From Pomphorhynchus laevis (lineage: Eukaryota > Acanthocephala > Palaeacanthocephala > Echinorhynchida > Pomphorhynchidae), in the NCBI GenBank assembly GCA_012934845.2, contig WNNJ02002946.1:1-64000 (forward strand): 64,000 nt of DNA. The letters run 5' to 3'. Each line of letters begins with the position of its first letter. Position 1 is the stretch's first letter. This document shows positions 1 through 64,000 of this stretch, piece after piece. The notes below the pieces were generated by a model. That model was not told where the DNA came from. It worked only from the letters and a program-made list of their open reading frames with translations, and searched no databases. The position numbers were made by a program, and so were the translations under genes.

Positions 1-172
1 AATACACATATATCATCAATGTATCGAAACATATATTTCATATATTTATATAATTTAGATTTATTTTTTAAACATTTATGAAAAATTCATATTCTATAAA
101 GCTTAAAAATACGTAAGCAATAATTGGGATACTATTACCACCCATTGGATCCGGTTCAAGGTAACCTGGCCA
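1..172. repeat. AT-rich repeat upstream of PLE fragment
   Basis: No gene seen. Bases 78-150 (attcatattctataaagctt ... ctattaccacccattgga) are closely matched at about 25060-25130, where the copy lies beside a hairpin and the unknown repeat-gene family. It may be an internal or terminal part of a PLE or of that repeat. Confidence 0.5.
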
Positions 173-385
173 ATGGATAGCAGTATCAGTTTCTTAGATG
201 TTAAGATTAGCCTGAATAATTTCACTACTTCTTTATTTCGGAAACCTACAGAAACCAACTTGTATATTCCTTGGAGTAGTAATCACTCTGCCAACACAAA
301 ATTGGGTGTATTTAGAAGCTTTTATATTAGAGCTTATAATCTTTGTAGTACTCCTAATTTGGTTTATGACAAGTTGTCTTTTTGA
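130..385 (+). pseudogene. Penelope-like element, RT C-terminal fragment (left half)
   Basis: The open frame 173-385 carries the post-palm region of a Penelope-like RT: ISFLDVKI, then FRKPTETNLYIPWSSNHS and RAYNLCSTPNLVYDKLSF. The ISFLDV...RKPT...Y..W.S.HS pattern is typical of PLE RTs. The frame stops being PLE at about 384 and resumes at about 5000 (LFIAFLRLGYPLKDLK), so 4.6 kb was inserted into this PLE. Upstream RT motifs are outside the window or lost. Confidence 0.8.
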
Positions 386-393
386 ATAATCAT

Positions 394-1585
394 CGAAGCA
401 GTATAATCTTGATTTGAGTATTGTAAATTTTGAAATACTGTTGTTGCATAAGCTGTTTGTCTATTGCTTGGTGATCGAATAGAATCCACATCAGATGAAG
501 TAGGTTGACTATTCATTTGATTATCGACTAGACCGCTTATATTTGAAAATATCAACTGTGAATATACTTGTGGGGATGTGTCCCTAAGACGAATTAGGTT
601 CTGTAGAATTTGTACAATCGTCCTCAATGCTCGAGTATTTGTGCATAGAGCACGAATTTCAGGTATTAGCCACTGACTTATAAACTCATTAATTACACGA
701 TGTACTTGTTCTCTTTGTCTTTCGTCCTGTATAAATTCATATGTACGCAGCAGATTAAGAAGAATCTTAAGCAGATTAAGTAGAATACCAGGATCGCAAA
801 GAGAATTATTCATATTTGGGTTAAAACTGGATGCCCGCAACATGTCGAATAACATGAGAGGATTTTCAGCATCGACTACTAATAATTGTTGAGGGTTCAT
901 CGTAGAATACCGATTAGTGTTTTCGCTTGACGTAGATTGCAAAGGCGACTCTAAACGGTTTGAATTAGATACATATGATCTAGACGAATCGATTTGAAAT
1001 GTAGTATTCTGAGATGCCCCCGGGTTTGGCAGGAGGTTTGTATTTTCAGTTCCTACTTGACTAGTGTTAGCTGTACTAGATTAGCTAGAATTAGTATTCA
1101 GAGGGTTATCGCCAAACTGATCTTGTGCCACATTAAGCATTGGTTCTTGAAAATCGCGATAAATTCTCTGTCGAACATTATATCCGCTCGGTAAACTCTC
1201 AAGGTTAATCAAGGCTCTATCATGGTTTCTCGTAATTTCTTGTATAGTTGTAGGATTACGAATAATTTCCATTGTTTGACGCAAATATCTGGATTATTAA
1301 CGAATTTTGAAACCTCGTGGTTCTGCTCCCTCACTCTTTGCATTTGTGGATTGTTAAGCTTAATTAAACTAAGCAATGCAGGATTACTCATAAGTCTTTG
1401 AGCCAAATTATTACTTAGAAAGTTTTGAGTTGCATGTGGATTAGTCTGAATAGTGCCAAAAATATTTTGTTGTATTTCAGTACAATTTGAATTTCCAAAT
1501 GGAAGGTTCAAAAATGGTGCAAGTGTTAATCTGGATAATGTTGCAGTTCCATAGGTATGTTGATCAATATTCGGTTGAAGCGATA
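394..1585 (-). pseudogene. Ubiquilin retro-copy fused 3' of RT (copy 1)
   Basis: The minus-strand frames spell a ubiquilin central and C-terminal region: a STI1-like helix set ([32 protein letters not shown]), then after a frameshift [52 protein letters not shown] and LLPNPG. A second STI1-like part follows (NPQQLLVVDAENP, LLRTYEFIQDE). Ubiquilins are shuttle factors that bind ubiquitinated clients and the proteasome. The N-terminal UBL domain is absent and the UBA domain is cut off at about 394. No introns are visible. A stop (NTNSS*) and the frameshift at about 1275 make it non-functional. It starts directly after the RT element's C-terminus with no spacer. Confidence 0.85.
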
Positions 1586-4500
1586 TCAACCCTCCTTAAT
1601 TGTTGGTGATTGCTGAAGTGACAAAGAAGCATTATTTGATTGTTTAGATGTTGAGTGATATGCCGAAGGTCGTCGTGGAGACATGAGTTGCAGGACAGGC
1701 ATGTCAACCTCAGAATGGTCGCCTTTGACGACGGAAGCTGACCGAATATTGGAGTCATGAACTATCTCAACTGACTGGGCCTCGGGCTGTGCAAGGTTGC
1801 TCAAAGAAAAGAGTCGCGGAGATGGGTCGTCACAAAATCCAAGACTTTTCTCTAGTAAGGGTTGGCCCATCTCGTCAAGACTTTTGAGGATCGCTTTAGC
1901 ATTTCCTCTCATCAGTGCGACGGACACGCGCTGAAATAACTGACCCGCTGTGCTGCAATACGGTGTACCGTTTCTACATGACATAGAACGAGCAATGAAA
2001 CGAATTAGCTTTTCCCCTTGGGGTTCCATCCTCCGTAAGTTTCAACAACTGCTGCCGTAAAACTGTATCCATTCTCCTCTAATTTGCGTTTATATTTCCT
2101 TTCCTTGACACAGGTGGCATACTTGCTTGCGGCATAGCCAGGGATCTCAGAAGCCATGGAAATATAAGCATTTTGTTGAGGGTTAGTTACGGCAAAATCA
2201 ACTGCTAAAGGAGGGTCCTTATAAAATAGAATGTCCGCCGGTCTCTCTCGCAAACCACGAACAAGGTTGGGTACCTCATTTGCCACCCTCAATCCAGCAG
2301 AAACCGCTGCTTGAAAGACTGTATCCCTCAAGCTATCATGTCGAATTCCAGGGTGGCCTCCAAACTGACATGTTAAGGCGTGGAAGCCGAATTTGTCTGC
2401 CATCCTAAGGCAGCGTCTGCATCGATAATCACTGTTCCAGAGAGACAACCCTAACCAAAGATGTAGTAGCACAACGAATTCATTTACTGCCAAGTTCATA
2501 TGTGTGGCTTTGCTAGGGACGGCCTGTAACCAAGCACACGCGTGTGGGCATGAAACTGCCAATAATCGGGCAGTATTGAAGCGATCGGCATTCTCCAATA
2601 GCCTGCGGCGCGACACTTCGTCAATGTGACAAGATAATCCTCGTTGATTTGTTTGCGGATTTCCTACATGTTGCGGAATAATAGATTTAACGAATTCGTA
2701 CCCAGGGAAAGTTAAAGGGTCAAGATTTAATTGGCTAGCGACAGTGTCTACACTGGACACGAAGGCTGCCTGAGAGTGTTGGAAGTAGCTTCGAAGGCCC
2801 AGTCCTCCCATCTTCAGCGGTAAGCGAGCTTGCATCCACGCCCACTTATCGGGTTGAATAGAAGTGATATTGCTAAAACACTTCAATATCAAGCGGTCGA
2901 ACAAACGGAAATACTCTTCGGCGAAGGCGGGGTCTATAGTGCGCATTAAATGGTCTACCCGTGGAGCGGATGCGCAGCTACGAAGCAGGATGAAAGCAAC
3001 TTGTGGGTCAGGGAGATTTTCGAGCGAGTCCAGAGTTTGACGCAGGGATGGTAGAACAACATCGACAAGGTATCCCGAACAATGTTCCTTAGACTTGATG
3101 GGACTTCCAAGAATTGTAAAGTTTTTTGTGGTGTTGACCAATGTGATCCATGGGCATCTGTTCTTTATCAAGTCGACCTTGTCTGCCCTACCAATTACTT
3201 CGGTTTTTCAGTTAATAGACAGTCCAATCGCAGGAAAATTAGCAGCAAGACGAGCCAGAGCCTCGCCCATCGCAACAGGAGTACCGCCGATTATTCCGTC
3301 GTCGAGGTACTATCTTTTTAAGCTGATACTTTCAATCTCCGATATCTAGACCACAATCGGATCAATCGCCAGGCAAAATAGAACTGGACCAAGAGGATCT
3401 CCTTGTTGTACCCCTCTTCGAGACTGAAGAGGTTTCAGGCTACCGAACCAAAGGCTCGAGGTAGTGCCGTAGCACCATGATGTCCATCGACTAATTTCTG
3501 GAAAATTCTTACTGATCGCGTCGACGAAGGAATTCCGGTTCAGCGTATTAAAAGCGTTAGCCAAGTCGATTTTAGCCCAAACCCAATTAACATCTTGATC
3601 ATGAAATTGTTGTAGACGACGTGCTTGATGTACTATCTGTTCCATTCCGTTTGATGTCGCTACACCGAGTTGGTGCGGATGGAGGGATTCGGCAAATCGC
3701 TGTCGAAGTTTGGAGCAAATACACTTAGCGCAAAGACGACGTAATGTCTCACCAATTGCAATGGGTGAGACATGCTATGTTCTACCCTCAAACCCAAATA
3801 GCCAGGAAAGGAAGAGGATGGAAATGATGAGACTGCGGCCTCAACTATGTCTGAGTCAACCGACAAGCGGGTATTCAAAGATGGCTGTCCAGGACTTTGG
3901 AGAACATCATTTAAGGGGTGTAGCTCTGTCAGTTTACTGCGCAAAGATTCTGAAAATTCGCATGCACTATTCGACGTAAGGCGGCGCATCGCCTTTCCGA
4001 AATTGCCATTTCTCGCCAATTCGATGACTTCCATAAATTCATTTTTCTTATCATTAGTTCCTCTGAATTTCCTGGATGATCGAAACCCCAAAGAGGAAAG
4101 GCAATCACGCTCTCTTCCATTTTCGAATTTGTTTATAAGCGCGTTAATATTAGATCTAGTGTTGTCTCCGGCATGATGCCGACCTGAGGAAGTCTGTAGG
4201 CATAGCTTCGGAAAGCACAGCAAACGCTCCCAATCGTTGGATGAATTTGAGCACAATGCCTCTAGAATTAAAGAGGAAAAAACATTGGCAACTCGGCGGC
4301 GAAGATTCCAAGGAATGTGCTTGATCGTGTTAACTGGTTCCATCCAAACCCTATGAAGAAGCTCGAAGGATCTCTTTTGATTTTCGCAGCAGGAACTGTC
4401 TATCTTTTCAAACTGAAACGATGTCTTCGAGGTGTTCTCGTTAGCTTCTAAAAACTCAGGTATTGTGTCAGTTGATGCGATAACGTTGTGAGAGCTGGCT

Positions 4501-4622
4501 GTCGGTAGATGTCCTGATCCTGAGCAGCGCAAGTTCACAGGTCCGTGTACCCGAAGATGACCTGATGCGTTAAGGCGAAACGATCCGCCACAGACTGCGC
4601 AACTAGCCGTATTCGCTTGCAT
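1586..4622 (-). pseudogene. YLDDG-family RT with CCHC and PD-(D/E)XK-like domain (copy 1)
   Basis: Read from ATG 4622. It opens with a Cys-rich finger (CAVCGGSFRLNASGHLRVHG ... LRCSGSG), then a pre-RT region. RT motifs follow at 3645-3290: KIDLANAFNTLNRNSF, GVQQGDPLGPVLFCLAID and *YLDDGIIGGTP, where the residue before YLDD is a stop. The C-terminal part at 3171-2005 has CRRCLRMADKFGFHALTC and RHDSLRD (CCHC type), RPADILFYKDPPLAVDFAV and ASKYATC, then ETYGGW. This resembles the restriction-like endonuclease end of R2-type non-LTR elements. After a frameshift at about 2020 the frame ends with QRVSVALMRGNAKAI. About 150 bp of the RT N-terminus seems deleted relative to the copy at 38.2 kb. The class assignment is by motif only. 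Confidence 0.8.
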
Positions 4623-4997
4623 GTTATCCCAAGCTCGGTTTTGTATTAATTAATTGTAAGCCGTTGGTTCGTAGCTGATTCGTAGTTGATTCGTGATTAT
4701 TATTATTGTTGATTGCAAGTTTTGATTGTAAGTAGTTATTAATTAGCAGCCGCGTCCACGATTGAAACGTTGTAATCAGTGTAATTGTATGTTTATTAGA
4801 AACCAAAATTTTTTGTAATTGGCAAAGCGGTGCTGTTCAAGAATCCACAAGTCTTATTAACAATTGGTTGTCTATATATCCAAACCACCAATTGTAGTTT
4901 GCAATAATTGTATTGTATTTACTTTAGATCTCAAATGTAATTTGCTAGAACAGTTATAAATTTTGTTCGTTTTGTTTATTGAAAGAAAAACAATAAT
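4623..4997 (-). other. 5' leader of the chimeric retroelement
   Basis: No ORF of note. Read on the minus strand, the stretch just before the ATG (taatacaaaaccgagcttgg, with several 'acgaaccaac/ctacgaatca' short repeats) matches the leader before the ATG at 38221. The homology fades further upstream. Confidence 0.6.
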
Positions 4998-5590
4998 AGT
5001 TGTCTTTTTTGTTTATTGCTTTTCTAAGATTGGGATATCCACTTAAAGACTTAAAGCGTATTGGCGAAATGATTGAGTCTCGTTTTTATCAACCCAGTGA
5101 TAAATTGATTGGTCCCCAAAAATTAAAATTGCAATGTACAATTCCCTCGTTTGATTGGTTGTCACGCTCGTTAACATTACAACTGAGGAAATTGATAAGA
5201 ATATCACACCTTCCAATTGACTTAACCATTAACGAAGGGAAACAAATAACAATTGACAATTTGATAAGTAGGTGTAAACGCGTTATTAAGAAAGTATTGG
5301 TTTATAGAATTGATTATTGCGATTGTGTGGAATTTTATGTAGGTCAAACCGGTCGAATGTTAAAGACAAGAATAAAAGAACATCGCGCTGCTCTGCATAC
5401 AGTGGCTCACTCTGCTGTTGATAAACATTCTCTTTTGACCGGACACGAAATTAACTTTGATGAAGTCCTTGATCATCGACAACAAGCCTTCTAACGACAG
5501 ATTCTTGAATCACTGTTCATCCGCGATCTCAAGCCGAAGTTAAATGAGAAGGATGGATATCATTTCATGTTGGGAAGTATTACATAGCAA
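4998..5590 (+). pseudogene. Penelope-like element, GIY-YIG end (right half)
   Basis: Continues the PLE at 130-385: LGYPLKDLKRI is the expected region after YDKLSF. About 280 nt further on is a GIY-YIG endonuclease domain, YRIDYCDCVEFYVGQTGRML, then TRIKEHRAAL. A stop at 5492 separates it from the usual C-terminus (ILESLFIRDLKPKLNEKDGY, ending near 5585). GIY-YIG nucleases make the target nick for PLE insertion. Further downstream (5670-5720) lies agatgatgccagctaggcat plus cgaaatattc, a PLE-like 3' motif. Confidence 0.88.
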
Positions 5591-6904
5591 ATTGACGAGA
5601 TTATCGCTGGTTTTCCTTGTTTTGACTTTTTCTTCTTTTTATGTTAACGTGTACACTTTTTTGCCTTCATTTCAGATTGCTGGAGATGATGCCAGCTAGG
5701 CATCGAAATATTCAATTTAATAAATTTTGCGTTGGTTTTTGCCATCTTTCTTCTAATTTAAATCTCGATAACATCTCGATTATCTTGTAACATTATTTTA
5801 TATAGCAAACACTTAAATAAGTTTAAGTGTTTAAGAAAATTTATAATGCTTAGCATAAAATGGTACTTACATACCATTTTGTAAGAAATAGTATATAATT
5901 GGTATTACATACTATTGTAAATGGTATTTTATCTTTTACCATTTTGTAAAAAATATAAATTAAAATAAAAATTTTAAAATTATAAAAATCATAAAAATTT
6001 AGAAAAAATTCAAATGTAAAATATCTCGATAACATCTCGATTATCTTGTAACATTTTTTTATATGGCAAACACTTAAATAAGTTTCTATGATGGAAATTG
6101 AAAAATAGTTTTCCTAAAGAAATGCATAAATATTTTTCTGATTTTTTCATTTTATTGTTTGAGCGGACCTTCCTGGTTAGTCATAGATCATCAAACTATT
6201 GCATATTTTGAATATTTACAATAATTTTGTTCTGCTTTAAGAAAATAAATAAAATATGGCGAAGTAGTAAATATCGTAATTGTTCCATTGTATTTTTATT
6301 TGATACTTTATTTGAGGCATTTAATGGAATTCGATTTTCGTAAAATTTTGAATAAAATTCATATTATCTTTATATGAGCAATAAATTGATATCTGAATAT
6401 TAAAGTTATCAGATTATCTTATAGTAAAAAGTACATTTTATCAAATAATTTGTTGTTTGCGAGTTTTTATAAAAAACATGATTTTTACATTTTACATTTT
6501 GCATTTTTACAATTTTACAAACTCGCCAATTTAAACATTTAAAACATTTTTATTGTTTTAAACTTCGAAATTTTAATTTTGGTATAAAAATAAATTTGAA
6601 TCTTTTTGTATGAATTAATGCTTATTTCAATCCAAGTGTTGAATTAACAATCTTTTATAAATTAATGCTTATTTATAAATTATATATTTATTAGAATATT
6701 CATATTATTTATAAAAATTAAATTAATTTTCATTTATATAAAAATGTATTTATAAACATAAATATTAAATAAATATCAGATAATTTGTTGATAATTAGTA
6801 AAGAGAATATTTTATCAAATAATTTGTTGTTTGCAAAACATGATTTTTACATTTTTATTGTTTTTAACTTCGAAATTTTATGAAAAATTATATTTACAAA
6901 CAAA
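5591..6904. repeat. AT-rich non-coding stretch with 62-bp direct repeats
   Basis: No credible gene. A 62-bp sequence beginning atctcgataacatctcgatt occurs at about 5762-5823 and again at 6025-6084, flanking about 200 bp rich in 'taccatttt/aaatggta' inverted motifs. It looks like a small insertion with a long target duplication. The aatttgttgtttgc ... catgatttttacattttta segment near 6450-6560 recurs at 6820-6900 and, inverted, at 58455-58600. Confidence 0.55.
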
Positions 6905-7640
6905 ATGAAGAGATTTAATTGTGGCATACGATTTATTAGTCATGATATTGAACGCATTTTGCTCACAATCCATCTTGACACTCAGGGAGATCCCCTCGCT
7001 ATGGCTGCATTCGCCGTTTCATCGCTAGCACTGATAAAACGAATTGAGGCGCATATACCTATCGTATTCCAACGATGGTATGCTGATGACGGCAATTTTG
7101 TTAGGAATATTGTTGATCTGCAAAGAGTATGGATGCCGCTTAAATAGATAGGACCACAATATGGCTATAATGTCAATCCGGTTAAGACCAAACTCTTAGT
7201 CCATGATCACGTTCACGATCTGGAAACATAAACGCTACAAAACGAAGGAGTACAATTACACCGATGCGGATTAAAAATACTGGGGAGCTCTGTTGGTGAT
7301 ACAAATTTCATCGAGAACTTTGTCAAAAGGTCAGTTGATGTTTGGAAAGAGCTCATTACAAATTTGATGTCTATCTCAGAGCTAGAATCACGCTCATGCT
7401 ATGTAGCCTTCGTACATGCTGTTCAAGCAAAATGGACACACATATGTCGCACGAATCTGTGTGACCCAGCCTTGTTTGTGCCCATTACTGACCTCATTTT
7501 CAGCGCATTCTCCACTAAAGTTACGGGACACGAACCGACATCTACTGATCAGTAATTTACAAGGATGTATAGTCATTGAAGCAGTAAGGAACACCAATGA
7601 TGTCAAGAGCACCACTGAGAATATGATTTGGGCTTGTTGA
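6905..7640 (+). pseudogene. RT fragment of WYADDG family
   Basis: The frame starting at 6905 contains TQGDPLAMAAFAVSSLALIK and QRWYADDGNFV, the RT motifs B and C of a non-LTR family also seen at 32.0-34.3 kb (TQGDPFAMAGFSLASIPLI, HKWYADDANFVG). A stop at 7145 is followed in the same reading by GYNVNPVKTKLLVHD and, further on, HAVQAKWTHICRT, the thumb and post-RT region. It is 5'-truncated and ends where an L2 fragment of opposite strand begins at about 7645. Confidence 0.75.
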
Positions 7641-7646
7641 AAAGAA

Positions 7647-8553
7647 TTAATATTTAAAATCGGAAAAAAGATTACTTAAAGTAATAGTGTCAGAGTCAGC
7701 CGGGCGATCAAGACGAATGTTAAAGTCACCGAGAACAAATGTAGGAGTATAAGACAATGAACAGTGAGAAAGAAGATTTGCCAGCTCGCTAAAGAACATA
7801 CGTGAGGGGGCAGCTGAGCCTGGGCGGTATGCAATCACAAGTTCAAGAGGGAAAGGAGTTGATGATCGACATATTAGCAATTCGAAAGAAGCGCAACGGA
7901 TGTTAGAATTAATTTTACGTAGAGACGTTGGGTGGCGAGCAATGGCAACGATACCGCCATAATTAGAAGCAGTAGATGTAGAAGAGACAATTTGACCAGC
8001 TGATTTAACTAAAGAACAGCCAGAGCAACATAGACGACGAATAGCAATATCGTCAGAGTTAGAGTGCCAGGATTCGGTAATGCAGAGTATATCGATAGAT
8101 AATTGATTGACAATATGAAGGAGCATATCATCTTTATGAAGAATGGAGCGAGTGTTAAAAATACTAAGACGAAAAGTATGTTCAGGAGCTAGATCGACTA
8201 GCAAAGAAGACTGGGAGGAGAGACGGGACTCCATTGAATTTTTAACATCGTACGTAGGACATAAAATTTCCGTTGTTTTTACGAATTGATAGAGATGACT
8301 CACCGTTTGTTTCACGTCGATGTTTCTCAATGCGAGCTAAATTGAGCTGGGCAATATCATAAGGAGAGCGGTCAGGAAAGATACGACAAGTAGATGAAGT
8401 GGTGAGAAGTTTAAAACGTTGAGAGAGTACCGAAAAGGAATGTAAACTATGTCGTAAAACGATTTTTAAGAGTGGAGGACTAAGATGATAAGATTTAATG
8501 GATTTGTTTAAACGAATAAAGGATACAGGAGCGATATAAAGGATACTCGGCAA
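7647..8553 (-). pseudogene. L2/CR1-like element fragment: ORF1 end and APE endonuclease
   Basis: Frame 8553-8242 matches the end of ORF1 of the L2 at 46.1-50.4 kb (SFIRLNKS, SPPLLKIVLRH, SVLSQRFKLL). Frame 8330-7647 is an APE-type endonuclease: LSIFNTRSILHKDDML, DILCITESWHS, NYGGIVAIARH, LVIAYRPG and FVLGDFNIRLDRP. It stops before the catalytic SDH region and RT. The endonuclease would nick target DNA for target-primed reverse transcription. Confidence 0.85.
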
Positions 8554-9546
8554 ATGGCGAGTTCACGCCAACTCGTTTTTTGAAAAGGCGTCAACTTTAA
8601 AAGTAAAGATTACTTACTTTAAAAGTAAAAATTTATAAAAAAGTTAAGAAATATTTATTTCGAACAAACATGTGAAAGATTTATCGAGTACATCAAGGTA
8701 AGCCTAAGATTCAAAAAAATAATTAACGATAATTCTAAGTTTCTCTCCTTTTTAAATTTTTTTAATCTCAAATAAACTGTCTATACTTCTGATTACTGTA
8801 AACTTTTTTTTTCTTCACCCAGCACCTCATTTATAAATTGTGCAACATTCGGATGTGCAACATGAGTTCGCAAATTTAAAATTTTGTGCAGTTGGTTGTT
8901 ATCGGACGTCTGAAAATGTCTTTCTTTTATTATCAGATGTTCTGACTGCACCTTTCTTCATATATATTGGCTAAAGTGGAAGAGACAATCATTCAACGTC
9001 GATTCTTTAAATTCTTTTATTATGGCATTTATAAGTGCTACTTCAAAGTCACAAACTATATTTTAAGGTTAAAATGAAAACACTCGCTTAAAACTTGACG
9101 ATAAAGCGCTTTTGATTACCCAGTCATCAAAATATATATAATTGAATAAAATCTTACGAATATTTCACCAAATATAATCAAAATTAGAAAGAATTTAGGA
9201 GAAGCAGCCCTAAATGTTCAATCAATAAGGCAAACTCTTTAACTTTCAATAAATTTTTTCTTATAGCAATGGGAAAATATAACAAATCTTTACTCACTTT
9301 TAACTCTACTATTATACAAGAGAAACATATTACCTTTATAGTCTACTTTTAAATTGTCAGGAATATGTATGCATTTGATGTGATATTATTAAGTTTTTTC
9401 TATACCTTTCGATTAAATCGTTAATTGACTCAATTGAAGGCAATGTTTTTTAAAGTTATCATTCTTAAAGTTTCGTAAAGCTCTCATTATGATATCAGAG
9501 GACTGTTACGAAGTTTCTCTGACTCTTTTTAGTTTATTTTTAAATT
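8554..9546. other. AT-rich non-coding stretch
   Basis: No gene recognised. Its left edge (8552-8610: gcgagttcacgccaactcgt, ggcgtcaacttt) resembles the left part of the repeat at 9780-9850 (gagttgacgcc, gacttcaactcgcc), so this may be the border of the same repeat family in inverted or shuffled form. Confidence 0.4.
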
Positions 9547-9759
9547 TTAGCTTTGCAATTTTTGAAGCTTGTTAAGTGTGGGAGTGATCTTTAGATCCAG
9601 AATCCATAGATTATTTTCAAAAACAAAACAGCACTTACACTTTCGATCTTGACACCTAAATTTTACAATTGACTCCGATGAACTGGCCATTGTGTAGATA
9701 AAATTGTTTTGGCAAAACAACTTTCCTCCCTGCTGACTGTTTATAATATAAAATTCCAT
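9547..9759 (-). pseudogene. Possible FLYWCH-type zinc-finger fragment
   Basis: The 70-codon frame contains GGKLFCQNNFIYT, then KFRCQDRKCKCCFVFENN. The aromatic/Leu spacing before an RC...CKC pair resembles a FLYWCH finger, often found at the N-terminus of Mutator-like transposases. The usual W-x-C is F-x-C here, and the terminal HxH is not present (KITPTLN). It is likely a decayed fragment; this assignment is tentative. Confidence 0.35.
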
Positions 9760-9765
9760 GTAAGG

Positions 9766-10984
9766 GGTTAATTTTTTTACAACAACCTTGTGGTGAGTTG
9801 ACGCCTTTTTTAAAAATAAGAGTTGACTTCAACTCGCCATATGGAGAGTTGACGCGAAACCCATATATTTATTAATTTGATCTTTCCTCTTATAATCGTT
9901 TACCATTTTAATTAATGTTTTAATTTCATCAAATATATAAGTTTCCCAAATGTTTATTACCTTTGATAGAATTTTCCTAAGTTCACTATTTTCAATTAAT
10001 TCAAGATTATGAATACATATAAGTTCATTTATTTTATCAAAATTAAAATTTTTGCAATTGCATAATGTTTCTAGAATGTTGCTAATATCATCGTTACATA
10101 TTGATTTCAATTCTTCATAATTATAAATTTTTCGTCCAAAGGGCGTTAGATAGTGTTGCACAAGCATGACGCCATAAAGGCGTAATGACGACATAAATTT
10201 ATGACGTCATGACGCCACATGACGTCATGCGTTATGTTCAAACATTAAATTCCTTAAAGGGGTTAAATTATTTTACAAAAACCTTGTGGTGAATTAACGC
10301 CATTTTACAAAAACGAGTTGGCTTCAACTCGGCCTATGGCAAGTTGAGGCGAAACCCATATCTTTATTAATTTGATTTTTCCTCTTATAATTGTTTGGTA
10401 TTTAAATTTATCTTTTTATTTTTCTTATTATGCTTTAATTTAGTAAGTTCTCTATACATATCTTTATTAATTTGATCTTTCCTTTTATAATTGTTTGTTA
10501 TGTTCATTTTATTTTTAATTTTATCTAATATATAAGATCTAATATCTAATACATTATCTAATATTTTATTTTACCAAAATTAAGATTGATATAATAAAGA
10601 TTAATCTAATTTTATCTAATATATAAGTTTTCCAAATGTTTATCTTTGATGTATTCCAATTGTGTAACGAATTGTAAATTTTATTTTTAGTGCTATCACC
10701 CTTTTGTTGCAATTCATTCTGTTTCTATAATGTTTATAATATTATCATTACATAATGATTTCAATTCTTGATTGTAATTACAAATTTTTCGTCCTCATGG
10801 CGTTAGCGAGTGTTGTACTAGCATGACGCCATAAAGGCGTAATGACGCCAAAAAATTACTATTATTTATTGCATTTAATCTATATTTATACTCTTTTGTT
10901 GCAATTCATTCTGTTTCTAGAAGTATCTAATAGCATCGTTACATATTGATTTCAATTCTTTATTCTTTGTATTTTTTGTTTAAA
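9766..10984. repeat. 2-kb repeat, copy 1 left half
   Basis: From ggggttaattttttt to about 10984 this is near-identical to 58604-59915. The second half of the unit resumes at 14550, so a 3.6-kb element interrupts copy 1. Within the unit the segment 'cattctgtttc...gtttctaa...atcgttacatattgatttcaattctt' recurs in three degenerate versions, as if the unit grew by internal duplication. The motif atgacgccataaaggcgtaa and neighbouring tgacgtcatg palindromes occur at about 10163-10230 and again near 10823. Confidence 0.8.
9829..10194 (-). CDS. Conserved unknown repeat-borne protein (121 aa), copy 1
   Basis: Unrecognised. It is an intact 121-codon frame starting MSSLRLYGVMLVQHYLTPFG, with RKIYNYEELKSICNDDI, ILETLCNCKNFNFDKINELI and a charged helical C-terminus. 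The copy at 59034-58669 differs by only a few residues. Diverged homologues (KICNYNKELKS, CNDNI, METECNCKS) sit at about 25330 and 31200, where they follow an upstream domain (YNHTINVNNNNRKYTL, CIDNINIAGLL). No transmembrane segment or catalytic motif is evident. It may be a fragment of a longer transposon protein; it could also be non-coding repeat that happens to stay open. Confidence 0.4.
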   Translation of the reverse strand: MSSLRLYGVMLVQHYLTPFGRKIYNYEELKSICNDDISNILETLCNCKNFNFDKINELICIHNLELIENSELRKILSKVINIWETYIFDEIKTLIKMVNDYKRKDQINKYMGFASTLHMAS

Positions 10985-11086
10985 AAAAACACTACATATC
11001 GACATAAATAATGACAACAAAATAGTTATAATGTCAATTTCAGATAAATGAACTGCATCTTGAACTTGACATGACATTCTCCAACA

Positions 11087-13545
11087 CTATACACAAAGAG
11101 ACCCCAAATCCAAAGGGATCTGAGCCCTCCAACCGATCCAGCACGCCGCTTTCCGACTAAACCACCCGGGGTCTTTCACTCCCCGAAGAGTCCAGTCTGC
11201 GCGAACTATGATGGGTAAGCGGGAGATGAGGAGCTTAAGAAACCTTAGTCTTTGCTCTGGGGGACGTCCTCTAGAGAAGAAGACTAATCTCGAGATAGCC
11301 CAAATACCCCAAAGGCGCACTTGAGTTTTCCCATTCAACGACAGATGTTGGGCCCGTTTCAGAGCCCAACTAGCTCTCTTCAGAATACGTTTTAGTCTAT
11401 CCAGGTCAGCTTTCGCCGACCAGTTCACCGAAACGGTGAACCCCAGGTATTTTACTCTACTTGAGAAGGTAGGGAGTGGATCAGAGGCAAATAACGAGGC
11501 TAGAGAAGAGAGTGCTAATCTCTTAAGCTTTTGCTTCGTCGCAGGGGAGCCATGAAAGACAACCACCTGCGATTTGGCGGAGTTTAGAATAAGGTTGGAC
11601 CTGGGTAACTGGTCTTTTAATCTTAAAAAGAAACGGCTGATGTTAGAGACAACGTCCTTGCACCTGCGTCCAGAGAACAGGGATGTGGTGTCATCAGCGT
11701 ACACCACTAGACGTTGATCACGCTGTTTAAATATTTTGAAGAGATTTATGGAAGCAGCAAGATACAAGATAGGAGAAAGAGGGGAACCTTGAGGCCCACC
11801 CGTAATAGGGTAGAACTGACGCTCATCAGGGTCGTCTTCATAATAGAATCGCTTGGTATACAACAGTATCTCCACACTGTTAACAATTCTCACAGGCAAC
11901 CCGAGGGACCTGAGAGAAGGGAAAAGAAAAGGGATGGAGACGCGGTCAAATGCAGCATAAAAGTCAAGAAAAACAGCCACAGCAAGTTGATGACTATTCT
12001 ACCGACAAAACTGATGCACTTCACCTACTGCAGAATGGACCGAGCGACCCTTGACGAACCCATGGAAACCAGGAGGGATTAAATTTCGCCTACTTAAATG
12101 ATCGCGGATTCTACGCGCAAGCGCTTTCTCGTAGATCGATACGAGGGAATTTTGAATCGAGATGGGTCGCAGGTCTTTAGGACATGAAACCGGATATTTC
12201 TTTGGGATAAAGATTCTACGACTAATGTTGATGCCGGCCACATCGGATGGGGTGGCTAATAACATTGTGACGGCCACCTTCCTTTTTGGATCAGCTGTCA
12301 AAAGCTGACAGATCCGAGAAGAGAGTGGAGCGACGGTTTTGGAGGTGCCCGGAAGAGGCCCCCAGGCTTTAAGTATATCTGGAACGGATATATCTCTACT
12401 CCTGAAGTCTCCCCAAGGCTGAATTGGTTGCGGTGATTGAGTGGCTCCATAGTTATGTGAGGAAAGTGACTCCTCCAAAACTCTATCAAGACCAATACTT
12501 CCGATCCACCCGGACGCTCTATCCTTCCAACAAACAACCTTCTCTTTCTTAAATATCTTCCAGTAGGAAGACTGAGAAGGGTCAAGACGAGCAATGCTCG
12601 AACTATCCTTACTCAGCTGGAACCAGTATCTGGTACGCCAATATTCTTTCGAGAGAGTCTGTTTGGCCGAAGAAGAGAGTTCAGGGAGGTGCAGCAGTTT
12701 GGCCAGGACCTTGAATTTTGTCGGAGTGGGGCTGAAAATGCGACCTTTATAGGTAGTCGATAAAAATGCGGTGGCTTGCGAAGAGAGATAGGAATTAAAT
12801 TTGGTTAAACTCTCACTGCCAATTCGGGGGAAGCGTTGGATAGCTGCTTGGAAGAAAGCCACTCTGATAGGATCAAATTGGAATCTTTTACGAAGCAGGA
12901 AATCCTCTTCTATCCGCAAACGAATCCGGTCATGAGAGGTGGACAGATGTTGCCGCGATTGCTCCGTGCAGAAGGTTTAAGCAACCACTTATCGTGGAGC
13001 AATAGTAAGTCGAGGAGAGAATTCGTTGTTGTGCAATGAAAGGAAGGGGACGGTGGTTTATGAATAAGATAACCATTCCTGGCTCTGCGGAGTGCTGCAT
13101 TAATCCAACGACCAGTTCTGTCGTTGAAGTCACCTAGTACCATGTCATAGCCGCCATCGATTATCCCATCCAGGAAGTCACGGTACTTGTGGATCTCCCC
13201 CGGACGAATATAGACGTTGGCTAGACTGAGGCGTTTACCGTTCTTAACGAGTGAAACTGCTAAGCAAGATAGGGCTGGACAGGAGTAGTTTAAAATGATG
13301 GAGGATCTTAAGGAGCATTTAACTAAGGTCAAGAGTCCTTGAGATGAAGAGGAGTGAGGGGGTTATGTACGAAGTATAGTGGGAATAAATGTGCTTAGGG
13401 AAAAATCGAGTAATGTCCTGGGGGAGACGGATAGACCGCGTCTCCTGAAGAACTATAACATCTGCGTCTCTACCCGAGAGAAGCCTAAGGGCAGAAGCCC
13501 CCCCCCGAATTCCACTGAAGGATATGAAAATGTCATTAGCAAGAG
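11087..13545 (-). pseudogene. APE endonuclease plus RT of non-LTR element (copy 1)
   Basis: Read downwards from about 13545. The endonuclease has ILQWNSGG-type and DADVI-type motifs before a frameshift in a poly-C tract at about 13505, then MTLVKCSLRS, LANVYIRPGE, MVLGDFNDRTGRWINAA and HCTTTNSLLDLLL. The linker and RT (12919-11087) contain RPISIQNSLVSIYEKALARR, GFHGFVKGRSVHSAVGEVHQ, AVFLDFYAAFDRVSIP, GGPQGSPLSPILYLAASI and VVYADDTTSLF, then SRVKYLGFTVSVNWSAKADL. The frame breaks near 11990. ORF1 is missing, so this is a 5'-truncated copy of the family also at 26.2-29.2 kb. The clade is not assigned. Confidence 0.85.
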
Positions 13546-13604
13546 CATTGGCAAATGCTCGCGCAAACTAGCTTTATATCGGCAAACTTTTTTTATGAAT
13601 ATTT

Positions 13605-13917
13605 CAAAACGAGAGTGATACCGATTCGCGTGAAGTTATGTTAGTCATTTTTAACTAGAGGCGGAAGAGCAACGAAAAACGCTGCTAGATGACGATTCGT
13701 CATAACTATCACTCATCAGTGCCAGTTCCCTCCTACTGCTGGATGCTGAGTAGGACTAGCAGACGACAATCAACCGAATCATTGATAATTCATCAACGAA
13801 TCACTGATGAGTCGTAGTGATGACAAAACGGCATCTTGCAGTAGTTCCGTATTTCTTCGTCGTTTAACCAAAAATGACAAACAAAAGTTCACGCGGATAG
13901 GTATCACTCTCGTTTTG
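13605..13917. mobile_element. Foldback/MITE-like element
   Basis: Terminal inverted repeats: caaaacgagagtgatacc at 13605-13622 and its complement ggtatcactctcgttttg at 13900-13917. Pairing continues inward through cgcgtgaa and tgtcattttt-like segments. There is no ORF. The core tactgctggatgc resembles the MITE at 34996-35264, so the two may be related. Confidence 0.65.
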
Positions 13918-14549
13918 ATAAAAATCCATATTTGTTATTAGTGATCTGGTCAGTTTATAAAGGAACAAACAATTTTTTGGTAAGCGTTTCATTTCGATTA
14001 CGATTTATACGATAACAATGTGTGCTCTTACTCATAAAGTACAAAAAATATTTAATTACAAAAATTAAAACAATTTAATTAATAATATGTATTAGATATG
14101 TGCCATGCAAATTTTTTTAAATTGAAAATTTTACTGTCGTATATCGCATCATAAAACAAATTTCAATCTGGCAATTTCGAACCTTGCGTTCGGAGCTTGG
14201 GTACGCAGTAATCTGTAATGTAAATACTATCTCAATATGTCGTATTTTTCTTAATTTAGAAACTTGTCAATGAATTAATCAAATCAGCAAACTGAGTCTA
14301 CGTATTTGATATTATTATAAATATCAAATTTATAATGGCGACTATAATGGGGAATGAAGGGGGAGCTGAGTTACCTAAATCGGAAATCAAAACTTCACTT
14401 ACCTTATTATCAGCAGATTTGTCATCTTTAACTTGAAAATTACCCATACCTGAGTCAAAAATCCTTGAAATTTGAAAGAATTTGCATTTTGCATGGAGCT
14501 TTGAAGCTCCGACGTTGTAATTTTTACACTACTCATTGTTATAAAAATG

Positions 14550-15315
14550 GTATCTAATAGCATCGTTACATATTGATTTCAATTCTTTATTCTTTGTATT
14601 TTTCGTTCAAATGACGTTAGCTAGTGTTGCACAAGCATGTACTCCTTTTTCCAAACATAACGTCTTAATACAATGATTACAAAATGGTGCGAAATCACAC
14701 GTGCTGTCCTGAGAAGCCACTTTTTAATTTAAGAGTATCAGATGTAAAGCTGATAAGAATCAAGAACCGTCGAAGTTGTGTAGCTACAGAGGGACACTGA
14801 TGAGACTGCACTGTAGCGATGAGTAGACTACGGTTTAAGTGCTCCATACAGGGCTAGGCGTCTGTAGTATGCGCATTCTGGAGTATGGTTCCTGACGAAG
14901 GTTGTAAAAAAGCATGCTGTTTAAACTTTCATGTTCTTGTGTAATACTAAAAAAGTTAAGTTAACTAACAATTATTTATTTTATATAATTATTATTTAAT
15001 TATTAAAATTTTATTTATCATTATTTTAAATTTATTACTAATTATAAAATATTTAGACTCAGTTAGCTAATCTGATAAAAAAATTTCATCAGAGATAATG
15101 AAATTTCTTCATATGAAATTTGTAAGTAGGATCTGTGCTGGGTCGAGGAGTATGACCTAAATCTGATGTCATATCAGTTTTTTCTCATAGCGTCAGAAAT
15201 CTTGGAGTGCCCCGATTCAAAAGCCAATATTTAAGCAGCTATTAGACTCTGCCCCAAACATAACAGAAAGATCACGATTGCTGACCGCGGCCGCACCAGC
15301 TGCAGGAGGATTCCT
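14550..15315. repeat. 2-kb repeat, copy 1 right half
   Basis: Near-identical to 59853-60606. No convincing ORF. The homology stops at cagctgcaggaggattcct, where both copies join different sequence. A second partial copy of its inner part lies at 60715-60930. Confidence 0.8.
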
Positions 15316-15339
15316 GAGGATTCCGCACCAGCTGCAGGA

Positions 15340-15376
15340 GGCTCCAAGGAGCGGGTTAACCCCGCTCCTTGGAGCC
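15340..15376. other. Perfect 16-bp stem hairpin at repeat junction
   Basis: ggctccaaggagcggg (15340-15355), loop ttaa, then cccgctccttggagcc. It lies exactly between the 2-kb repeat and an RT C-terminal fragment, and resembles other local inverted duplications in this window. Confidence 0.8.
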
Positions 15377-15782
15377 CTGTGGTATGTACCGAACTGACGG
15401 TAAGAGACCAGATGAGGCCACTTTAGTACCATGGGACTGTGAAAGTCTACTAGTATGGGACCATACTTGCGTCAACACCCTAGCTCCGTCTCACGTAGAT
15501 TGTTCTGCAGCAGATGCTGGAGCTCTGGCCACGGAAGCCGAACGCAGGAAACGGATCAAATATACATGTCTGGATCCTTAATATTGCAGCTTCGTCCCAG
15601 TAGCTGTCGAGTCAATCGGCGCCTTAGGATGTGAAGCCACCGCCCTCTTTGAAGTAATTAAGAAGCGACTGAGGCTAGCTACAAACGACGCCCAAGCAAA
15701 ATATCCTTTCCTACAGCGCATAAGTGCTGCAATTCAGCGGGGGAATTCAGCATGCGTCAGGGAGAGTCTTATGCAATTTTGA
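15369..15782 (+). pseudogene. C-terminal endonuclease-like fragment of RT element
   Basis: One frame with a single stop at 15579-15581: KRPDEATLVPWDCESLLVWD, HTCVNTLAPSHV, GALATEAERRKRIKY, then after the stop FVPVAVESIGALGCEA, LFEVIKKRLRLATND and FLQRISAAIQRGNSACV. The RPD...W-D...DTLA.SH...KY...E(T/S)xG...QRxS.AIQRGN pattern is the conserved end of an RT family whose tail resembles a PD-(D/E)XK nuclease. It lacks RT and is 5'-truncated at the hairpin. Confidence 0.8.
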
Positions 15783-15837
15783 TTCCGAAGCCCTATGATC
15801 CCCTACTTTTTATTGAACGTTATCTAAGTAATGATAT

Positions 15838-15858
15838 GGGACCCATTTGCGGGCAACC
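15838..15858 (+). other. Conserved 3' motif of RT fragments
   Basis: gggacccatttgcgggcaac lies 56 bp after the stop of the RT tail. Near matches occur at 24768-24786, 31056-31074 and 31823-31843, the last again about 100 bp after an RT C-terminus. It is probably part of the 3' UTR recognised by the RT. Confidence 0.5.
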
Positions 15859-15904
15859 AATTCAATTTTAAAATTATTTGGAGATTGTATTTTTAACGTA
15901 TACA

Positions 15905-16195
15905 AATAATTATATTTTTTCAGATAAATTTTTTATATCGATTAAGTTTGCGAATATTGAATCCGCGATAAATACAAACTTTATTGAACCAAAAATTGCG
16001 GATACGGCACAAATTGAAGACTTAAAAGTCTTGTGTTGTTTTAAATATTTCGAACTGTAAGCCTTAAATTAAATGTAAGAAATAGAATTTTAAGCTTTCA
16101 AATTAGATCATATAACTGAGTCTACGTATTTTATACAAATTAGAAATAACAATCAAAAATTATAAATAATAAATGATTATATAAGATTTTATAAT
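15905..16195 (-). pseudogene. Copy of fukutin-like exon (pseudo-exon)
   Basis: The minus strand gives SKYLKQHKTFKSSICAVSAI, FGSIKFVFIADSIFANLIDI and KNLSEKI*, matching the exon at 62136-61935 with one codon deleted and a premature stop. The upstream intron side (16061-16195) is also matched by 62137-62280, so genomic DNA rather than mRNA was copied. The plus-strand ORF here is only its shadow. Confidence 0.75.
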
Positions 16196-16198
16196 ATT

Positions 16199-16420
16199 GA
16201 AGGTTCTGTATCATAAAAATAATCGCCCAATATCAATTCTACCAATCTTATCTAAAATTCTTGAACACCTTATCTTAGATCAGATAAACAAGTATCTCTC
16301 TTCATCGCAGATCTACCCTTATTTTCAATCTGCTTTCCGCTCCAATCATTCCACCGTACTATCATGTCATAAAGTATTTTCTGATCTGCTCGTGACAGTC
16401 GAAAGGTCTGACATTCAAAA
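16199..16420 (+). pseudogene. L2/CR1-like RT fragment
   Basis: Contains NNRPISILPILSKILEHLI and FQSAFRSNHST, RT block 1-2 motifs of L2/CR1 elements. The matching region at 49.0 kb reads HPISLLHTLSKLLERLI-like. It is truncated on both sides and breaks down at about 16420. The junction word aaggttctgtatcataaaaa is shared, inverted in context, with the fukutin exon border at 61874. Confidence 0.75.
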
Positions 16421-16573
16421 CGCAAGAGGTATTATTTCAAGATTATTTCAAGATTGGAAATTCAACACCGGCAACAAACAAACATGTAAGTACGCAAGTT
16501 TCATTTTTATCGGCAGCCAAGTTATCACAACTGGCTACCGCAATGCCTACGTCATGCAATCTAAATCAGATGC

Positions 16574-18210
16574 GTGAGCCGGAGTTATGTGTGGAATCTA
16601 CAAATCCTCTCACATACACGGTGCAAGAATTCCAAACAGCAGTTGATACACTGCTTGGGAATGGGTCAAACTCTGATTTACTTCAGACTGAACCTGCGTT
16701 TCATTTGCCGGGCGGAAATGATGGACTCCCAGGAAAGAATCCATTTGGATTTCGAATACTGGGAACAAGAAGCTATATATAGGGCTCAGCAGCGTAGGGA
16801 ATATAATGTATTTCCTACGCAATCTCGAAGGGCAGCTCAAGATTTACTTCTTGAATGGGCATTTGAAACCTTTAAGCGGCAGAGTTGTAGGTGTATTGAG
16901 CAAAATAGTCATCAACTCCCTATAGCTCATTTCCCTGTCGAAACTGTCAGGAATCTGATCCATCATTCCACAGATAATGACCCTGAGATGATGCATGCAA
17001 TCTTCTCGGTAATAACGGACTTGTTTTGGCCACTTATAAGAGAAATTGTTGATCATATATCAGGTGAAAACGAGTATGCAGTTCTACAACGGAATCTCAT
17101 ACTTTTGATAAAAGGGCAGTTGACGTCAAACGATTATATCGAGATACTTTGTAAACAAAACCCAACATCGATCGTCCGTGCGCACCAGTAAATGTTTATA
17201 GAGCAAAACCATGAAGACATTGATCTTGGATCTTTGTTAGGAGAGCTCGTAAGGCTACGATCTACATCGTACCAAAGACATCCTGAGGTCGCTGATGTGG
17301 CCGACATACCTCGACTTTTAGAACCAAGTCAGGCACCAAGGCATATTCGTTTAATCTTCCGGCATAGAGTGCGAAATGAAGCTATGTCGGTGAGTTGACG
17401 CAGATGGAAATCTAACGTAAGTCCTGCACTTACTAAAGCCATCAGGTATCACATCAAAAAGGGCGTAATAGCTCCACTAATACGGAGGACTAAGCCCCAG
17501 TACTGTTCTAGCATCTTCTTAATACCTAAGAAGGATTCATACAGACTGATATACGATGGGCGGATATGGGATGGGTGTAAAACCCCAGATTTCTATCTGC
17601 TCTAAATATATCAAGTACTGCATAGAGAACATATTGTGTGCAAACAATGGTATGTAAAAATTGATTTTAAATCAATGTTTTATCAAATACCGTTGTGCCC
17701 TACTGATTGGATAAAAACAGCCTTCGAATACGATGGTTTTTACTACAATTACAAGGTTGTTCCTTTCGGTATACCTCGGGGTCCCTTTTGGGCACAAATG
17801 ATTGGCAATGTCATTACTCATTTTGCTCGAAAATCGGGGATTGAAGCGTGGACTCATTGAAGCCATGACAGGATTTTACGATCCTGTCACGTAACTCTAA
17901 AGTCAAATTAAACTGAGCACTTAAAAAGCTTCTAGCTTTCTGCAGAAGTGGAAAACTCTCTCCTAATCTAGAGAAGTGCATCCTACGCACCCGAAAAGAA
18001 TTGACTTCTTGGGAGGCAATTGGTCGGCTATCGGGGTACAGATTACCTCGGATGCGTTATCTCGCTTCCGCGAGACTGTGACGTATCTGAGGATTCTGAA
18101 ATCACCCATACATAGTCGCCAAGGGATGCGTTTGAGAGGTCTAATAAACTATTATTTGCCTTTCTTTTCCATTGCGCAAAAACTCCTATATCAGGATGAT
18201 CCTTGGTAAT
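16574..18210 (+). pseudogene. DIRS/LTR-like reverse transcriptase, unclassified
   Basis: A single frame runs from 16574 to 17860, interrupted only by four stop codons (near 17189, 17396, 17603, 17858). After about 270 codons of unassigned sequence comes KKGVIAPLIRRTKPQYCSSI, FLIPKKDSYRLIYDGR, KIDFKSMFYQIPL and YNYKVVPFGIPRGPFWAQM. This is the RT finger-palm layout of DIRS or LTR elements, not of non-LTR RTs. A shifted frame at 17976-18209 continues with KRIDFLGGNW and RGLINYYLPF. The catalytic DD box is not visible after WTH*. I could not decide between DIRS, Ty3-like or a relative. No tyrosine recombinase is seen downstream. Confidence 0.55.
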
Positions 18211-18315
18211 CGTGGTTCTTGGAGTGGCTCATTGATAAGGAGACCCTGATTTTACTTAAGCCTCAGAAAGCATGTCACGGGAAAATCTTTGTGGATTAAT
18301 AATGACACTTGTGTA

Positions 18316-19232
18316 TTATCTCCCCCAGAAAAGAAAATAAATTTCAAATTTTATTAAATCAAAAATCTTCTCTACATCATCACCAGGAACATTGTCTCTC
18401 CACATCCATTCACTTAGATAAAATTTCAATTCCTTTTTTGCAACGCCCATCATTGCTTTGGCGCTGCACTTTTGTTTATTCCAGTAAGACTCTATATTTT
18501 GTGTATGAACCCCACTTATAGGATCTACAAAATACAGGTTGTGCTTCACTGTACCATGCTCATATATATCAGAGTTGATACTTCGATATACAGCCCACTC
18601 GTCACTGTGTATTATAGAAAGAGGGGCTACAACTCTATCGATTATGGGTATTTAAGTCTCCTTCGTCCTGTTTGGAACGATCTCCATATATACTCGAGCA
18701 GGGAAATATGAAGTATCCACGACCCCAAATATCCATATCTGCTCACCGGATACCCTCCCTCGACCAAACTTTTGTTTATGGCAAAAACACGTTTCATCAA
18801 TTTGGCAAATAATACCCTTGCCACCCAAGATTACTGGATTATTGGTTATGTATGGCACAATAACCTTAAAGACTTCATACATCTATTAATAGACTTTCTA
18901 CAAATATCCAAATCTTCAGATATTGTATATCCCTGATGGCCAACTGCATATCTATATAGCAGTTCCATGCAATTCTGTAGAGATATACTAAATTCAATCA
19001 AAAAGCTGCCACTCCTAATAGGCTTGGTGGTTTTATATTTAGTGCAACTCTTTGATTTGCACTTCCACACATATTTATTTATATGCTTGTTATAAGCCGT
19101 CTCTATCACAGAGTTGCTACAGTATTCACACATAACTGCACTTTTTAAAACTCGTTTTTGTCTCAAAAAAAGTATTTGTTCTTCAATTCTCATTGAAGAT
19201 AATCTTCTTATAATTTCTGTATAAAATGACAT
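18316..19232 (-). pseudogene. ISXO2/Merlin-like DDE transposase
   Basis: Pieces in order: SMRIEEQILFLRQKRVL with CEYCSNSVIETAYNK and WKCKSKSCTKYKTTKPIRSG (zinc ribbon); then GGKGIICQIDETCFCHKQKF and GRGRVSGEQIWIFGVVDTS (first catalytic Asp, HRGR-like step); then FVDPISGVHTQNIESYW (the H-T-N-x-IES-W end with the last acidic residue) and YLSEWMWRDN. These are the hallmarks of ISXO2-like transposases. Frameshifts near 18870 and between 18640 and 18550 split the gene, and the part with the second Asp seems lost. The stop lies inside the terminal repeat. Confidence 0.85.
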
Positions 19233-19289
19233 GAGTATTTTTTATTTTTTGTTTATGTACCCAACATAATCTCAAAATACGCAGCCTTT

Positions 19290-19610
19290 GGAGAAAATCT
19301 TCAGGCTCTGATTGATAGTACTTTTGTGGGAGATTTCCACGTTTTATTTGGTGACTTCAATGCTAGCGACTGTAACACTTGGAAGGGAGTGTTCCTCAAT
19401 TTTCATTGAGGATATTCTTCTTATAATTTCTGTATAAAATAACATGGATACTTCATGCTCTGCTTGATAATACTTTTGTGGGAGATTCTCTCGTTTTATT
19501 GGGTGACTTCAATGCTAGCAACAGTAGCACTTGGAAATGAGTGTTCCTCAATTCTCATTAAAGATATTCTTATAATTTATGTATAAAATGACATGGATAT
19601 TTTTTATTTA
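19290..19610. repeat. Tandem repeat derived from transposase 5' end
   Basis: Two units of about 150-185 bp share tacttttgtgggaga, ttggtgacttcaatgctagc and gagtgttcctcaatt. Each ends with sequence copied from the transposase start region (ataatttctgtataaaat at 19200-19230). The GDFNAS-like peptide in plus frame hints at an old APE endonuclease scrap. Confidence 0.6.
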
Positions 19611-19739
19611 AAAAATATACACTTGTGTATTATTTCCCCCTGGGGGGAGATAATACACAAGATCCAAAAACTCTTCTACAGCTACTTTCAAGAAATAAGA
19701 TATAAGAAAGAAATACAATTTTTTCTTTTATTATAAACA

Positions 19740-20215
19740 AAAAGACCGCTTCATTTTTTCTTCTTTTTCTGCGTCTTTTGGTTTCTTATCTTGTTGTCCT
19801 TTGGACTATTGCCAGAATTCGTGAAGTAGGGTATCGGTCGGAATGTTGTCCTATTCAAATCCAAGCCGACCCTTAGTGCGTACTCAAGCTCCGGTCCAGT
19901 TACTCTCGGCGGTTGGGGTGCAATTGTATATCAACCGTGGGTGACCGCCATATAGATGGTCACCACACGGCGGAACAGGGTCTGGAACCATTCTTGTTGT
20001 ACATTTGCCGGGAGCTGATCGTTGGGCATACTTCGTAGAATTTCTAGATATGCGGTTAACTCGTGTACATCCCGGGGCTTGCCTATGTTGTTCGACAGTG
20101 CCAGGTCGAACTTTGGCATTAATTCCTTGATCTCTGCTAAGGAAAATTCATTGGTTGAGGCAGGGGTCATAGTGACATCACGATGACACCGCTCGTGACA
20201 AAGGACTTTGTAGTG
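19740..20215 (-). pseudogene. Unidentified ORF with lysine-rich end
   Basis: Not recognised. The minus frame, already open where the L2 starts at about 20217, reads LCHERCHRDVTMTPAST, NEFSLAEIKELMPKFDLAL, KPRDVHELTAYLEILRSM and QQEWFQTLFRRVVTIYMA. One TGA stop follows (19931-19933), then the same frame continues APQPPRVTGPELEYALRVG and LDLNRTTFRPIPYFTNSG, ending with QKTQKKKKK and a stop at about 19758. Base composition is clearly more GC-rich than its surroundings. The N-terminal residues in the listed frame come from L2 antisense. It could be a captured host exon, a transposon ORF or an old viral insertion; I have no motif to choose. Confidence 0.4.
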
Positions 20216-21075
20216 TGTTAATATCGCTCGATCTTTCATCTGCATTCGACATTGTCGATCACAAAATCCTTCGTTATCGTCTTCACTATCACTATGGCTT
20301 CTCTTCGCCAACCTTGGCTTGGTTCTCCTCGTGTCTCTCCGGTCGATCATTTTCAGTCCATTGTTATTCAATGTGTTCTCCACTATCTTCTCTCTCTTGT
20401 GGTGTACCCCAAGGTTCTGTACTTGGCCCTATTCTATTTACGCTTATTCTTGGAGATTTATCTTGTATAACTAAAATAAATTCTGCTTCAGAGTAACGCA
20501 GTACGCTGATGATATACTTCCTTATTCTCACTCGTCTCCTCATTCCCTAAGCCAACTTTTCATATCCGCATCTAATTGCCTTCGTGCTCTATCAGAACAT
20601 CTAATTTCGTTGCGCATGTCCCTAAATCCTACCAAATCTAAAGTGTTATGGATTTTACCCTTCACTGTTTCTGTTATTCCTCCTCTGTATCTTCAGACCA
20701 CAATTATTCCTGCTGTAGATAAACTAGTATTTCTAGGTATTCACTTCGACAATAACCTGCATCTCGATATCTTCATTCGTGATAAAACTAGGTCTTCAAA
20801 TATTCTTCTCCGTGATATTCGTCTCGTCAGAAATTCTCTAGATTTTAGTTCATGTAAATCTCTTATCTCCTCCCTTCTTTTCCCACGTATTGATTACTGT
20901 CTTACCTTCTCGTCTTCTCTTCAAAGTCATCCCTTAAACCTCTTCATCGCATCATTAACACTGCTATGCGCAACCTTTTTCGACTTCGTAAATACGATCA
21001 TATCTCATCCTATTTATCAAAACTTGGATGGCTGAGTATTGAATATCGCATTCATTTTCGTCTGAGTGTCTAACT

Positions 21076-23454
21076 CAGTGTTTCTCAACCTTTTTTCAAT
21101 TATTGCCCACTTTTGAACATTTTTGTTTTTATTTTAATATCGCCCACCTTGACAGAAAAACTGTTTTAAATTTTATATAAATCTTAATATTAATGTAATA
21201 ATAACAGTAGATATATGGATGTTAAAAACATAATATGTAGATCTTTATTATAAAGTTACAAGCCTCAGTTAGATTTTCGATGAATAATAAATAAACCGAA
21301 TTTGAAAAAAATAAATAAATAAAGAAATTTAATGTGATCCTTGATTTTGATGTTTTTTTACTATTTCCTCAATTTTAGGCTTAAAGTTTGTAAGCTTCAT
21401 TCTACGTCACCTCTCGAAAATATGTCTATTCTATTTCTTTCTTTAGTTATTATTTTATTTACTGTACTAAAACCACATTCCACTAAATAAGAAGACGGAA
21501 AGAACAGCAAAATGTTGGTCATTTCAGTCCAAATCGTAGGATATAAAAATTTCGCCGACTGTGTCATCCATAATCCAAATTGTCCGTTCTTTTCATATTT
21601 ATATTTCAATTATTTATTGCATTAAAGATCGATAAGTTCTTCTTGAATGTTTTCTTCAACACATTCAATATCACAGCCAAAGGAGTCAATCATCCATGGC
21701 TTAATATGCAAAGAAAATAAATCCGAAAATCTACTAAGAAATTCTTGCTTTAGAGTAGATAAGTATTCAGAATAATTGAATAAGTCTTGATCAGAAAAAA
21801 AGACTCTACATTTTTCATCTCCTGCATATTTTTAAAGTTTCTCTTCAATAAGTTGTTCTTAAAAAGTTCTATGTTCTCTGTAAAGGCCTTAATATCACGC
21901 TTACAGTCGATCAGAGTAACACGTTTTCCTTGCAATTTCAGCGATATTTAATTAAGCTTTCTGAAAATAAATGCCATAAAGTTTATATTGTTTTTATGGG
22001 CATTCAGCTCGTCTCTTCTATCGAATTCCTTTTCTTCCTCCAGGAAAGAAATAATTGTGTCAAATAAGCAAACAAATCTTGCAAGGCAATTACCTTTAGA
22101 TAACCATCGTATTTCAGTGTGGAGAAGTAATATATTGTATTGCTCATTATTGTCTTTACACAAAATGTGAAACAATCTATCACACTTTGGATTTGTCTTA
22201 TCTTGTTTACTACTTGGATGACAAGCCTTAAAGAATAATGAAGAATAGGACTTATGTTCTTTGCCACCAAGTTATGACGATGTATAACACAGTGGATAGT
22301 TAATATTGTTGGACAAATGTTCTTTAAAAATGAAATAAATTTCTTATGGCTTCCAATCATAGCAGGGGCTCCGTCAGTAGCACATGATATCAAATTTTCA
22401 AATGGTATTTGTTTTTCTTCGAACCAAGATTCAACAACTTCGAATATTGATGCTCCTGTTGTGTCTGTTTTTAAATACTTCATAAATAACATTTCTTCGT
22501 GTATTTGAAAATCGTCATCAATAAAGCGGACATATGACATCAGCAGGGCTCTACTATCACTAACAGTTGATTCGTCAATTTGAATAGAAAACTTTCTAGT
22601 TTTTAGTTTTTCAATTAGCTGTGCCTCAACATCTTCAGCCATTTCATCTATTCTTCTAATTGAATCGTTGCTTAGTGGAATTGTATCAATAATTGTTTCG
22701 GTATCTTCTATTTTTAAAACTGTTTTGTGAAGAATCTCAAATGCGGGTTTTAATATTGTTTCAGCAACGAAATGCGAGCTACAGGTTTTAGAGATAACTG
22801 CAACAAATTCATAGGAATAAATCAGTCCTTTTGAACTTTCAAGTATTTGTTTTTTAAACATACCAGTAAGAGTTGGACGTTTTTCAAAAATTTCTTTTTC
22901 TTTTTGAAAATATTCAATTCCTTTATCTAATTTTTCAGCATGGACTCTTTTTTGGTGTTCGAGGAGCCTTGAAGGTTTCATAGCTTCATTAGAGAACGAT
23001 TTGTGACATAAAAGACAGAATGGAATATCTTTCTCATATGGACTTTCTATGAATCCAAAAGCTAAATACTATGCACTGTATTTGCGCCATATTTTTTCTT
23101 CTGTCATAGTAAGGGATAATGTTTATAAAAGAACTAGAAAGAAACATATAAACTGTAATAAAAATAAATATGGTGCCAAAAATCATTTTTTACCATGCAA
23201 TTAATAACAAATTCGACTTTGTTTATTAAAAAAACGACTAACACATTTAAAAGTTAAAGTTTCCTGCATGTGAAGATTAAAATCTTGTGTAGATTAAAAA
23301 ATAAATGTTTAAGTAATAAATTTAAACTTTTACATCAAAAAAATTTTATAAGATTTTTCTTCTATGTTTTTACCAATTTTCACAAAAAAAATCGCCCACC
23401 TGAAAAATATTTTCGCCCACTAGTGGGCGATATGACCTAGGTTGAGAACCCCTG
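21076..23454 (-). mobile_element. hAT transposon nested in L2, 8-bp TSD
   Basis: Ends are cagtgtttctcaacc (21076) and ggttgagaacccctg (ending 23454), imperfect inverted repeats. The sequence gtctaact flanks both ends (21068-21075 and 23455-23462), an exact 8-bp duplication as expected for hAT. Subterminal gcccac/gtgggc words occur near both ends. Length 2379 bp. Confidence 0.92.
21397..23107 (-). pseudogene. hAT transposase (ZBED5/SCAND3-like)
   Basis: Starts at ATG 23107: EEKIWRKYSA, a stop, then YLAFGFIE and a BED-like finger PFCLLCHKSFSNEAMKPSRL, EHQKRVH. The 325-codon frame 22981-22004 has the catalytic region: IQIDESTVSDSRALLMSYVR, FMKYLKTDTTGASIFEVVES and CATDGAPAMIGSHKKFISFL. A shifted frame carries LLLHTEIRWLSKGNCLARF. 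The C-terminal dimerisation part at 21609-21397 has FFPSSYLVECGFSTVNKIIT. The early stop and several frameshifts make it inactive. Confidence 0.88.
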
Positions 23455-23749
23455 GTCTAACTCTTCGCTTTCTCCATTGTAATTCTCGTTCTTATCTCTA
23501 TCTGCCAACTCTAAGTAAATCTCGCTCTCTTTCTACTCACCTACGTTGCTGTGCTTCTCTTTTGCTACACGTACCTCTTCACTCAACCAACTTAGGCCGT
23601 TGATCCCTACATATCGCTGCTCCTCTCCTTTGGAATTCCCTACCTGATCATCTGTGATCATCATCCTCACTCCAATTTTTCAAAAAGCAACTAAAATCGA
23701 TGCTACTAAACGATTAATTTTTTTCAATCTGTTTCGCTTTTGTGGGCTT

Positions 23750-23780
23750 GTAAGCACACAGTCTGTGTGCATTTGCCACA
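23750..23780 (+). other. 3' UTR hairpin of L2-like element
   Basis: gtaagcacacagtctgtgtgcatttgccac forms a stem (gcacaca/tgtgtgc) followed by atttgccac. The L2 at 46-50 kb ends with the same design (gtaagcgtgcgctggcacgcatttgccac, 50389-50418). Confidence 0.7.
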
Positions 23781-23929
23781 TAAAAAAACTTTCCTTTTTA
23801 TATACTAGTATAAATGTCTATTTTAGTGTTTATCGCCTTATTATAGTATTTTACATTACAATTACTGTCTATTATTCAAGTTTAATAAAGTTGTAAAGTT
23901 GTAATCATAAATCCCGACGCGAAAGAAAA

Positions 23930-24110
23930 ACAAAAACAGTAATAGATACCGTTTCGTCATCACAATGATTCAATGACCAAAGAACGCTGAGGGCTATCTG
24001 AAAGAACTCTGGTTTGTCGCCCAGGATCGCGATGTCTGCTCTAGGTTGTTCGTGCACTGCCTCCATGATCCGACACACGGACCAGTGGTTGTCAGGAAAT
24101 ATATTGTATA
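23930..24110 (-). pseudogene. Coding-like patch joined to MITE end
   Basis: The minus frame reads FPDNHWSVCRIMEAVHEQPR, ADIAILGDKPEFFQIALSVL and WSLNHCDDETVSI without a stop and with markedly higher GC than its flanks. I do not recognise it. Its last codons are made of atagataccgtttcgtcatc, which is the end of the MITE at 34996, so it could be a gene piece picked up by a MITE-like element. Confidence 0.35.
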
Positions 24111-24954
24111 TTATTTGTTTTTTTTTCTTGTCGAAAAATTGTTGTTGTTTTGTATCTTATATTTAAATATAAAAGATTGGCCAAAAAGAAAAAACTTAGC
24201 GACAATGTTGACTTAGCTACAATGCATCAATTATGTATTTGGACCTATGCCGAATAAAATATAATTTTTAATAATTAATTTTAATTATAATTTTATGAAT
24301 TTCTTCCGTATCAAGTAGATAATCAATTATTAAACAGTCAGATAATAATACAACCCGATATTTACAAAGCTTATCTACGTAAATAGATATGGTTCTATTA
24401 CGGCAGTCATATGGCTCTAATATTTTTTATTTGAAAATTATATTTATATATTTATATCCTTTATATTTATATATAAAAGATTGGCCAAAAAGAAAGAACT
24501 TAGCCTTAGAAATTAAGACAATTTTCGTCCTAATAGCGGTAACAACTTATACCTTATTTTAGGAATATATTTACTTAAATCTGATCATATTATTTCTTTA
24601 CTTTTAGAATTTTTTAAGTCTACCTATATTTATGTTATCTATACATTTATTAATGAAGTTTATGGTTAATGTATATTTTCTATTGTTATTATTAGCATTT
24701 ATTGCCCGGAACGAATGACTGAGATAATGAATAGAGTCTCAAATTTAGTATTTAACGATTATATTACGGGCTCATTTGCGGGTAACTTTTTGATTGTAAT
24801 TTTTAATTGTATTATTATTTTATAATAAAAACTTGTGATCATAGCCATAAGGCTGTTTTGACCACTCAAAAATAACAAATTAATACAAGAAAAAATCATT
24901 CAGTATATATATTAGGACCATGGCTACTGCAGCAACCACCACTCGTTCTAATTA
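24111..24954. other. AT-rich stretch with old repeat pieces
   Basis: No gene. 24525-24700 is a decayed minus-strand copy of the unknown repeat-gene family (SDLSKYIPKIRYKLLPLLGR, INFINKCIDNINI-like readings). 24700-24786 (cccggaacgaatgactgaga ... gggctcatttgcgggtaac) is repeated at 30985-31074 and ends in the RT 3' motif. taaaagattggccaaaaaga is repeated at 24170 and 24477. Confidence 0.5.
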
Positions 24955-25020
24955 CGTATTTTTAATAATAATTTATTTAACGTGACAAATGCGTGCCAAC
25001 TGCACGCTTACAAGACCACT
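24955..25020 (-). mobile_element. L2-like 3' end remnant
   Basis: The reverse strand reads cttgtaagcgtgcagttggc and acgcatttgtcacgttaaat, the same hairpin and tail as the L2 ends at 23750 and 50389. The rest of the element is not seen upstream. Confidence 0.65.
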
Positions 25021-25130
25021 TATGAACAAATATCAACCACTTATCAACTGTTATAAACAAATTCATATTCTATAAAGCTTAAAAACAAGCTCAAACAAAA
25101 TAATTGGGCTACTATTATCACCCATTAGAA

Positions 25131-25158
25131 CACCTTTTATTTGTCTAAATAAAAGGTG
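25131..25158. other. Perfect 12-bp hairpin
   Basis: caccttttattt, loop gtct, aaataaaaggtg. It follows the repeat shared with position 78-150 and precedes the repeat-gene remnant. Could be a transposon terminus or a terminator-like structure; no function assigned. Confidence 0.7.
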
Positions 25159-25189
25159 CCCTACTTTTATTTAGCATTTTCCTTAATTC

Positions 25190-25545
25190 ATTGTTTTCAA
25201 TGAATGAAAAAAATGGCTACATGATTTTATGGGTACATATATGTTCATTTATTTTATCAAAATTAAGACTTTTACAATTGCATTCTGTTTCCATTATGTT
25301 TCTAATATTATCGTTACACATTGATTTTAATTCTTTATTATAATTACAAATTTTTCGTTCTAATGGTGGTAGGAGTTTATACCTTATTTTAGGAATATAT
25401 TTACTTAAATCTGACCTTATTATTTCTTAACTTTTAGAATTATTTAAAAATCCCGCTATATTTATGTTATCTATACCATTATTAATGAAGTTTATGGTTA
25501 ATGTATATTTTCTATTGTTATTATTTACATTTATTGTACGATTAT
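25190..25545 (-). pseudogene. Unknown repeat-gene family, decayed copy
   Basis: The minus strand gives, in order, pieces of INFINNGIDNINIAG-like, LSKYIPKIRYKLLPPLERK, ICNYNKELKSMCNDNIRNI, METECNCKSLNFDKINEHI and a C-terminal IENNELRKMLNK part, with stops between. It links the two halves of the family (the INVNNNNRKYTL half seen at 30.5 kb and the CNDDI half seen at 9.9 and 58.8 kb) into one protein. Confidence 0.5.
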
Positions 25546-25552
25546 GGTATTT

Positions 25553-26203
25553 TATATTACAATAACTTCTATTATACAACTCAACCTATCATATTTGTTA
25601 ATTAATCTTTGATTTAGTGAACATATGATTTGTTAAGTATAACTTATTATATTGACATAAAGATCTTTTAGCCTTTTATTAAAAAAATTATTAAATAAAT
25701 ATATATTAGTTTTATTATTATATTATTTTTTTATTTTTTTAAATAATATTACAACCTTTTATATCATGTCCTATTATGCGATTTATTGTACTAGTGTTTC
25801 CCAAACGTACTTTTCAACATTTGATGTTTTTCCTATATATTGTATTCCACGTTTGCATTGTATTAGAAACACTAAACAATAAAATATTAATCTATCAAGA
25901 AGCCTTTATTTGTATCACAAAATAATACTTACAATCTAGTGGCAACTATATTAGCCAATCGAATGAAAGCAACATAGTTATTAAAAACAGTCATGTAAAG
26001 GAAATTTTTAAGAGTTTTGTAAGTATGATAGAGCTTGAAATAAGAAGATTCATCTTAAGTGCTCAGCTGCTGTGCGCTCTATTTTGTAGATTGGATGCTT
26101 ACGTAATTCATATCTACGATTGACATTAAGTACACAATGGGTAGAATCAGAAAGAAGTACACGGAAGAAGGAATGTTTTGTTACTGTCAATATGATATTT
26201 TTA
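25553..26203. repeat. 650-bp dispersed repeat, copy 1
   Basis: Nearly identical to 34323-34980 (tagtattttatattacaata ... gtacacggaagaaggaatgt). No convincing gene; a minus frame VLLSDSTHCVLNVNRRYELR is open in copy 1. In this copy an APE-type element begins immediately after; in the other a MITE follows. Confidence 0.8.
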
Positions 26204-26578
26204 ACAAATTTACTATTCATCAAACCCTCCAAGCCGTCTAAGCCGGCACCTGATTCTTTTTCTCAGGCAGCAACCAGGATGTCCGACAGCGAGCTGTTGT
26301 CGATTATGGATCAGCGTTTGGTTTCGTTTCAAAGAGAGGTCCAAGCGTTGATAGCGGCCTCTATATCAAATCTATTTGTGAATCCAGAACTTCATATTTC
26401 TTCACTCAAGACCTCAAACAAAAGGGGGGCCTCTGCTCACGCCGTCCCCCCAATCAAGATTGGAAAGTTGATCAGGCAGAAACAATGGGGAAATGATGAT
26501 ACTGCCCAGGGGCAAGTGCCAACCCAAGATGGAGCTAGCGGTAGGAAGGAAAACCTCCCTGCTCCTAGATCTGTCTAG
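26204..26578 (+). pseudogene. ORF1 of APE-type element, 5'-truncated
   Basis: Reads KPAPDSFSQAATRMSDSELL, SIMDQRLVSFQREVQALIAA, then a basic, Pro-rich tail ending GRKENLPAPRSV. The heptad-like helix followed by a basic region fits an RNA-binding ORF1 protein, but no CCHC knuckle is present. Codons before about 26204 belong to the flanking repeat, so the listed ATG at 26120 is not the real start. Confidence 0.55.
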
Positions 26579-26611
26579 ACTGGCAATCCCCCATCCAACT
26601 AATCCATCACA

Positions 26612-28982
26612 ATGCAGAGTACTCATGAGCCTTTTTCACTGAATATCCTTCAGTGGAACTCGGGAGGTGCTTCGCCACTTAGACTTCTATCTGGTAGAGA
26701 TGCAGATGTTATATTCCTTCAGGAGATGCGGTCTATCCGTCTCCCCCAGGACATTACTCGATTTATTCCAAAGCATATCTGTTCCTACTATACTCCGTAC
26801 ATAACCCCACCTCACTCCTCTTCATCTCAAGGACTCTTGACCTTAGTTAAGTGCTCTTTAAGGTCCACCCTCTTGCTAAACTACTCATGTCCAGCCCTGT
26901 CTTGCTTGGTAGTTTCACTTAGTAAGAACGGTAAACGCTTCAGTCTAGCCAATGTCTACATTCGTCCAGGGGAGATGCGCAGGAACCGTAACCTTCTGGA
27001 TGGTATTATTGACAGCGGTTATGACATGATACTAGGGGACGTCAACGACAGAACTGGTCGTTGGATCAATGCAGCACTTCGCAGAGCTAGGAACGATTAC
27101 TTTATTCACAAACCACCTGCCCCCACCTTTCATTGCACATCAACAAATTCTATCCTCGACATTTTACTGCTTCACTTGAGGTGGTTGTTAAAACCCCTTC
27201 TGCACGGAGCAGTCGCGCCAGCAATTGTCCACCTCTCATGACCTAATTCGTTGGAGAATTGAGGAAGATATGTTGCTTCAAAGGAGGTTTCACTTTGATC
27301 CAATCAGAGTGGCCTTCTTTCAAGCGGCTCTCCAACTCTCCCCGAATAGGAATAAGAGTCTGACCAAATTTAATACCTACCTCTTTTCGCAAGCTACAGC
27401 GATTCTATCGACTACCTATAAGGTCGTATATACAATCCAACTCCGACGAAACTCAAGGTCCTAGCGAAACTGCTTAACCTCCCTAATCTCTCTGTTTCCG
27501 CCAGACAGGCTCTCTCGAATGAATACTGAAGCACTAGATATAGGTTCCAGCTTCGTAGGGATAGGACGAGTATTGCTCGTCTTAATCCTTCTCAATCTTC
27601 CTTTTGGAAGATTTTCAAGAAGGAGAAGTTTGTTTGCTGGAAGGATATAGCATTGGGTTGGATAGGTAATGTAGGCCTTGATAAAGTTTTGAAGGAGTCA
27701 CTAGCCCTACAACAAGTATGGAGCCACTCAATCACCTCAACCAATCCCGCCTTGGTGTAACTTCAGGAGTAGGGATCTATCTGTTACGGATATCCTTAAC
27801 TCATATGGTCCACTCCTTGGCACCTCGGGTCTGTCAGCTTTTGACAGCTGATCAGAGAAGAGAGGTAGCCGTCACCATGCTTTTAGCCTCCCCATCCGAT
27901 GTAGCAGGCATCAATATTAGTAAGCGTGTTTTTATTCCTAAGAAAAATCCAGCTCATGCACCAAAGATCTGCGACCAATTTCGATTCAAAATGCCCTCGT
28001 GTCGATTTATGAAAAGCGCTTGCGCGTAAAATCCGCGACTACCTGAGTAGGCGTAATTTGATCCCTCCTGGTTTTCATGGGTTCGTTAAAGGTCGCTCGG
28101 TCCATTCAGCAGTAGGTGAAGTGGAGCAGTTTTGTCGGGAGAATAGCTATCGTTTAGTTGTGGCTGTTTTCCTCGACTTTTCTGCTGCATTTGACCGTAT
28201 CTCCATTTCCTTTGTGATCTCTTCTCTCAGGTCTCTCGGGTTGCCTGCGAGCATTGTGAACAGGACTGAGATTCTGCTATACACCAAGCGATTTTACTAT
28301 GAAGATGACCCTGATGCGCGTCAGTTCTACCGAATTACGGATGTGCCTCAAGGTTTCCCACTTTCTCCTATCTTATATCTTGCTGCCTCTATTGAACTCT
28401 TTAAAATATTTAAACGCGAACAACGTCTAGTGGTATATGCTGATGATACCATATCCCTGTTTTCTATACGCAGGTGCAAAGACATAGTCTCGGACATTAG
28501 CCGTTTCTTTTTAAGATTAAAAGACCAGTTACCCAAATCCAATCTTATTTTAAACTCCGCCAAATCGCAGGTGGTTGTGTTTCATGGCGCCCCTGAAACA
28601 AAGCAAAAGCTTAAGAGATTAGCAATCTCTGCCCACTCTTCCATTTTGATTAACCAACCACTCCCTGTCTTCACCAGTCGAGTAAAATACCTGGGGTTCA
28701 CCGCTACAGTAAACTGGTCGGCGAAAGCTGACCTGGATAGACTTAAACGTTATCCTGAAGAAAGCTAGATGGGCTCTAAAACGGGTGCAGCATCTGTCAT
28801 TGAAAGAAAAAACTCAGGTGCGCCTTTGGGGCACCTGGGCTATTTCGCGATTAGTCTTCTTTTCGAGAGGACGTCCCCCAGAGCAAAGGCTAAGGTTTCT
28901 TAAGCTCCTCGTCTCTCGTTTACCCAGCATAGTCCGTGCCGACTGGACTCTTCGGGGGGGTGAAAGACCCTGGGTGGTTTAG
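26612..28982 (+). pseudogene. APE endonuclease plus RT (copy 2)
   Basis: The endonuclease 26612-27241 is one open frame: FSLNILQWNSGG, DADVIFLQEMRS, LANVYIRPGEM, MILGDVNDRTGRWINAA (GDxN with Val where GDFN is usual) and HCTSTNSILDILLLH. Linker frames are broken. The RT 28058-28768 has IPPGFHGFVKGRSVHSAVGE, AVFLDFSAAFDRISI, DVPQGFPLSPILYLAASIEL and VVYADDTISLFS, then SRVKYLGFTATVNWSAKADL. After a frameshift at about 28750 the end continues (WAISRLVFFSRGRPPEQRLR). About six frame breaks make it inactive. Confidence 0.85.
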
Positions 28983-29267
28983 TCGGAAGTCGGCGTGTTG
29001 GATCGGTTGGGGGGGGGCTCAGATCCCCTTGGATTTGAGGCCGTAAGTGCAGGGAAGACAGAGAAGAAGATGCAAAGAAGATATTGTCTAAACTCGGATT
29101 GTGTCTTATACTATTTTATTTTATTTATGTTTTTCTGTGTTAGTTAACAAAGTCTTTATTTATTTATTTATTTTTAACAAAAAGTTTGAATGGAACCAGT
29201 TCTTTTCACCATATACGTTGTACGCGCTTGTAAATGGACGGACATTGTGAATTATTTAATATTTTAA

Positions 29268-29896
29268 ATGATAATATTATTATGTTGCCTTTCTGCTCGT
29301 GAATTTCTAGACGCGATAAATTCAAGATATGGCCTCACGTGTTCAGACGTCCCGTTATCGTGTATATATGTACAACCCAACAATGTGGCACATGCGCTGT
29401 CGTGTAAAGAAGGTGGTTTGCCAATCACTCGCCATAATTCTCTACGCAACATAATAGCAAGGTATTTGAGCAGGGTTTTTCGTGAGTAGCGGTCGAACCC
29501 GTCCTAGCTGCAGTACACCAATCGCACGTATTCGATTCACCTTATACAACAAGAGATCGAGACACTTGCTCGGATATAGTATGTAGAGGTCTCTTGGGAA
29601 ATAGAAATGAGCGGTCCTTCATGGACATAGTCGTATTCAACCCCGATGCTCCTTCCTATTCCCTGAGAACCCCTGCTAATGCACACGGTTATCACGAGAC
29701 GAGAAAGAGGAATCGACAACTTAAGAAGAGAGTTGATGAGGGGCGAGGGAGTATCTTTCCACTAAGCTTTTCGACGAGTCGTAAGGCAGGAATTACGGCA
29801 AAATTCGTAAAAGGACAATTGCGGAAAGAACGGGGGATAAAACGGACTCTGGACTTGAGGGCCACTCTGTTAAAACATAAAACATTAAATTGTTGA
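29268..29896 (+). pseudogene. RT element C-terminal (CCHC/endonuclease-like) fragment
   Basis: Frame 29268-29489: NVAHALSCKEGGLPITRHNS, then LRNIIARYLSRVF. Frame 29594-29896: ERSFMDIVVFNPDAPSYSLR, HGYHETRKRNRQLKKRVDEG and RGSIFPLSFSTS. The HALSCxxGGxxxxRHNxLR and DIxVFNPxA...HExxKxxxY/LxxRVxE...FxPLxFS pattern is the tail of the WYADD-type RT family. Stops and a frameshift lie between the parts. Confidence 0.8.
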
Positions 29897-29899
29897 TAG

Positions 29900-30424
29900 G
29901 CGTATCAGATTTCGCGGTATACCGGGAGAAGCTTACGAGGATTGACGAATTTTCTCTAGTTTAATTTTCAATTTCTGTTTGTTATAATATATTCGATTAT
30001 TAAAATATTATTTTACATAAATGTTAGAAACACTACGCTAATATTATAGAGTGCACACTGGCTCGTATTATCAAGTATGTATTTGTTTTTTCGCAAGATA
30101 TTTTGGAAGATAAGTTGCAGTTATTCTCGCAAAATAACTAAATTATAGTTGATATTTTCATCACTTTACATTTGAAATACAAATACTAAGTCAATAGCAT
30201 TCAGGTGTATTTCGGATACATTGAAAAATAAATATTATTTCTTAGTTTGTATTCCTATAAAAAAACTTTGAAAATATTATAACGAAATTAGTGGCAAATG
30301 AAAGCAAGCGGACATTTTTATTTATTAATAGTAATATTAATATAAATTAATATTTCTAAAATTATTTTACACAAATGTTAGGAACATTACGCTAATATTA
30401 TTAATTCATTATTTAAAAGTCCCG
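29900..30424. repeat. Non-coding; repeat shared with 35.3 kb
   Basis: 30135-30330 (cactttacatttgaaatacaaata ... gacatttttatttatt) is homologous to about 35295-35505, which lies just downstream of the fukutin-like gene's stop. No gene seen. acgctaatatta is repeated at 30030 and 30390. Confidence 0.55.
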
Positions 30425-30715
30425 CTAATTATTTAAAAGTCCGGCTATATTTATGTTATCTATACATTTATTATTGAAGTTTATGATTAATGTATATTTT
30501 CTATTGTTATTATTTACATTTATTGTATGATTATAGTATTTTGTATTACAATAACTGTCTATTATACAACTTAGCCTATCATAGTCGTTAATTAATTTTT
30601 GATTTATTGAACATATGATATCTTTAGAAAAACTTCTTATATTTACATAAAGATATTTTTGCTTATTATCACTTAAAAGTTGTTTTAATATGTCTAATTG
30701 TTCATTTATAAACAT
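30425..30715 (-). pseudogene. Unknown repeat-gene family, N-terminal half
   Basis: An open 96-codon frame: MFINEQLDILKQLLSDNKQK, YLYVNIRSFSKDIICSINQK, LINDYDRLSCIIDSYCNTKY, YNHTINVNNNNRKYTLIINF and CIDNINIAGLLNN. Very AT-rich. The INVNNNNRKYTL...CIDNINIAGLL segment recurs in frame at 31462-31271, which argues that it once coded for protein. It continues in other copies into RKICNYNKELKS (see 25190-25545). Function unknown. Confidence 0.45.
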
Positions 30716-30739
30716 ATCGTTTTTTAAGATATGTAACGC

Positions 30740-31180
30740 ATTCAGTTTTTATGATGTTTCTAATGTTATCGTTACATATAGATTTCATTTCTTTTTTATA
30801 ATTACACAATTTACGTCATAATCGCTGTAACTGCTTATACTTTTATTTAGGAAAATATAGTTTTTAATCCGATCATTTTATTTCTTTACTTTTAGAATTT
30901 TTTAAGTCTACCTATATTTATGTTATCTATACATTTATTAATGAAGTTTATGGTTAATGTATATTTTCTATTGTTATTATTAGCATTTATTGCCCGGAAC
31001 GAATGACTGAGATAATGAATAGAGTCTCAAATTTAGTATTTAACGATTATATTACGGGCTCATTTGCGGGTAACTTTTACAATTGCATTCTGTTTCCATT
31101 GTGTTTCTAATAACTAAGACTTTTACAATTGCATTCTGTTTCCATTATGTTTCTAATATTATCGTTACATATTGATTTTA
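30740..31180. repeat. Scrambled repeat-family pieces
   Basis: Holds short copies of the unknown repeat-gene family (30740-30960 and 31080-31180; gcattctgtttccattatgt three times) around a duplicate of 24600-24786 that ends in the RT 3' motif gggctcatttgcgggtaac at 31056-31074. Confidence 0.55.
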
Positions 31181-31462
31181 ATTCTTTATTATAATTACAA
31201 ATTTTTCGTCCTAATGGTGGTAGGAGTTTATACCTTATTTTAGGAATATATTTACTTAAATCTGACCCTATTATTTCTTTACTTTAGAATTATTTAAAAG
31301 TCCGGCTATATTTATGTTATCTATACATTTATTAATGAAGTTTATGGTTAATGTATATTTTCTATTGTTATTATTTACATTTATTGTACGAATATAGTAT
31401 TTTGTATTACAAAAACTGTCTATTAATTGTCTATGAATACCACGAAAACCGAAAGATTTCAA
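31180..31462 (-). pseudogene. Unknown repeat-gene family, further copy
   Basis: 31462-31271 reads TINVNNNNRKYTLTINFINK, CIDNINIAGLLNNSKVKK then a stop. Beyond it the shifted minus strand gives SDLSKYIPKIRYKLLPPLGR and KICNYNKELKSICNDNI. It is cut on the upstream side by an RT tail on the other strand. Confidence 0.5.
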
Positions 31463-31722
31463 AATACGATGAGCGGATTACTGATATTGAAAGAAGTTAC
31501 TTCATCCCAGATGTATTTTCAACGCTGTGTGGTTGCGGAATGAGGGCAAGACAACTGCTGAGAAGAATAGCGCATAAACAGTCGGTTAAACATTGTGAAC
31601 GCTATGAAAACTGTATATCCAAAATCCGACACAAAATATCCATAATTCTTGCTAATCAGCTTCACGATGCATTCGGTCCGCGCGATCCAGAATACATAAT
31701 GTTTGTGCAGAAAGGATAACAA
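31425..31722 (+). pseudogene. RT element C-terminus, WYADD family
   Basis: The frame reads YEYHENRKISKYDERITDIE, RSYFIPDVFSTLCGCG, LLRRIAHKQS and ENCISKIRHKISIILANQLH, ending with a stop at about 31717. This is the HExxKxxxYxxRIxxIExxxFxPxVFST tail with the final R.xIS.xLa helix. The first codons of the listed ORF (to about 31425) come from the repeat-gene family. A copy of the 3' motif, gggtccatttgcgagcaacc, follows at 31823. Confidence 0.75.
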
Positions 31723-32034
31723 TCATTAACAATTACCGCTCTAACAACGAGATGACTGGCCCACTTTTGCACTGGGATATGGGAAGTGAATGCCTGACGT
31801 GATTAACAGTGTAAAAATATAAGGGTCCATTTGCGAGCAACCCTTGAAACGTAATTACAGTTTAAATATTTTTTTAAGATAATCTTTTTTCGAAAAACAA
31901 TCAATTTTGAAAATCTTTGAATGTTAAATAAAATTTAAACTTATTGAATGTTAGTCTGTGCGTTCCCTCTCGAACTTCTCGGGGCTCGGAGGCACGCGAA
32001 TGAAGCACGGGCCACTTCAAACGACAACCTGCTT

Positions 32035-34298
32035 TTAAAGTTTAATATTATGTCGGCGTAGATAGTGAGGCTCCGTCTTGATTTTGCAGTAGCGATTGAT
32101 TTTATTAAAGCTCAAGCGCGATATCCTAGTCCACCTGACGATAATAGGATAAATGGTACAAACGAACCTTTTTTCGACTGTTATCACTCTTTCTTCGTAT
32201 TTAGAAATCTTCCTGTTCTCGTTGTACTCAAACGAGGACGAGGTGGCTCGGTTGGAAAACGATTGAGCAAAAATGGAAAAGACACTGACATCCAAGAATG
32301 TCCGCTCATATCGTGTGCCGTTGAGTCCTGTTCCTACCGCGTCTAGCCTTGCTCCATATTCTCTTGAAGTGTTTTACGCGTCAAATGGAGCAATTATGTC
32401 ACGTTACGCATTGTGCCTGATGGTTGGGAAACCACTTTTTCTGCATGAGAGGGCATGTCTGACCTCTAATTCAGCTCCACATGGGCAGTGTTTACCGACC
32501 AAGTTGTTTGGCATTAAACCATAGCGCGTTTAAATGGCATCGGTGAATTCGTTAGAGGTTAATTGGAAGTTTTCGTTTTTTAAAGACAGGGCGCTTAACC
32601 AGGCAGACGCACCGTTTCTTGATGCGTGTGCTAGAATGTTTTTAAGTGCCAGGTTATGATAAATGGGTGATTGAGTGATGCGCTCTTGGAAAGCCATGAC
32701 ACGGCGTGTTGAGATCCGCTTGATCATGATTCTCTGTTTATCACGTAGGGCGTTTCCGTCTGGATTGCTGCCATGCGTAGAACAAATTTGTATAGACGCT
32801 TCGTAGTCCAGCTGTGCCATGGAAGACGGGTCAAATACTCCAATGCCGCCTAGCTTAAGCGGAGAGGTCAGAATTGTATACCATTCATCGACGCACGAGT
32901 TTCTTGTTATCTCTGGTAGAAGGCTTAGTTTTATTGCTTCCGAAAATTCTGCTAGCCATAAGGGTTGATATTGACAAATTCGTAGTACGCGTGCCCACTT
33001 TGCTTGAATGGCCCGGGTGTCCTGTAAAAGCGACTTGCGGATCTATCTTTGCGACTGATGTCAGGCAAGTGACGAGGAGGTTCTAATTTTTTAGATGTTG
33101 GGCGATCGCTTCTTGTTCATACTCCAGTGAACATACAGGTAAACCAAGAATTAACAAGCCGGCCGATATTTGACGGATTTTGCGGAGATGGCAGATTGTT
33201 TTGACATAGTGGACTGTATGAGAGTATTTGAGATTTTAACGCGTTTACGTGGTATCCGTATTTCGGTCCATCCTTGACTAGAATTTCCCAAACTTTTTTT
33301 AATTAATTTGGGTAACCGACGAAGTTGGCATCATCTGCATACCATTTATGATTTATGTTTGGAACGGACTGTTGTATTGTGTCGATTAGCGGAATTGATG
33401 CTAATGAGAAACCAGCCATTGCGAATGGGTCACCTTGAGTGAAGCATTCCAACGAGTATATACTGCTACCACCTAGGGTGAGCTGTGCTGGGGTTTGGTA
33501 TAAATTGAGCAAAGCGCAATGAAGGGATGGACAAACGTGTTCTACATTGTAAAGAGATGCAGTTCGATTAATTGAGTTGAAAGCGTTAAAGGCGTCGTTT
33601 GCCATCAAGCAGATATCAGGATGTTCACATTGAGCGCTACGGAGCGAGTGTACGGCGTAGTCGATGCCGCTTTTTTTTTGACCTGCGGCAAGTTGCACTT
33701 TATCACAAACGTCTTCTATGTCTGTGGAAATAATATGCAGGATTGCCTTGCTTATAATGCGTCGGGATGTGTCACATATACCTATTGGTCTAATTCCGCC
33801 TGTTTTCTTTTCTAGTGCGATTAGTCTGCATGCGGTAAAAGCTTCAAGAGACCGTGTACCGAATGACTTAGCCGCGATGCGGATCTCCAAACCTGCAAGG
33901 GACCTGGCTAGATTGTTAGATTGAGTACCAAATCGGGTAAGCATGTGTCGCCACACAAATGCATCAAGACCGGATGGCCCAGCACCTCCATGTGTCTGTT
34001 TGCATGCTCTGATGATGGTATTTTCGTCAAGTGTATAAAATCGGCAGGCATGATGATCTTTCGACTTTTTATGTCTGGCGGATAGTAAAATATCGGAGGA
34101 AGGTTCGACAGCGGGCGGATGCAAATTCTGAAGCATGGTTTTGACGGATTTTCTTTTTATTTGACATTCAGGTGACATGACCGTAAACTTTGTTTTGTCT
34201 TTGAGTACGTGCGTTCCGGCGGTTATATTTTCTTGTACTATCAATTTTCTATAGCGCTTGTTCCAATCATGGATGATTGATTTAGTTTGCAGCTGCAA
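32035..34298 (-). pseudogene. WYADDA-family RT element, longest copy
   Basis: 34298-33303 is a 331-codon open frame: GGAGPSGLDAFVWRHMLTRF, GGIRPIGICDTSRRIISKAI, NDAFNAFNSINRTASLYNV, CFTQGDPFAMAGFSLASIPL and HKWYADDANFVG. After a stop at 33303 the thumb region is shifted. 32820-32530 carries AQLDYEASIQICS and LAHASRNGASAWLSALSLKN; the antisense of 32524-32345 gives HALSCRKSGFPTIRHNA; the end (32295-32035) has YNENRKISKYEERVITVEK. All RT catalytic residues are present, but the gene is broken by stops and shifts. The ORF1 region is not seen. Confidence 0.85.
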
Positions 34299-34322
34299 GT
34301 TGTGATAATAATAAAATTATTG

Positions 34323-34980
34323 TCCGATTATAGTATTTTATATTACAATAACTTCTATTATACAACTCAACCTATCATATTTGTTAATTAATCTTTGATT
34401 TAGTGAACATATGATTTGTTAAGTATAACTTATTATATTGACATAAAGATCTTTTAGCCTTTTATTAAAAAAATTTATTAAATAAATATATATTAGTTTT
34501 ATTATTATATTATTTTTTTATTTTTTTAAATAATATTACAACCTTTTATATCATGTCCTATTATGCGATTTATTGTATTAGTGTTTCCCAAACGTACTTT
34601 TCAACATTTGATGTTTTTCCTATATATTGTATTCCACGTTTGCATTGTATTAGAAACACTAAACAATAAAATATTAATCTATCAAGAAGCCTTTATTTGT
34701 ATCACAAAATAATACTTACAATCTAGTGGCAACTATATTAGCCAATCGAATGAAAGCAACATAGTTATTAAAAACAGTCATGTAAAGGAAATTTTTAAGA
34801 GTTTTGTAAGTATGATAGAGCTTGAAATAAGAAGATTCATCTTAAGTGCTCAGCTGCTGTGCGCTCTATTTTGTAGATTGGATGCTTACGTAATTCATAT
34901 CTACGATTGACATTAAGTACACAATGGGTAGAATCAGAAAGAAGTACACGGAAGAAGGAATGTTTTGTTATTGTCAATAT
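34323..34980. repeat. 650-bp dispersed repeat, copy 2
   Basis: Second copy of 25553-26203. It begins right after the leader of the RT element on its left and ends at gttattgtcaatatggtttt before the MITE at 34996. Confidence 0.8.
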
Positions 34981-34995
34981 GGTTTTTTAAGAAAA

Positions 34996-35264
34996 ATAGA
35001 TACCGTTTCGTCATGACAATGATTCATCAATACAAGATTCTCCCCACTGCTGGATGCAGAGGAAGACTATCAGATGGCAATAAACGAAATTGAGATATAT
35101 AATATAGTTATCTTGAAATACCTAGATTGCTAGACATTGACTAGCTCTATATATGTTTTGACCTGCCTCGTGACTTCTGCTGGTCCTTCTCTGCATCCAC
35201 AGTAAAATTTGCCCAACGGATGAGTCAAAACTATGAGTGACGATACTAGGTACCGTTTTGTCGA
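34996..35264. mobile_element. Foldback MITE-like element
   Basis: Inner inverted repeat: ctgctggatgcagaggaag (35048-35066) against cttctctgcatccacag (35187-35203). The outer ends gataccgtttcgtc and ggtaccgttttgtcg are in direct orientation. A fragment with the same left end is at 23940. No ORF. Confidence 0.5.
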
Positions 35265-35619
35265 TTCTTTCGTGTTGTCACATATAAAATAGTTATTATG
35301 AAAAAATATCTAAATTGTTTTTGATATTTACATCACTTCACATTTGAAATACAAATACTAACTCAATAAAATAGAAATGTATACCGGATACATTGAAAAA
35401 ATAAAAATAATTAATATTTCTTAGATTGTTGTTCTATAACGAACTATATGAAAATATTAGAATTAAATACGTAGCAAATAAAAGAAAAGTAGACATTTTT
35501 ATTTATTTGTTCTAATATTCGAAGAATCAAGAATAATTTTTAGTAATAATACTTTTATAATGTATTATTTAATCTATTTATTACATCGCGTATTGGTACT
35601 AAATGTTGCATATTCAAAA

Positions 35620-35949
35620 TTATTTTTTACATTCTACAGTCGATGAGTTAACTTGATAATGTCCTATTATCTCTTCACCATTTGTGTTAAAAATTTTTTT
35701 GTACACGCAATTCAAATAGGATTTGTTGAATACTTCGACAAATTCTACATTTGACCAATGTCCTCCGTCTATTCTTGGAATTTGCCACAAAGGATATGAT
35801 CCATACTCATATTCAATAATAGCCAAGGCGTTGCATGGTACTAGTACCCGTAGTTTAACCAAATCAGCAGAACATATTTCGTTAATAGGCGGATACAGGC
35901 ATCTGTCGTTAGATTCAATAAATAGAATAAAATGTGATATATAATGTAC
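35620..35949 (-). CDS. Fukutin-like gene, last exon
   Basis: The exon opens after attacag at 35950 and stays open to a TAA at 35622-35620 (110 codons with stop). Peptides: SNDRCLYPPINEICSADLVK, LRVLVPCNALAIIEYEYGSY and PLWQIPRIDGGHWSNVEF. Fukutin-family proteins have the same C-terminal design, a (V/I)xVPCxxLxxIExxYGxxW segment then a Pro/Trp-rich end. These are Golgi/ER glycan-modifying transferases; fukutin adds ribitol-phosphate to dystroglycan. Homology is by eye to the family pattern. The listed ATG-like start at 35862 is TTG and not a true start. Confidence 0.65.
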   Translation of the reverse strand, partial: VHYISHFILFIESNDRCLYPPINEICSADLVKLRVLVPCNALAIIEYEYGSYPLWQIPRIDGGHWSNVEFVEVFNKSYLNCVYKKIFNTNGEEIIGHYQVNSSTVECKK

Positions 35950-36016
35950 CTGTAATTATTCTTTGCTTCCTGATATAATCCAACAAGTTTTTAATAGTCT
36001 CATTATATTTTAGTAC

Positions 36017-36073
36017 AAATAAATCAAAAGTATAGTCGTCACTTCTTAAACGTAGTTCTTTACTTCCAGTGTC
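36017..36073 (-). CDS. Fukutin-like gene, penultimate exon
   Basis: A 57-nt exon between acceptor ...gaatttag and donor gtacta, reading DTGSKELRLRSDDYTFDLF. The family has an equivalent (E/D)-x-x-x-EL...DDxxxDxF segment between the LicD core and the VPC region. Spliced to 35949 through a 67-nt intron it keeps frame; without splicing the frame shifts and stops. Phase 0 on both sides, as is the 57004 end of the LicD exon. Confidence 0.55.
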
Positions 36074-36439
36074 CTAAATTCATGCGTATATCAAGAAATG
36101 ATTTCTCAATTTGTCATTTCAATATTTTGTCGATATTTAAATGAATATTTTAAATAATTTCATATTTTCAATAATTTTATTATTTAGTTATTGTAAAAAT
36201 CCTTTAATATTTTTCCTCAATTCCATTATTTGAGTGTAATCATGTTTGAGATTATGTTGACTCCTCCAAGATTTTACGATTTCGTTTAGAAAACTCATTA
36301 AAAATACCCCTAATAAAACCCATAAAAGTCCAATAATTTCAACACTCCAAACACTATTCTATGAGATTTCTAAAATTCTTAACGATATTATAGGGCCACA
36401 TGTTCCCCAGGAATATACCTGCAAATCAAGTGGTGAGTT
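36074..36439. other. AT-rich non-coding, intronic
   Basis: No gene or repeat recognised; presumably the start (on the minus strand, the end) of the large fukutin-like intron. Confidence 0.4.
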
Positions 36440-37036
36440 TGTTAACAGATTACTTTTAAGCAAACCAAGCGGTGTAATGGATTCAATGGACGTTAGTCAT
36501 TTATTCACAAACATCCCAATTCGTGAGTGCATTGAACAGGGTTAAGAATACGTATACAGTGATAATCGACAAAATAGTTTTCAAACTAATGTTTTGTCTA
36601 AAGAACACTTTAAACAATTACTTAAGCTCTGCTTAAATGAATCTATATTTATATGTCCTAATAGAGATACATACAAACAAGTTGATGGAGTTGCCATGGA
36701 GTCTGTATTGAGACCAACAAAAGCCAACCTTTATGTGAGTCACTTGGAAAGAATAATATTTACAAGAGACAAAAATAAAATGCCATTTTACATTCGATAT
36801 GTCGATGATACTTTCATATGCGCTCATAATGCTGAAAATGTAATTGAGCTTAAGCGAAAGTTTGAGCAATCTTCATGTCTTCATTTTACGGTTGAGTTTG
36901 AAAACCAAAATGCATTACAGTTCCTCGACGTACTTTTCAACAATATTGACAATAAATTTGAGTGCTCGGTATACAGAAAAAGCACTTATGATGGTCAGTG
37001 TCTGAATTTTTCTAGCATATGCCCGCTCAAATACAA
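36440..37036 (+). pseudogene. Penelope-like RT, catalytic part
   Basis: 36480-36545 encodes MDVSHLFTNIPIRECIEQG (motif A region of PLE RT). The open frame 36594-37058 has FICPNRDTYKQVDGVAMES (the QxxGxxMGS step, here with Glu for Gly), PFYIRYVDDTFICAH (catalytic YVDD) and FENQNALQFLDVLF, then SVYRKSTYDGQCLNF. A stop between the motif A frame and the rest is visible (gggttaag at 36539). An APE-type fragment interrupts it at 37037. Confidence 0.88.
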
Positions 37037-37739
37037 AATTACACCCGTAATAGCGTAGAACTGTCGCGCATCATGATCGTCTTCATAATAAGAAGGATAT
37101 TATTAATGTGAAGGATATTTGCATTTTGAATTATCCAATTCAGGTATCAAAGTGAAACTTCCTTCTAAGCCACGTATCCTCCTCAATTCTCCAACGAATT
37201 AGGTCATGAGAGGTGGACAATTGTTGGCGCGATTGCTCCATGCCGAGAGGTTTTAACAGCCACCTCATGTGAAGCAGTAAAATGTCGAGGATGGAATTTG
37301 TTGATGTGCAATGAAAGGTAGGGGACGGAGGTTTGTGAATAAGATAACCGTTCCTAGCTCTGCGAAGTGCTGCGTTGATCCAACGACCAGTTATGTCGTT
37401 GATGTCTCCAAGTATCATGTCGTAGCCGCTATCAATAATACCATCCAGGAGGTCACGGTTCTTGTGAATCTCCCCGGAACGTATGTAGACATTGACTAGA
37501 CTTAAGCGTTTACCGTTTTTACAGAGTGAAACTACCAAAAAAGACATGGCTGAACACGAGTAGTTAAATAGGAGGGAAGACCTTAAGGAGCACTTAACTA
37601 AGGTCAAGAGTCCATGATATGAAGAGGAGTGAGGTGGGGTTATGTACGGGGTATAGTGAGAACAGATGTGCTTTGAGATAAATCGAGTAATGCCTGGGGG
37701 AAGGGATAGACTGTGCCTCCTGAAGGACTATAACATCTG
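37037..37739 (-). mobile_element. Internally deleted APE-type element with about 35-bp TSD
   Basis: Minus strand 37740-37140 matches the endonuclease of the 26.2-kb family (MTLVKCSLRSSLLFNYS, LVNVYIRSGE, MILGDINDITGRWINAA). 37046-37095 jumps to an RT scrap that matches 11811-11860. The target sequence ctgaatttttctag(c/t)atatgccc is present on both sides (37002-37036 and 37740-37773), so the deleted copy itself inserted, or was deleted after insertion. Confidence 0.8.
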
Positions 37740-37985
37740 CTGAATTTTTCTAGTATATGCCCACTAAATACAAACAGGGTGTTATCAAATCGCTACTGCA
37801 CCACCGCTTATCGTATTTGCACTAACTAGAATGAATTGCATAAGGAATTGGAACGAATAAAAATTCTTGTCAATAATAACCACCCATTTAGATTTGTTGA
37901 TAGAATGATTAGGGATTTTCTAAAAACTACGAACCATAGTGTGCGACATCAGCATACATTAAACAGCTTAAATACACAACAAATA
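37740..37985 (+). pseudogene. Penelope-like RT, thumb part after APE insertion
   Basis: Continues the PLE of 36.4-37.0 kb: repeated LNFSSICPL, then readings AYRICTN, NELHKELERIKILVNNNHPF and RFVDRMIRDFLKTTNHS with a frameshift near 37790. The GIY-YIG end is not here; a candidate is at 45.7-46.1 kb. Confidence 0.7.
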
Positions 37986-38220
37986 ACACACAATAAATAA
38001 CATACATAATCGTTGGAACGACTACTAAGAATCAGTCACTACTTACATTCATTGGATATGAAACAATGTGAAAAGAAGGTCAACAAGTAACTACTTACAA
38101 GTAACTTCTTACAATAAAAACACAAACAACTACGAACCAACTTACACTACGAACCGACTACGAATCAGGCACGAACCAACTACTTTCAATTAATAAATAC
38201 AAAACCGAGCTTGGGATAAC

Positions 38221-40930
38221 ATGCAAGCGAATACGGGTAGTTGTGCGGTCTGTGGCGGATCGTTTTGCCTTAATGCATCAGGTCATCTTCGGGTACATGG
38301 ACCTGTAAACTTGCGCTGCTAAGGGTCAGGACAGACACCGACAGCCAGCTCTCACAACGTAATCGTATCAACTGACACAAGACCTGAGTTTTTAGACACT
38401 AATGAGAACACCTCGAAGACATCGTTTCAGTTTGAAAAGATAGACAGTTCTTGCTGCGAAAATCAAAACAGATCTTTCGAGCTTCTTCATAGGGTTTGGA
38501 TGGAACCAGTAACACGATCAAGCGCATTCCTTGGAATCTTCGCCGCCGAGTTACTAATGTTTTTTCTTCTTTAATTCTTGAGGCATTGTTCTCAAATTAA
38601 TCCCACGATTGGGAGCGTTTGCTGTGCCTCCCGAAGCTATGCCTACAGACTTCCTCAAGTCGGAACCATGCCGGAGACAACATTAGATATAATATTAACG
38701 CGCTTATAGACAAATTCAAAAGTGGAAGAGAACGTGATTGCCTTTCCTCTTCGGAGTTTCGATCATCCAGGAAATTCAGAGGAGCTCATGATAAGAAAAA
38801 TGAATTTATGGAAGTCATCGAATTGGCAAGAAATGGCAATTTCGGAAAGGCGATGCACCGCCTTACGTCGAATTATACATGCGAATTTTCAGAATCTTTG
38901 CACGGAAGACTGACAGAGCTACACCCCTTACATGATGTTCTCCAAAGTCCTGGACAACTATCTTTGAGTACCCTCTTGTCGGTTGACTCGGACATTGTTG
39001 AGGCCGCAGTCTCATCATTTCCATCCTCTTCCTTTCCTGGCTATTTAGGTTAGTGGGAAGAATTTATTTGAGATATGCTGTCGGTAGATCATGGGGTTTT
39101 GCTTCAACGCCTAAGGTCACTAGTTAACAACATGATCGCTGGTACTCTTCCGAACGACCTCGTTTCATTTGTCGCCGGTTCTAATCTCATGCCATAATAC
39201 AAACAAGATGGAGGGATCCACTCCATTGCCATTGGGAAGACATTACGTCGTCTTCGCGCTAAGTGCATTTTCTCCAAACATCGACAGCGATTTGCCGAAT
39301 CCTTCCTTCCGCACCAGCTCGGTGTAGCGACGCCACACCGAGCTGGTGCGGAAGGAACCCACGGAATGGAACAGATGGTACATCAAGCACGTCGGCTACA
39401 ACAACTTCATGATCAAGATGTCGATTGGGTTTGGGCTAAAATAGATCTGGCTAACGCTTTTAATACGCTGAACCGGAATTCCTTCGTCAACGCAATCAGT
39501 AGGAATATTCCAGAAATTAGTCGATGGACATCATGGTGCTTCGGCACTACCTCGAGTCTTCGGTTCGGTAGCCTGAAACCTCTTCAGTCTCGAAGAGGGG
39601 TACAACAAGGAGATCATCTTGGTCCAGTTCTGTTTTGCCTGGCGATTGATCTGATTGTGGTCCAGATATCGGAGATTGAAGGTATCAGCTTAAATAGATG
39701 GTACCTCGACGACGGAATAATCGGCGGTACTCCTGTTGCGATGGGCGAGGCTCTGGCTCGTCTTGCTGCTAATTTTCCTGCGATTAGACTGTCTATTAAC
39801 TGGAAAAATCCGAAGTAATTGGTAGGGCTGACAAGGTCGACTTGATAAAGAACAGATGCCCATGGATCACATTGGTCAATACCACAAAATACTTTACAAT
39901 TCTTGGAAGTCCCATCAGGTCTAAGGAACATTGTTCGGGATACCTTGTCGATGTTGTACTACCATCCCTGCGTAAAATCTCCCTGACCCACTGGTTGCAT
40001 TCATCGTGCTTCGTAACTGCGCATCCACTCCACGAGTTAACCATTTAATGCGCACTATAGACCTTACCTTCGCCGAAGAGCTTTTCCGTTTGTTCGACCG
40101 CTTGATATTGAAGTGTTTTAGCAATATCACTTCTATTCAACCCGATAAGTGGGCGTGGATGCAAGCTTGCTTACCGCTGAAGATGAGAAGACTGGGCCTT
40201 AGAAGCTGCTTTCAACACTCTCAGGCAGCCTTCATGTCCAGTGTATACACTGTCGCTAGCCAATTAAACCTTGACCCTATAACTTTCCCTGGGTACGAAT
40301 TCGTTAAATCTATTATTCCGCAACATGTAGGAAATCCGCAAACAAATCAACGAGGATTATCTTGTCACATTGACGAAGTGTCGCGCCGCAGACTATTAGA
40401 GAATGTCGAGCGCTTCAATACAGCCCGATTTTTGGCAGTTTTATGCCCACACGCGTGTGCTTGGTTACAAGCCGTCCATAGCAAAGCCACACATATGAAC
40501 TTGACACCAAATGAATTTGTTGTGCTTCTACGTCTATGGTTAGGGATGTCTCTCTGCAAAAGTGATTATCGATGCAGACGCTGCCTTAGGATGGCAGACA
40601 AATTCGGCTTCCACGCCCTAACATGTCAGTTTGGAAGCTACCCTAGAATTCGACATGATAGCTTGAGGGATACAGTCTTTCAAGCAGCAGTTTCTGTTGG
40701 ATTGAGGGTGGCAAAAGAAGGTAACAACCTAGTTCGTGGTTTGCGAGAGAGACAAGCGGACATTCTATTTTATAAAGACCCTCCTTTAGCAGTTGATTTT
40801 GCTGTAACTTACCCACAACAAAATGCTGATGTTTCCACGGCTTCTGAGATCCCTGGCTATGCCTCAAGCAAGTATGCCACCTGTGTCAAGGAAAAAAATA
40901 AACGCAAATTAGAGGAGAATGGATACAGTT
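38221..40930 (+). pseudogene. YLDDG-family RT element (copy 2)
   Basis: Starts MQANTGSCAVCGGSFCLNAS after the same leader as copy 1. RT at 39366-39818: KIDLANAFNTLNRNSFVNAI, GVQQGDHLGPVLFCLAIDLI (His for Pro after GD) and NRWYLDDGIIGGTPVAMGEA. C-terminus at 40006-40930: CRRCLRMADKFGFHALTC, RHDSLRDTVFQAAVS, ERQADILFYKDPPLAVDFAV and ASKYATCVKEKNKRK. It diverges from copy 1 at ENGYS, where about 35 bp (ctgaaataactgaccctctg...) is the inverted form of copy 1 sequence. Stops at about 38310, 38600, 39050 and 39195 and a 21-bp palindrome at 39305 disrupt it. Ubiquilin follows at once. Confidence 0.85.
39305..39355. other. 21-bp perfect inverted repeat inside RT copy 2
   Basis: ccttccgcaccagctcggtgt (39305-39325), loop agcgacgcc, then its exact complement (39335-39355). 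Copy 1 of the element (about 3660-3690) has this sequence only once, so the second arm is a local inverted duplication. Confidence 0.85.
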
Positions 40931-40959
40931 CTGAAATAACTGACCCTCTGTGCTGCAAT

Positions 40960-42427
40960 ACGGAACCCCGTATTGATCAACATACTGTATATTGATCAAC
41001 ATACTGATGCGGTATATACAGTATATTGATCAACATACTGATGGAACTGCAACATTATCCAGATTACCACTTGCATCATTTTCGAGCCTTTTATTTGGAA
41101 ATTCAAATTTTAATGAAATTGAACAAAATATTTTTGGCACTATTCAAACTGATCCACATGCAATTCAAAACCTTCTAAGTAATCATATGGCTCAAGGACT
41201 TATGAGTAATCCTGCATTGCTTAGTTCAATTAAGCTTAACAATCCACAAATGCAAAGAGTGAGGGAGCAGAACCACGAGGTTTCAAAATTCGTTAATAAT
41301 CCAGATATTTGCGTCAAACAATGGAAATTATTCGTAATCCTACAACTATACAGGAAATTACGAGAAACCATGATAGAGCCATTATTAATCTTGAGAGTTA
41401 ACAGAGCGGATATAATGTTCGACAGAGAATTTATCGTGATTTTCAAGAACCAATGCTTAATGTGGCACATTAGCAGTTTGGCGATAACCCTCTGAATACT
41501 AATTCTAGCTCATATAGTACAGCTAACAGTAGTCAAGTAGGAAATGAAAATACAAACCCCCTGCCTAACCCGGGGGCATCTCAGAATACTACATTTCAAA
41601 ATAATCGATCTGCATCCATTTTAAATCATTTGCCATTTAATTTAGTGGATTCGTCTAGATCATATGTATCTAATACAAACCGTTTAGAGTCGTCTTTGCA
41701 ATCTACATCAAGCGAAAACACTAATCGGTATTCTACGATGCACCCTCAACAATTGTTAGTAGGCGCTGCTGAAAATCCTCGCATGTTAATCGACATGTTG
41801 CGGGAATCCAGTTTTAACCCAAACATGGACAATTCTATCCGCGATCCTGATATTCTACTTAATCTGCTTCGTACATATGAATTTATACAAGACGAAATAC
41901 AAAGAGGACAAGTACATCGTGTAATTCATGAGTTTATAAGTCAGTGGCCAATACCTGAAATTCGTGCTCTATACACAAATCCTCAAGCATTGAGGACGAT
42001 TGTGCAAATTCTACAAAACCTAATTCGTCTTAGGAACACATCCCCACAAGTATATTCACAGTTGATATCTTCAAATATAAGCGGTTTAGTCGATAATCAA
42101 ATGAATAGTCAACCTACTTCATCTAATGTGGATTCTATTCAATCACTAAGCAATAGACAAACAGCTTATGCAACAACGGCATTTCAAAATTTACAATACT
42201 CAAATCAAGATTATACTGCTTCGCTGTTTCAACCATTAGATCGTCTTAATCCCCAGCAACATCAGCCGACAAATCAACAACCAAAACAAACTCAAGAACA
42301 ACTTTATGCATTCGAACTTGTACAAATGCAAACAGTGGGATTCCATAGCCGTGATACTAATCTTGAAGCGCTTGTTGCATCTATGGGGGACGCAAATATG
42401 GCTGTAGAACGTATTGAAGACTCTTGA
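40960..42427 (+). pseudogene. Ubiquilin retro-copy fused 3' of RT (copy 2), with UBA
   Basis: Follows the RT tail through a short tandem of attgatcaacatactg (three copies, 40970-41042). Content: [51 protein letters not shown] then a frameshift (same place as copy 1), [20 protein letters not shown], a stop in NLES*QSGYN, and PLPNPGAS. The open frame 41630-42427 carries the second STI1-like part and ends with a UBA domain: YAFELVQMQTVGFHSRDTNL, EALVASMGDANMAVERIEDS. No UBL domain and no introns. Here UBA is kept, so this copy reaches further 3' than copy 1. Not functional as a full ubiquilin. Confidence 0.88.
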
Positions 42428-42845
42428 CTTTTATATTTTAAACTTATGTTTAATAGAATTTGATACATTATTTAAAACCGTTATAATAATATAATATTAT
42501 GAAAACCTTAATTTGCTTGTAAGTGATCTCCTTGTCTATTGAGATCACTTGTCTATTGAGATCACTTGTCTATTGAGATCACTTGTCTATTGAGATAAAC
42601 TGTATTGAGAAAAGTTCTCATATTATACCATTAACTGTAAGCAAAAGTATTTTTGGGTGCTTATTGGTCGTTAATCTAATCAGATCAGTATACTGAGTAT
42701 ACGTATTCTGTACTAAAAGAATACGTATTAATTTATTAAAAAAGTTTGAGAAATAATAAACACATTTGTGAGATTAATATAAACAAATGCAGTTACAAGT
42801 CTAAACAAAACGAAGCTCGAACACACCCCAGCGATCCTGCGTTTC
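42428..42845. repeat. Non-coding with 17-bp tandem repeat
   Basis: cttgtctattgagatca is repeated about four times at 42531-42597. The preceding 100 bp is probably ubiquilin 3' UTR. 42690-42730 has inverted 'gtatacgtattctgtac/agaatacgtat' words. No gene. Confidence 0.75.
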
Positions 42846-44820
42846 ATGGAGTCATCGTCGAGGGGGAATCATATTGACAATTGTGCCGTATGCCATGGGC
42901 AATTTAAAATAAATAACACAGGCCGTATTCGTAAACACGGGTCAGTTTTAATGAGGTGCTCGGGTTCTGGAAAATACCGTCTACATCTAATCATCCACCC
43001 GTCGATACCGCTCGAGGGTCGGTTCACGTAAATCACGCTGATTACGAAGTTCAATTAGAGCATGTTAATCACCAATCTGGTTTTTCAGCTGAAGAACTCA
43101 TGGTCACTCCGGGTATTGATTTGAATGCTGCATCACTCGAACTCCTACGGAAAGTCTGGATGGCTCTAATTAACACTGTGAAGCGCATTCCATGAAATTT
43201 GCGTCGTCGAGAATCAGAGTTATTCTTATCCCTTATCCGTAAAGCCATATGTTCGCAGTCGATACATGATTAGGTCCGTATCCTCTGTTTCCCAAAACTG
43301 TGCTTGAAAACTATGGCAGCTCACGGTCAATCTGAGGATAATGTTCGATCGCGGATGACCAAATGTATGGGGTGGTTTGAAGGTGGTAAGGAAAGTGAAT
43401 GTATGTCAACCTTGAATAATCGTCCTTCCCCAACAGCCAGGAGATCTTCTTCTAAGCTCTACATCGCAGAAGCCATCGATCTGACAATAAGCGGTAACTT
43501 TGGAAAAGCCATAAGTCGCTTAACTTCTAGCGGCATCTGTGAATCGTCATACTCTACTCGAGAGAAGCTCGTGTTGCTACACCCGTCGTCCGACTAGGCC
43601 CGTTTTTCGCCATTATCAATATTGTCACTACCTTTGTTGTTTGATTCTGATACCGTTCAAGCAGCAATATCGTAATTTTCTCCTTCCACTTCTCCCGGAT
43701 CTTTTGGGTTACGAGCAGCGCATCTACAGGATATGCTGGCGGTCGACCACGAATCTCTTCTTTACCGCACATCAACGTTGGTCAATCACATGATTGCAGG
43801 GTTACTACCACATGATCTCGTACGCTTCGTCTCTGGGGCTAAATCACCGTCACCGACAAGATGATGACCTTATATGGATCAAAATCGACTTAACAAATGC
43901 ATTTAATTCTCTGACTCGAAAATACATTATTGACGCTATAAGAAGGTTTTTCCCAGAACTTTCCGAATGGGTAAATTATTGTTATGGCAGTGGATCGAGT
44001 TTACGATTTGGAAATTTGGAACCCCTTTCATACTTAAGCGGTGTTCAGCAAGGAGAACCTTTGGGCCCGTTCCTATTTTGCCTTGCGATAAACCCAATCA
44101 TTGCCCACATTTCAATAATGGATTGCATTATTTTCAACAAATGGTATCTCGACGATGGAGTTGTGGACGGTACAAGTAAGGCTATGACAGAGAACTTGAC
44201 ACACTTATCGTCACATTTTAATGCCATTGGAACGAATATAAACTGGAAGAAGACAGAGGTAATAGGCGAGGCCGGTCATATCGAAACAATCTGAGGATCG
44301 TGCCATTTCATCCGTAGCTTAAAGCTGTCCAAAGACTTTAGTATCCTATGTATCCCGGTTGGCTCAAGGGAATACTGCGCTAATTACTTGATCACCGCAT
44401 TACTTCCACCTTTGATACGGGATCTAGGAATCTTAAAATCTCTGCCGGTCCCTCAGGTTGCATTCACCTTATTTCTTTATTGCGCATCCGCACCAAGGGT
44501 AAACCATTTGATGCGCACCGTCGATCCTGATTTCGCGGATGAATTTTTTCTGCCTTTCGATCGTTAGATCAGAGCGACTTTTGCCAGAATAACTTTCATC
44601 ACCCCCGACAAGCAGACGTGGATCAAGCATGATCGCCTCCGAAAATAGGAAGTCTGGGATTACGCAGCTGCCACATGCATTCCCCTTCAGCATTCATATC
44701 GAGCATACACTTGGTCTCCAATCGGCTAAATTTGGATCCACATATTTTTCCAGGATATGGATCAACAAAAGAAAAGACCTTGTCACTTTTCTAACGCGAA
44801 TTAGATAGTTTTCCTTACAG
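42846..44820 (+). pseudogene. YLDDG-family RT element (copy 3, diverged)
   Basis: ATG at 42846: DNCAVCHGQFKINNTGRIRK and RCSGSGKY match the N-terminal finger of copies 1 and 2 at lower similarity. RT at 43870-44294: WIKIDLTNAFNSLTRKYIID, GVQQGEPLGPFLFCLAINPI, NKWYLDDGVVDGTSKAMTEN and INWKKTEV. C-terminal region readings near 44400-44560 include CASAPRVNHLMRTVDPDFAD. A different subfamily of the same lineage. The tail is lost where an Hsp90 copy begins. Confidence 0.82.
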
Positions 44821-44919
44821 TTTCAAATTGCACAGTTAATCAGTCTCATTATCACCACGTTCTTCTCGAACGAGGAAATCTTTCTGCGTGAACTCATTTC
44901 AAATAGATCTGATGTCCTA

Positions 44920-45640
44920 GAAAAATAAGGTACGAACCCCTGACCGACCGTACCAAACTCGACTCCTGCAAGGAGCTCGACATCCATATCATTCCCGTGG
45001 AGAACAACAAGCAGCTGCGCATCATCGACACCAACAGTGACATGACGAAGGGCGACATGGTGAATAATTTGGGCACGATTGCTCGCAGTTGGACGCGGGC
45101 CATTATAGAGGCCCTACAGAGCGGAGCCGACAAAGGCATGATTGGACAGTTTGGAGTATGCTTCTACTCGGCATATTTGATCGCGGACAGGGTCCGGTCG
45201 TGTCCAAGCATAATTATGACGAGCCGTACATCTGGGAGTCGAGTGCGGGCAGAAACTTCACGGTACGTCATGACACTACGAGTGAACGCTTAGGCAGCGG
45301 GACAAAGATAACACTCTGGCCAAAGAAGGACCAGTTGAAGAAGTACCTTGAAGAGAGCGAGATCAAGGACACTGTGTAGAAGCACTCCCAGTCCATCCAG
45401 TATCCTATTATCTTGGTCATTTAGAGAGGGAGATGTCTGATGACGAGGCTGAGCCCGATGAGGCCGAGAACAAGGAGGAAGACAAGGTGAACGTGGATGA
45501 ACAAGCCAAGAAAGATGACGAAGAGAAATCCGAGAATTATAACGTAAAAGACAAAGATTCCTTAGCAATTTTAAGCTACAATACTATGATGCCGGAACGA
45601 CTTCCAGTTGTAGATGTTAAAGTTTGAGATATCGGTGCTA
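44920..45640 (+). pseudogene. Hsp90 (Hsp83-type) retropseudogene fragment
   Basis: Intron-less frames of the Hsp90 N-terminal domain: [60 protein letters not shown] and [19 protein letters not shown], then after a frameshift near 45190 [20 protein letters not shown] and [20 protein letters not shown], a stop, and the charged linker MSDDEAEPDEAENKEEDKVN. Key ATP-site residues are damaged (DTGIGM reads DTNSDM; GFGxGF-type GQFGVGF reads GQFGVCF). It covers roughly the first third of Hsp90 only. Probably a decayed processed copy. Confidence 0.88.
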
Positions 45641-45699
45641 ATAAAAATTATGTAATTACCATCGGATTTGCTTGTTTTTCATACTAATGAATTAATATT

Positions 45700-46108
45700 G
45701 TATTATTGTGACCAATACACATCTGCATCCGCAAGAAAACAAATTAAGGTTTATAATAAAGAAAGAAGTTTAATCAGAAAAAATAGTAAAATTGAGAATA
45801 TACTATAAGAGCCTGAAACTTAGCCACATAATATTGAAAAATTGTACGATTCAAAGACCCTTGCACAACACTGTACACCAATTCACATATCCAGAAGCTG
45901 AATGTAAATTCAGTTCTAACAACATTTATATTAGTTACACGACGCAACGGTTGTATTCACGATTGACGCAACATTTATAAGGATTCGTATAAATAACTAA
46001 CCACCATATAATTTCTTTAATTTATTATCATATTTCATTATTTTATGGAAAGTGTGTTCATTATTATACGGGAAGCAATATTCATCAAAGAAATGAATCC
46101 TACTATCA
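45700..46108 (+). pseudogene. Penelope-like element, GIY-YIG end
   Basis: Readings HNTVHQFTYPEAECKFSSNN, IYISYTTQRLYSRLTQHL (GIY-YIG core, here Y-I-S-Y-T) and, after a stop, REAIFIKEMNPTI. The frame is cut at actatcaa by the L2 at 46110-50437 and resumes at 50438 with TINRKNKGFVKTLKYF. Confidence 0.75.
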
Positions 46109-46184
46109 AAAAGTTTGAGATCTTAAAAAAGTTTGAGATCTAAAGAACACTAATAAACATACAATAAATTTACCTTCGACGATA

Positions 46185-46452
46185 ACCATCGACGACAACT
46201 ATCGACGACAACCATCGACGACAACCATCGATGACAACCATCGACGACAACAATCGACGACAACCATCAACGACAACCATCGACGACAACCATCGACGAC
46301 AACATCGACGACAACCATCGACGACAACCATCGACGACAACCATCGACGACAACCATCGACGACAACCATCGACGACAACCATCGACGACAACCATCGAC
46401 GACAACCATCGACGACAACAATCGACAACAACCATCGACGACAACCATCGGT
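46185..46452 (+). repeat. 13-bp minisatellite in L2 leader
   Basis: About 20 units of accatcgacgaca with minor variants. The long open frames on both strands here are only products of a 13-bp period. A shorter, variant array precedes the same ORF1 at 53400-53530, so the array belongs to the element. Confidence 0.92.
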
Positions 46453-46458
46453 TGAAAA

Positions 46459-47436
46459 TTGATTGAAATACATTCTTACAAGTTAATAGGAGGACGTAAG
46501 AAAACAATAAAGACCGACACCAACTATGGACAACTGCAAGTACAGTGCTCGATACACGACTGCAGCGTCTGGACAACAATCACCTGCGACAAGAATAAGG
46601 CTAAAGAATACTTCGTATGTGGTTTTTGTGCCAACAAACTAATCTGCAACCTTTCCAATAAGCACATATCAACATCCAACACGTCAGCTCAAACTACCCC
46701 CGTCGTTTCTAATGTTCTTTCTCCACCAACCGACCATGCCATCATATACACTTCCCGTTCCATGTCATCTTCACTCCCCGACATCCCACGTCCCATCCTT
46801 CCCATCTCGTTTCTCAATAACTTGTATCCATCAATCAAAATCACCTCCTCCAACATCCACTATCCTTCTACTCATAACCTTTCTTCACATCGCTTGCCAC
46901 CCTCTTTATTATCATTATCATCTATGTTTTCCGTCGTCAAACCAAATCCCTCCAAATCATCAACTGCCAGCTCTTCTATCGTGATCTCACCTACTCACGT
47001 CAGTCGTCCTCCTTTACGAAAGCGCTTTCCTTCTCGCGATCGTTGCGTCATTGTCACTAATATCACGGCTTCCAACTCCTTATCTTCACAAGCACGTCTG
47101 GACCACAATGTTTCTGCCTTCAGATCCATCCTCTTGTCTATTGTTCCTGCGGATAAACCATCCTTTTTCAAGGACATTTCTCCTGTCGCATTCATCCGTC
47201 TAAACAAATCTTCTCAATATAATCCTTCACAGCCCCCTCTCCTAAAAATTGTTTTCAAGCATCGCTCTCACGTGTCTTCTGTCCTCTCTCAACGATTCAA
47301 ACTCATGCCATCTTCAACCTGTTCGAATTTTTCCCCGATCGCGCCCCTTCTGAAATCGCTCAAATCTCTTCAGCCTGCATCGAAAAACGTCGTCACGAGG
47401 AAAACGGCGAAACATCACTCTCAATCCGAAACATAG
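46459..47436 (+). CDS. L2-like ORF1 protein with zinc finger
   Basis: An intact 325-codon frame. It opens GGRKKTIKTDTNYG and has a Cys/His cluster VQCSIHDCSVWTTITC plus FVCGFCANKLIC, resembling the PHD/ESC-type finger of CR1/L2 ORF1 proteins. A Ser/Pro-rich middle and a C-terminal SFIRLNKS-like block follow (PVAFIRLNKSSQYN, PPLLKIVFKHRSH, SVLSQRFKLM), shared with 8.3 kb. ORF1 proteins bind element RNA. The real start may be a little downstream, at the GGRKK region. The rest of the element is inactive. Confidence 0.65.
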   Translation: MIEIHSYKLIGGRKKTIKTDTNYGQLQVQCSIHDCSVWTTITCDKNKAKEYFVCGFCANKLICNLSNKHISTSNTSAQTTPVVSNVLSPPTDHAIIYTSRSMSSSLPDIPRPILPISFLNNLYPSIKITSSNIHYPSTHNLSSHRLPPSLLSLSSMFSVVKPNPSKSSTASSSIVISPTHVSRPPLRKRFPSRDRCVIVTNITASNSLSSQARLDHNVSAFRSILLSIVPADKPSFFKDISPVAFIRLNKSSQYNPSQPPLLKIVFKHRSHVSSVLSQRFKLMPSSTCSNFSPIAPLLKSLKSLQPASKNVVTRKTAKHHSQSET

Positions 47437-47476
47437 ACGGAAATTTTCAAGTTGTCCACACCCGTCCAAAAATTCG

Positions 47477-50360
47477 ATGGCGCTCCATCTCTCCTATATG
47501 TCTTCTCCACTAGACTCTTTCGCCACAACACACGGTTTCCGCCTCGGTCTCCTCAACACTAGATCTATTCTCAATAAATCCGATCTTATCCTCAACCTAT
47601 TCACCAAGCAACCCATCGGTCTCTTCTGCCTTACCGAATCCTGGCACTCAAATTCCGACGACCTTTCCATTCGGCGTCTGCTCTCTGCCGGTTGCTCGTT
47701 AGTCAAATCCGCCCGCCCCCTCAGCTCATGCCCTTCTAAATTCTCTAATCATGGCGGCATCGTCGCATTCGCGCGTCACCCCGCGTCTCTTCGCAAAATC
47801 AATCCCCTTTCAGTCCTTGCTCTTTTGAGTTGCTCACTTGTCGTTATTCTAACCCGATCACTCGAGATCTCGCCATTTATACCGTTCTGGTTAATCAGCT
47901 GTTACAGCCTTATTTTTTACCGAACTCGCTGACCTCCTTTCTCATTGTTCTTTGTCCTCAATCCCTTCACTCCTTCTAGGCGACTTCAATATCCGCCTAG
48001 ACCGCCCTTCTTCCACGGATTCCATCCAGTTCATCAACATTCTATTCAACTACAATTACAAACTAATCTCCACTGCCCACACATATACTTGGTGGGGCAC
48101 TCGACATCATCGCTGTCCCCGATCATTTTGCTGCCTACACTTCACTGTTTATCTCTGATCCTGGTCTATCCGATCACTTTCTTATCACCCTTGATTTCAC
48201 TCGCAATCACACCCCTCCTCACAAATTTACAATCCTACGTCGCCCTTGGAGAAATCTTGACCTCTCCCTTCACCGCTCTGCACTACTCAAATCGTCTCTA
48301 TAATTACCCACAATAACATATTCATCTCCTCACGATCTCACCTTTCTTTTTGACTCTGAACTCACATCCACTCTCGATATTCTCTTGCCCTTCAAGTCTC
48401 ACCAACACCGTCGCTTGCACCGTGCCCCATGGTTTGGTATCTAATGCCTACTCTCAAAGCGCCGACTCCGCCATGCTTTCCTAGTCTATCACCGCTCTCT
48501 CAGACGTGATTTTCGCTCGATTACTCCGTCTTTCCGTGTTTCATATATTGCTCTTCGCCGGTCTCATCTCAACCTACTACGTACCAAATGCAACTCCTTC
48601 TGGCAGCATAAAATCATCACTTCATTCAACTCTAAGATTCTCTGGCATACTTTTAACTCAATCCTTGCTCGCTCCTCTTCGCCGTGCAACATCAATGACA
48701 ATGATTATTCGTCATTTCTCTTGACTAAAGTATCCACGTTGCTCTCTCACACCCCGGTCTCCATCCTATCCCACTCTGCCCAGTCTATCCTTATCCTTCG
48801 GAACTCTTTCATCTTCTCCATGTCTCACCTACAGAAGTATCATCTGTCCTAATGTCCTTGCCCAACTAAACATCACCTGCCGATCCCCCGCCTACTCACA
48901 TATTAAAATCTATATGCTCATCGATATTCCCATTTCTCACAACCTTGTTTAACTCGTCCATCCGCAGTCGTATCTTCCCTTCACATTGGAAATCCGCGAT
49001 CGTTCGTCTCTTTCTTAAGAAACAATCGCTCGAACCCTCCTTCCTTCTAGCTATCACCCCATTTCACTACTCCATACTCTTTCTAAGCTCTTAGAACGCC
49101 TCATCTTAATACAAATCAAAGCTTATCTCTCCTCATCCAATCTGTACCCTCCTTTCCAATCCTCTTTCCGCTCTATCACTCGACAGAAATCGCGTGCATA
49201 AAAGTGTACAACGACTTACTCATTTCTCGAGACAAGGCTCTATATAGTGTTCTCATCTCCCTCGACCTCTCCTCCGCATTCGACATTGTCGACCACTCCG
49301 TCCTCCTTTCTCGCCTTCGTTATGATTACGGCTTTTCTTCCTCCTCCGTAACATTGTTCGCCTCATATCTATCCAACCGTTCCTTTCGCGTCTGTTCTAA
49401 TTCATCATCCTCCCATCCCATCCCTATTTTTTGCCGGGTCCCACAAGGTTCAGTCCTAGGTCTCCTGCTTTTCTCTTTTCTGCTTGGCGAACTCTCTCCG
49501 TTTTTTAAACCTTTTTCCATTAACGTCATGCAATACGCCGATGACATCCTCATCTATGCTTATGCACCCGCACAACGCATACACGGTATCGGCATTTCTG
49601 CCTCCAACTGTCTTTCTTCTATATACTAACGTATCTTCATCTCGTTCTAAACTCCGACAAGTCTAAAATAATGTGAATTCTCCCTCCGTATACCAAACAT
49701 ATCTCCTCCCACTGTATATTTTGCTTCATCGATCATCCCCATAGTCCACAATCTCACCTTCTTAGTCTTCCATTTCAATAATCACCTTTCCCTTAAACCC
49801 TTCGTCCGTGACAAGGTCCGCTCATCTAACTTAATTCTCCGTAATATCCGCCGTATCCGTTCCCTTGTTGACTTCTGTTCTTGTATGTCTCTTCTTTCAT
49901 CGCTTCTTTTCCCTACAATCGATTACTGCCTTAGCCTTTTCGCCAATTCTCCAAAATCCATCATCCTACACATACAACGAATAATCAACACCGCCGTTCG
50001 AGTGCTCTTTCGTCTTCGTCGCTTCGACCACACATCTACATATTTTGCCCAACTCTCCTGGCCCACCATCCACATCCGCATCAAACTCCACCTTCTTCTC
50101 GTTACTTTTCGTCTCATAGCTGTCGGCTCCCCATCGTTCATCAATCTTCCTTTCTTAGACGATACTCGCCCCACATCGCTATCGCTTCGTTCCTGTCATA
50201 CCCTCTTACTCCACGTTCCTAATTACTCCAACAACTACGGTCTCTGATCCTTCCTCGTCGCCGCCTCACTCGCCTGGTATCAACTCCCTCTAGACGTCCG
50301 CCGCGCCCCCTCCTTTATCACATTCAAACACCTCATCCGTTCACACTATCTCGACACCTG
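47477..50360 (+). pseudogene. L2-like endonuclease and RT
   Basis: Endonuclease: FRLGLLNTRSILNKSDLILN, IGLFCLTESWHSNSDD, NHGGIVAFARHPASL, then frame-shifted LLGDFNIRLDRPSST. The RT starts near 48960; 49204-49629 has LISLDLSSAFDIVDHSVLLS, CRVPQGSVLGLLLFSFLLG and VMQYADDILIYA. The C-terminal part 49885-50360 includes SSLLFPTIDYCLSLF, AQLSWPTIHIRIKLHLLLVT and WYQLPLDVRRAPSFITFKHL. At least five frameshifts or stops (about 47835, 48070, 48240, 49090, 49628). Confidence 0.85.
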
Positions 50361-50388
50361 ATTTACAGTTTTGTTTCGTTGTGGTCAT

Positions 50389-50418
50389 GTAAGCGTGCGC
50401 TGGCACGCATTTGCCACG
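50389..50418 (+). other. 3' UTR hairpin of L2-like element
   Basis: gtaagcgtgcgctggcacgcatttgccac: stem gcgtgc/gcacgc then atttgccac and an aaaataaa tail. Same structure as 23750-23780 and the reverse strand at 24981-25015, with compensating base changes in the stem. Confidence 0.75.
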
Positions 50419-50437
50419 TTAAAATAAATCCTTTTTT

Positions 50438-51070
50438 ACTATCAATCGCAAAAATAAAGGATTCGTAAAGACATTGAAATATTTTTAAATACTACTAAAT
50501 TAAATAACTTGCGATTTAATGTAATTTGTATTTTTTATTTTACAGATGTCTGATGATGATCTATGTTAAGATCGAAATATCCCAAAAATATTTTGCAGTT
50601 TTTATTACAAAATTGTACTCTTTCCACGTTTTGAAATTTCTAACACAAGCACATCTACTAGAATTTCGCGCTGCCGAAAGATTTTATTACCGGCCTTTCA
50701 AGCGTAAACTTGATTTGACTTTTGATCAAATATGTATATATAACGATTTACTATCAATATTCACGAATTTTAATTGATAGTACAGTCTTTAATGAAAGAA
50801 CATAATATTGTGAATTTACGAATTCTAGAAGCGATATTCATCAAAGAGATGAATCCAACTATAAATCGCAAAGATGAAGGATTCTTAAAGGCATTAAAAA
50901 ATTTTAATTTTTAAATACTACTAAATTAGATAACTTACAATTTAATGGAATTTGTATTTTCGATTTTACAGATGTCTGAAGATGATCAATGTCGAGATCG
51001 AAATATCACAAGAAATGTTTGCGCTTTTTATTGTGTTGCCAAATGGTACTCTTTTCATGTTTTGAATAAA
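50438..51070 (+). pseudogene. Two Penelope-like 3' ends in tandem
   Basis: 50440-50640 and 50860-51070 are homologous: C-terminal codons (second unit ILEAIFIKEMNPTINRKDEG, FLKALKNF), an AT-rich segment ending in tttattttacag, then atgtctgatgatgatc...gatcgaaatat, the PLE 3' motif. The first completes the PLE interrupted at 46108. The second is another PLE end, 5'-truncated. Confidence 0.7.
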
Positions 51071-51954
51071 TACATAAGATAAATTTCGAAATGATAACAA
51101 AAACATTATCTTATAAATATTAATTTTTTCTCACAAAGTTGAAGATTTCTTTGTTGTCTAACTGAATCCTCTTAATGTATTCTCACTATGTTGGAGTTTT
51201 GTTCTATATGTTGAAACATTAATGTTTTTTTAAATAAAAATATATATTAAATAATTATTAATTACTTTTAAATTTAATATTAAATGATACATAAATTTTA
51301 TGATCATATACATTGTGATGATTCTTAAAACCAATTTATCACCGTTCGGATCCATATAAAATATCGGAAAGAAGATATAAGATCCATATGAACGATTTAT
51401 TATACATAATACATTATTATTTGTATAATAAATAAGATAAAATAACAAAAACGTTATCTTATAAATATTAAATATTTATAAAATATTTACAAAATATATA
51501 AAGGTATATATATTATATACCTCTATATAATATTATATACCTCTATATAATATTTATAAGGTATATGAGAACGATCTTTAACTGTCAAAGCTCTAAGCGC
51601 GCACAATGCTTGTATTGAAATGATAAATACATTTTATAATCATATACATAGTGATGATTCTTAAAACGTATTTGATCACAATCCGGATCCATATATACGA
51701 TCGGCAAAATATTTTTTATGAAGAAGTGTATAAGTATGTTGCTGATCTTTCTGACGCCTGTTGGGTGACTGTTTTCAATTGTGTATGTAATCTTTTGAAT
51801 GTTTTGGCATCACAGCTTTTATACACAGTTAAAAAATGTAGCAAGCAGACGATTGATTATATGATCTTGAGAATAAAGTTATTTAAAAGATCAATCTGGT
51901 AGTTTTGTGATGTTGGTGAGCTATAAAACTTAAAACACCGGCCGTGTTATAGAA
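51071..51954. repeat. AT-rich stretch with direct repeats
   Basis: No gene. About 51285-51380 and 51615-51710 are homologous (atcatatacat(t/a)gtgatgattctt ... cggatccatata). 51790-51940 (aatgtagcaa ... gatcttgagaataaagttat ... ggtgagctataaaac) is matched by 56594-56738, on the far side of the LTR element. Confidence 0.6.
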
Positions 51955-52258
51955 CACCGGCCATATTCTGATATGGCACTTTAACTGTCCCAATACCCTG
52001 CCGCCGACCTACCAATATCAAGCTGTGACAGAAAATAACATCGTCGCCAGTGACGCAAAGACAAGAAAAATATCAAAATACAGATATATCGACACCCGCG
52101 ATTACGAATTCATACAAGTGGCGATCGAGACGCTTGGTGCTGTGGACTCGAGAGTATCATCGTTTATCGGGGTGCTGGGAAATATGATGGTTCAGACGAG
52201 TGGCGACAAGCAGTCGAGCAACGCGCCTGCCGTTTGGACGACGCGGAAGATAGGACAT
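51955..52258 (+). pseudogene. RT element C-terminal fragment
   Basis: The frame reads CPNTLPPTYQYQAV, ENNIVASDAKTRKISKYRYI, YEFIQVAIETLGAVDSRVSS and FIGVLGNMMVQTSGDKQSSN. This is the DTLxPSY...K..KY...F...AIETLG...LG......GD tail of the family at 15.4 and 63.1 kb. The 5' LTR of the Gypsy element cuts it before QRxSxAIQRGN. Confidence 0.72.
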
Positions 52259-52385
52259 TGTTATGATATGAAATGATCAGATTGTACCTTTTGTATAACT
52301 TTATTTATTTATAGATATTATTGAATAAAGCCGTTCTAACGTTGCTTATTTATTACAATTTATTCAATAATATTGGTTCATCGAG

Positions 52386-53220
52386 ATGGAGAAACTATTG
52401 ATGCCTTCAGTATTAAATATAACTATCGACAGTCCTAATTCTCAAGAGGAGTGGATACACTGGAGGCGACGCCTTGACAGTTTTATTGCTCTACAAGTAG
52501 GACTCAATGACGAATCTAAGCTACCATTACTTGTCAATCTCATCTCGACGAAATTATTCGGATTAATCAAAGCGTGTACTTCATATGAAGAGGCTGTAAA
52601 TATCTTAAATAGGGCATTCATAAAGCCTGTAAATATTCTATTCGCACGTTACCAACTTTATGCTTGCCGACAAGAACCGACAATGACTTTAGATCACTAT
52701 CTCCGAATGCTTGGCAATTTCGCTAATCTATGCGATTTTCAACCTGTGGATTCTTCTTCAAATCGTAATGCACATATTACAGATTCTTTTATTCAAGGAC
52801 TTCACAATAGTTACATTAGACAACGTCTCCTTGAATCTCGAGTAACTGATCTTGACGAACTAGTGATGATTGCCAAATCACTCGAAGTAGTTCAACAACA
52901 TGCCGCGATAATATCATCCGCAGAAACATCAAGTATCGCATTTACTCAGGTCAGTCTGGTTGATAAATCATGTGAAGATAATGAACAATTTGATACTCTC
53001 GCTGCACTGAAAACAAATAAACTAGCACTTTTCTCTCAAAGTCAAAAATGTTGTATATTTTGTGTTGGATCGTACCATCTTCGATTAAATTGTCCAGCTC
53101 GGAATTCAACTTGCCATTCATGTAGTAAAAGCGGTCATTTTGCAAACGTTTGTCGCTCTCGTAGTTTTAAGAATACTCCGTCAACATCCGCTGCTCTATA
53201 TTGCACATCTCTATTCAACC
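52386..53220 (+). pseudogene. Gypsy gag with two zinc knuckles
   Basis: MEKLLMPSVLNITIDSPNSQ, WIHWRRRLDSFIALQVG, ILFARYQLYACRQEPTMTLD and a nucleocapsid CIFCVGSYHLRLNC plus CHSCSKSGHFANVC (the second a canonical CX2CX4HX4C). Bases 53221-53312 are an inverted copy of 53014-53107, so the listed C-terminus from about residue 280 (FNQFRAGQFNRRRY...) is antisense of the zinc-knuckle coding strand and not original gag. Confidence 0.85.
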
Positions 53221-53312
53221 AATTCCGAGCTGGACAATTTAATCGAAGACGGTACGATCCACCACAAAATATACAACGTTTTTGACTTTGAGAGAAGCGT
53301 GCTAGTTTATTT
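53014..53312. repeat. Inverted duplication inside gag
   Basis: About 92 bp (actagcacttttctctcaaa ... ccagctcggaatt) at 53014-53107 reappears inverted at 53221-53312 with a few mismatches, 113 bp apart. Confidence 0.85.
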
Positions 53313-53394
53313 TACCTTAAAAAAATTTTGGTTCCTAATAAACATACATTCCAGATCAATCCACTTCCAGATCAATCCAGCAAATTTAACAGTT

Positions 53395-53948
53395 TTAACG
53401 CACAAGGACAACCATCGACGCACTACGACAACCATCTACGACAACCATCGACGACAACCATCAACGACAGCCATCGACGACAACAATCGACGACAACGAT
53501 CCATGACAACAATCGACGGCAACCATCGTTTATGGGTGGACGTAAGAAAACAACTAAGACCGACACCAACTATGGACAACTGCAAGTACAGTGCTCGATA
53601 CACGACTGCAGCGTCTGGACAACAATCACCTGCGACAAGAATAAGGCTAAAGAATACTTCGTATGTGGTTTTTGTGCCAACAAACTAATCTGCAACCTTT
53701 CCAATAAGCCTATATCAACATCCAACACGTCAACTCAAACTACCCCCGTCGTTTCTAATGTTCTTTCTCCACCAACCGACCATGCCATCATATACACTTC
53801 CCGTTCCATGTCATCTTCACTCCCCGACATCCCACGTCCCATCCTTCCCATCTCGCTTCTCAATAACTTGCATCCATCAATCAAAATCACCTCCACCAAC
53901 CTCCACTATCCTTCCACTCATAACCTTTCCTCACATCGCTTGCCACCC
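53395..53948 (+). pseudogene. L2-like leader and ORF1 piece between gag and pol
   Basis: 53400-53530 is a degenerate 13-bp array. 53530-53948 repeats 46485-46905 almost exactly (GRKKTTKTDTNYGQLQVQCS, VLSPPTDHAIIYTSRSM, SHRLPP). It ends mid-gene at ccaccc and the Gypsy RT resumes with the next bases. Because it lacks the rest of L2, it is a recombinant rather than a clean insertion. Confidence 0.85.
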
Positions 53949-56157
53949 ACTATCAATCGACACACGTTACTGGATGCATATCCTATTCCAAGAATCGACT
54001 CCATGATCTCCGATATTGCTTCATACTCGGTTTACAACCGTTGACCTATCCCAAGCTTATTACCAAATACCTTTGTTGAGTCAAGATGGTCCATACACTG
54101 CTTTCGAAGCAGATGGGAATTTATATCAGTACCGCAGAATCCCTTTTGGACTAACCAACGCTGTATGCGTTTTTCGGCTTATAATTAACCAATTAATCAA
54201 AGATAACAACTTAGCCGGTGTCTATGCCTACTTAGACGACATAATTATTTGCGGGCGAAGCTTTGAGGAACACGATGAACGGTATCAAAAATTTTGTGAA
54301 GTTGCAAAGAGAGTGAATCTTACGTTAGCCAAGGAGAAAAGAAAATATCGCCAAAACATGTTGAATTTCTTGGGATATCAACTATCGAAAGGTACTATTA
54401 AACCGGATCCCAATCGTGTCAAGCCACTTATCAATTTTCCGATTCCTACAGATAGAAAATCTATGCAGGGTCTAACGGGTCTCCTTGCATATTATTCTAA
54501 ATGGATACCTCCGTTTTCGCGAAAAATTAGACCTTTGCTCGATTGTGATACATATCCGCCTTCAAGTGATGTTAACAAAGCTATTGATGACTTGAAGAAT
54601 GAAATTTCTGAGGCAACTCTAACAGCGTATACTCACGATCTTCCTTTAACCGTAGAGACTGATGCATCATATTCGTCGATAGGTGCCGTTCTGAGCCAAA
54701 CATCAAAGCCGATTGAGTTTTCTTCACGAACCCTACCAAAAACTGCGTTACATCAGTCCAGCATTGAAAGAGAGGCCCAGGCCATTGTAAATAGCATACA
54801 ATATTGGAAGCATTATTTACTTGGTAAACCGTTCACTATCATAACAGATCAACGCTCTGTTTCTTTCATGCTTAGTAGAGCTCATTCGAGCGAGATCAAA
54901 AATGATAAAGTGGCTCGATGGCGACTTGAATTAGCTTCTTATCAATACGAAATTCAGTATCGTATGGGAAGTGAAAATAAGGCAGCCGACGCTATGTCAA
55001 GAGTTACGCACATGTGTGCCCATACTGGATCATTGAACCAATTAGAACACATTCACAATACTCTTTGTCATCCTGGCATTACTAGAATGTTGCATTTCGT
55101 TACACAGCATCGCTTGCCATATGATAAATCAGACGTTACGAAAGTTATTAATAGTTGCCATATCTGTGCCGAACTGAAACCTCGCTTTTGTAAACCTACC
55201 GTTAGCCACGTTACCAACGCCACTCAGACATTCGAGAGATTATGTGTAGATTTCAAAGGTCCGCTTGAATCCGTTACTCGAAACCGTTATCTACTTTGCG
55301 TTGTCGATGAATTCTCCCGTTTTCCGTTTGCGATTCCTTGTAAAGACTGTTCATCCCTGTCAGTAATTACTGCACTACGACAAATCATAAGTATTTTTGG
55401 TAGTACTGGTAGAATACACACGGATCAAGGATCATGTTTTCAATCTCGTGAGTTCCGTGATTTTCTATCATCTCAAGGCATAGCCTACAGTAGAAGTACA
55501 CCTTATAAGCCGCGCGGTAACGGTCAAGCCGGAAGATATGTCGGATTGATTTGGAAGACGATACAGTTAGAAACTAAATCAAGAAATCTGTCTTTAAAAA
55601 ATTGGGAAACAGTTCTACCTAAAGTATTATCATCTATGCGATCTTTGCTATGTACTAGCACTGGGGAAACGCCACACGAACGTATGTTCAATTATCCGCG
55701 AAACTTAAGGAACAGGTTTGTTTTATCGCCGTGGCTTCATAACGATCAAGTGTATTTACTGAAAGACGATAGGGCACCTAAAACTGATTATACTTTCAGA
55801 CCTGTTAAAGTACCACAATCAAATGGTAATTACGCTACCGTGCGAAATATACCTCAAGGTAATGAACATGACGTATCAGATAGAAAATTTGCTAAATACC
55901 CGTCTAATCCATCAATTGATGAAGACAGAAACTGCAGCCAAGTAGAATTAGAAAATTTGGCCCATGAAATCACCAACTTTTCGCCAATATGTTATAAAGA
56001 TTCATTATCAAAAGAGAAATATAAATTTTCCCAAGAATCAAAAGATAATAGTCATACTATGAAACAAGAAAACGACAAAGAAAACTTCATTATGTATGCC
56101 ACAATTCCAAAACAAGAAGAGAGGACCAGAAGAAGACCGGCCTATCTTAATGATTAA
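53949..56157 (+). pseudogene. Gypsy pol: RT, RNase H, integrase
   Basis: Starts TINRHTLLDAYPIPRIDSMI, frameshift near 54035, then TVDLSQAYYQIPL, RIPFGLTNAVCVFRLIINQL and VYAYLDDIIICGR (RT). RNase H: LTVETDASYSSIGAVLSQ, SIEREAQAIVNSIQYWKHYL and AADAMSR. Integrase: HIHNTLCHPGITRM with CHIC (HHCC), VDFKGPLE and IHTDQGSCF, then NGQAGRYVGLIWK where the third catalytic residue (E of NGQxER) is Gly. After that a GETPHERMFNYPRN region and a charged tail. Protease and the RT start are missing. RT and RNase H are otherwise open for 713 codons, so it decayed recently; integrase should be dead. Confidence 0.88.
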
Positions 56158-56275
56158 TTTTGCTGCCAGGACGAATGTTATGATATGAAATGATCAGATT
56201 GTACCTTTTGTATAACTATATTTATTTATGGATATTATAGAATAAAGCCGTTCCAACGTTGCTTATTTTTTTACA

Positions 56276-56522
56276 ATTTATTCAATAATATTGGTTCATC
56301 GAGATGGAGAAACTATTGATGCCTTCAGTATTAAATATAACTATCGACAGTCCTAATTCTCAAGAGGAGTGGATACACTAGAAGCGACGCCTTGACATTT
56401 TTTTGCTCTACAAGCAGGACTCAATGACGAATCTAAGCTACCATTACTTGTCAATCTCATTTCGACGAAATTATTATGGATATTATTGAATAAAGCCGTT
56501 CTAACGTTGCTTATTTATTACA
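56276..56522 (+). repeat. Truncated gag start and partial LTR in tandem
   Basis: 56276-56475 matches 52358-52560 (gag MEKLLMPSVLNI ... with stop) with a short deletion; 56476-56522 matches the last 47 bp of the LTR. Marks a second, internally deleted copy sharing the LTR. Confidence 0.85.
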
Positions 56523-56593
56523 CTAATCTTCTGATTTTTATTTGCAAACTATGTATAAATTTTATCTGTTAACTGGAACGAAGAATATATATT

Positions 56594-56738
56594 AATCTTT
56601 TGAATGTTTGGCTTCACAGCTTCTATACACAGTTAAAAAATGTAGCAAACGGGCGATTGATTATATGATCTTGAGAATAAAGTTATTTAAAAGATCAATC
56701 TGGTAGTTTTGTTATGTTGGTGAGCTATAAAACATAAA
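56594..56738. repeat. Direct repeat of 51790-51940
   Basis: atcttttgaatgtttgg ... gatcttgagaataaagttat ... ggtgagctataaaac. The two copies bracket the RT scrap and Gypsy tandem; the surrounding DNA may have been duplicated. Confidence 0.7.
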
Positions 56739-56789
56739 ATACATGAATATTTTTAAATGTGTGGTTCACAGTTCTTAGGAAACGAACTT

Positions 56790-56875
56790 TAAACGCCTTT
56801 TTACTGTTCTGTAAAAAGTGTTGAAACCTCAGCATGTTGTTGTAAAATTATTTCGAACTGACGGCAATACCCGTT
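56790..56875 (-). pseudogene. Degenerate copy of fukutin-like LicD exon
   Basis: The minus strand reads INGYCRQFEIILQQHAEVST, LFTEQ then a stop, parallel to GWYRQCGIILQSQDVDFSML in the exon at 57140-57004. The DxD residues are lost. An old tandem exon duplication. Confidence 0.55.
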
Positions 56876-57003
56876 GATATATATAGCAATATAATGTAGA
56901 ATATAGTTCTTTGAGCTAATACTTTAAATTGACGGTCAAATTATTGTATTATTTTAAATTTGTCTTTAAATATTTTTAGTTTTAGTGCTATTTATAGTAA
57001 TAC

Positions 57004-57140
57004 CAATCCATATTCTGTGATAAGATACAGATCTTTGTTCCCGAGAAAGGTATTATGTATCTTTTTATCGTACTCCGTCCATAACATGGAAAAATCTACA
57101 TCTTGTGATTGTAAAATTATTCCACACTGCCGGTACCAAC
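57004..57140 (-). CDS. Fukutin-like gene, LicD catalytic-core exon
   Basis: A 137-nt exon between acceptor tttgattttaaacag and donor gtatta. It reads (G)WYRQCGIILQSQDVDFSML, WTEYDKKIHNTFLGNKDLYL and ITEYGL. GWYRQC followed by a DxD (DVDF) and a short linker to an FG/YG turn is the signature of fukutin and related LicD-superfamily nucleotidyl/phospho-sugar transferases; the DxD binds metal and nucleotide. Starts in phase 1, ends in phase 0, compatible with the exon at 36073. Continues to a stop if unspliced. Confidence 0.72.
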
Positions 57141-58603
57141 CTGTTTAAAATCAAAAAGTAGAATTCATGTTTTTTGCGTAAACACTTAAAGATGACAATT
57201 TAAATTGATTTATTGATTGTAAATCCTTATTAATAAAACGGGTATAATAAATAAGGATTTATTTTCCAATCTCTATTGATTTCAAACTATTGTTAAAGTG
57301 ATAAACACTATTTTCGAGATTAATAAATCAAATTACATTAATCATCAAATGATATTCTTATAATATAAAATATAAGCAACAACAGCTTGGCTAAATGTCT
57401 TCAAGATGTAAAAAAATGAAATTTTACATAAAAAATAATCCGTTTTGTCAAGCATACTTATTACATTTAATAATAAATAAAGATAATAAACATAAAACCC
57501 GTAATTTTCTTCCATTTTCGATTAGATAGTTTTACTTGAACAAAGAAGAAAATAATTTTCCTTCATTTGAAAAAATCAATATTTCGATAGCTCCTGCTAT
57601 CACCATCATGATTTTAAGAAAAGTTTTACAAAATTTCGAAACATTTATGGATTTCTACTTAGAAAATAACGAAAAACAAAACATGCATACAATAAAAATT
57701 GAACAAAATCACACATTTTTAAACAAATAAAAAGTAAATGAAAAAATCAAAAAACAAAATAAAAACAAAATCATAAAACAAGTGAAAAGCGAATTTAATA
57801 ATTGAAATGATGTAATATTAGAGTAATTAATTATAATTTAATCTATACCAAAACAAAATCTTAGAACACCGAGAAAAATACGAATTAAAAAATTAAAATA
57901 ATTTTATATTAGGATAATTAATTATTAATTAATTTAAGGCTAAAATTATATATATTATTAAGCATTAAATTATGTACTTTTTGTATGTTTCGATCTTGTG
58001 AAGAACTGCGGTACTGGTTACGAATATTTCACCAAACACGACGGACGAAAAAAACTACCCCACAAATCGGTAACGTTTGCTGACGAGGTGATGTGGCGAG
58101 CTGATCATCGTTGCCCGGCTGCAAGACATCGCGAACGATCTATTTACAGACGCGACGTTGATGATGATTGTTAAAGGGATAAAGAATTTACTTTCTACAG
58201 ATCTATTCCATTTATTTTTTAAATGATTGAATTGATCCAAAATTTTGTAAATTATATTGTAAATGGTTGTATTTTATTTATTATATAAGGAGTTGTAGTT
58301 ATTATAACATTTATATGTACATTTTTCAGAATATAATAACGAATAAGTAAACATCTAAATAAAAATTGAACAATTTTGCAATCAAATGATTGATGAAAGC
58401 GATTGTGAGCAAAATGCGTACAATCACCACTAATACATTGTATGCCACATTTTAATCTCATTATTTTGTTTGTAAATATAATTTTTTATAAAATTTCAAA
58501 GTTTAAAACAATAAAATTGTAAAAATCATGTTTTTTATTAACTATAACAACTCGCAAACAACAAATTATTTGATAAAATGTACTTTTTAACAAAAAATTT
58601 AAC
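57141..58603. other. AT-rich intronic stretch
   Basis: No gene I can support. 57985-58170 is a less AT-rich patch with open readings (LRYWLRIFHQTRRTKKTTPQ on plus) that I do not recognise. 58455-58600 is an inverted copy of sequence at 6450-6560 and 6820-6900. Confidence 0.4.
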
Positions 58604-60606
58604 GGGGTTAATTTTTTTACAACAACCTTGTGGTGAGTTGACGCCTTTTTTAAAAATAAGAGTTGACTTCAACTCGCCATATGGAGAGTTGACGCGAAAC
58701 CCATATATTTATTAATTTGATCTTTCCTCTTATAATCGTTTACCATTTTAATTAATGTTTTAATTTCATCAAATATATAAGTTTCCCAAATGTTTATTAC
58801 CTTTGATAGAATTTTCCTAAGTTCACTATTTTTAATTAATTCAAGATTATGAATACATATAAGTTCATTTATTTTATCAAAATTAAAATTTTTGCAATTG
58901 CATAATGTTTCTAGAATGTTGCTAATATCATCGTTACATATTGATTTCAATTCTTCATAATTATGAATTTTTCGTCCAAAGGGCGTTAGATAGTGTTGCA
59001 CAAGCATGACGCCATAAAGGGGTAATGACGACATAAATTTATGACGTCATGACGCCACATGACGTCATGCGTTATGTTCAAACATTAAATTCCTTAAAGG
59101 GGTTAAATTATTTTACAAAAACCTTGTGGTGAATTAACGCCATTTTACAAAAACGAGTTGGCTTCAACTCGGCCTATGGCAAGTTGAGGCGAAACCCATA
59201 TCTTTATTAATTTGATTTTTCCTCTTATAATTGTTTGGTATTTAAATTATCTTTTTAATTTTGTCTTATTATGCTTTAATTTAGTAAGTTCTCTATACAT
59301 ATCTTTATTAATTTGATCTTTCCTTTTATAATTGTTTGTTATGTTCATTTTATTTTTAATTTTATCTAATATATAAGATCTAATATCTAATACTTTATCT
59401 AATATTTTATTTTACCAAAATTAAGATTGATATAATAAAGATTAATCTAATTTTATCTAATATATAAGATCTAATATCTAATACATTATCTAATATTTTA
59501 TTTTACCAAAATTAAGATTGATATAATAAAGATTAATCTAATTTTATCTAATATATAAGTTTTCCAAATGTTTATCTTTGATGTATTCCAATTGTGTAAC
59601 GAATTGTAAATTTTATTTTTATTGCTATCACCCTTTTGTGGCAATTCATTCTGTTTCTATAATGTTTATAATATTATCATTACATAATGATTTCAATTCT
59701 TGATTGTAATTACAAATTTTTGCCTCATGGCGTTAGCGAGTGTTGTACTAGCATGACGCCATAAAGGCGTTATGACGCCATAAAATTACTATTATTTATT
59801 GCATTTAATCTATATTTATACTCTTTTGTTGCAATTCATTCTGTTTCTAGAAGTATCTAATAGCATCGTTACATATTGATTTCAATTCTTTATTCTTTGT
59901 ATTTTTCGTTCAAATGACGTTAGCTAGTGTTGCACAAGCATGTACTCCTTTTTCCAAACATAACGTCTTAATACAATGATTACAAAATGGTGCGATATCA
60001 CACGTGCTGTCCTGAGAAGCCACTTTTTAATTTAAGAGTATCAGATGTAAAGCTGATAAGAATAAAGAACCGTCGAAGTTGTGTAGCTGCAGAGGGACAC
60101 TGTAGCGATGAGTAAACTACGGTTTAAGTGCTCCATACAGGGCTAGGGGTCTGTAGTATGCGCATTCTGGGGTATGGTTCTTGACGAAGGTTGTAAAAAA
60201 CATGCAGGTTTTAACTTTTCTGTTCGTGTGTAATACTTAAAAATCAAGTTAATAAAACAATTATTTATTTTATATAATTATTATTTAATTATTTCTATTT
60301 TATTTATCATAATTTTAAATTTATTACTAATTATAAAATATTTAGACTCAGTTAGCTAATCTGATAAAAAAATTTCATCAGAGATAATGAAATTTCTTCA
60401 TATGAAATTTGTAAGTAGGATCTGTGCTGGGTCGAGGAGTATGACCTAAATCTGATGTCATATCAGTTTTTTCTCATAGCGTCAGAAATCTTGGAGTGCC
60501 CCGATTCAAAAGCCAATATTTAAGCAGCTATTAGACTCTGCCCCAAACATAACAGAAAGAGCACGATTGCTGACCGCAACCGCACCAGCTGCAGGAGGAT
60601 TCCTAC
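58604..60606. repeat. 2-kb repeat, copy 2 (uninterrupted)
   Basis: Full copy of the unit split at 9766-10984/14550-15315. It has an extra tandem 89-bp segment (gatctaatatctaatac(a/t)ttatc... at 59378-59555) absent from copy 1. Ends at caggaggattcct. Confidence 0.85.
58669..59034 (-). CDS. Conserved unknown repeat-borne protein (121 aa), copy 2
   Basis: Same frame as 10194-9829, with changes such as R5 to P, Y23 to H and E72 to K but no stop or indel. Motifs ICNDDISNILETLCNC, INELICIHNLELI and VNDYKRKDQINKY. The two copies could simply be young. Unknown function; could be part of a longer transposon protein whose other half is at 30.4 kb. Confidence 0.4.
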   Translation of the reverse strand: MSSLPLYGVMLVQHYLTPFGRKIHNYEELKSICNDDISNILETLCNCKNFNFDKINELICIHNLELIKNSELRKILSKVINIWETYIFDEIKTLIKMVNDYKRKDQINKYMGFASTLHMAS

Positions 60607-61676
60607 AGGCAATACCAAACGCGGCAACCTGAACAAGATTAGACGACGAGGGGATTCGCATTTCAATTGGCCTTCGTTTGTGATTGCTAATGGCCTTTTT
60701 GATTAATGGCCTTCGTTAATTATTAAAATTTTATTTATCATTATTTTAAATTTATTACTAATTATAAATTATTTAGACTCAGTTAGCTAATCTGATAAAA
60801 AATTTCATCAGAGATAATGAAATTTCCTAATAGGCAATTCGTAAGTAGCATGTATTTGGCTTACTCACTGTGCTGGGTCGAGGAGTAGGACCGAAATCTG
60901 ATGGCATAGCCGTTCTTTCTCATATAAGTTCTTTATAACATATAATCTTAATTTTAAAACATTGTATATTATCGATTTATCTTTTTTAAAAGCTCATTTG
61001 TTGCTGCTTTATCTAAATTGATACCACAATCTATTACTTTTAGTCAGTATATAAAAATCACAAAATTCAAGACACAAATGGATCATATTCTGCTACAGTA
61101 AATCATGCAATCATCGATTAATCTAGGAATATCTTTAATGCCTACACACCTGCATACAAAGTGGAAAGACCCTTTTACTGATGTGTGTCGTTTCAAAGTT
61201 ATCATCACAAATTATGTCGCATTTATATCGCCGTATCAGTCGTCAAATACAGCCTAATCAGTTATCAAGTTGTATTTGTATCTGCTGCGGGGTATTAGTG
61301 CCGATATAACTAGCAAGTAATCCTACGCAGATACATGTCAAATTTAAGTCTTTCAGAAATTAAAAGCGTGGAAAATAAACAATGAACTTTTGCTAAAACA
61401 AGTTGTTTTAGCAATTATGTTGTTTTTTATATTATTCATCGTCGAAAGACAACATGGGATTAATAAATTCTCTCTGCATATATAACGTAGTTTTAAACAA
61501 GTCAAAAATTTTAATTTTATCTTGATGATGATAGCAGTTGACTATCGAAAATTCGCTATTTAAAATTGCAAAATTTCTATTTAACTCTCTCCACTATTAA
61601 AGAATAGAAACCAATGAGTGAACAGTCAATTTATAATATAAAAAATTTTAATTTCATAATGTAATTTTCTACTTAC
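60607..61676. repeat. Non-coding; partial second copy of the repeat end
   Basis: 60715-60930 repeats 60290-60480 (aattattaaaattttattta ... tgtgctgggtcgaggagta). From 60931 to 61676 no gene is clear. A stop-flanked minus reading near 61330-61255 (LNLTCICVGLLASYIGTNTP) could be a missing fukutin-like exon but I cannot support it. Confidence 0.5.
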
Positions 61677-61879
61677 ATATCCATTGATCTATCGACATCT
61701 CCGAAAGGAAATCGTTCAGGCAATTCGATACTGCATATTCTGTAGTAGTCTCCAGTGCTCTCAAATATATGAATATAAATCAGTTGTCTTCCATCATCGA
61801 TAATAAGTGCCCCAATTGTGTTTGTACCAGAACACATCACAGATGATATATTAATATAAAAATACGTATCTTGAAGGTT
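61677..61879 (-). CDS. Fukutin-like gene, N-terminal region exon 2
   Basis: A 203-nt exon between acceptor tttttatgacacag and the strong donor gtaagt. Reads NLQDTYFYINISSVMCSGTN, TIGALIIDDGRQLIYIHIFE and STGDYYRICSIELPERFPFG, DVDRSMD. The IHLVVFHxRxGxYxWxxxL region of fukutin N-terminal domains has this same (I/L)x(I/V)xxF(E/H)xxG(D/N)Y pattern. Phase 0 to 2. It is joined to the exon at 61935 by a 55-nt intron. Translation past the donor stops at once. Confidence 0.6.
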
Positions 61880-61934
61880 CTGTGTCATAAAAATAACTTA
61901 TCAAAAGTCTATATCAGAGCAATTTTGTAATCAC

Positions 61935-62136
61935 CTGTAATACGTCATCAGTAAATTCTTCCGGATTAGCGAATATTCCAATTGTCACTTCTCTTTTTTC
62001 AGATAAAGTTTTTAAATCGGTCAAGTTTGCGAATATGGGATCCGCGATGAATACAAACTTATTTATTGAACCAAAAATTGCGGATACGGCACAAATTGAA
62101 GACTTGAATATCTTGTGTTGTTTTAAATATTTCGAA
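61935..62136 (-). CDS. Fukutin-like gene, N-terminal region exon 1 (of those seen)
   Basis: A 202-nt exon, acceptor taatttaagggttacag, donor gtgatt. Reads SKYLKQHKIFKSSICAVSAI, FGSINKFVFIADPIFANLTD, LKTLSEKREVTIGIFANPEE and FTDDVLQ. The KFVFIADPIFANL stretch parallels the PVFLIDPLIL segment of fukutin. Upstream exons with the start codon and signal anchor were not found. A damaged genomic copy lies at 15.9 kb. Confidence 0.6.
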
Positions 62137-62336
62137 CTGTAACCCTTAAATTAAATGTAAGAAGTAGAATTTATAGCTTTTAAACTTGATCATATAATTG
62201 AGTCTACGTATTTTATGAAATTGAAAGAATAACGATCAAAAATTATAAATAGTAAATGATTACATAAGATTTAATACAATTTATTTTTATATAACGATAT
62301 AATTTATAAATTCAATTTAAAAATTAAAATCAATTT

Positions 62337-62450
62337 TTATGAATTGACTATTAAATAAAATACGATGTTTTCAAGTAAATAATAGAGATCATCAGGATGA
62401 ACTTCTATGTTATCAGTTATCGGCCCATATTCTTTTAGCTGACATAGCAG
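62337..62450 (-). other. Exon-like ORF, unassigned
   Basis: After acceptor-like aactttattag the minus strand reads LLCQLKEYGPITDNIEVHPD, DLYYLLENIVFYLIVNS and a TAA at 62337. It could be a last exon of another gene or part of the fukutin-like gene in a phase I could not reconcile. Confidence 0.3.
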
Positions 62451-63129
62451 CTAATAAAGTTTTTATATTGAGGGAAATTTGTAAAGCTATTATGGTTTTT
62501 TCAAAATGCTTTTAATTAATTATTTAATAACTTAATTTTTGATGAGAGACATTCGCAAAGAAAAACATCACCAATGTCCTTCGTTATTAATTCGGAGTAA
62601 ATGATATTGACATATCCAAGAATAAAAACTGCATCTCTTTAATACAATTTGAAATTACAATAATGCAATTAAAAATATCATTATTCTACCAGTGGATGAA
62701 GCTAATCCATCTGTTCTCAGCTAATCTACTACTCTCTGATAAATCACTCAACTACTTTGTACTAAGATGTTTAAAATTTTTATAATTCTGAAGTCTCAAT
62801 CATATAATTGCATTTTTTATCACCGTTCTCGCTTTAAAGCTTATCACCAAATACATTAGTTTGATGTCGAATATTGACTTTCAAAACCAAACTTTCACGA
62901 CTACTTTCCAAACTAAAGTATTGTTATGAAATGGGTAGTAGATAACAAACTCATTTATTATAGATAATCTTATCATAGGAAACACATTTTTATAATAAGA
63001 ATTAAGATAAATAATAAATGATCATATAAGATTTTATACAATTTATATTTTTATAACGATATAATTTATAAATTCAATTTAAAATAAAAATGAAAATTTG
63101 TTGTTTAAGTCAACAAAAAAGTTATTAGT
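62451..63129. other. AT-rich non-coding stretch
   Basis: No gene. 63000-63085 resembles 62260-62320 (aagatttta/t(a)caatttatttttat ... aacgatataatttataaatt), a short duplicated segment. Confidence 0.45.
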
Positions 63130-63990
63130 TAAAAGTTATCAGTGTCTCTGTCCGTGGTCCCAGCATAGAAACTGCGTTACCGGTTTGCACGGCCAGGATG
63201 ATCCTCTGGAGTAAACACGTCTTTGCGCGAGGCTCGTCGCAGTAACGGCGGAGACGCATATCGAGCTCGTCAAACAAACGGTAGCGCCACTACCAAAGGC
63301 GCCGAGAGTTTTAATTACTATCTGGATGAAATCCATGCCACTGGATGTGATGGCCTTATACTTTTTCTTCTTTGTTTCCTCAACTTCTGCGGCTACGGCA
63401 GCAGATCCTGATAACGACGTAGATAAATGACTTAGAGACGGTGGATCTACACATATCACGTACCAGCATGTAAAACTTCTGCGTTTCCACACATCACCAT
63501 GCCGCCATTAATTCGTTTTCCGTCGGAGCGAGTTAAACCTAATGGTTAAAGACGGCTCGATACGTGGGCTTTTCGTAGCTCCACTTGAACTTCGCTATTC
63601 AGCATTGAATTACGGGCAAAACGGTCAGCGGAAAGTGAACAGCTCTAGCCACGCGTTCCTAGCCTGTCAAAGACACTAGCGCAACGGCACGTGTGAGGTT
63701 GGCATATAGGCGCTTCTAATCGTAAGGCAATTGCCACTCTTAAGACTTCGTCCGTGAGCAAAGTTCTAATCGCGGGCATTAGAACTGCATGTAGAAATGC
63801 TCCAGCAGCAGGTGCCTTAACGTTGTTTAGACGGGCTGTAGTAATTACATCGGCATCACTTGGCGCAAGCTCGAGCGCACCCATCTCGAATAGAGGGGAG
63901 CTACATTCTTTTTGCGTGGCTCCCGAAACCAATCATTTGGCTGTTCTCCCTGGAAGATAGAGCTCTGCCTTTTACTAATTAAGCGCCAAT
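63130..63990 (-). pseudogene. RT element C-terminal region
   Basis: 63932-63645 reads FEMGALELAPSDADVITTAR, APAAGAFLHAVLMPAIRTLL and AIALRLEAPICQPHTCRCAS, VFDRLGTRG (the W/F-L...LRLxxxxCxxHxCxC...G(H/R)G step before the CCHC box). 63492-63139 reads WYVICVDPPSLSHLSTSLSG, SAAVAAEVEETKKKKYKAIT and FIQIVIKTLGAFGSGA, the same tail as at 15.4 and 52.0 kb. Frames between are broken. The RT part would lie beyond the window edge. Confidence 0.78.
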
Positions 63991-64000
63991 GTTCAAGATT

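Follow-up and report, generated by a model that had tools for sequence, protein, structure and literature searches.

A non-LTR retrotransposon of Pomphorhynchus laevis has very probably captured a piece of host ubiquilin, and the resulting unit of reverse transcriptase (RT), nuclease, linker and ubiquilin has amplified as a family that is recently active in this animal. Two copies lie in the window, by which we mean the whole 64,000-nucleotide stretch analysed (contig WNNJ02002946.1). We envisage that the single ORF of an element with a restriction-like nuclease gained a C-terminal piece of ubiquilin lacking its UBL, and that the unit would then have multiplied by target-primed reverse transcription, as the pattern of its copies suggests.

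The first copy interrupts a Penelope-like element

The first copy (W1; 384..4997, minus strand) is 3'-truncated and its frames are broken, running on the minus strand in the order RT/nuclease (4622 to 2011), then ubiquilin (1592 to 370). Its N-terminal part (3777..4622, minus) starts with an ATG at 4622, matches residues 1-282 of a genomic reference copy, L017, by tblastn, and carries a zinc-finger-like CxxC..H..H motif recognised by eye. The RT domain (RVT_1; 3105..3789, minus), also with broken frames, was projected from L017 aa 327-555, and the CCHC plus restriction-like nuclease motif (RPAD..D; 2040..2445, minus), likewise judged by eye, from L017 aa ~775-910. There follow a linker (1592..1873, minus), with zero Pfam matches in the linker region at window 1586-2041, and the captured ubiquilin segment (370..1592, minus), in which the UBL is absent and, in W1, the UBA is missing as well; the UBQLN1 domain scores 5.1e-11 in window 1209-1595.

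Both borders of W1 carry an exact 12-bp repeat, AGTTGTCTTTTT, forming the left (372..383, plus strand) and right (4998..5009, plus) target-site duplication. Outside these lie the halves of a Penelope-like element (PLE), each an ORF on the plus strand with uninterrupted copies elsewhere: the left half at 107..371 and the right half at 5010..5494, the latter with a GIY-YIG-like end judged by eye. The rejoined site, used as a 201-nt query, is present uninterrupted at other genomic places, with 19 of 34 rows full-length (1-200 or 1-201) and 17 of those 19 at 90% identity or more. The exact repeat and the uninterrupted sites thus confirm the first-pass annotation, made from the letters alone, in placing this copy between two halves of one PLE with a 12-bp direct repeat.

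A second copy and a related third element

An older copy (W2; ~38163..42427, plus strand) extends through the UBA region and stop codon, with RT then ubiquilin, in agreement with the earlier report of a second pair in the same order at 38.2-42.4 kb. Its captured ubiquilin (41025..42421, plus) includes the UBA region (about 42290-42415; UBA likeness was checked on L017), making the 3' end of W2 fuller than that of W1. Identity to the young copies is about 97.4% for W1 and about 90-93% for W2, and the two have only 54 nt in common, at 85% identity, where their upstream flanks were compared. We therefore conclude that W1 and W2 are not one recent duplication, and an inverted duplication with common flanks, which had been named as the finding that would overturn the proposal, is rejected on these identities and the comparison of the upstream sides.

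Beyond W2 lies a third RT piece (42882..44770, plus), from a sister family with Hsp90 cargo, followed by the captured Hsp90 N-terminal domain (44825..45700, plus; the end is approximate and set by eye, and Hsp90 identity was checked on L041). The nuclease is missing in this piece, whereas other genomic copies have it in between.

The chimera is a genomic family

A search of the assembly found the RT–ubiquilin junction spanned in all 40 scored P. laevis matches among 282 candidates, the window being one of these, with the junction-bearing scored matches spread over many contigs. The arrangement first described in the window, an RT/endonuclease followed by a UBL-less ubiquilin, is therefore real, its junction being beyond chance. 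The 20 copies that were fetched are 99.66-100% identical to L017, which was chosen as reference for being intact, so that its open frame is not independent evidence. Three of the 20 are intact, with zinc finger, RT, nuclease, linker and UBL-less ubiquilin forming one 1527-aa ORF. That both copies in the window are dead, as had been stated, holds for W1 and W2, which are broken, but not for the family.

The one ORF of L017 holds both RVT_1 (1.6e-18, aa 327-555) and the STI1-type central domain UBQLN1 (PF23195; 1.3e-17, aa 1115-1183). Its conserved nuclease end is at aa ~967 and ubiquilin homology begins at aa ~1061-1066, leaving about 100 aa between them; the two parts are adjacent, as claimed, but not without spacer. 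The nuclease part shows, by eye, the motifs C-x2-C-x9-H-x3-C and RPAD-x(n)-D, both conserved in the aligned P0033, the nearest database relative, and has no Pfam match in L017 or L041. The best structure matches of the RT part are R2 (9nl2, 1.2e-08), and the active site of the element is YLDD.

Signs of integration in the family comprise target-site duplication, 5' truncation and a common 3' end. An exact 13-nt 3' end is common to 16 of the 20 fetched copies, while their 5' starts are varied in 10, reach the 5' region in 8 and are unscorable in 2. Besides that of W1, candidate target-site duplications of 11-17 nt were found in 6 of 19 copies tested; the flanking repeats of the remaining 13, at 6-9 nt, are at chance level, partly because in copies reaching the 5' region the true 5' end lies mostly upstream of the tested point.

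Origin of the cargo and route of capture

Over the aligned part, the cargo shows 74% identity to P0002, the model of the ubiquilin gene of P. laevis (GJ496_006672) (61% over 65% by BLASTP), compared with 30-33% for five other ubiquilins, from which we conclude that its source is the host lineage; a non-host source is ruled out by the same comparison. The UBL is absent, homology to P0002 beginning past it at P0002 residue ~128. At the other end, the UBA of L017 gives weak sequence matches to solved UBAs (best 0.0056; Ubiquilin-1 0.021) and no match to Pfam UBA, and an AlphaFold model of the W2 piece has three C-terminal helices with block means of 51-69 pLDDT, in a model that is poor overall (mean 45). 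The proposal that the element gained host ubiquilin at its 3' end, and that the two then moved as a unit, is upheld by the same junction elsewhere, the common 3' end, the varied 5' starts and the closeness of the cargo to P0002. The UBQLN1-bearing gene models of P. laevis include several that resemble fragments of the element.

Capture likely came about by template jumping or 3' transduction, with host transcripts joined to an element whose 3' end is short and permissive. In keeping with such permissiveness, among 16 copies with a readable 3' end, 14 have a 3' tail beginning TAGTTTTAA, with the full 22 nt in 6 of those 14. The 22-nt sequence, absent from the window, also occurs within a PLE frame in the flank of L017, and on the basis of this single flank the tail may have originated from a PLE. 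The Hsp90 piece carried by the sister family is an N-domain, a poor fit to simple copying from a donor 3' end.

Related families carry other host tails

Ubiquilin had been put forward as a new kind of cargo, a captured STI1/UBA module; it is not unique, since sister P. laevis families and the database relative carry other host proteins. In the same position the sister families have an Hsp90 N-domain, PDI and, more weakly, a NOA1-like GTPase. The Hsp90 cargo matches HSP90AA1 at 2.6e-65 (L041 piece), with Pfam HATPase_c under the cut-off, and the conserved glycine of the nucleotide site is lost in 3 of 3 copies inspected. The PDI cargo matches Thioredoxin (a' domain) at 1.3e-17 and PDI at 2.6e-53, its CxxC being kept as CGIC in L049; some genome places of this family are near-identical pairs that may be duplicate contigs. 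For the NOA1-like cargo there is a 57-residue match to NOA1 at 1.4e-4 in L050 (0.49 in L048), no GTPase match in Pfam or NCBIfam, and no P-loop lysine in 2 of 2 copies. P0033 carries the proteasome subunit Rpt3 in frame (332 bits).

In the RLE tree the four P. laevis families group with support of 0.992, and together with P0033 of 0.999; the tree holds no reference sequences of R2, R4, NeSL, HERO or CRE, and clade likeness is judged by the matches of the RT part to R2 structures. These five form a small clade, each with a different host-derived tail in the same place, the NOA1-like case being the weaker one. Long tails occur in 5 of 5 sampled clade members, whereas 109 of 120 listed relatives end no more than 62 aa past the nuclease end, in one automatic alignment; of its 120 rows, 10 show a tail of 0 and could be incomplete or wrongly aligned. 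No known domain was found in the tail of P0143. Counted post hoc and including a distant USP relative, 5 of 6 named tails belong to protein quality control, the exception being NOA1-like; a purely proteostasis cargo set was dropped for this reason. Repeated in-frame capture of host genes in the clade is well supported, and the elements seem to pick these genes up repeatedly at their tail end.

Selection on the ubiquilin part

Estimates of dN/dS for the ubiquilin part are 0.98 (L017-W1), 0.73 (L017-W2) and 0.89 (W1-W2), against 0.59, 0.44 and 0.50 for RT-RLE in the corresponding pairs. Conserved ubiquilin residues were not preferentially kept: changes fell on 14 of 63 invariant sites (identical across seven ubiquilins and retained in the host), 27 of 93 middle and 35 of 119 variable (p=0.38), or, counting L017-unique changes, on 5 of 65, 6 of 49 and 10 of 83 (p=0.43), both being weak tests. 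Of the 20 fetched copies, 18 have no break in the ubiquilin part as far as they cover it, the exceptions being L018 and L022, with 71 of 264 codons differing from the host model. Depending on how changes are allotted, 0.7 to 6.75 breaks would be expected, with P(0) from 0.48 to 0.001, again a weak test; the break rate was taken from W1 and W2 alone (24 breaks per 442 substitutions; 5 per 145 in the ubiquilin part alone), leaving out L015 for its 73 apparent substitutions. Of the two points that had been proposed for checking, whether this part stays in frame and whether it is under purifying selection, the open frame is borne out by the intact copies, but neither dN/dS nor residue preference speaks for selection.

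Does the tail benefit the element?

That the parts lie side by side by chance, or belong to a single segmental duplication without any mobile unit, we regard as refuted and give practically no weight: the junction count over many contigs, the varied 5' starts and flanks of the fetched copies and the uninterrupted PLE sites all speak against it. Accepting capture, the benefit to the ubiquilin family that we think likeliest, though we hold it only tentatively, is that the UBA at the C-terminus, or just the presence of a folded tail, shields the element protein from the proteasome; the missing UBL would spare that protein delivery there. Against a benefit speak the weak UBA match and poor model, the dN/dS and residue comparisons of the ubiquilin part, and the nucleotide-site residues missing from two other cargos. 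The broader idea, that the clade keeps captured folding and degradation genes (UBL-less ubiquilin as shield or decoy, the Hsp90 N-domain, PDI, and Rpt3 in the relative) because they protect or fold its enzyme, we think rather unlikely.

There is an about even chance that the tail is instead a passenger, captured by accident and harmless when translated, its frame open through the youth of active copies or through RNA decay, a premature stop leaving a long 3' untranslated end. This account agrees with capture and competes with benefit alone. It is favoured by the lack of preference for conserved residues, by the dN/dS of the ubiquilin part, and by the lost P-loop lysine and Hsp90 glycine, but sits uneasily with the long tails of every sampled clade member and with a ubiquilin part that is so seldom broken despite its codon differences from the host. 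Alternatively, the UBL-less ubiquilin could act in trans as a dominant-negative decoy, binding ubiquitylated clients including the element protein and blocking host delivery to the proteasome. The UBL is the absent part, and there is precedent in human cells, where UBQLN2 is described as restraining the gag-pol of the domesticated retrotransposon PEG10 (PMC10076021); yet the client-binding part shows no sign of residue-level constraint, and the Hsp90, PDI and NOA1-like cargos of the sister families poorly fit a ubiquilin-specific conflict, making a decoy improbable in our view.

Relation to known systems

The RLE-type non-LTR clades described in PMC4640811 are CRE, R2, R4, NeSL and HERO. Like such elements as described there, ours has a single ORF in which a zinc-finger-like motif at the N-terminus is followed by RT and by CCHC and nuclease motifs (recognised by eye), an RT nearest R2 structures, target-site duplication and 5' truncation; unlike them, it has YLDD, RPAD and an appended C-terminal host protein. 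The nearest parallel in that account is NeSL/Utopia with its Ulp1-like protease, also an RLE element that gained a domain from the ubiquitin/SUMO world, but there the protease is N-terminal, whereas in P. laevis the tail comes from the host, sits at the C-terminus and varies from family to family. Other non-LTR elements are described as having acquired cellular-type domains, namely RNase H (PMC4640811) and an esterase ORF1 (PMC3905857); the P. laevis families each have their own host tail, C-terminal after the nuclease. LINE template switching, as reported in PMC2104539, yields chimeric retrogenes, one with 14-bp direct repeats, in which unrelated transcripts are similarly joined by reverse transcription; those combine non-coding RNA, SINE and LINE, while the P. 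laevis chimera is an amplifying element encoding one fused protein. UBA fusions are reported to stabilise proteins, Cas9-UBA being an example (PMC7253670) of a nucleic-acid enzyme with a C-terminal UBA; that fusion is engineered, whereas the P. laevis one is natural, with a weakly recognisable UBA and a putative stabilising effect.

Significance

Domain gain by retrotransposons is already known; here it is apparently repeated, within one clade, in one animal genome and at one defined place, with a young family in the case of ubiquilin and with captured genes that, by our post hoc count, serve mostly in protein quality control. Capture becomes datable and testable, each family offering a junction, copies of differing age and a donor gene to look for. 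For annotation there is a warning, as a UBQLN1 domain in a P. laevis gene model may mark a piece of this element. If the tails help the element, they would parallel in nature the enzymes stabilised by a UBA, and would be evidence that retrotransposition is limited by protein turnover.

Capture of host ubiquilin by a retrotransposon

W1, the first copy of the RT-ubiquilin retrotransposon, runs from 4997 to 384 on the minus strand. It comprises a zinc-finger-like start, a reverse transcriptase (RT), CCHC and nuclease motifs, a linker of ~100 aa and ubiquilin. W1 interrupts a Penelope-like element (PLE), with an exact 12-bp repeat on both of its flanks, and the rejoined PLE flank is found uninterrupted elsewhere: 19 of 34 matches span the whole 201-nt query, and in 17 of these the identity is at least 90%. 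The first-pass annotation had proposed exactly this, an RT-ubiquilin unit inserted in one PLE with a 12-bp direct repeat. The second RT-ubiquilin pair that it had placed at 38.2–42.4 kb is likewise present (W2, about 38163–42427, plus strand), with the parts in the order seen in W1 and a complete 3′ end. Its statement that ubiquilin follows the RT/endonuclease without spacer holds for the direct succession but not for the spacer, given the intervening linker. W1 is ~97.4% identical to young genomic copies and the main pieces of W2 ~90–93%; compared on their upstream sides, W1 and W2 have 54 nt in common, at 85%.

Using window positions 1000–2200 as a junction probe against the 249-Mb P. laevis assembly, we scored the best 40 of 282 candidates, the window included. 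Every one of the 40 crosses from RT into ubiquilin, with identities of 94–100%. Ubiquilin was captured by the element, and the chimera has been amplified.

The 20 junction matches ranking directly after the window (L009–L028) were taken with their flanks, and across their main aligned pieces are 99.66–100% identical to the intact reference copy, L017. Eight extend to the 5′ region and ten begin elsewhere, the start being unscorable in L026 (cut by a contig end) and L015 (an inverted piece). Behind the ubiquilin stop, 16 copies have an exact 13-nt end in common; L011 and L026 stop no more than 8 nt away from it, L012 falls short of it, and in L015 the contig boundary cuts the copy off. Flanking repeats of 11–17 nt occur in 6 of the 19 copies tested and repeats of 6–9 nt, chance level in AT-rich sequence, in the other 13, the duplication test being blind in most of those extending to the 5′ region because the point tested lay downstream of the true start. 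L009 and L010 have flanks in common and may be one single insertion. Taken together, the varied 5′ starts, common 3′ end and flanking repeats are what target-primed reverse transcription typically leaves behind.

The 5′ leaders of L014, L016, L018, L019, L021, L022 and L024 carry, upstream of the common start, short common pieces in differing arrangement, as if assembled by repeated jumps. One RT frameshift, apparently common to five of the 20 copies (L014, L018, L020, L022 and L028), is probably located in an A-run, and might reflect either the mobilisation of a defective subfamily or a fault in the assembly.

The fused protein and its source

A single uninterrupted frame of 1537 codons (1527 aa from the ATG) is present in 3/20 copies (L016, L017 and L021), and the earlier description of both window copies as dead therefore does not carry over to the family. 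Over the length that each copy covers, ubiquilin reads through without a break in 18 of the 20, the exceptions being L018 and L022. Both RVT_1 and UBQLN1 were found in a Pfam search of the ORF. Among solved structures, those of R2 are the best matches to the RT part; the 40 C-terminal residues bear a weak sequence likeness to UBAs, the C-terminal domains of ubiquilins. The nuclease motif, recognised by eye, is of the restriction-like (RLE) type.

The captured piece aligns to the P. laevis host ubiquilin model, P0002, from residue ~128 onward, that is, behind the N-terminal UBL domain. Over the aligned part, which excludes the UBA end because the P0002 model has an odd, shortened C-terminus, it is 74% identical to P0002 as against 30–33% to five other ubiquilins, in agreement with the suggested host origin. 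P. laevis gene models make up 13 of 31 protein matches, with identity up to 99%. The models P0001, P0003–P0009, P0011, P0016, P0020, P0025 and P0029 have a UBQLN1 domain and share 74–99% identity with the element along short stretches; they probably contain element pieces within annotated genes. In P0001 the ubiquilin piece is joined to a HECT-domain gene.

A search with the ubiquilin end through 5.8 billion proteins, restricted to 0.55–1.75 times 1527 aa, had a single match, the P. laevis gene model P0001, which contains a short stretch of ubiquilin; a further RT-ubiquilin fusion did not turn up among proteins of that size. The published P. laevis draft genome measures about 260 Mb, about 63% of it repeats, among which LINEs form the largest class, and the paper's main text makes no mention of ubiquilin (PMC7310846). 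In the open-licence literature, mostly titles and abstract openings, on ubiquilin and retrotransposons, on RLE elements bearing ubiquitin-type domains, on captured Hsp90 and on a captured chaperone or deubiquitinase, we found no report of fusions of this kind.

Sister families with other tails

A third RT piece (window 42882–44770), followed by an Hsp90 N-domain (to about 45700), is a member of a multicopy sister family, the nuclease being missing in the window copy. A probe for this family, with the best 40 of 185 candidates scored, gave 41 matches, of which 32 lie in the Hsp90 part and eight in the RT part; the remaining one is the window. Among the matches listed, nuclease and Hsp90 occur together on 10 contigs, in constant order and strand, separated by 678–686 bp on eight (C307, C170, C453, C2333, C1883, C2437, C509 and C2622), 343 bp on C2589 and 5 bp on C1916. 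In the family member L041, the nuclease is followed by one stop and then, in the nuclease's frame, by linker and Hsp90 (Hsp90 match 2.6e-65).

The nuclease probe also matched two more groups of places, at ~66–72% identity. One further family has as its tail the C-terminal portion of protein disulfide isomerase (PDI), and the nuclease end continues into this tail in 11 of the 48 matches listed, the query included. The tail of another (L048 on contig C2653, L050 on C1866) matches the GTPase NOA1 weakly, at 1.4e-4 in L050 and 0.49 in L048; here the nuclease end is continuous with the NOA1-like part in 15 of the 45 matches listed, again including the query. Frames are broken in all PDI and NOA1-like copies read.

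From a protein search with the RT-nuclease part we examined the best 120 of 181 proteins; by one automatic alignment, the protein stops at most 62 aa past the nuclease in 109 of these 120, and tails of at least 200 aa occur in five. The nearest database relative, P0033, is 42% identical over 981 columns, and its 1538-aa ORF ends in the AAA part of the proteasome subunit Rpt3 (332 bits). Among distant relatives, P0136 has a long tail that is a USP (deubiquitinase) domain, and the 400-aa tail of P0143 gave no known domain. A FastTree built on the nuclease part with at most 45 relatives, to which L048 and the PDI copy L049 contribute short parts, groups the four P. laevis families (0.992) and adds P0033 to them (0.999). 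Each of the five clade members sampled carries a long tail unlike those of the others, and the simplest reading is that the tails were acquired separately.

How tails may be captured

The element's 3′ end is short. A tail beginning TAGTTTTAA is present in 14 of the 16 copies having the 13-nt end, six of which (L009, L010, L016, L019, L021 and L025) carry its full 22 nt. These 22 nt also form part of a PLE reading frame flanking L017 (7143–7164), and are likewise present in locus L030 and absent from the window. This one PLE flank suggests that a source copy took up flanking sequence by 3′ transduction.

Template jumping by the R2 RT is reported as an in vitro activity, perhaps physiologically unnecessary according to its authors (PMC8857657), and LINE template switching is reported to yield chimeric retrogenes, among them one that carries 14-bp direct repeats (PMC2104539). 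Were the donor mRNA copied first and then the element, tails would be expected to start within the donor and to extend to or near its C-terminus, as the ubiquilin, PDI and Rpt3 tails do. The Hsp90 tail, an N-domain, does not fit such an order of copying unless part was later lost.

Does the tail help the element?

Rad23, Dsk2 and Ddi1 are reported to be shielded from the proteasome by C-terminal UBA domains, and Cas9 editing to rise when a UBA is fused to the enzyme (PMC7253670); UBQLN2 is reported to restrain the retrotransposon-derived PEG10 gag-pol (PMC10076021). By analogy with these cases, a ubiquilin tail without the UBL could stabilise the element protein.

Against this stand tests for purifying selection on the ubiquilin part, which the first-pass annotation had proposed. 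There dN/dS is 0.98 (L017–W1), 0.73 (L017–W2) and 0.89 (W1–W2), the RT-nuclease values being 0.59, 0.44 and 0.50, and conserved columns are not spared: changes fall in 14/63 columns that are identical across seven ubiquilins and unchanged in the host, 27/93 of a middle class and 35/119 variable ones (p = 0.38), and L017-only changes in 5/65, 6/49 and 10/83 of the invariant, middle and variable classes (p = 0.43). In the sister families, a conserved glycine in the nucleotide site of Hsp90 (DTGIGMT) is lost in all three copies examined (L041, L043 and the window), and both NOA1-like copies examined lack the lysine of the GTPase P-loop; the CxxC is kept in the PDI copy.

Neutrality would predict 0.7 to 6.75 frame breaks as against none in the intact lineage (probability of no breaks 0.48 to 0.001, by which changes are assigned to the element), and the open ubiquilin frame weakly favours use of the tail. 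Both the capture and the amplification are thus regarded as established, and that the ubiquilin tail serves the element is possible, though less likely than not.
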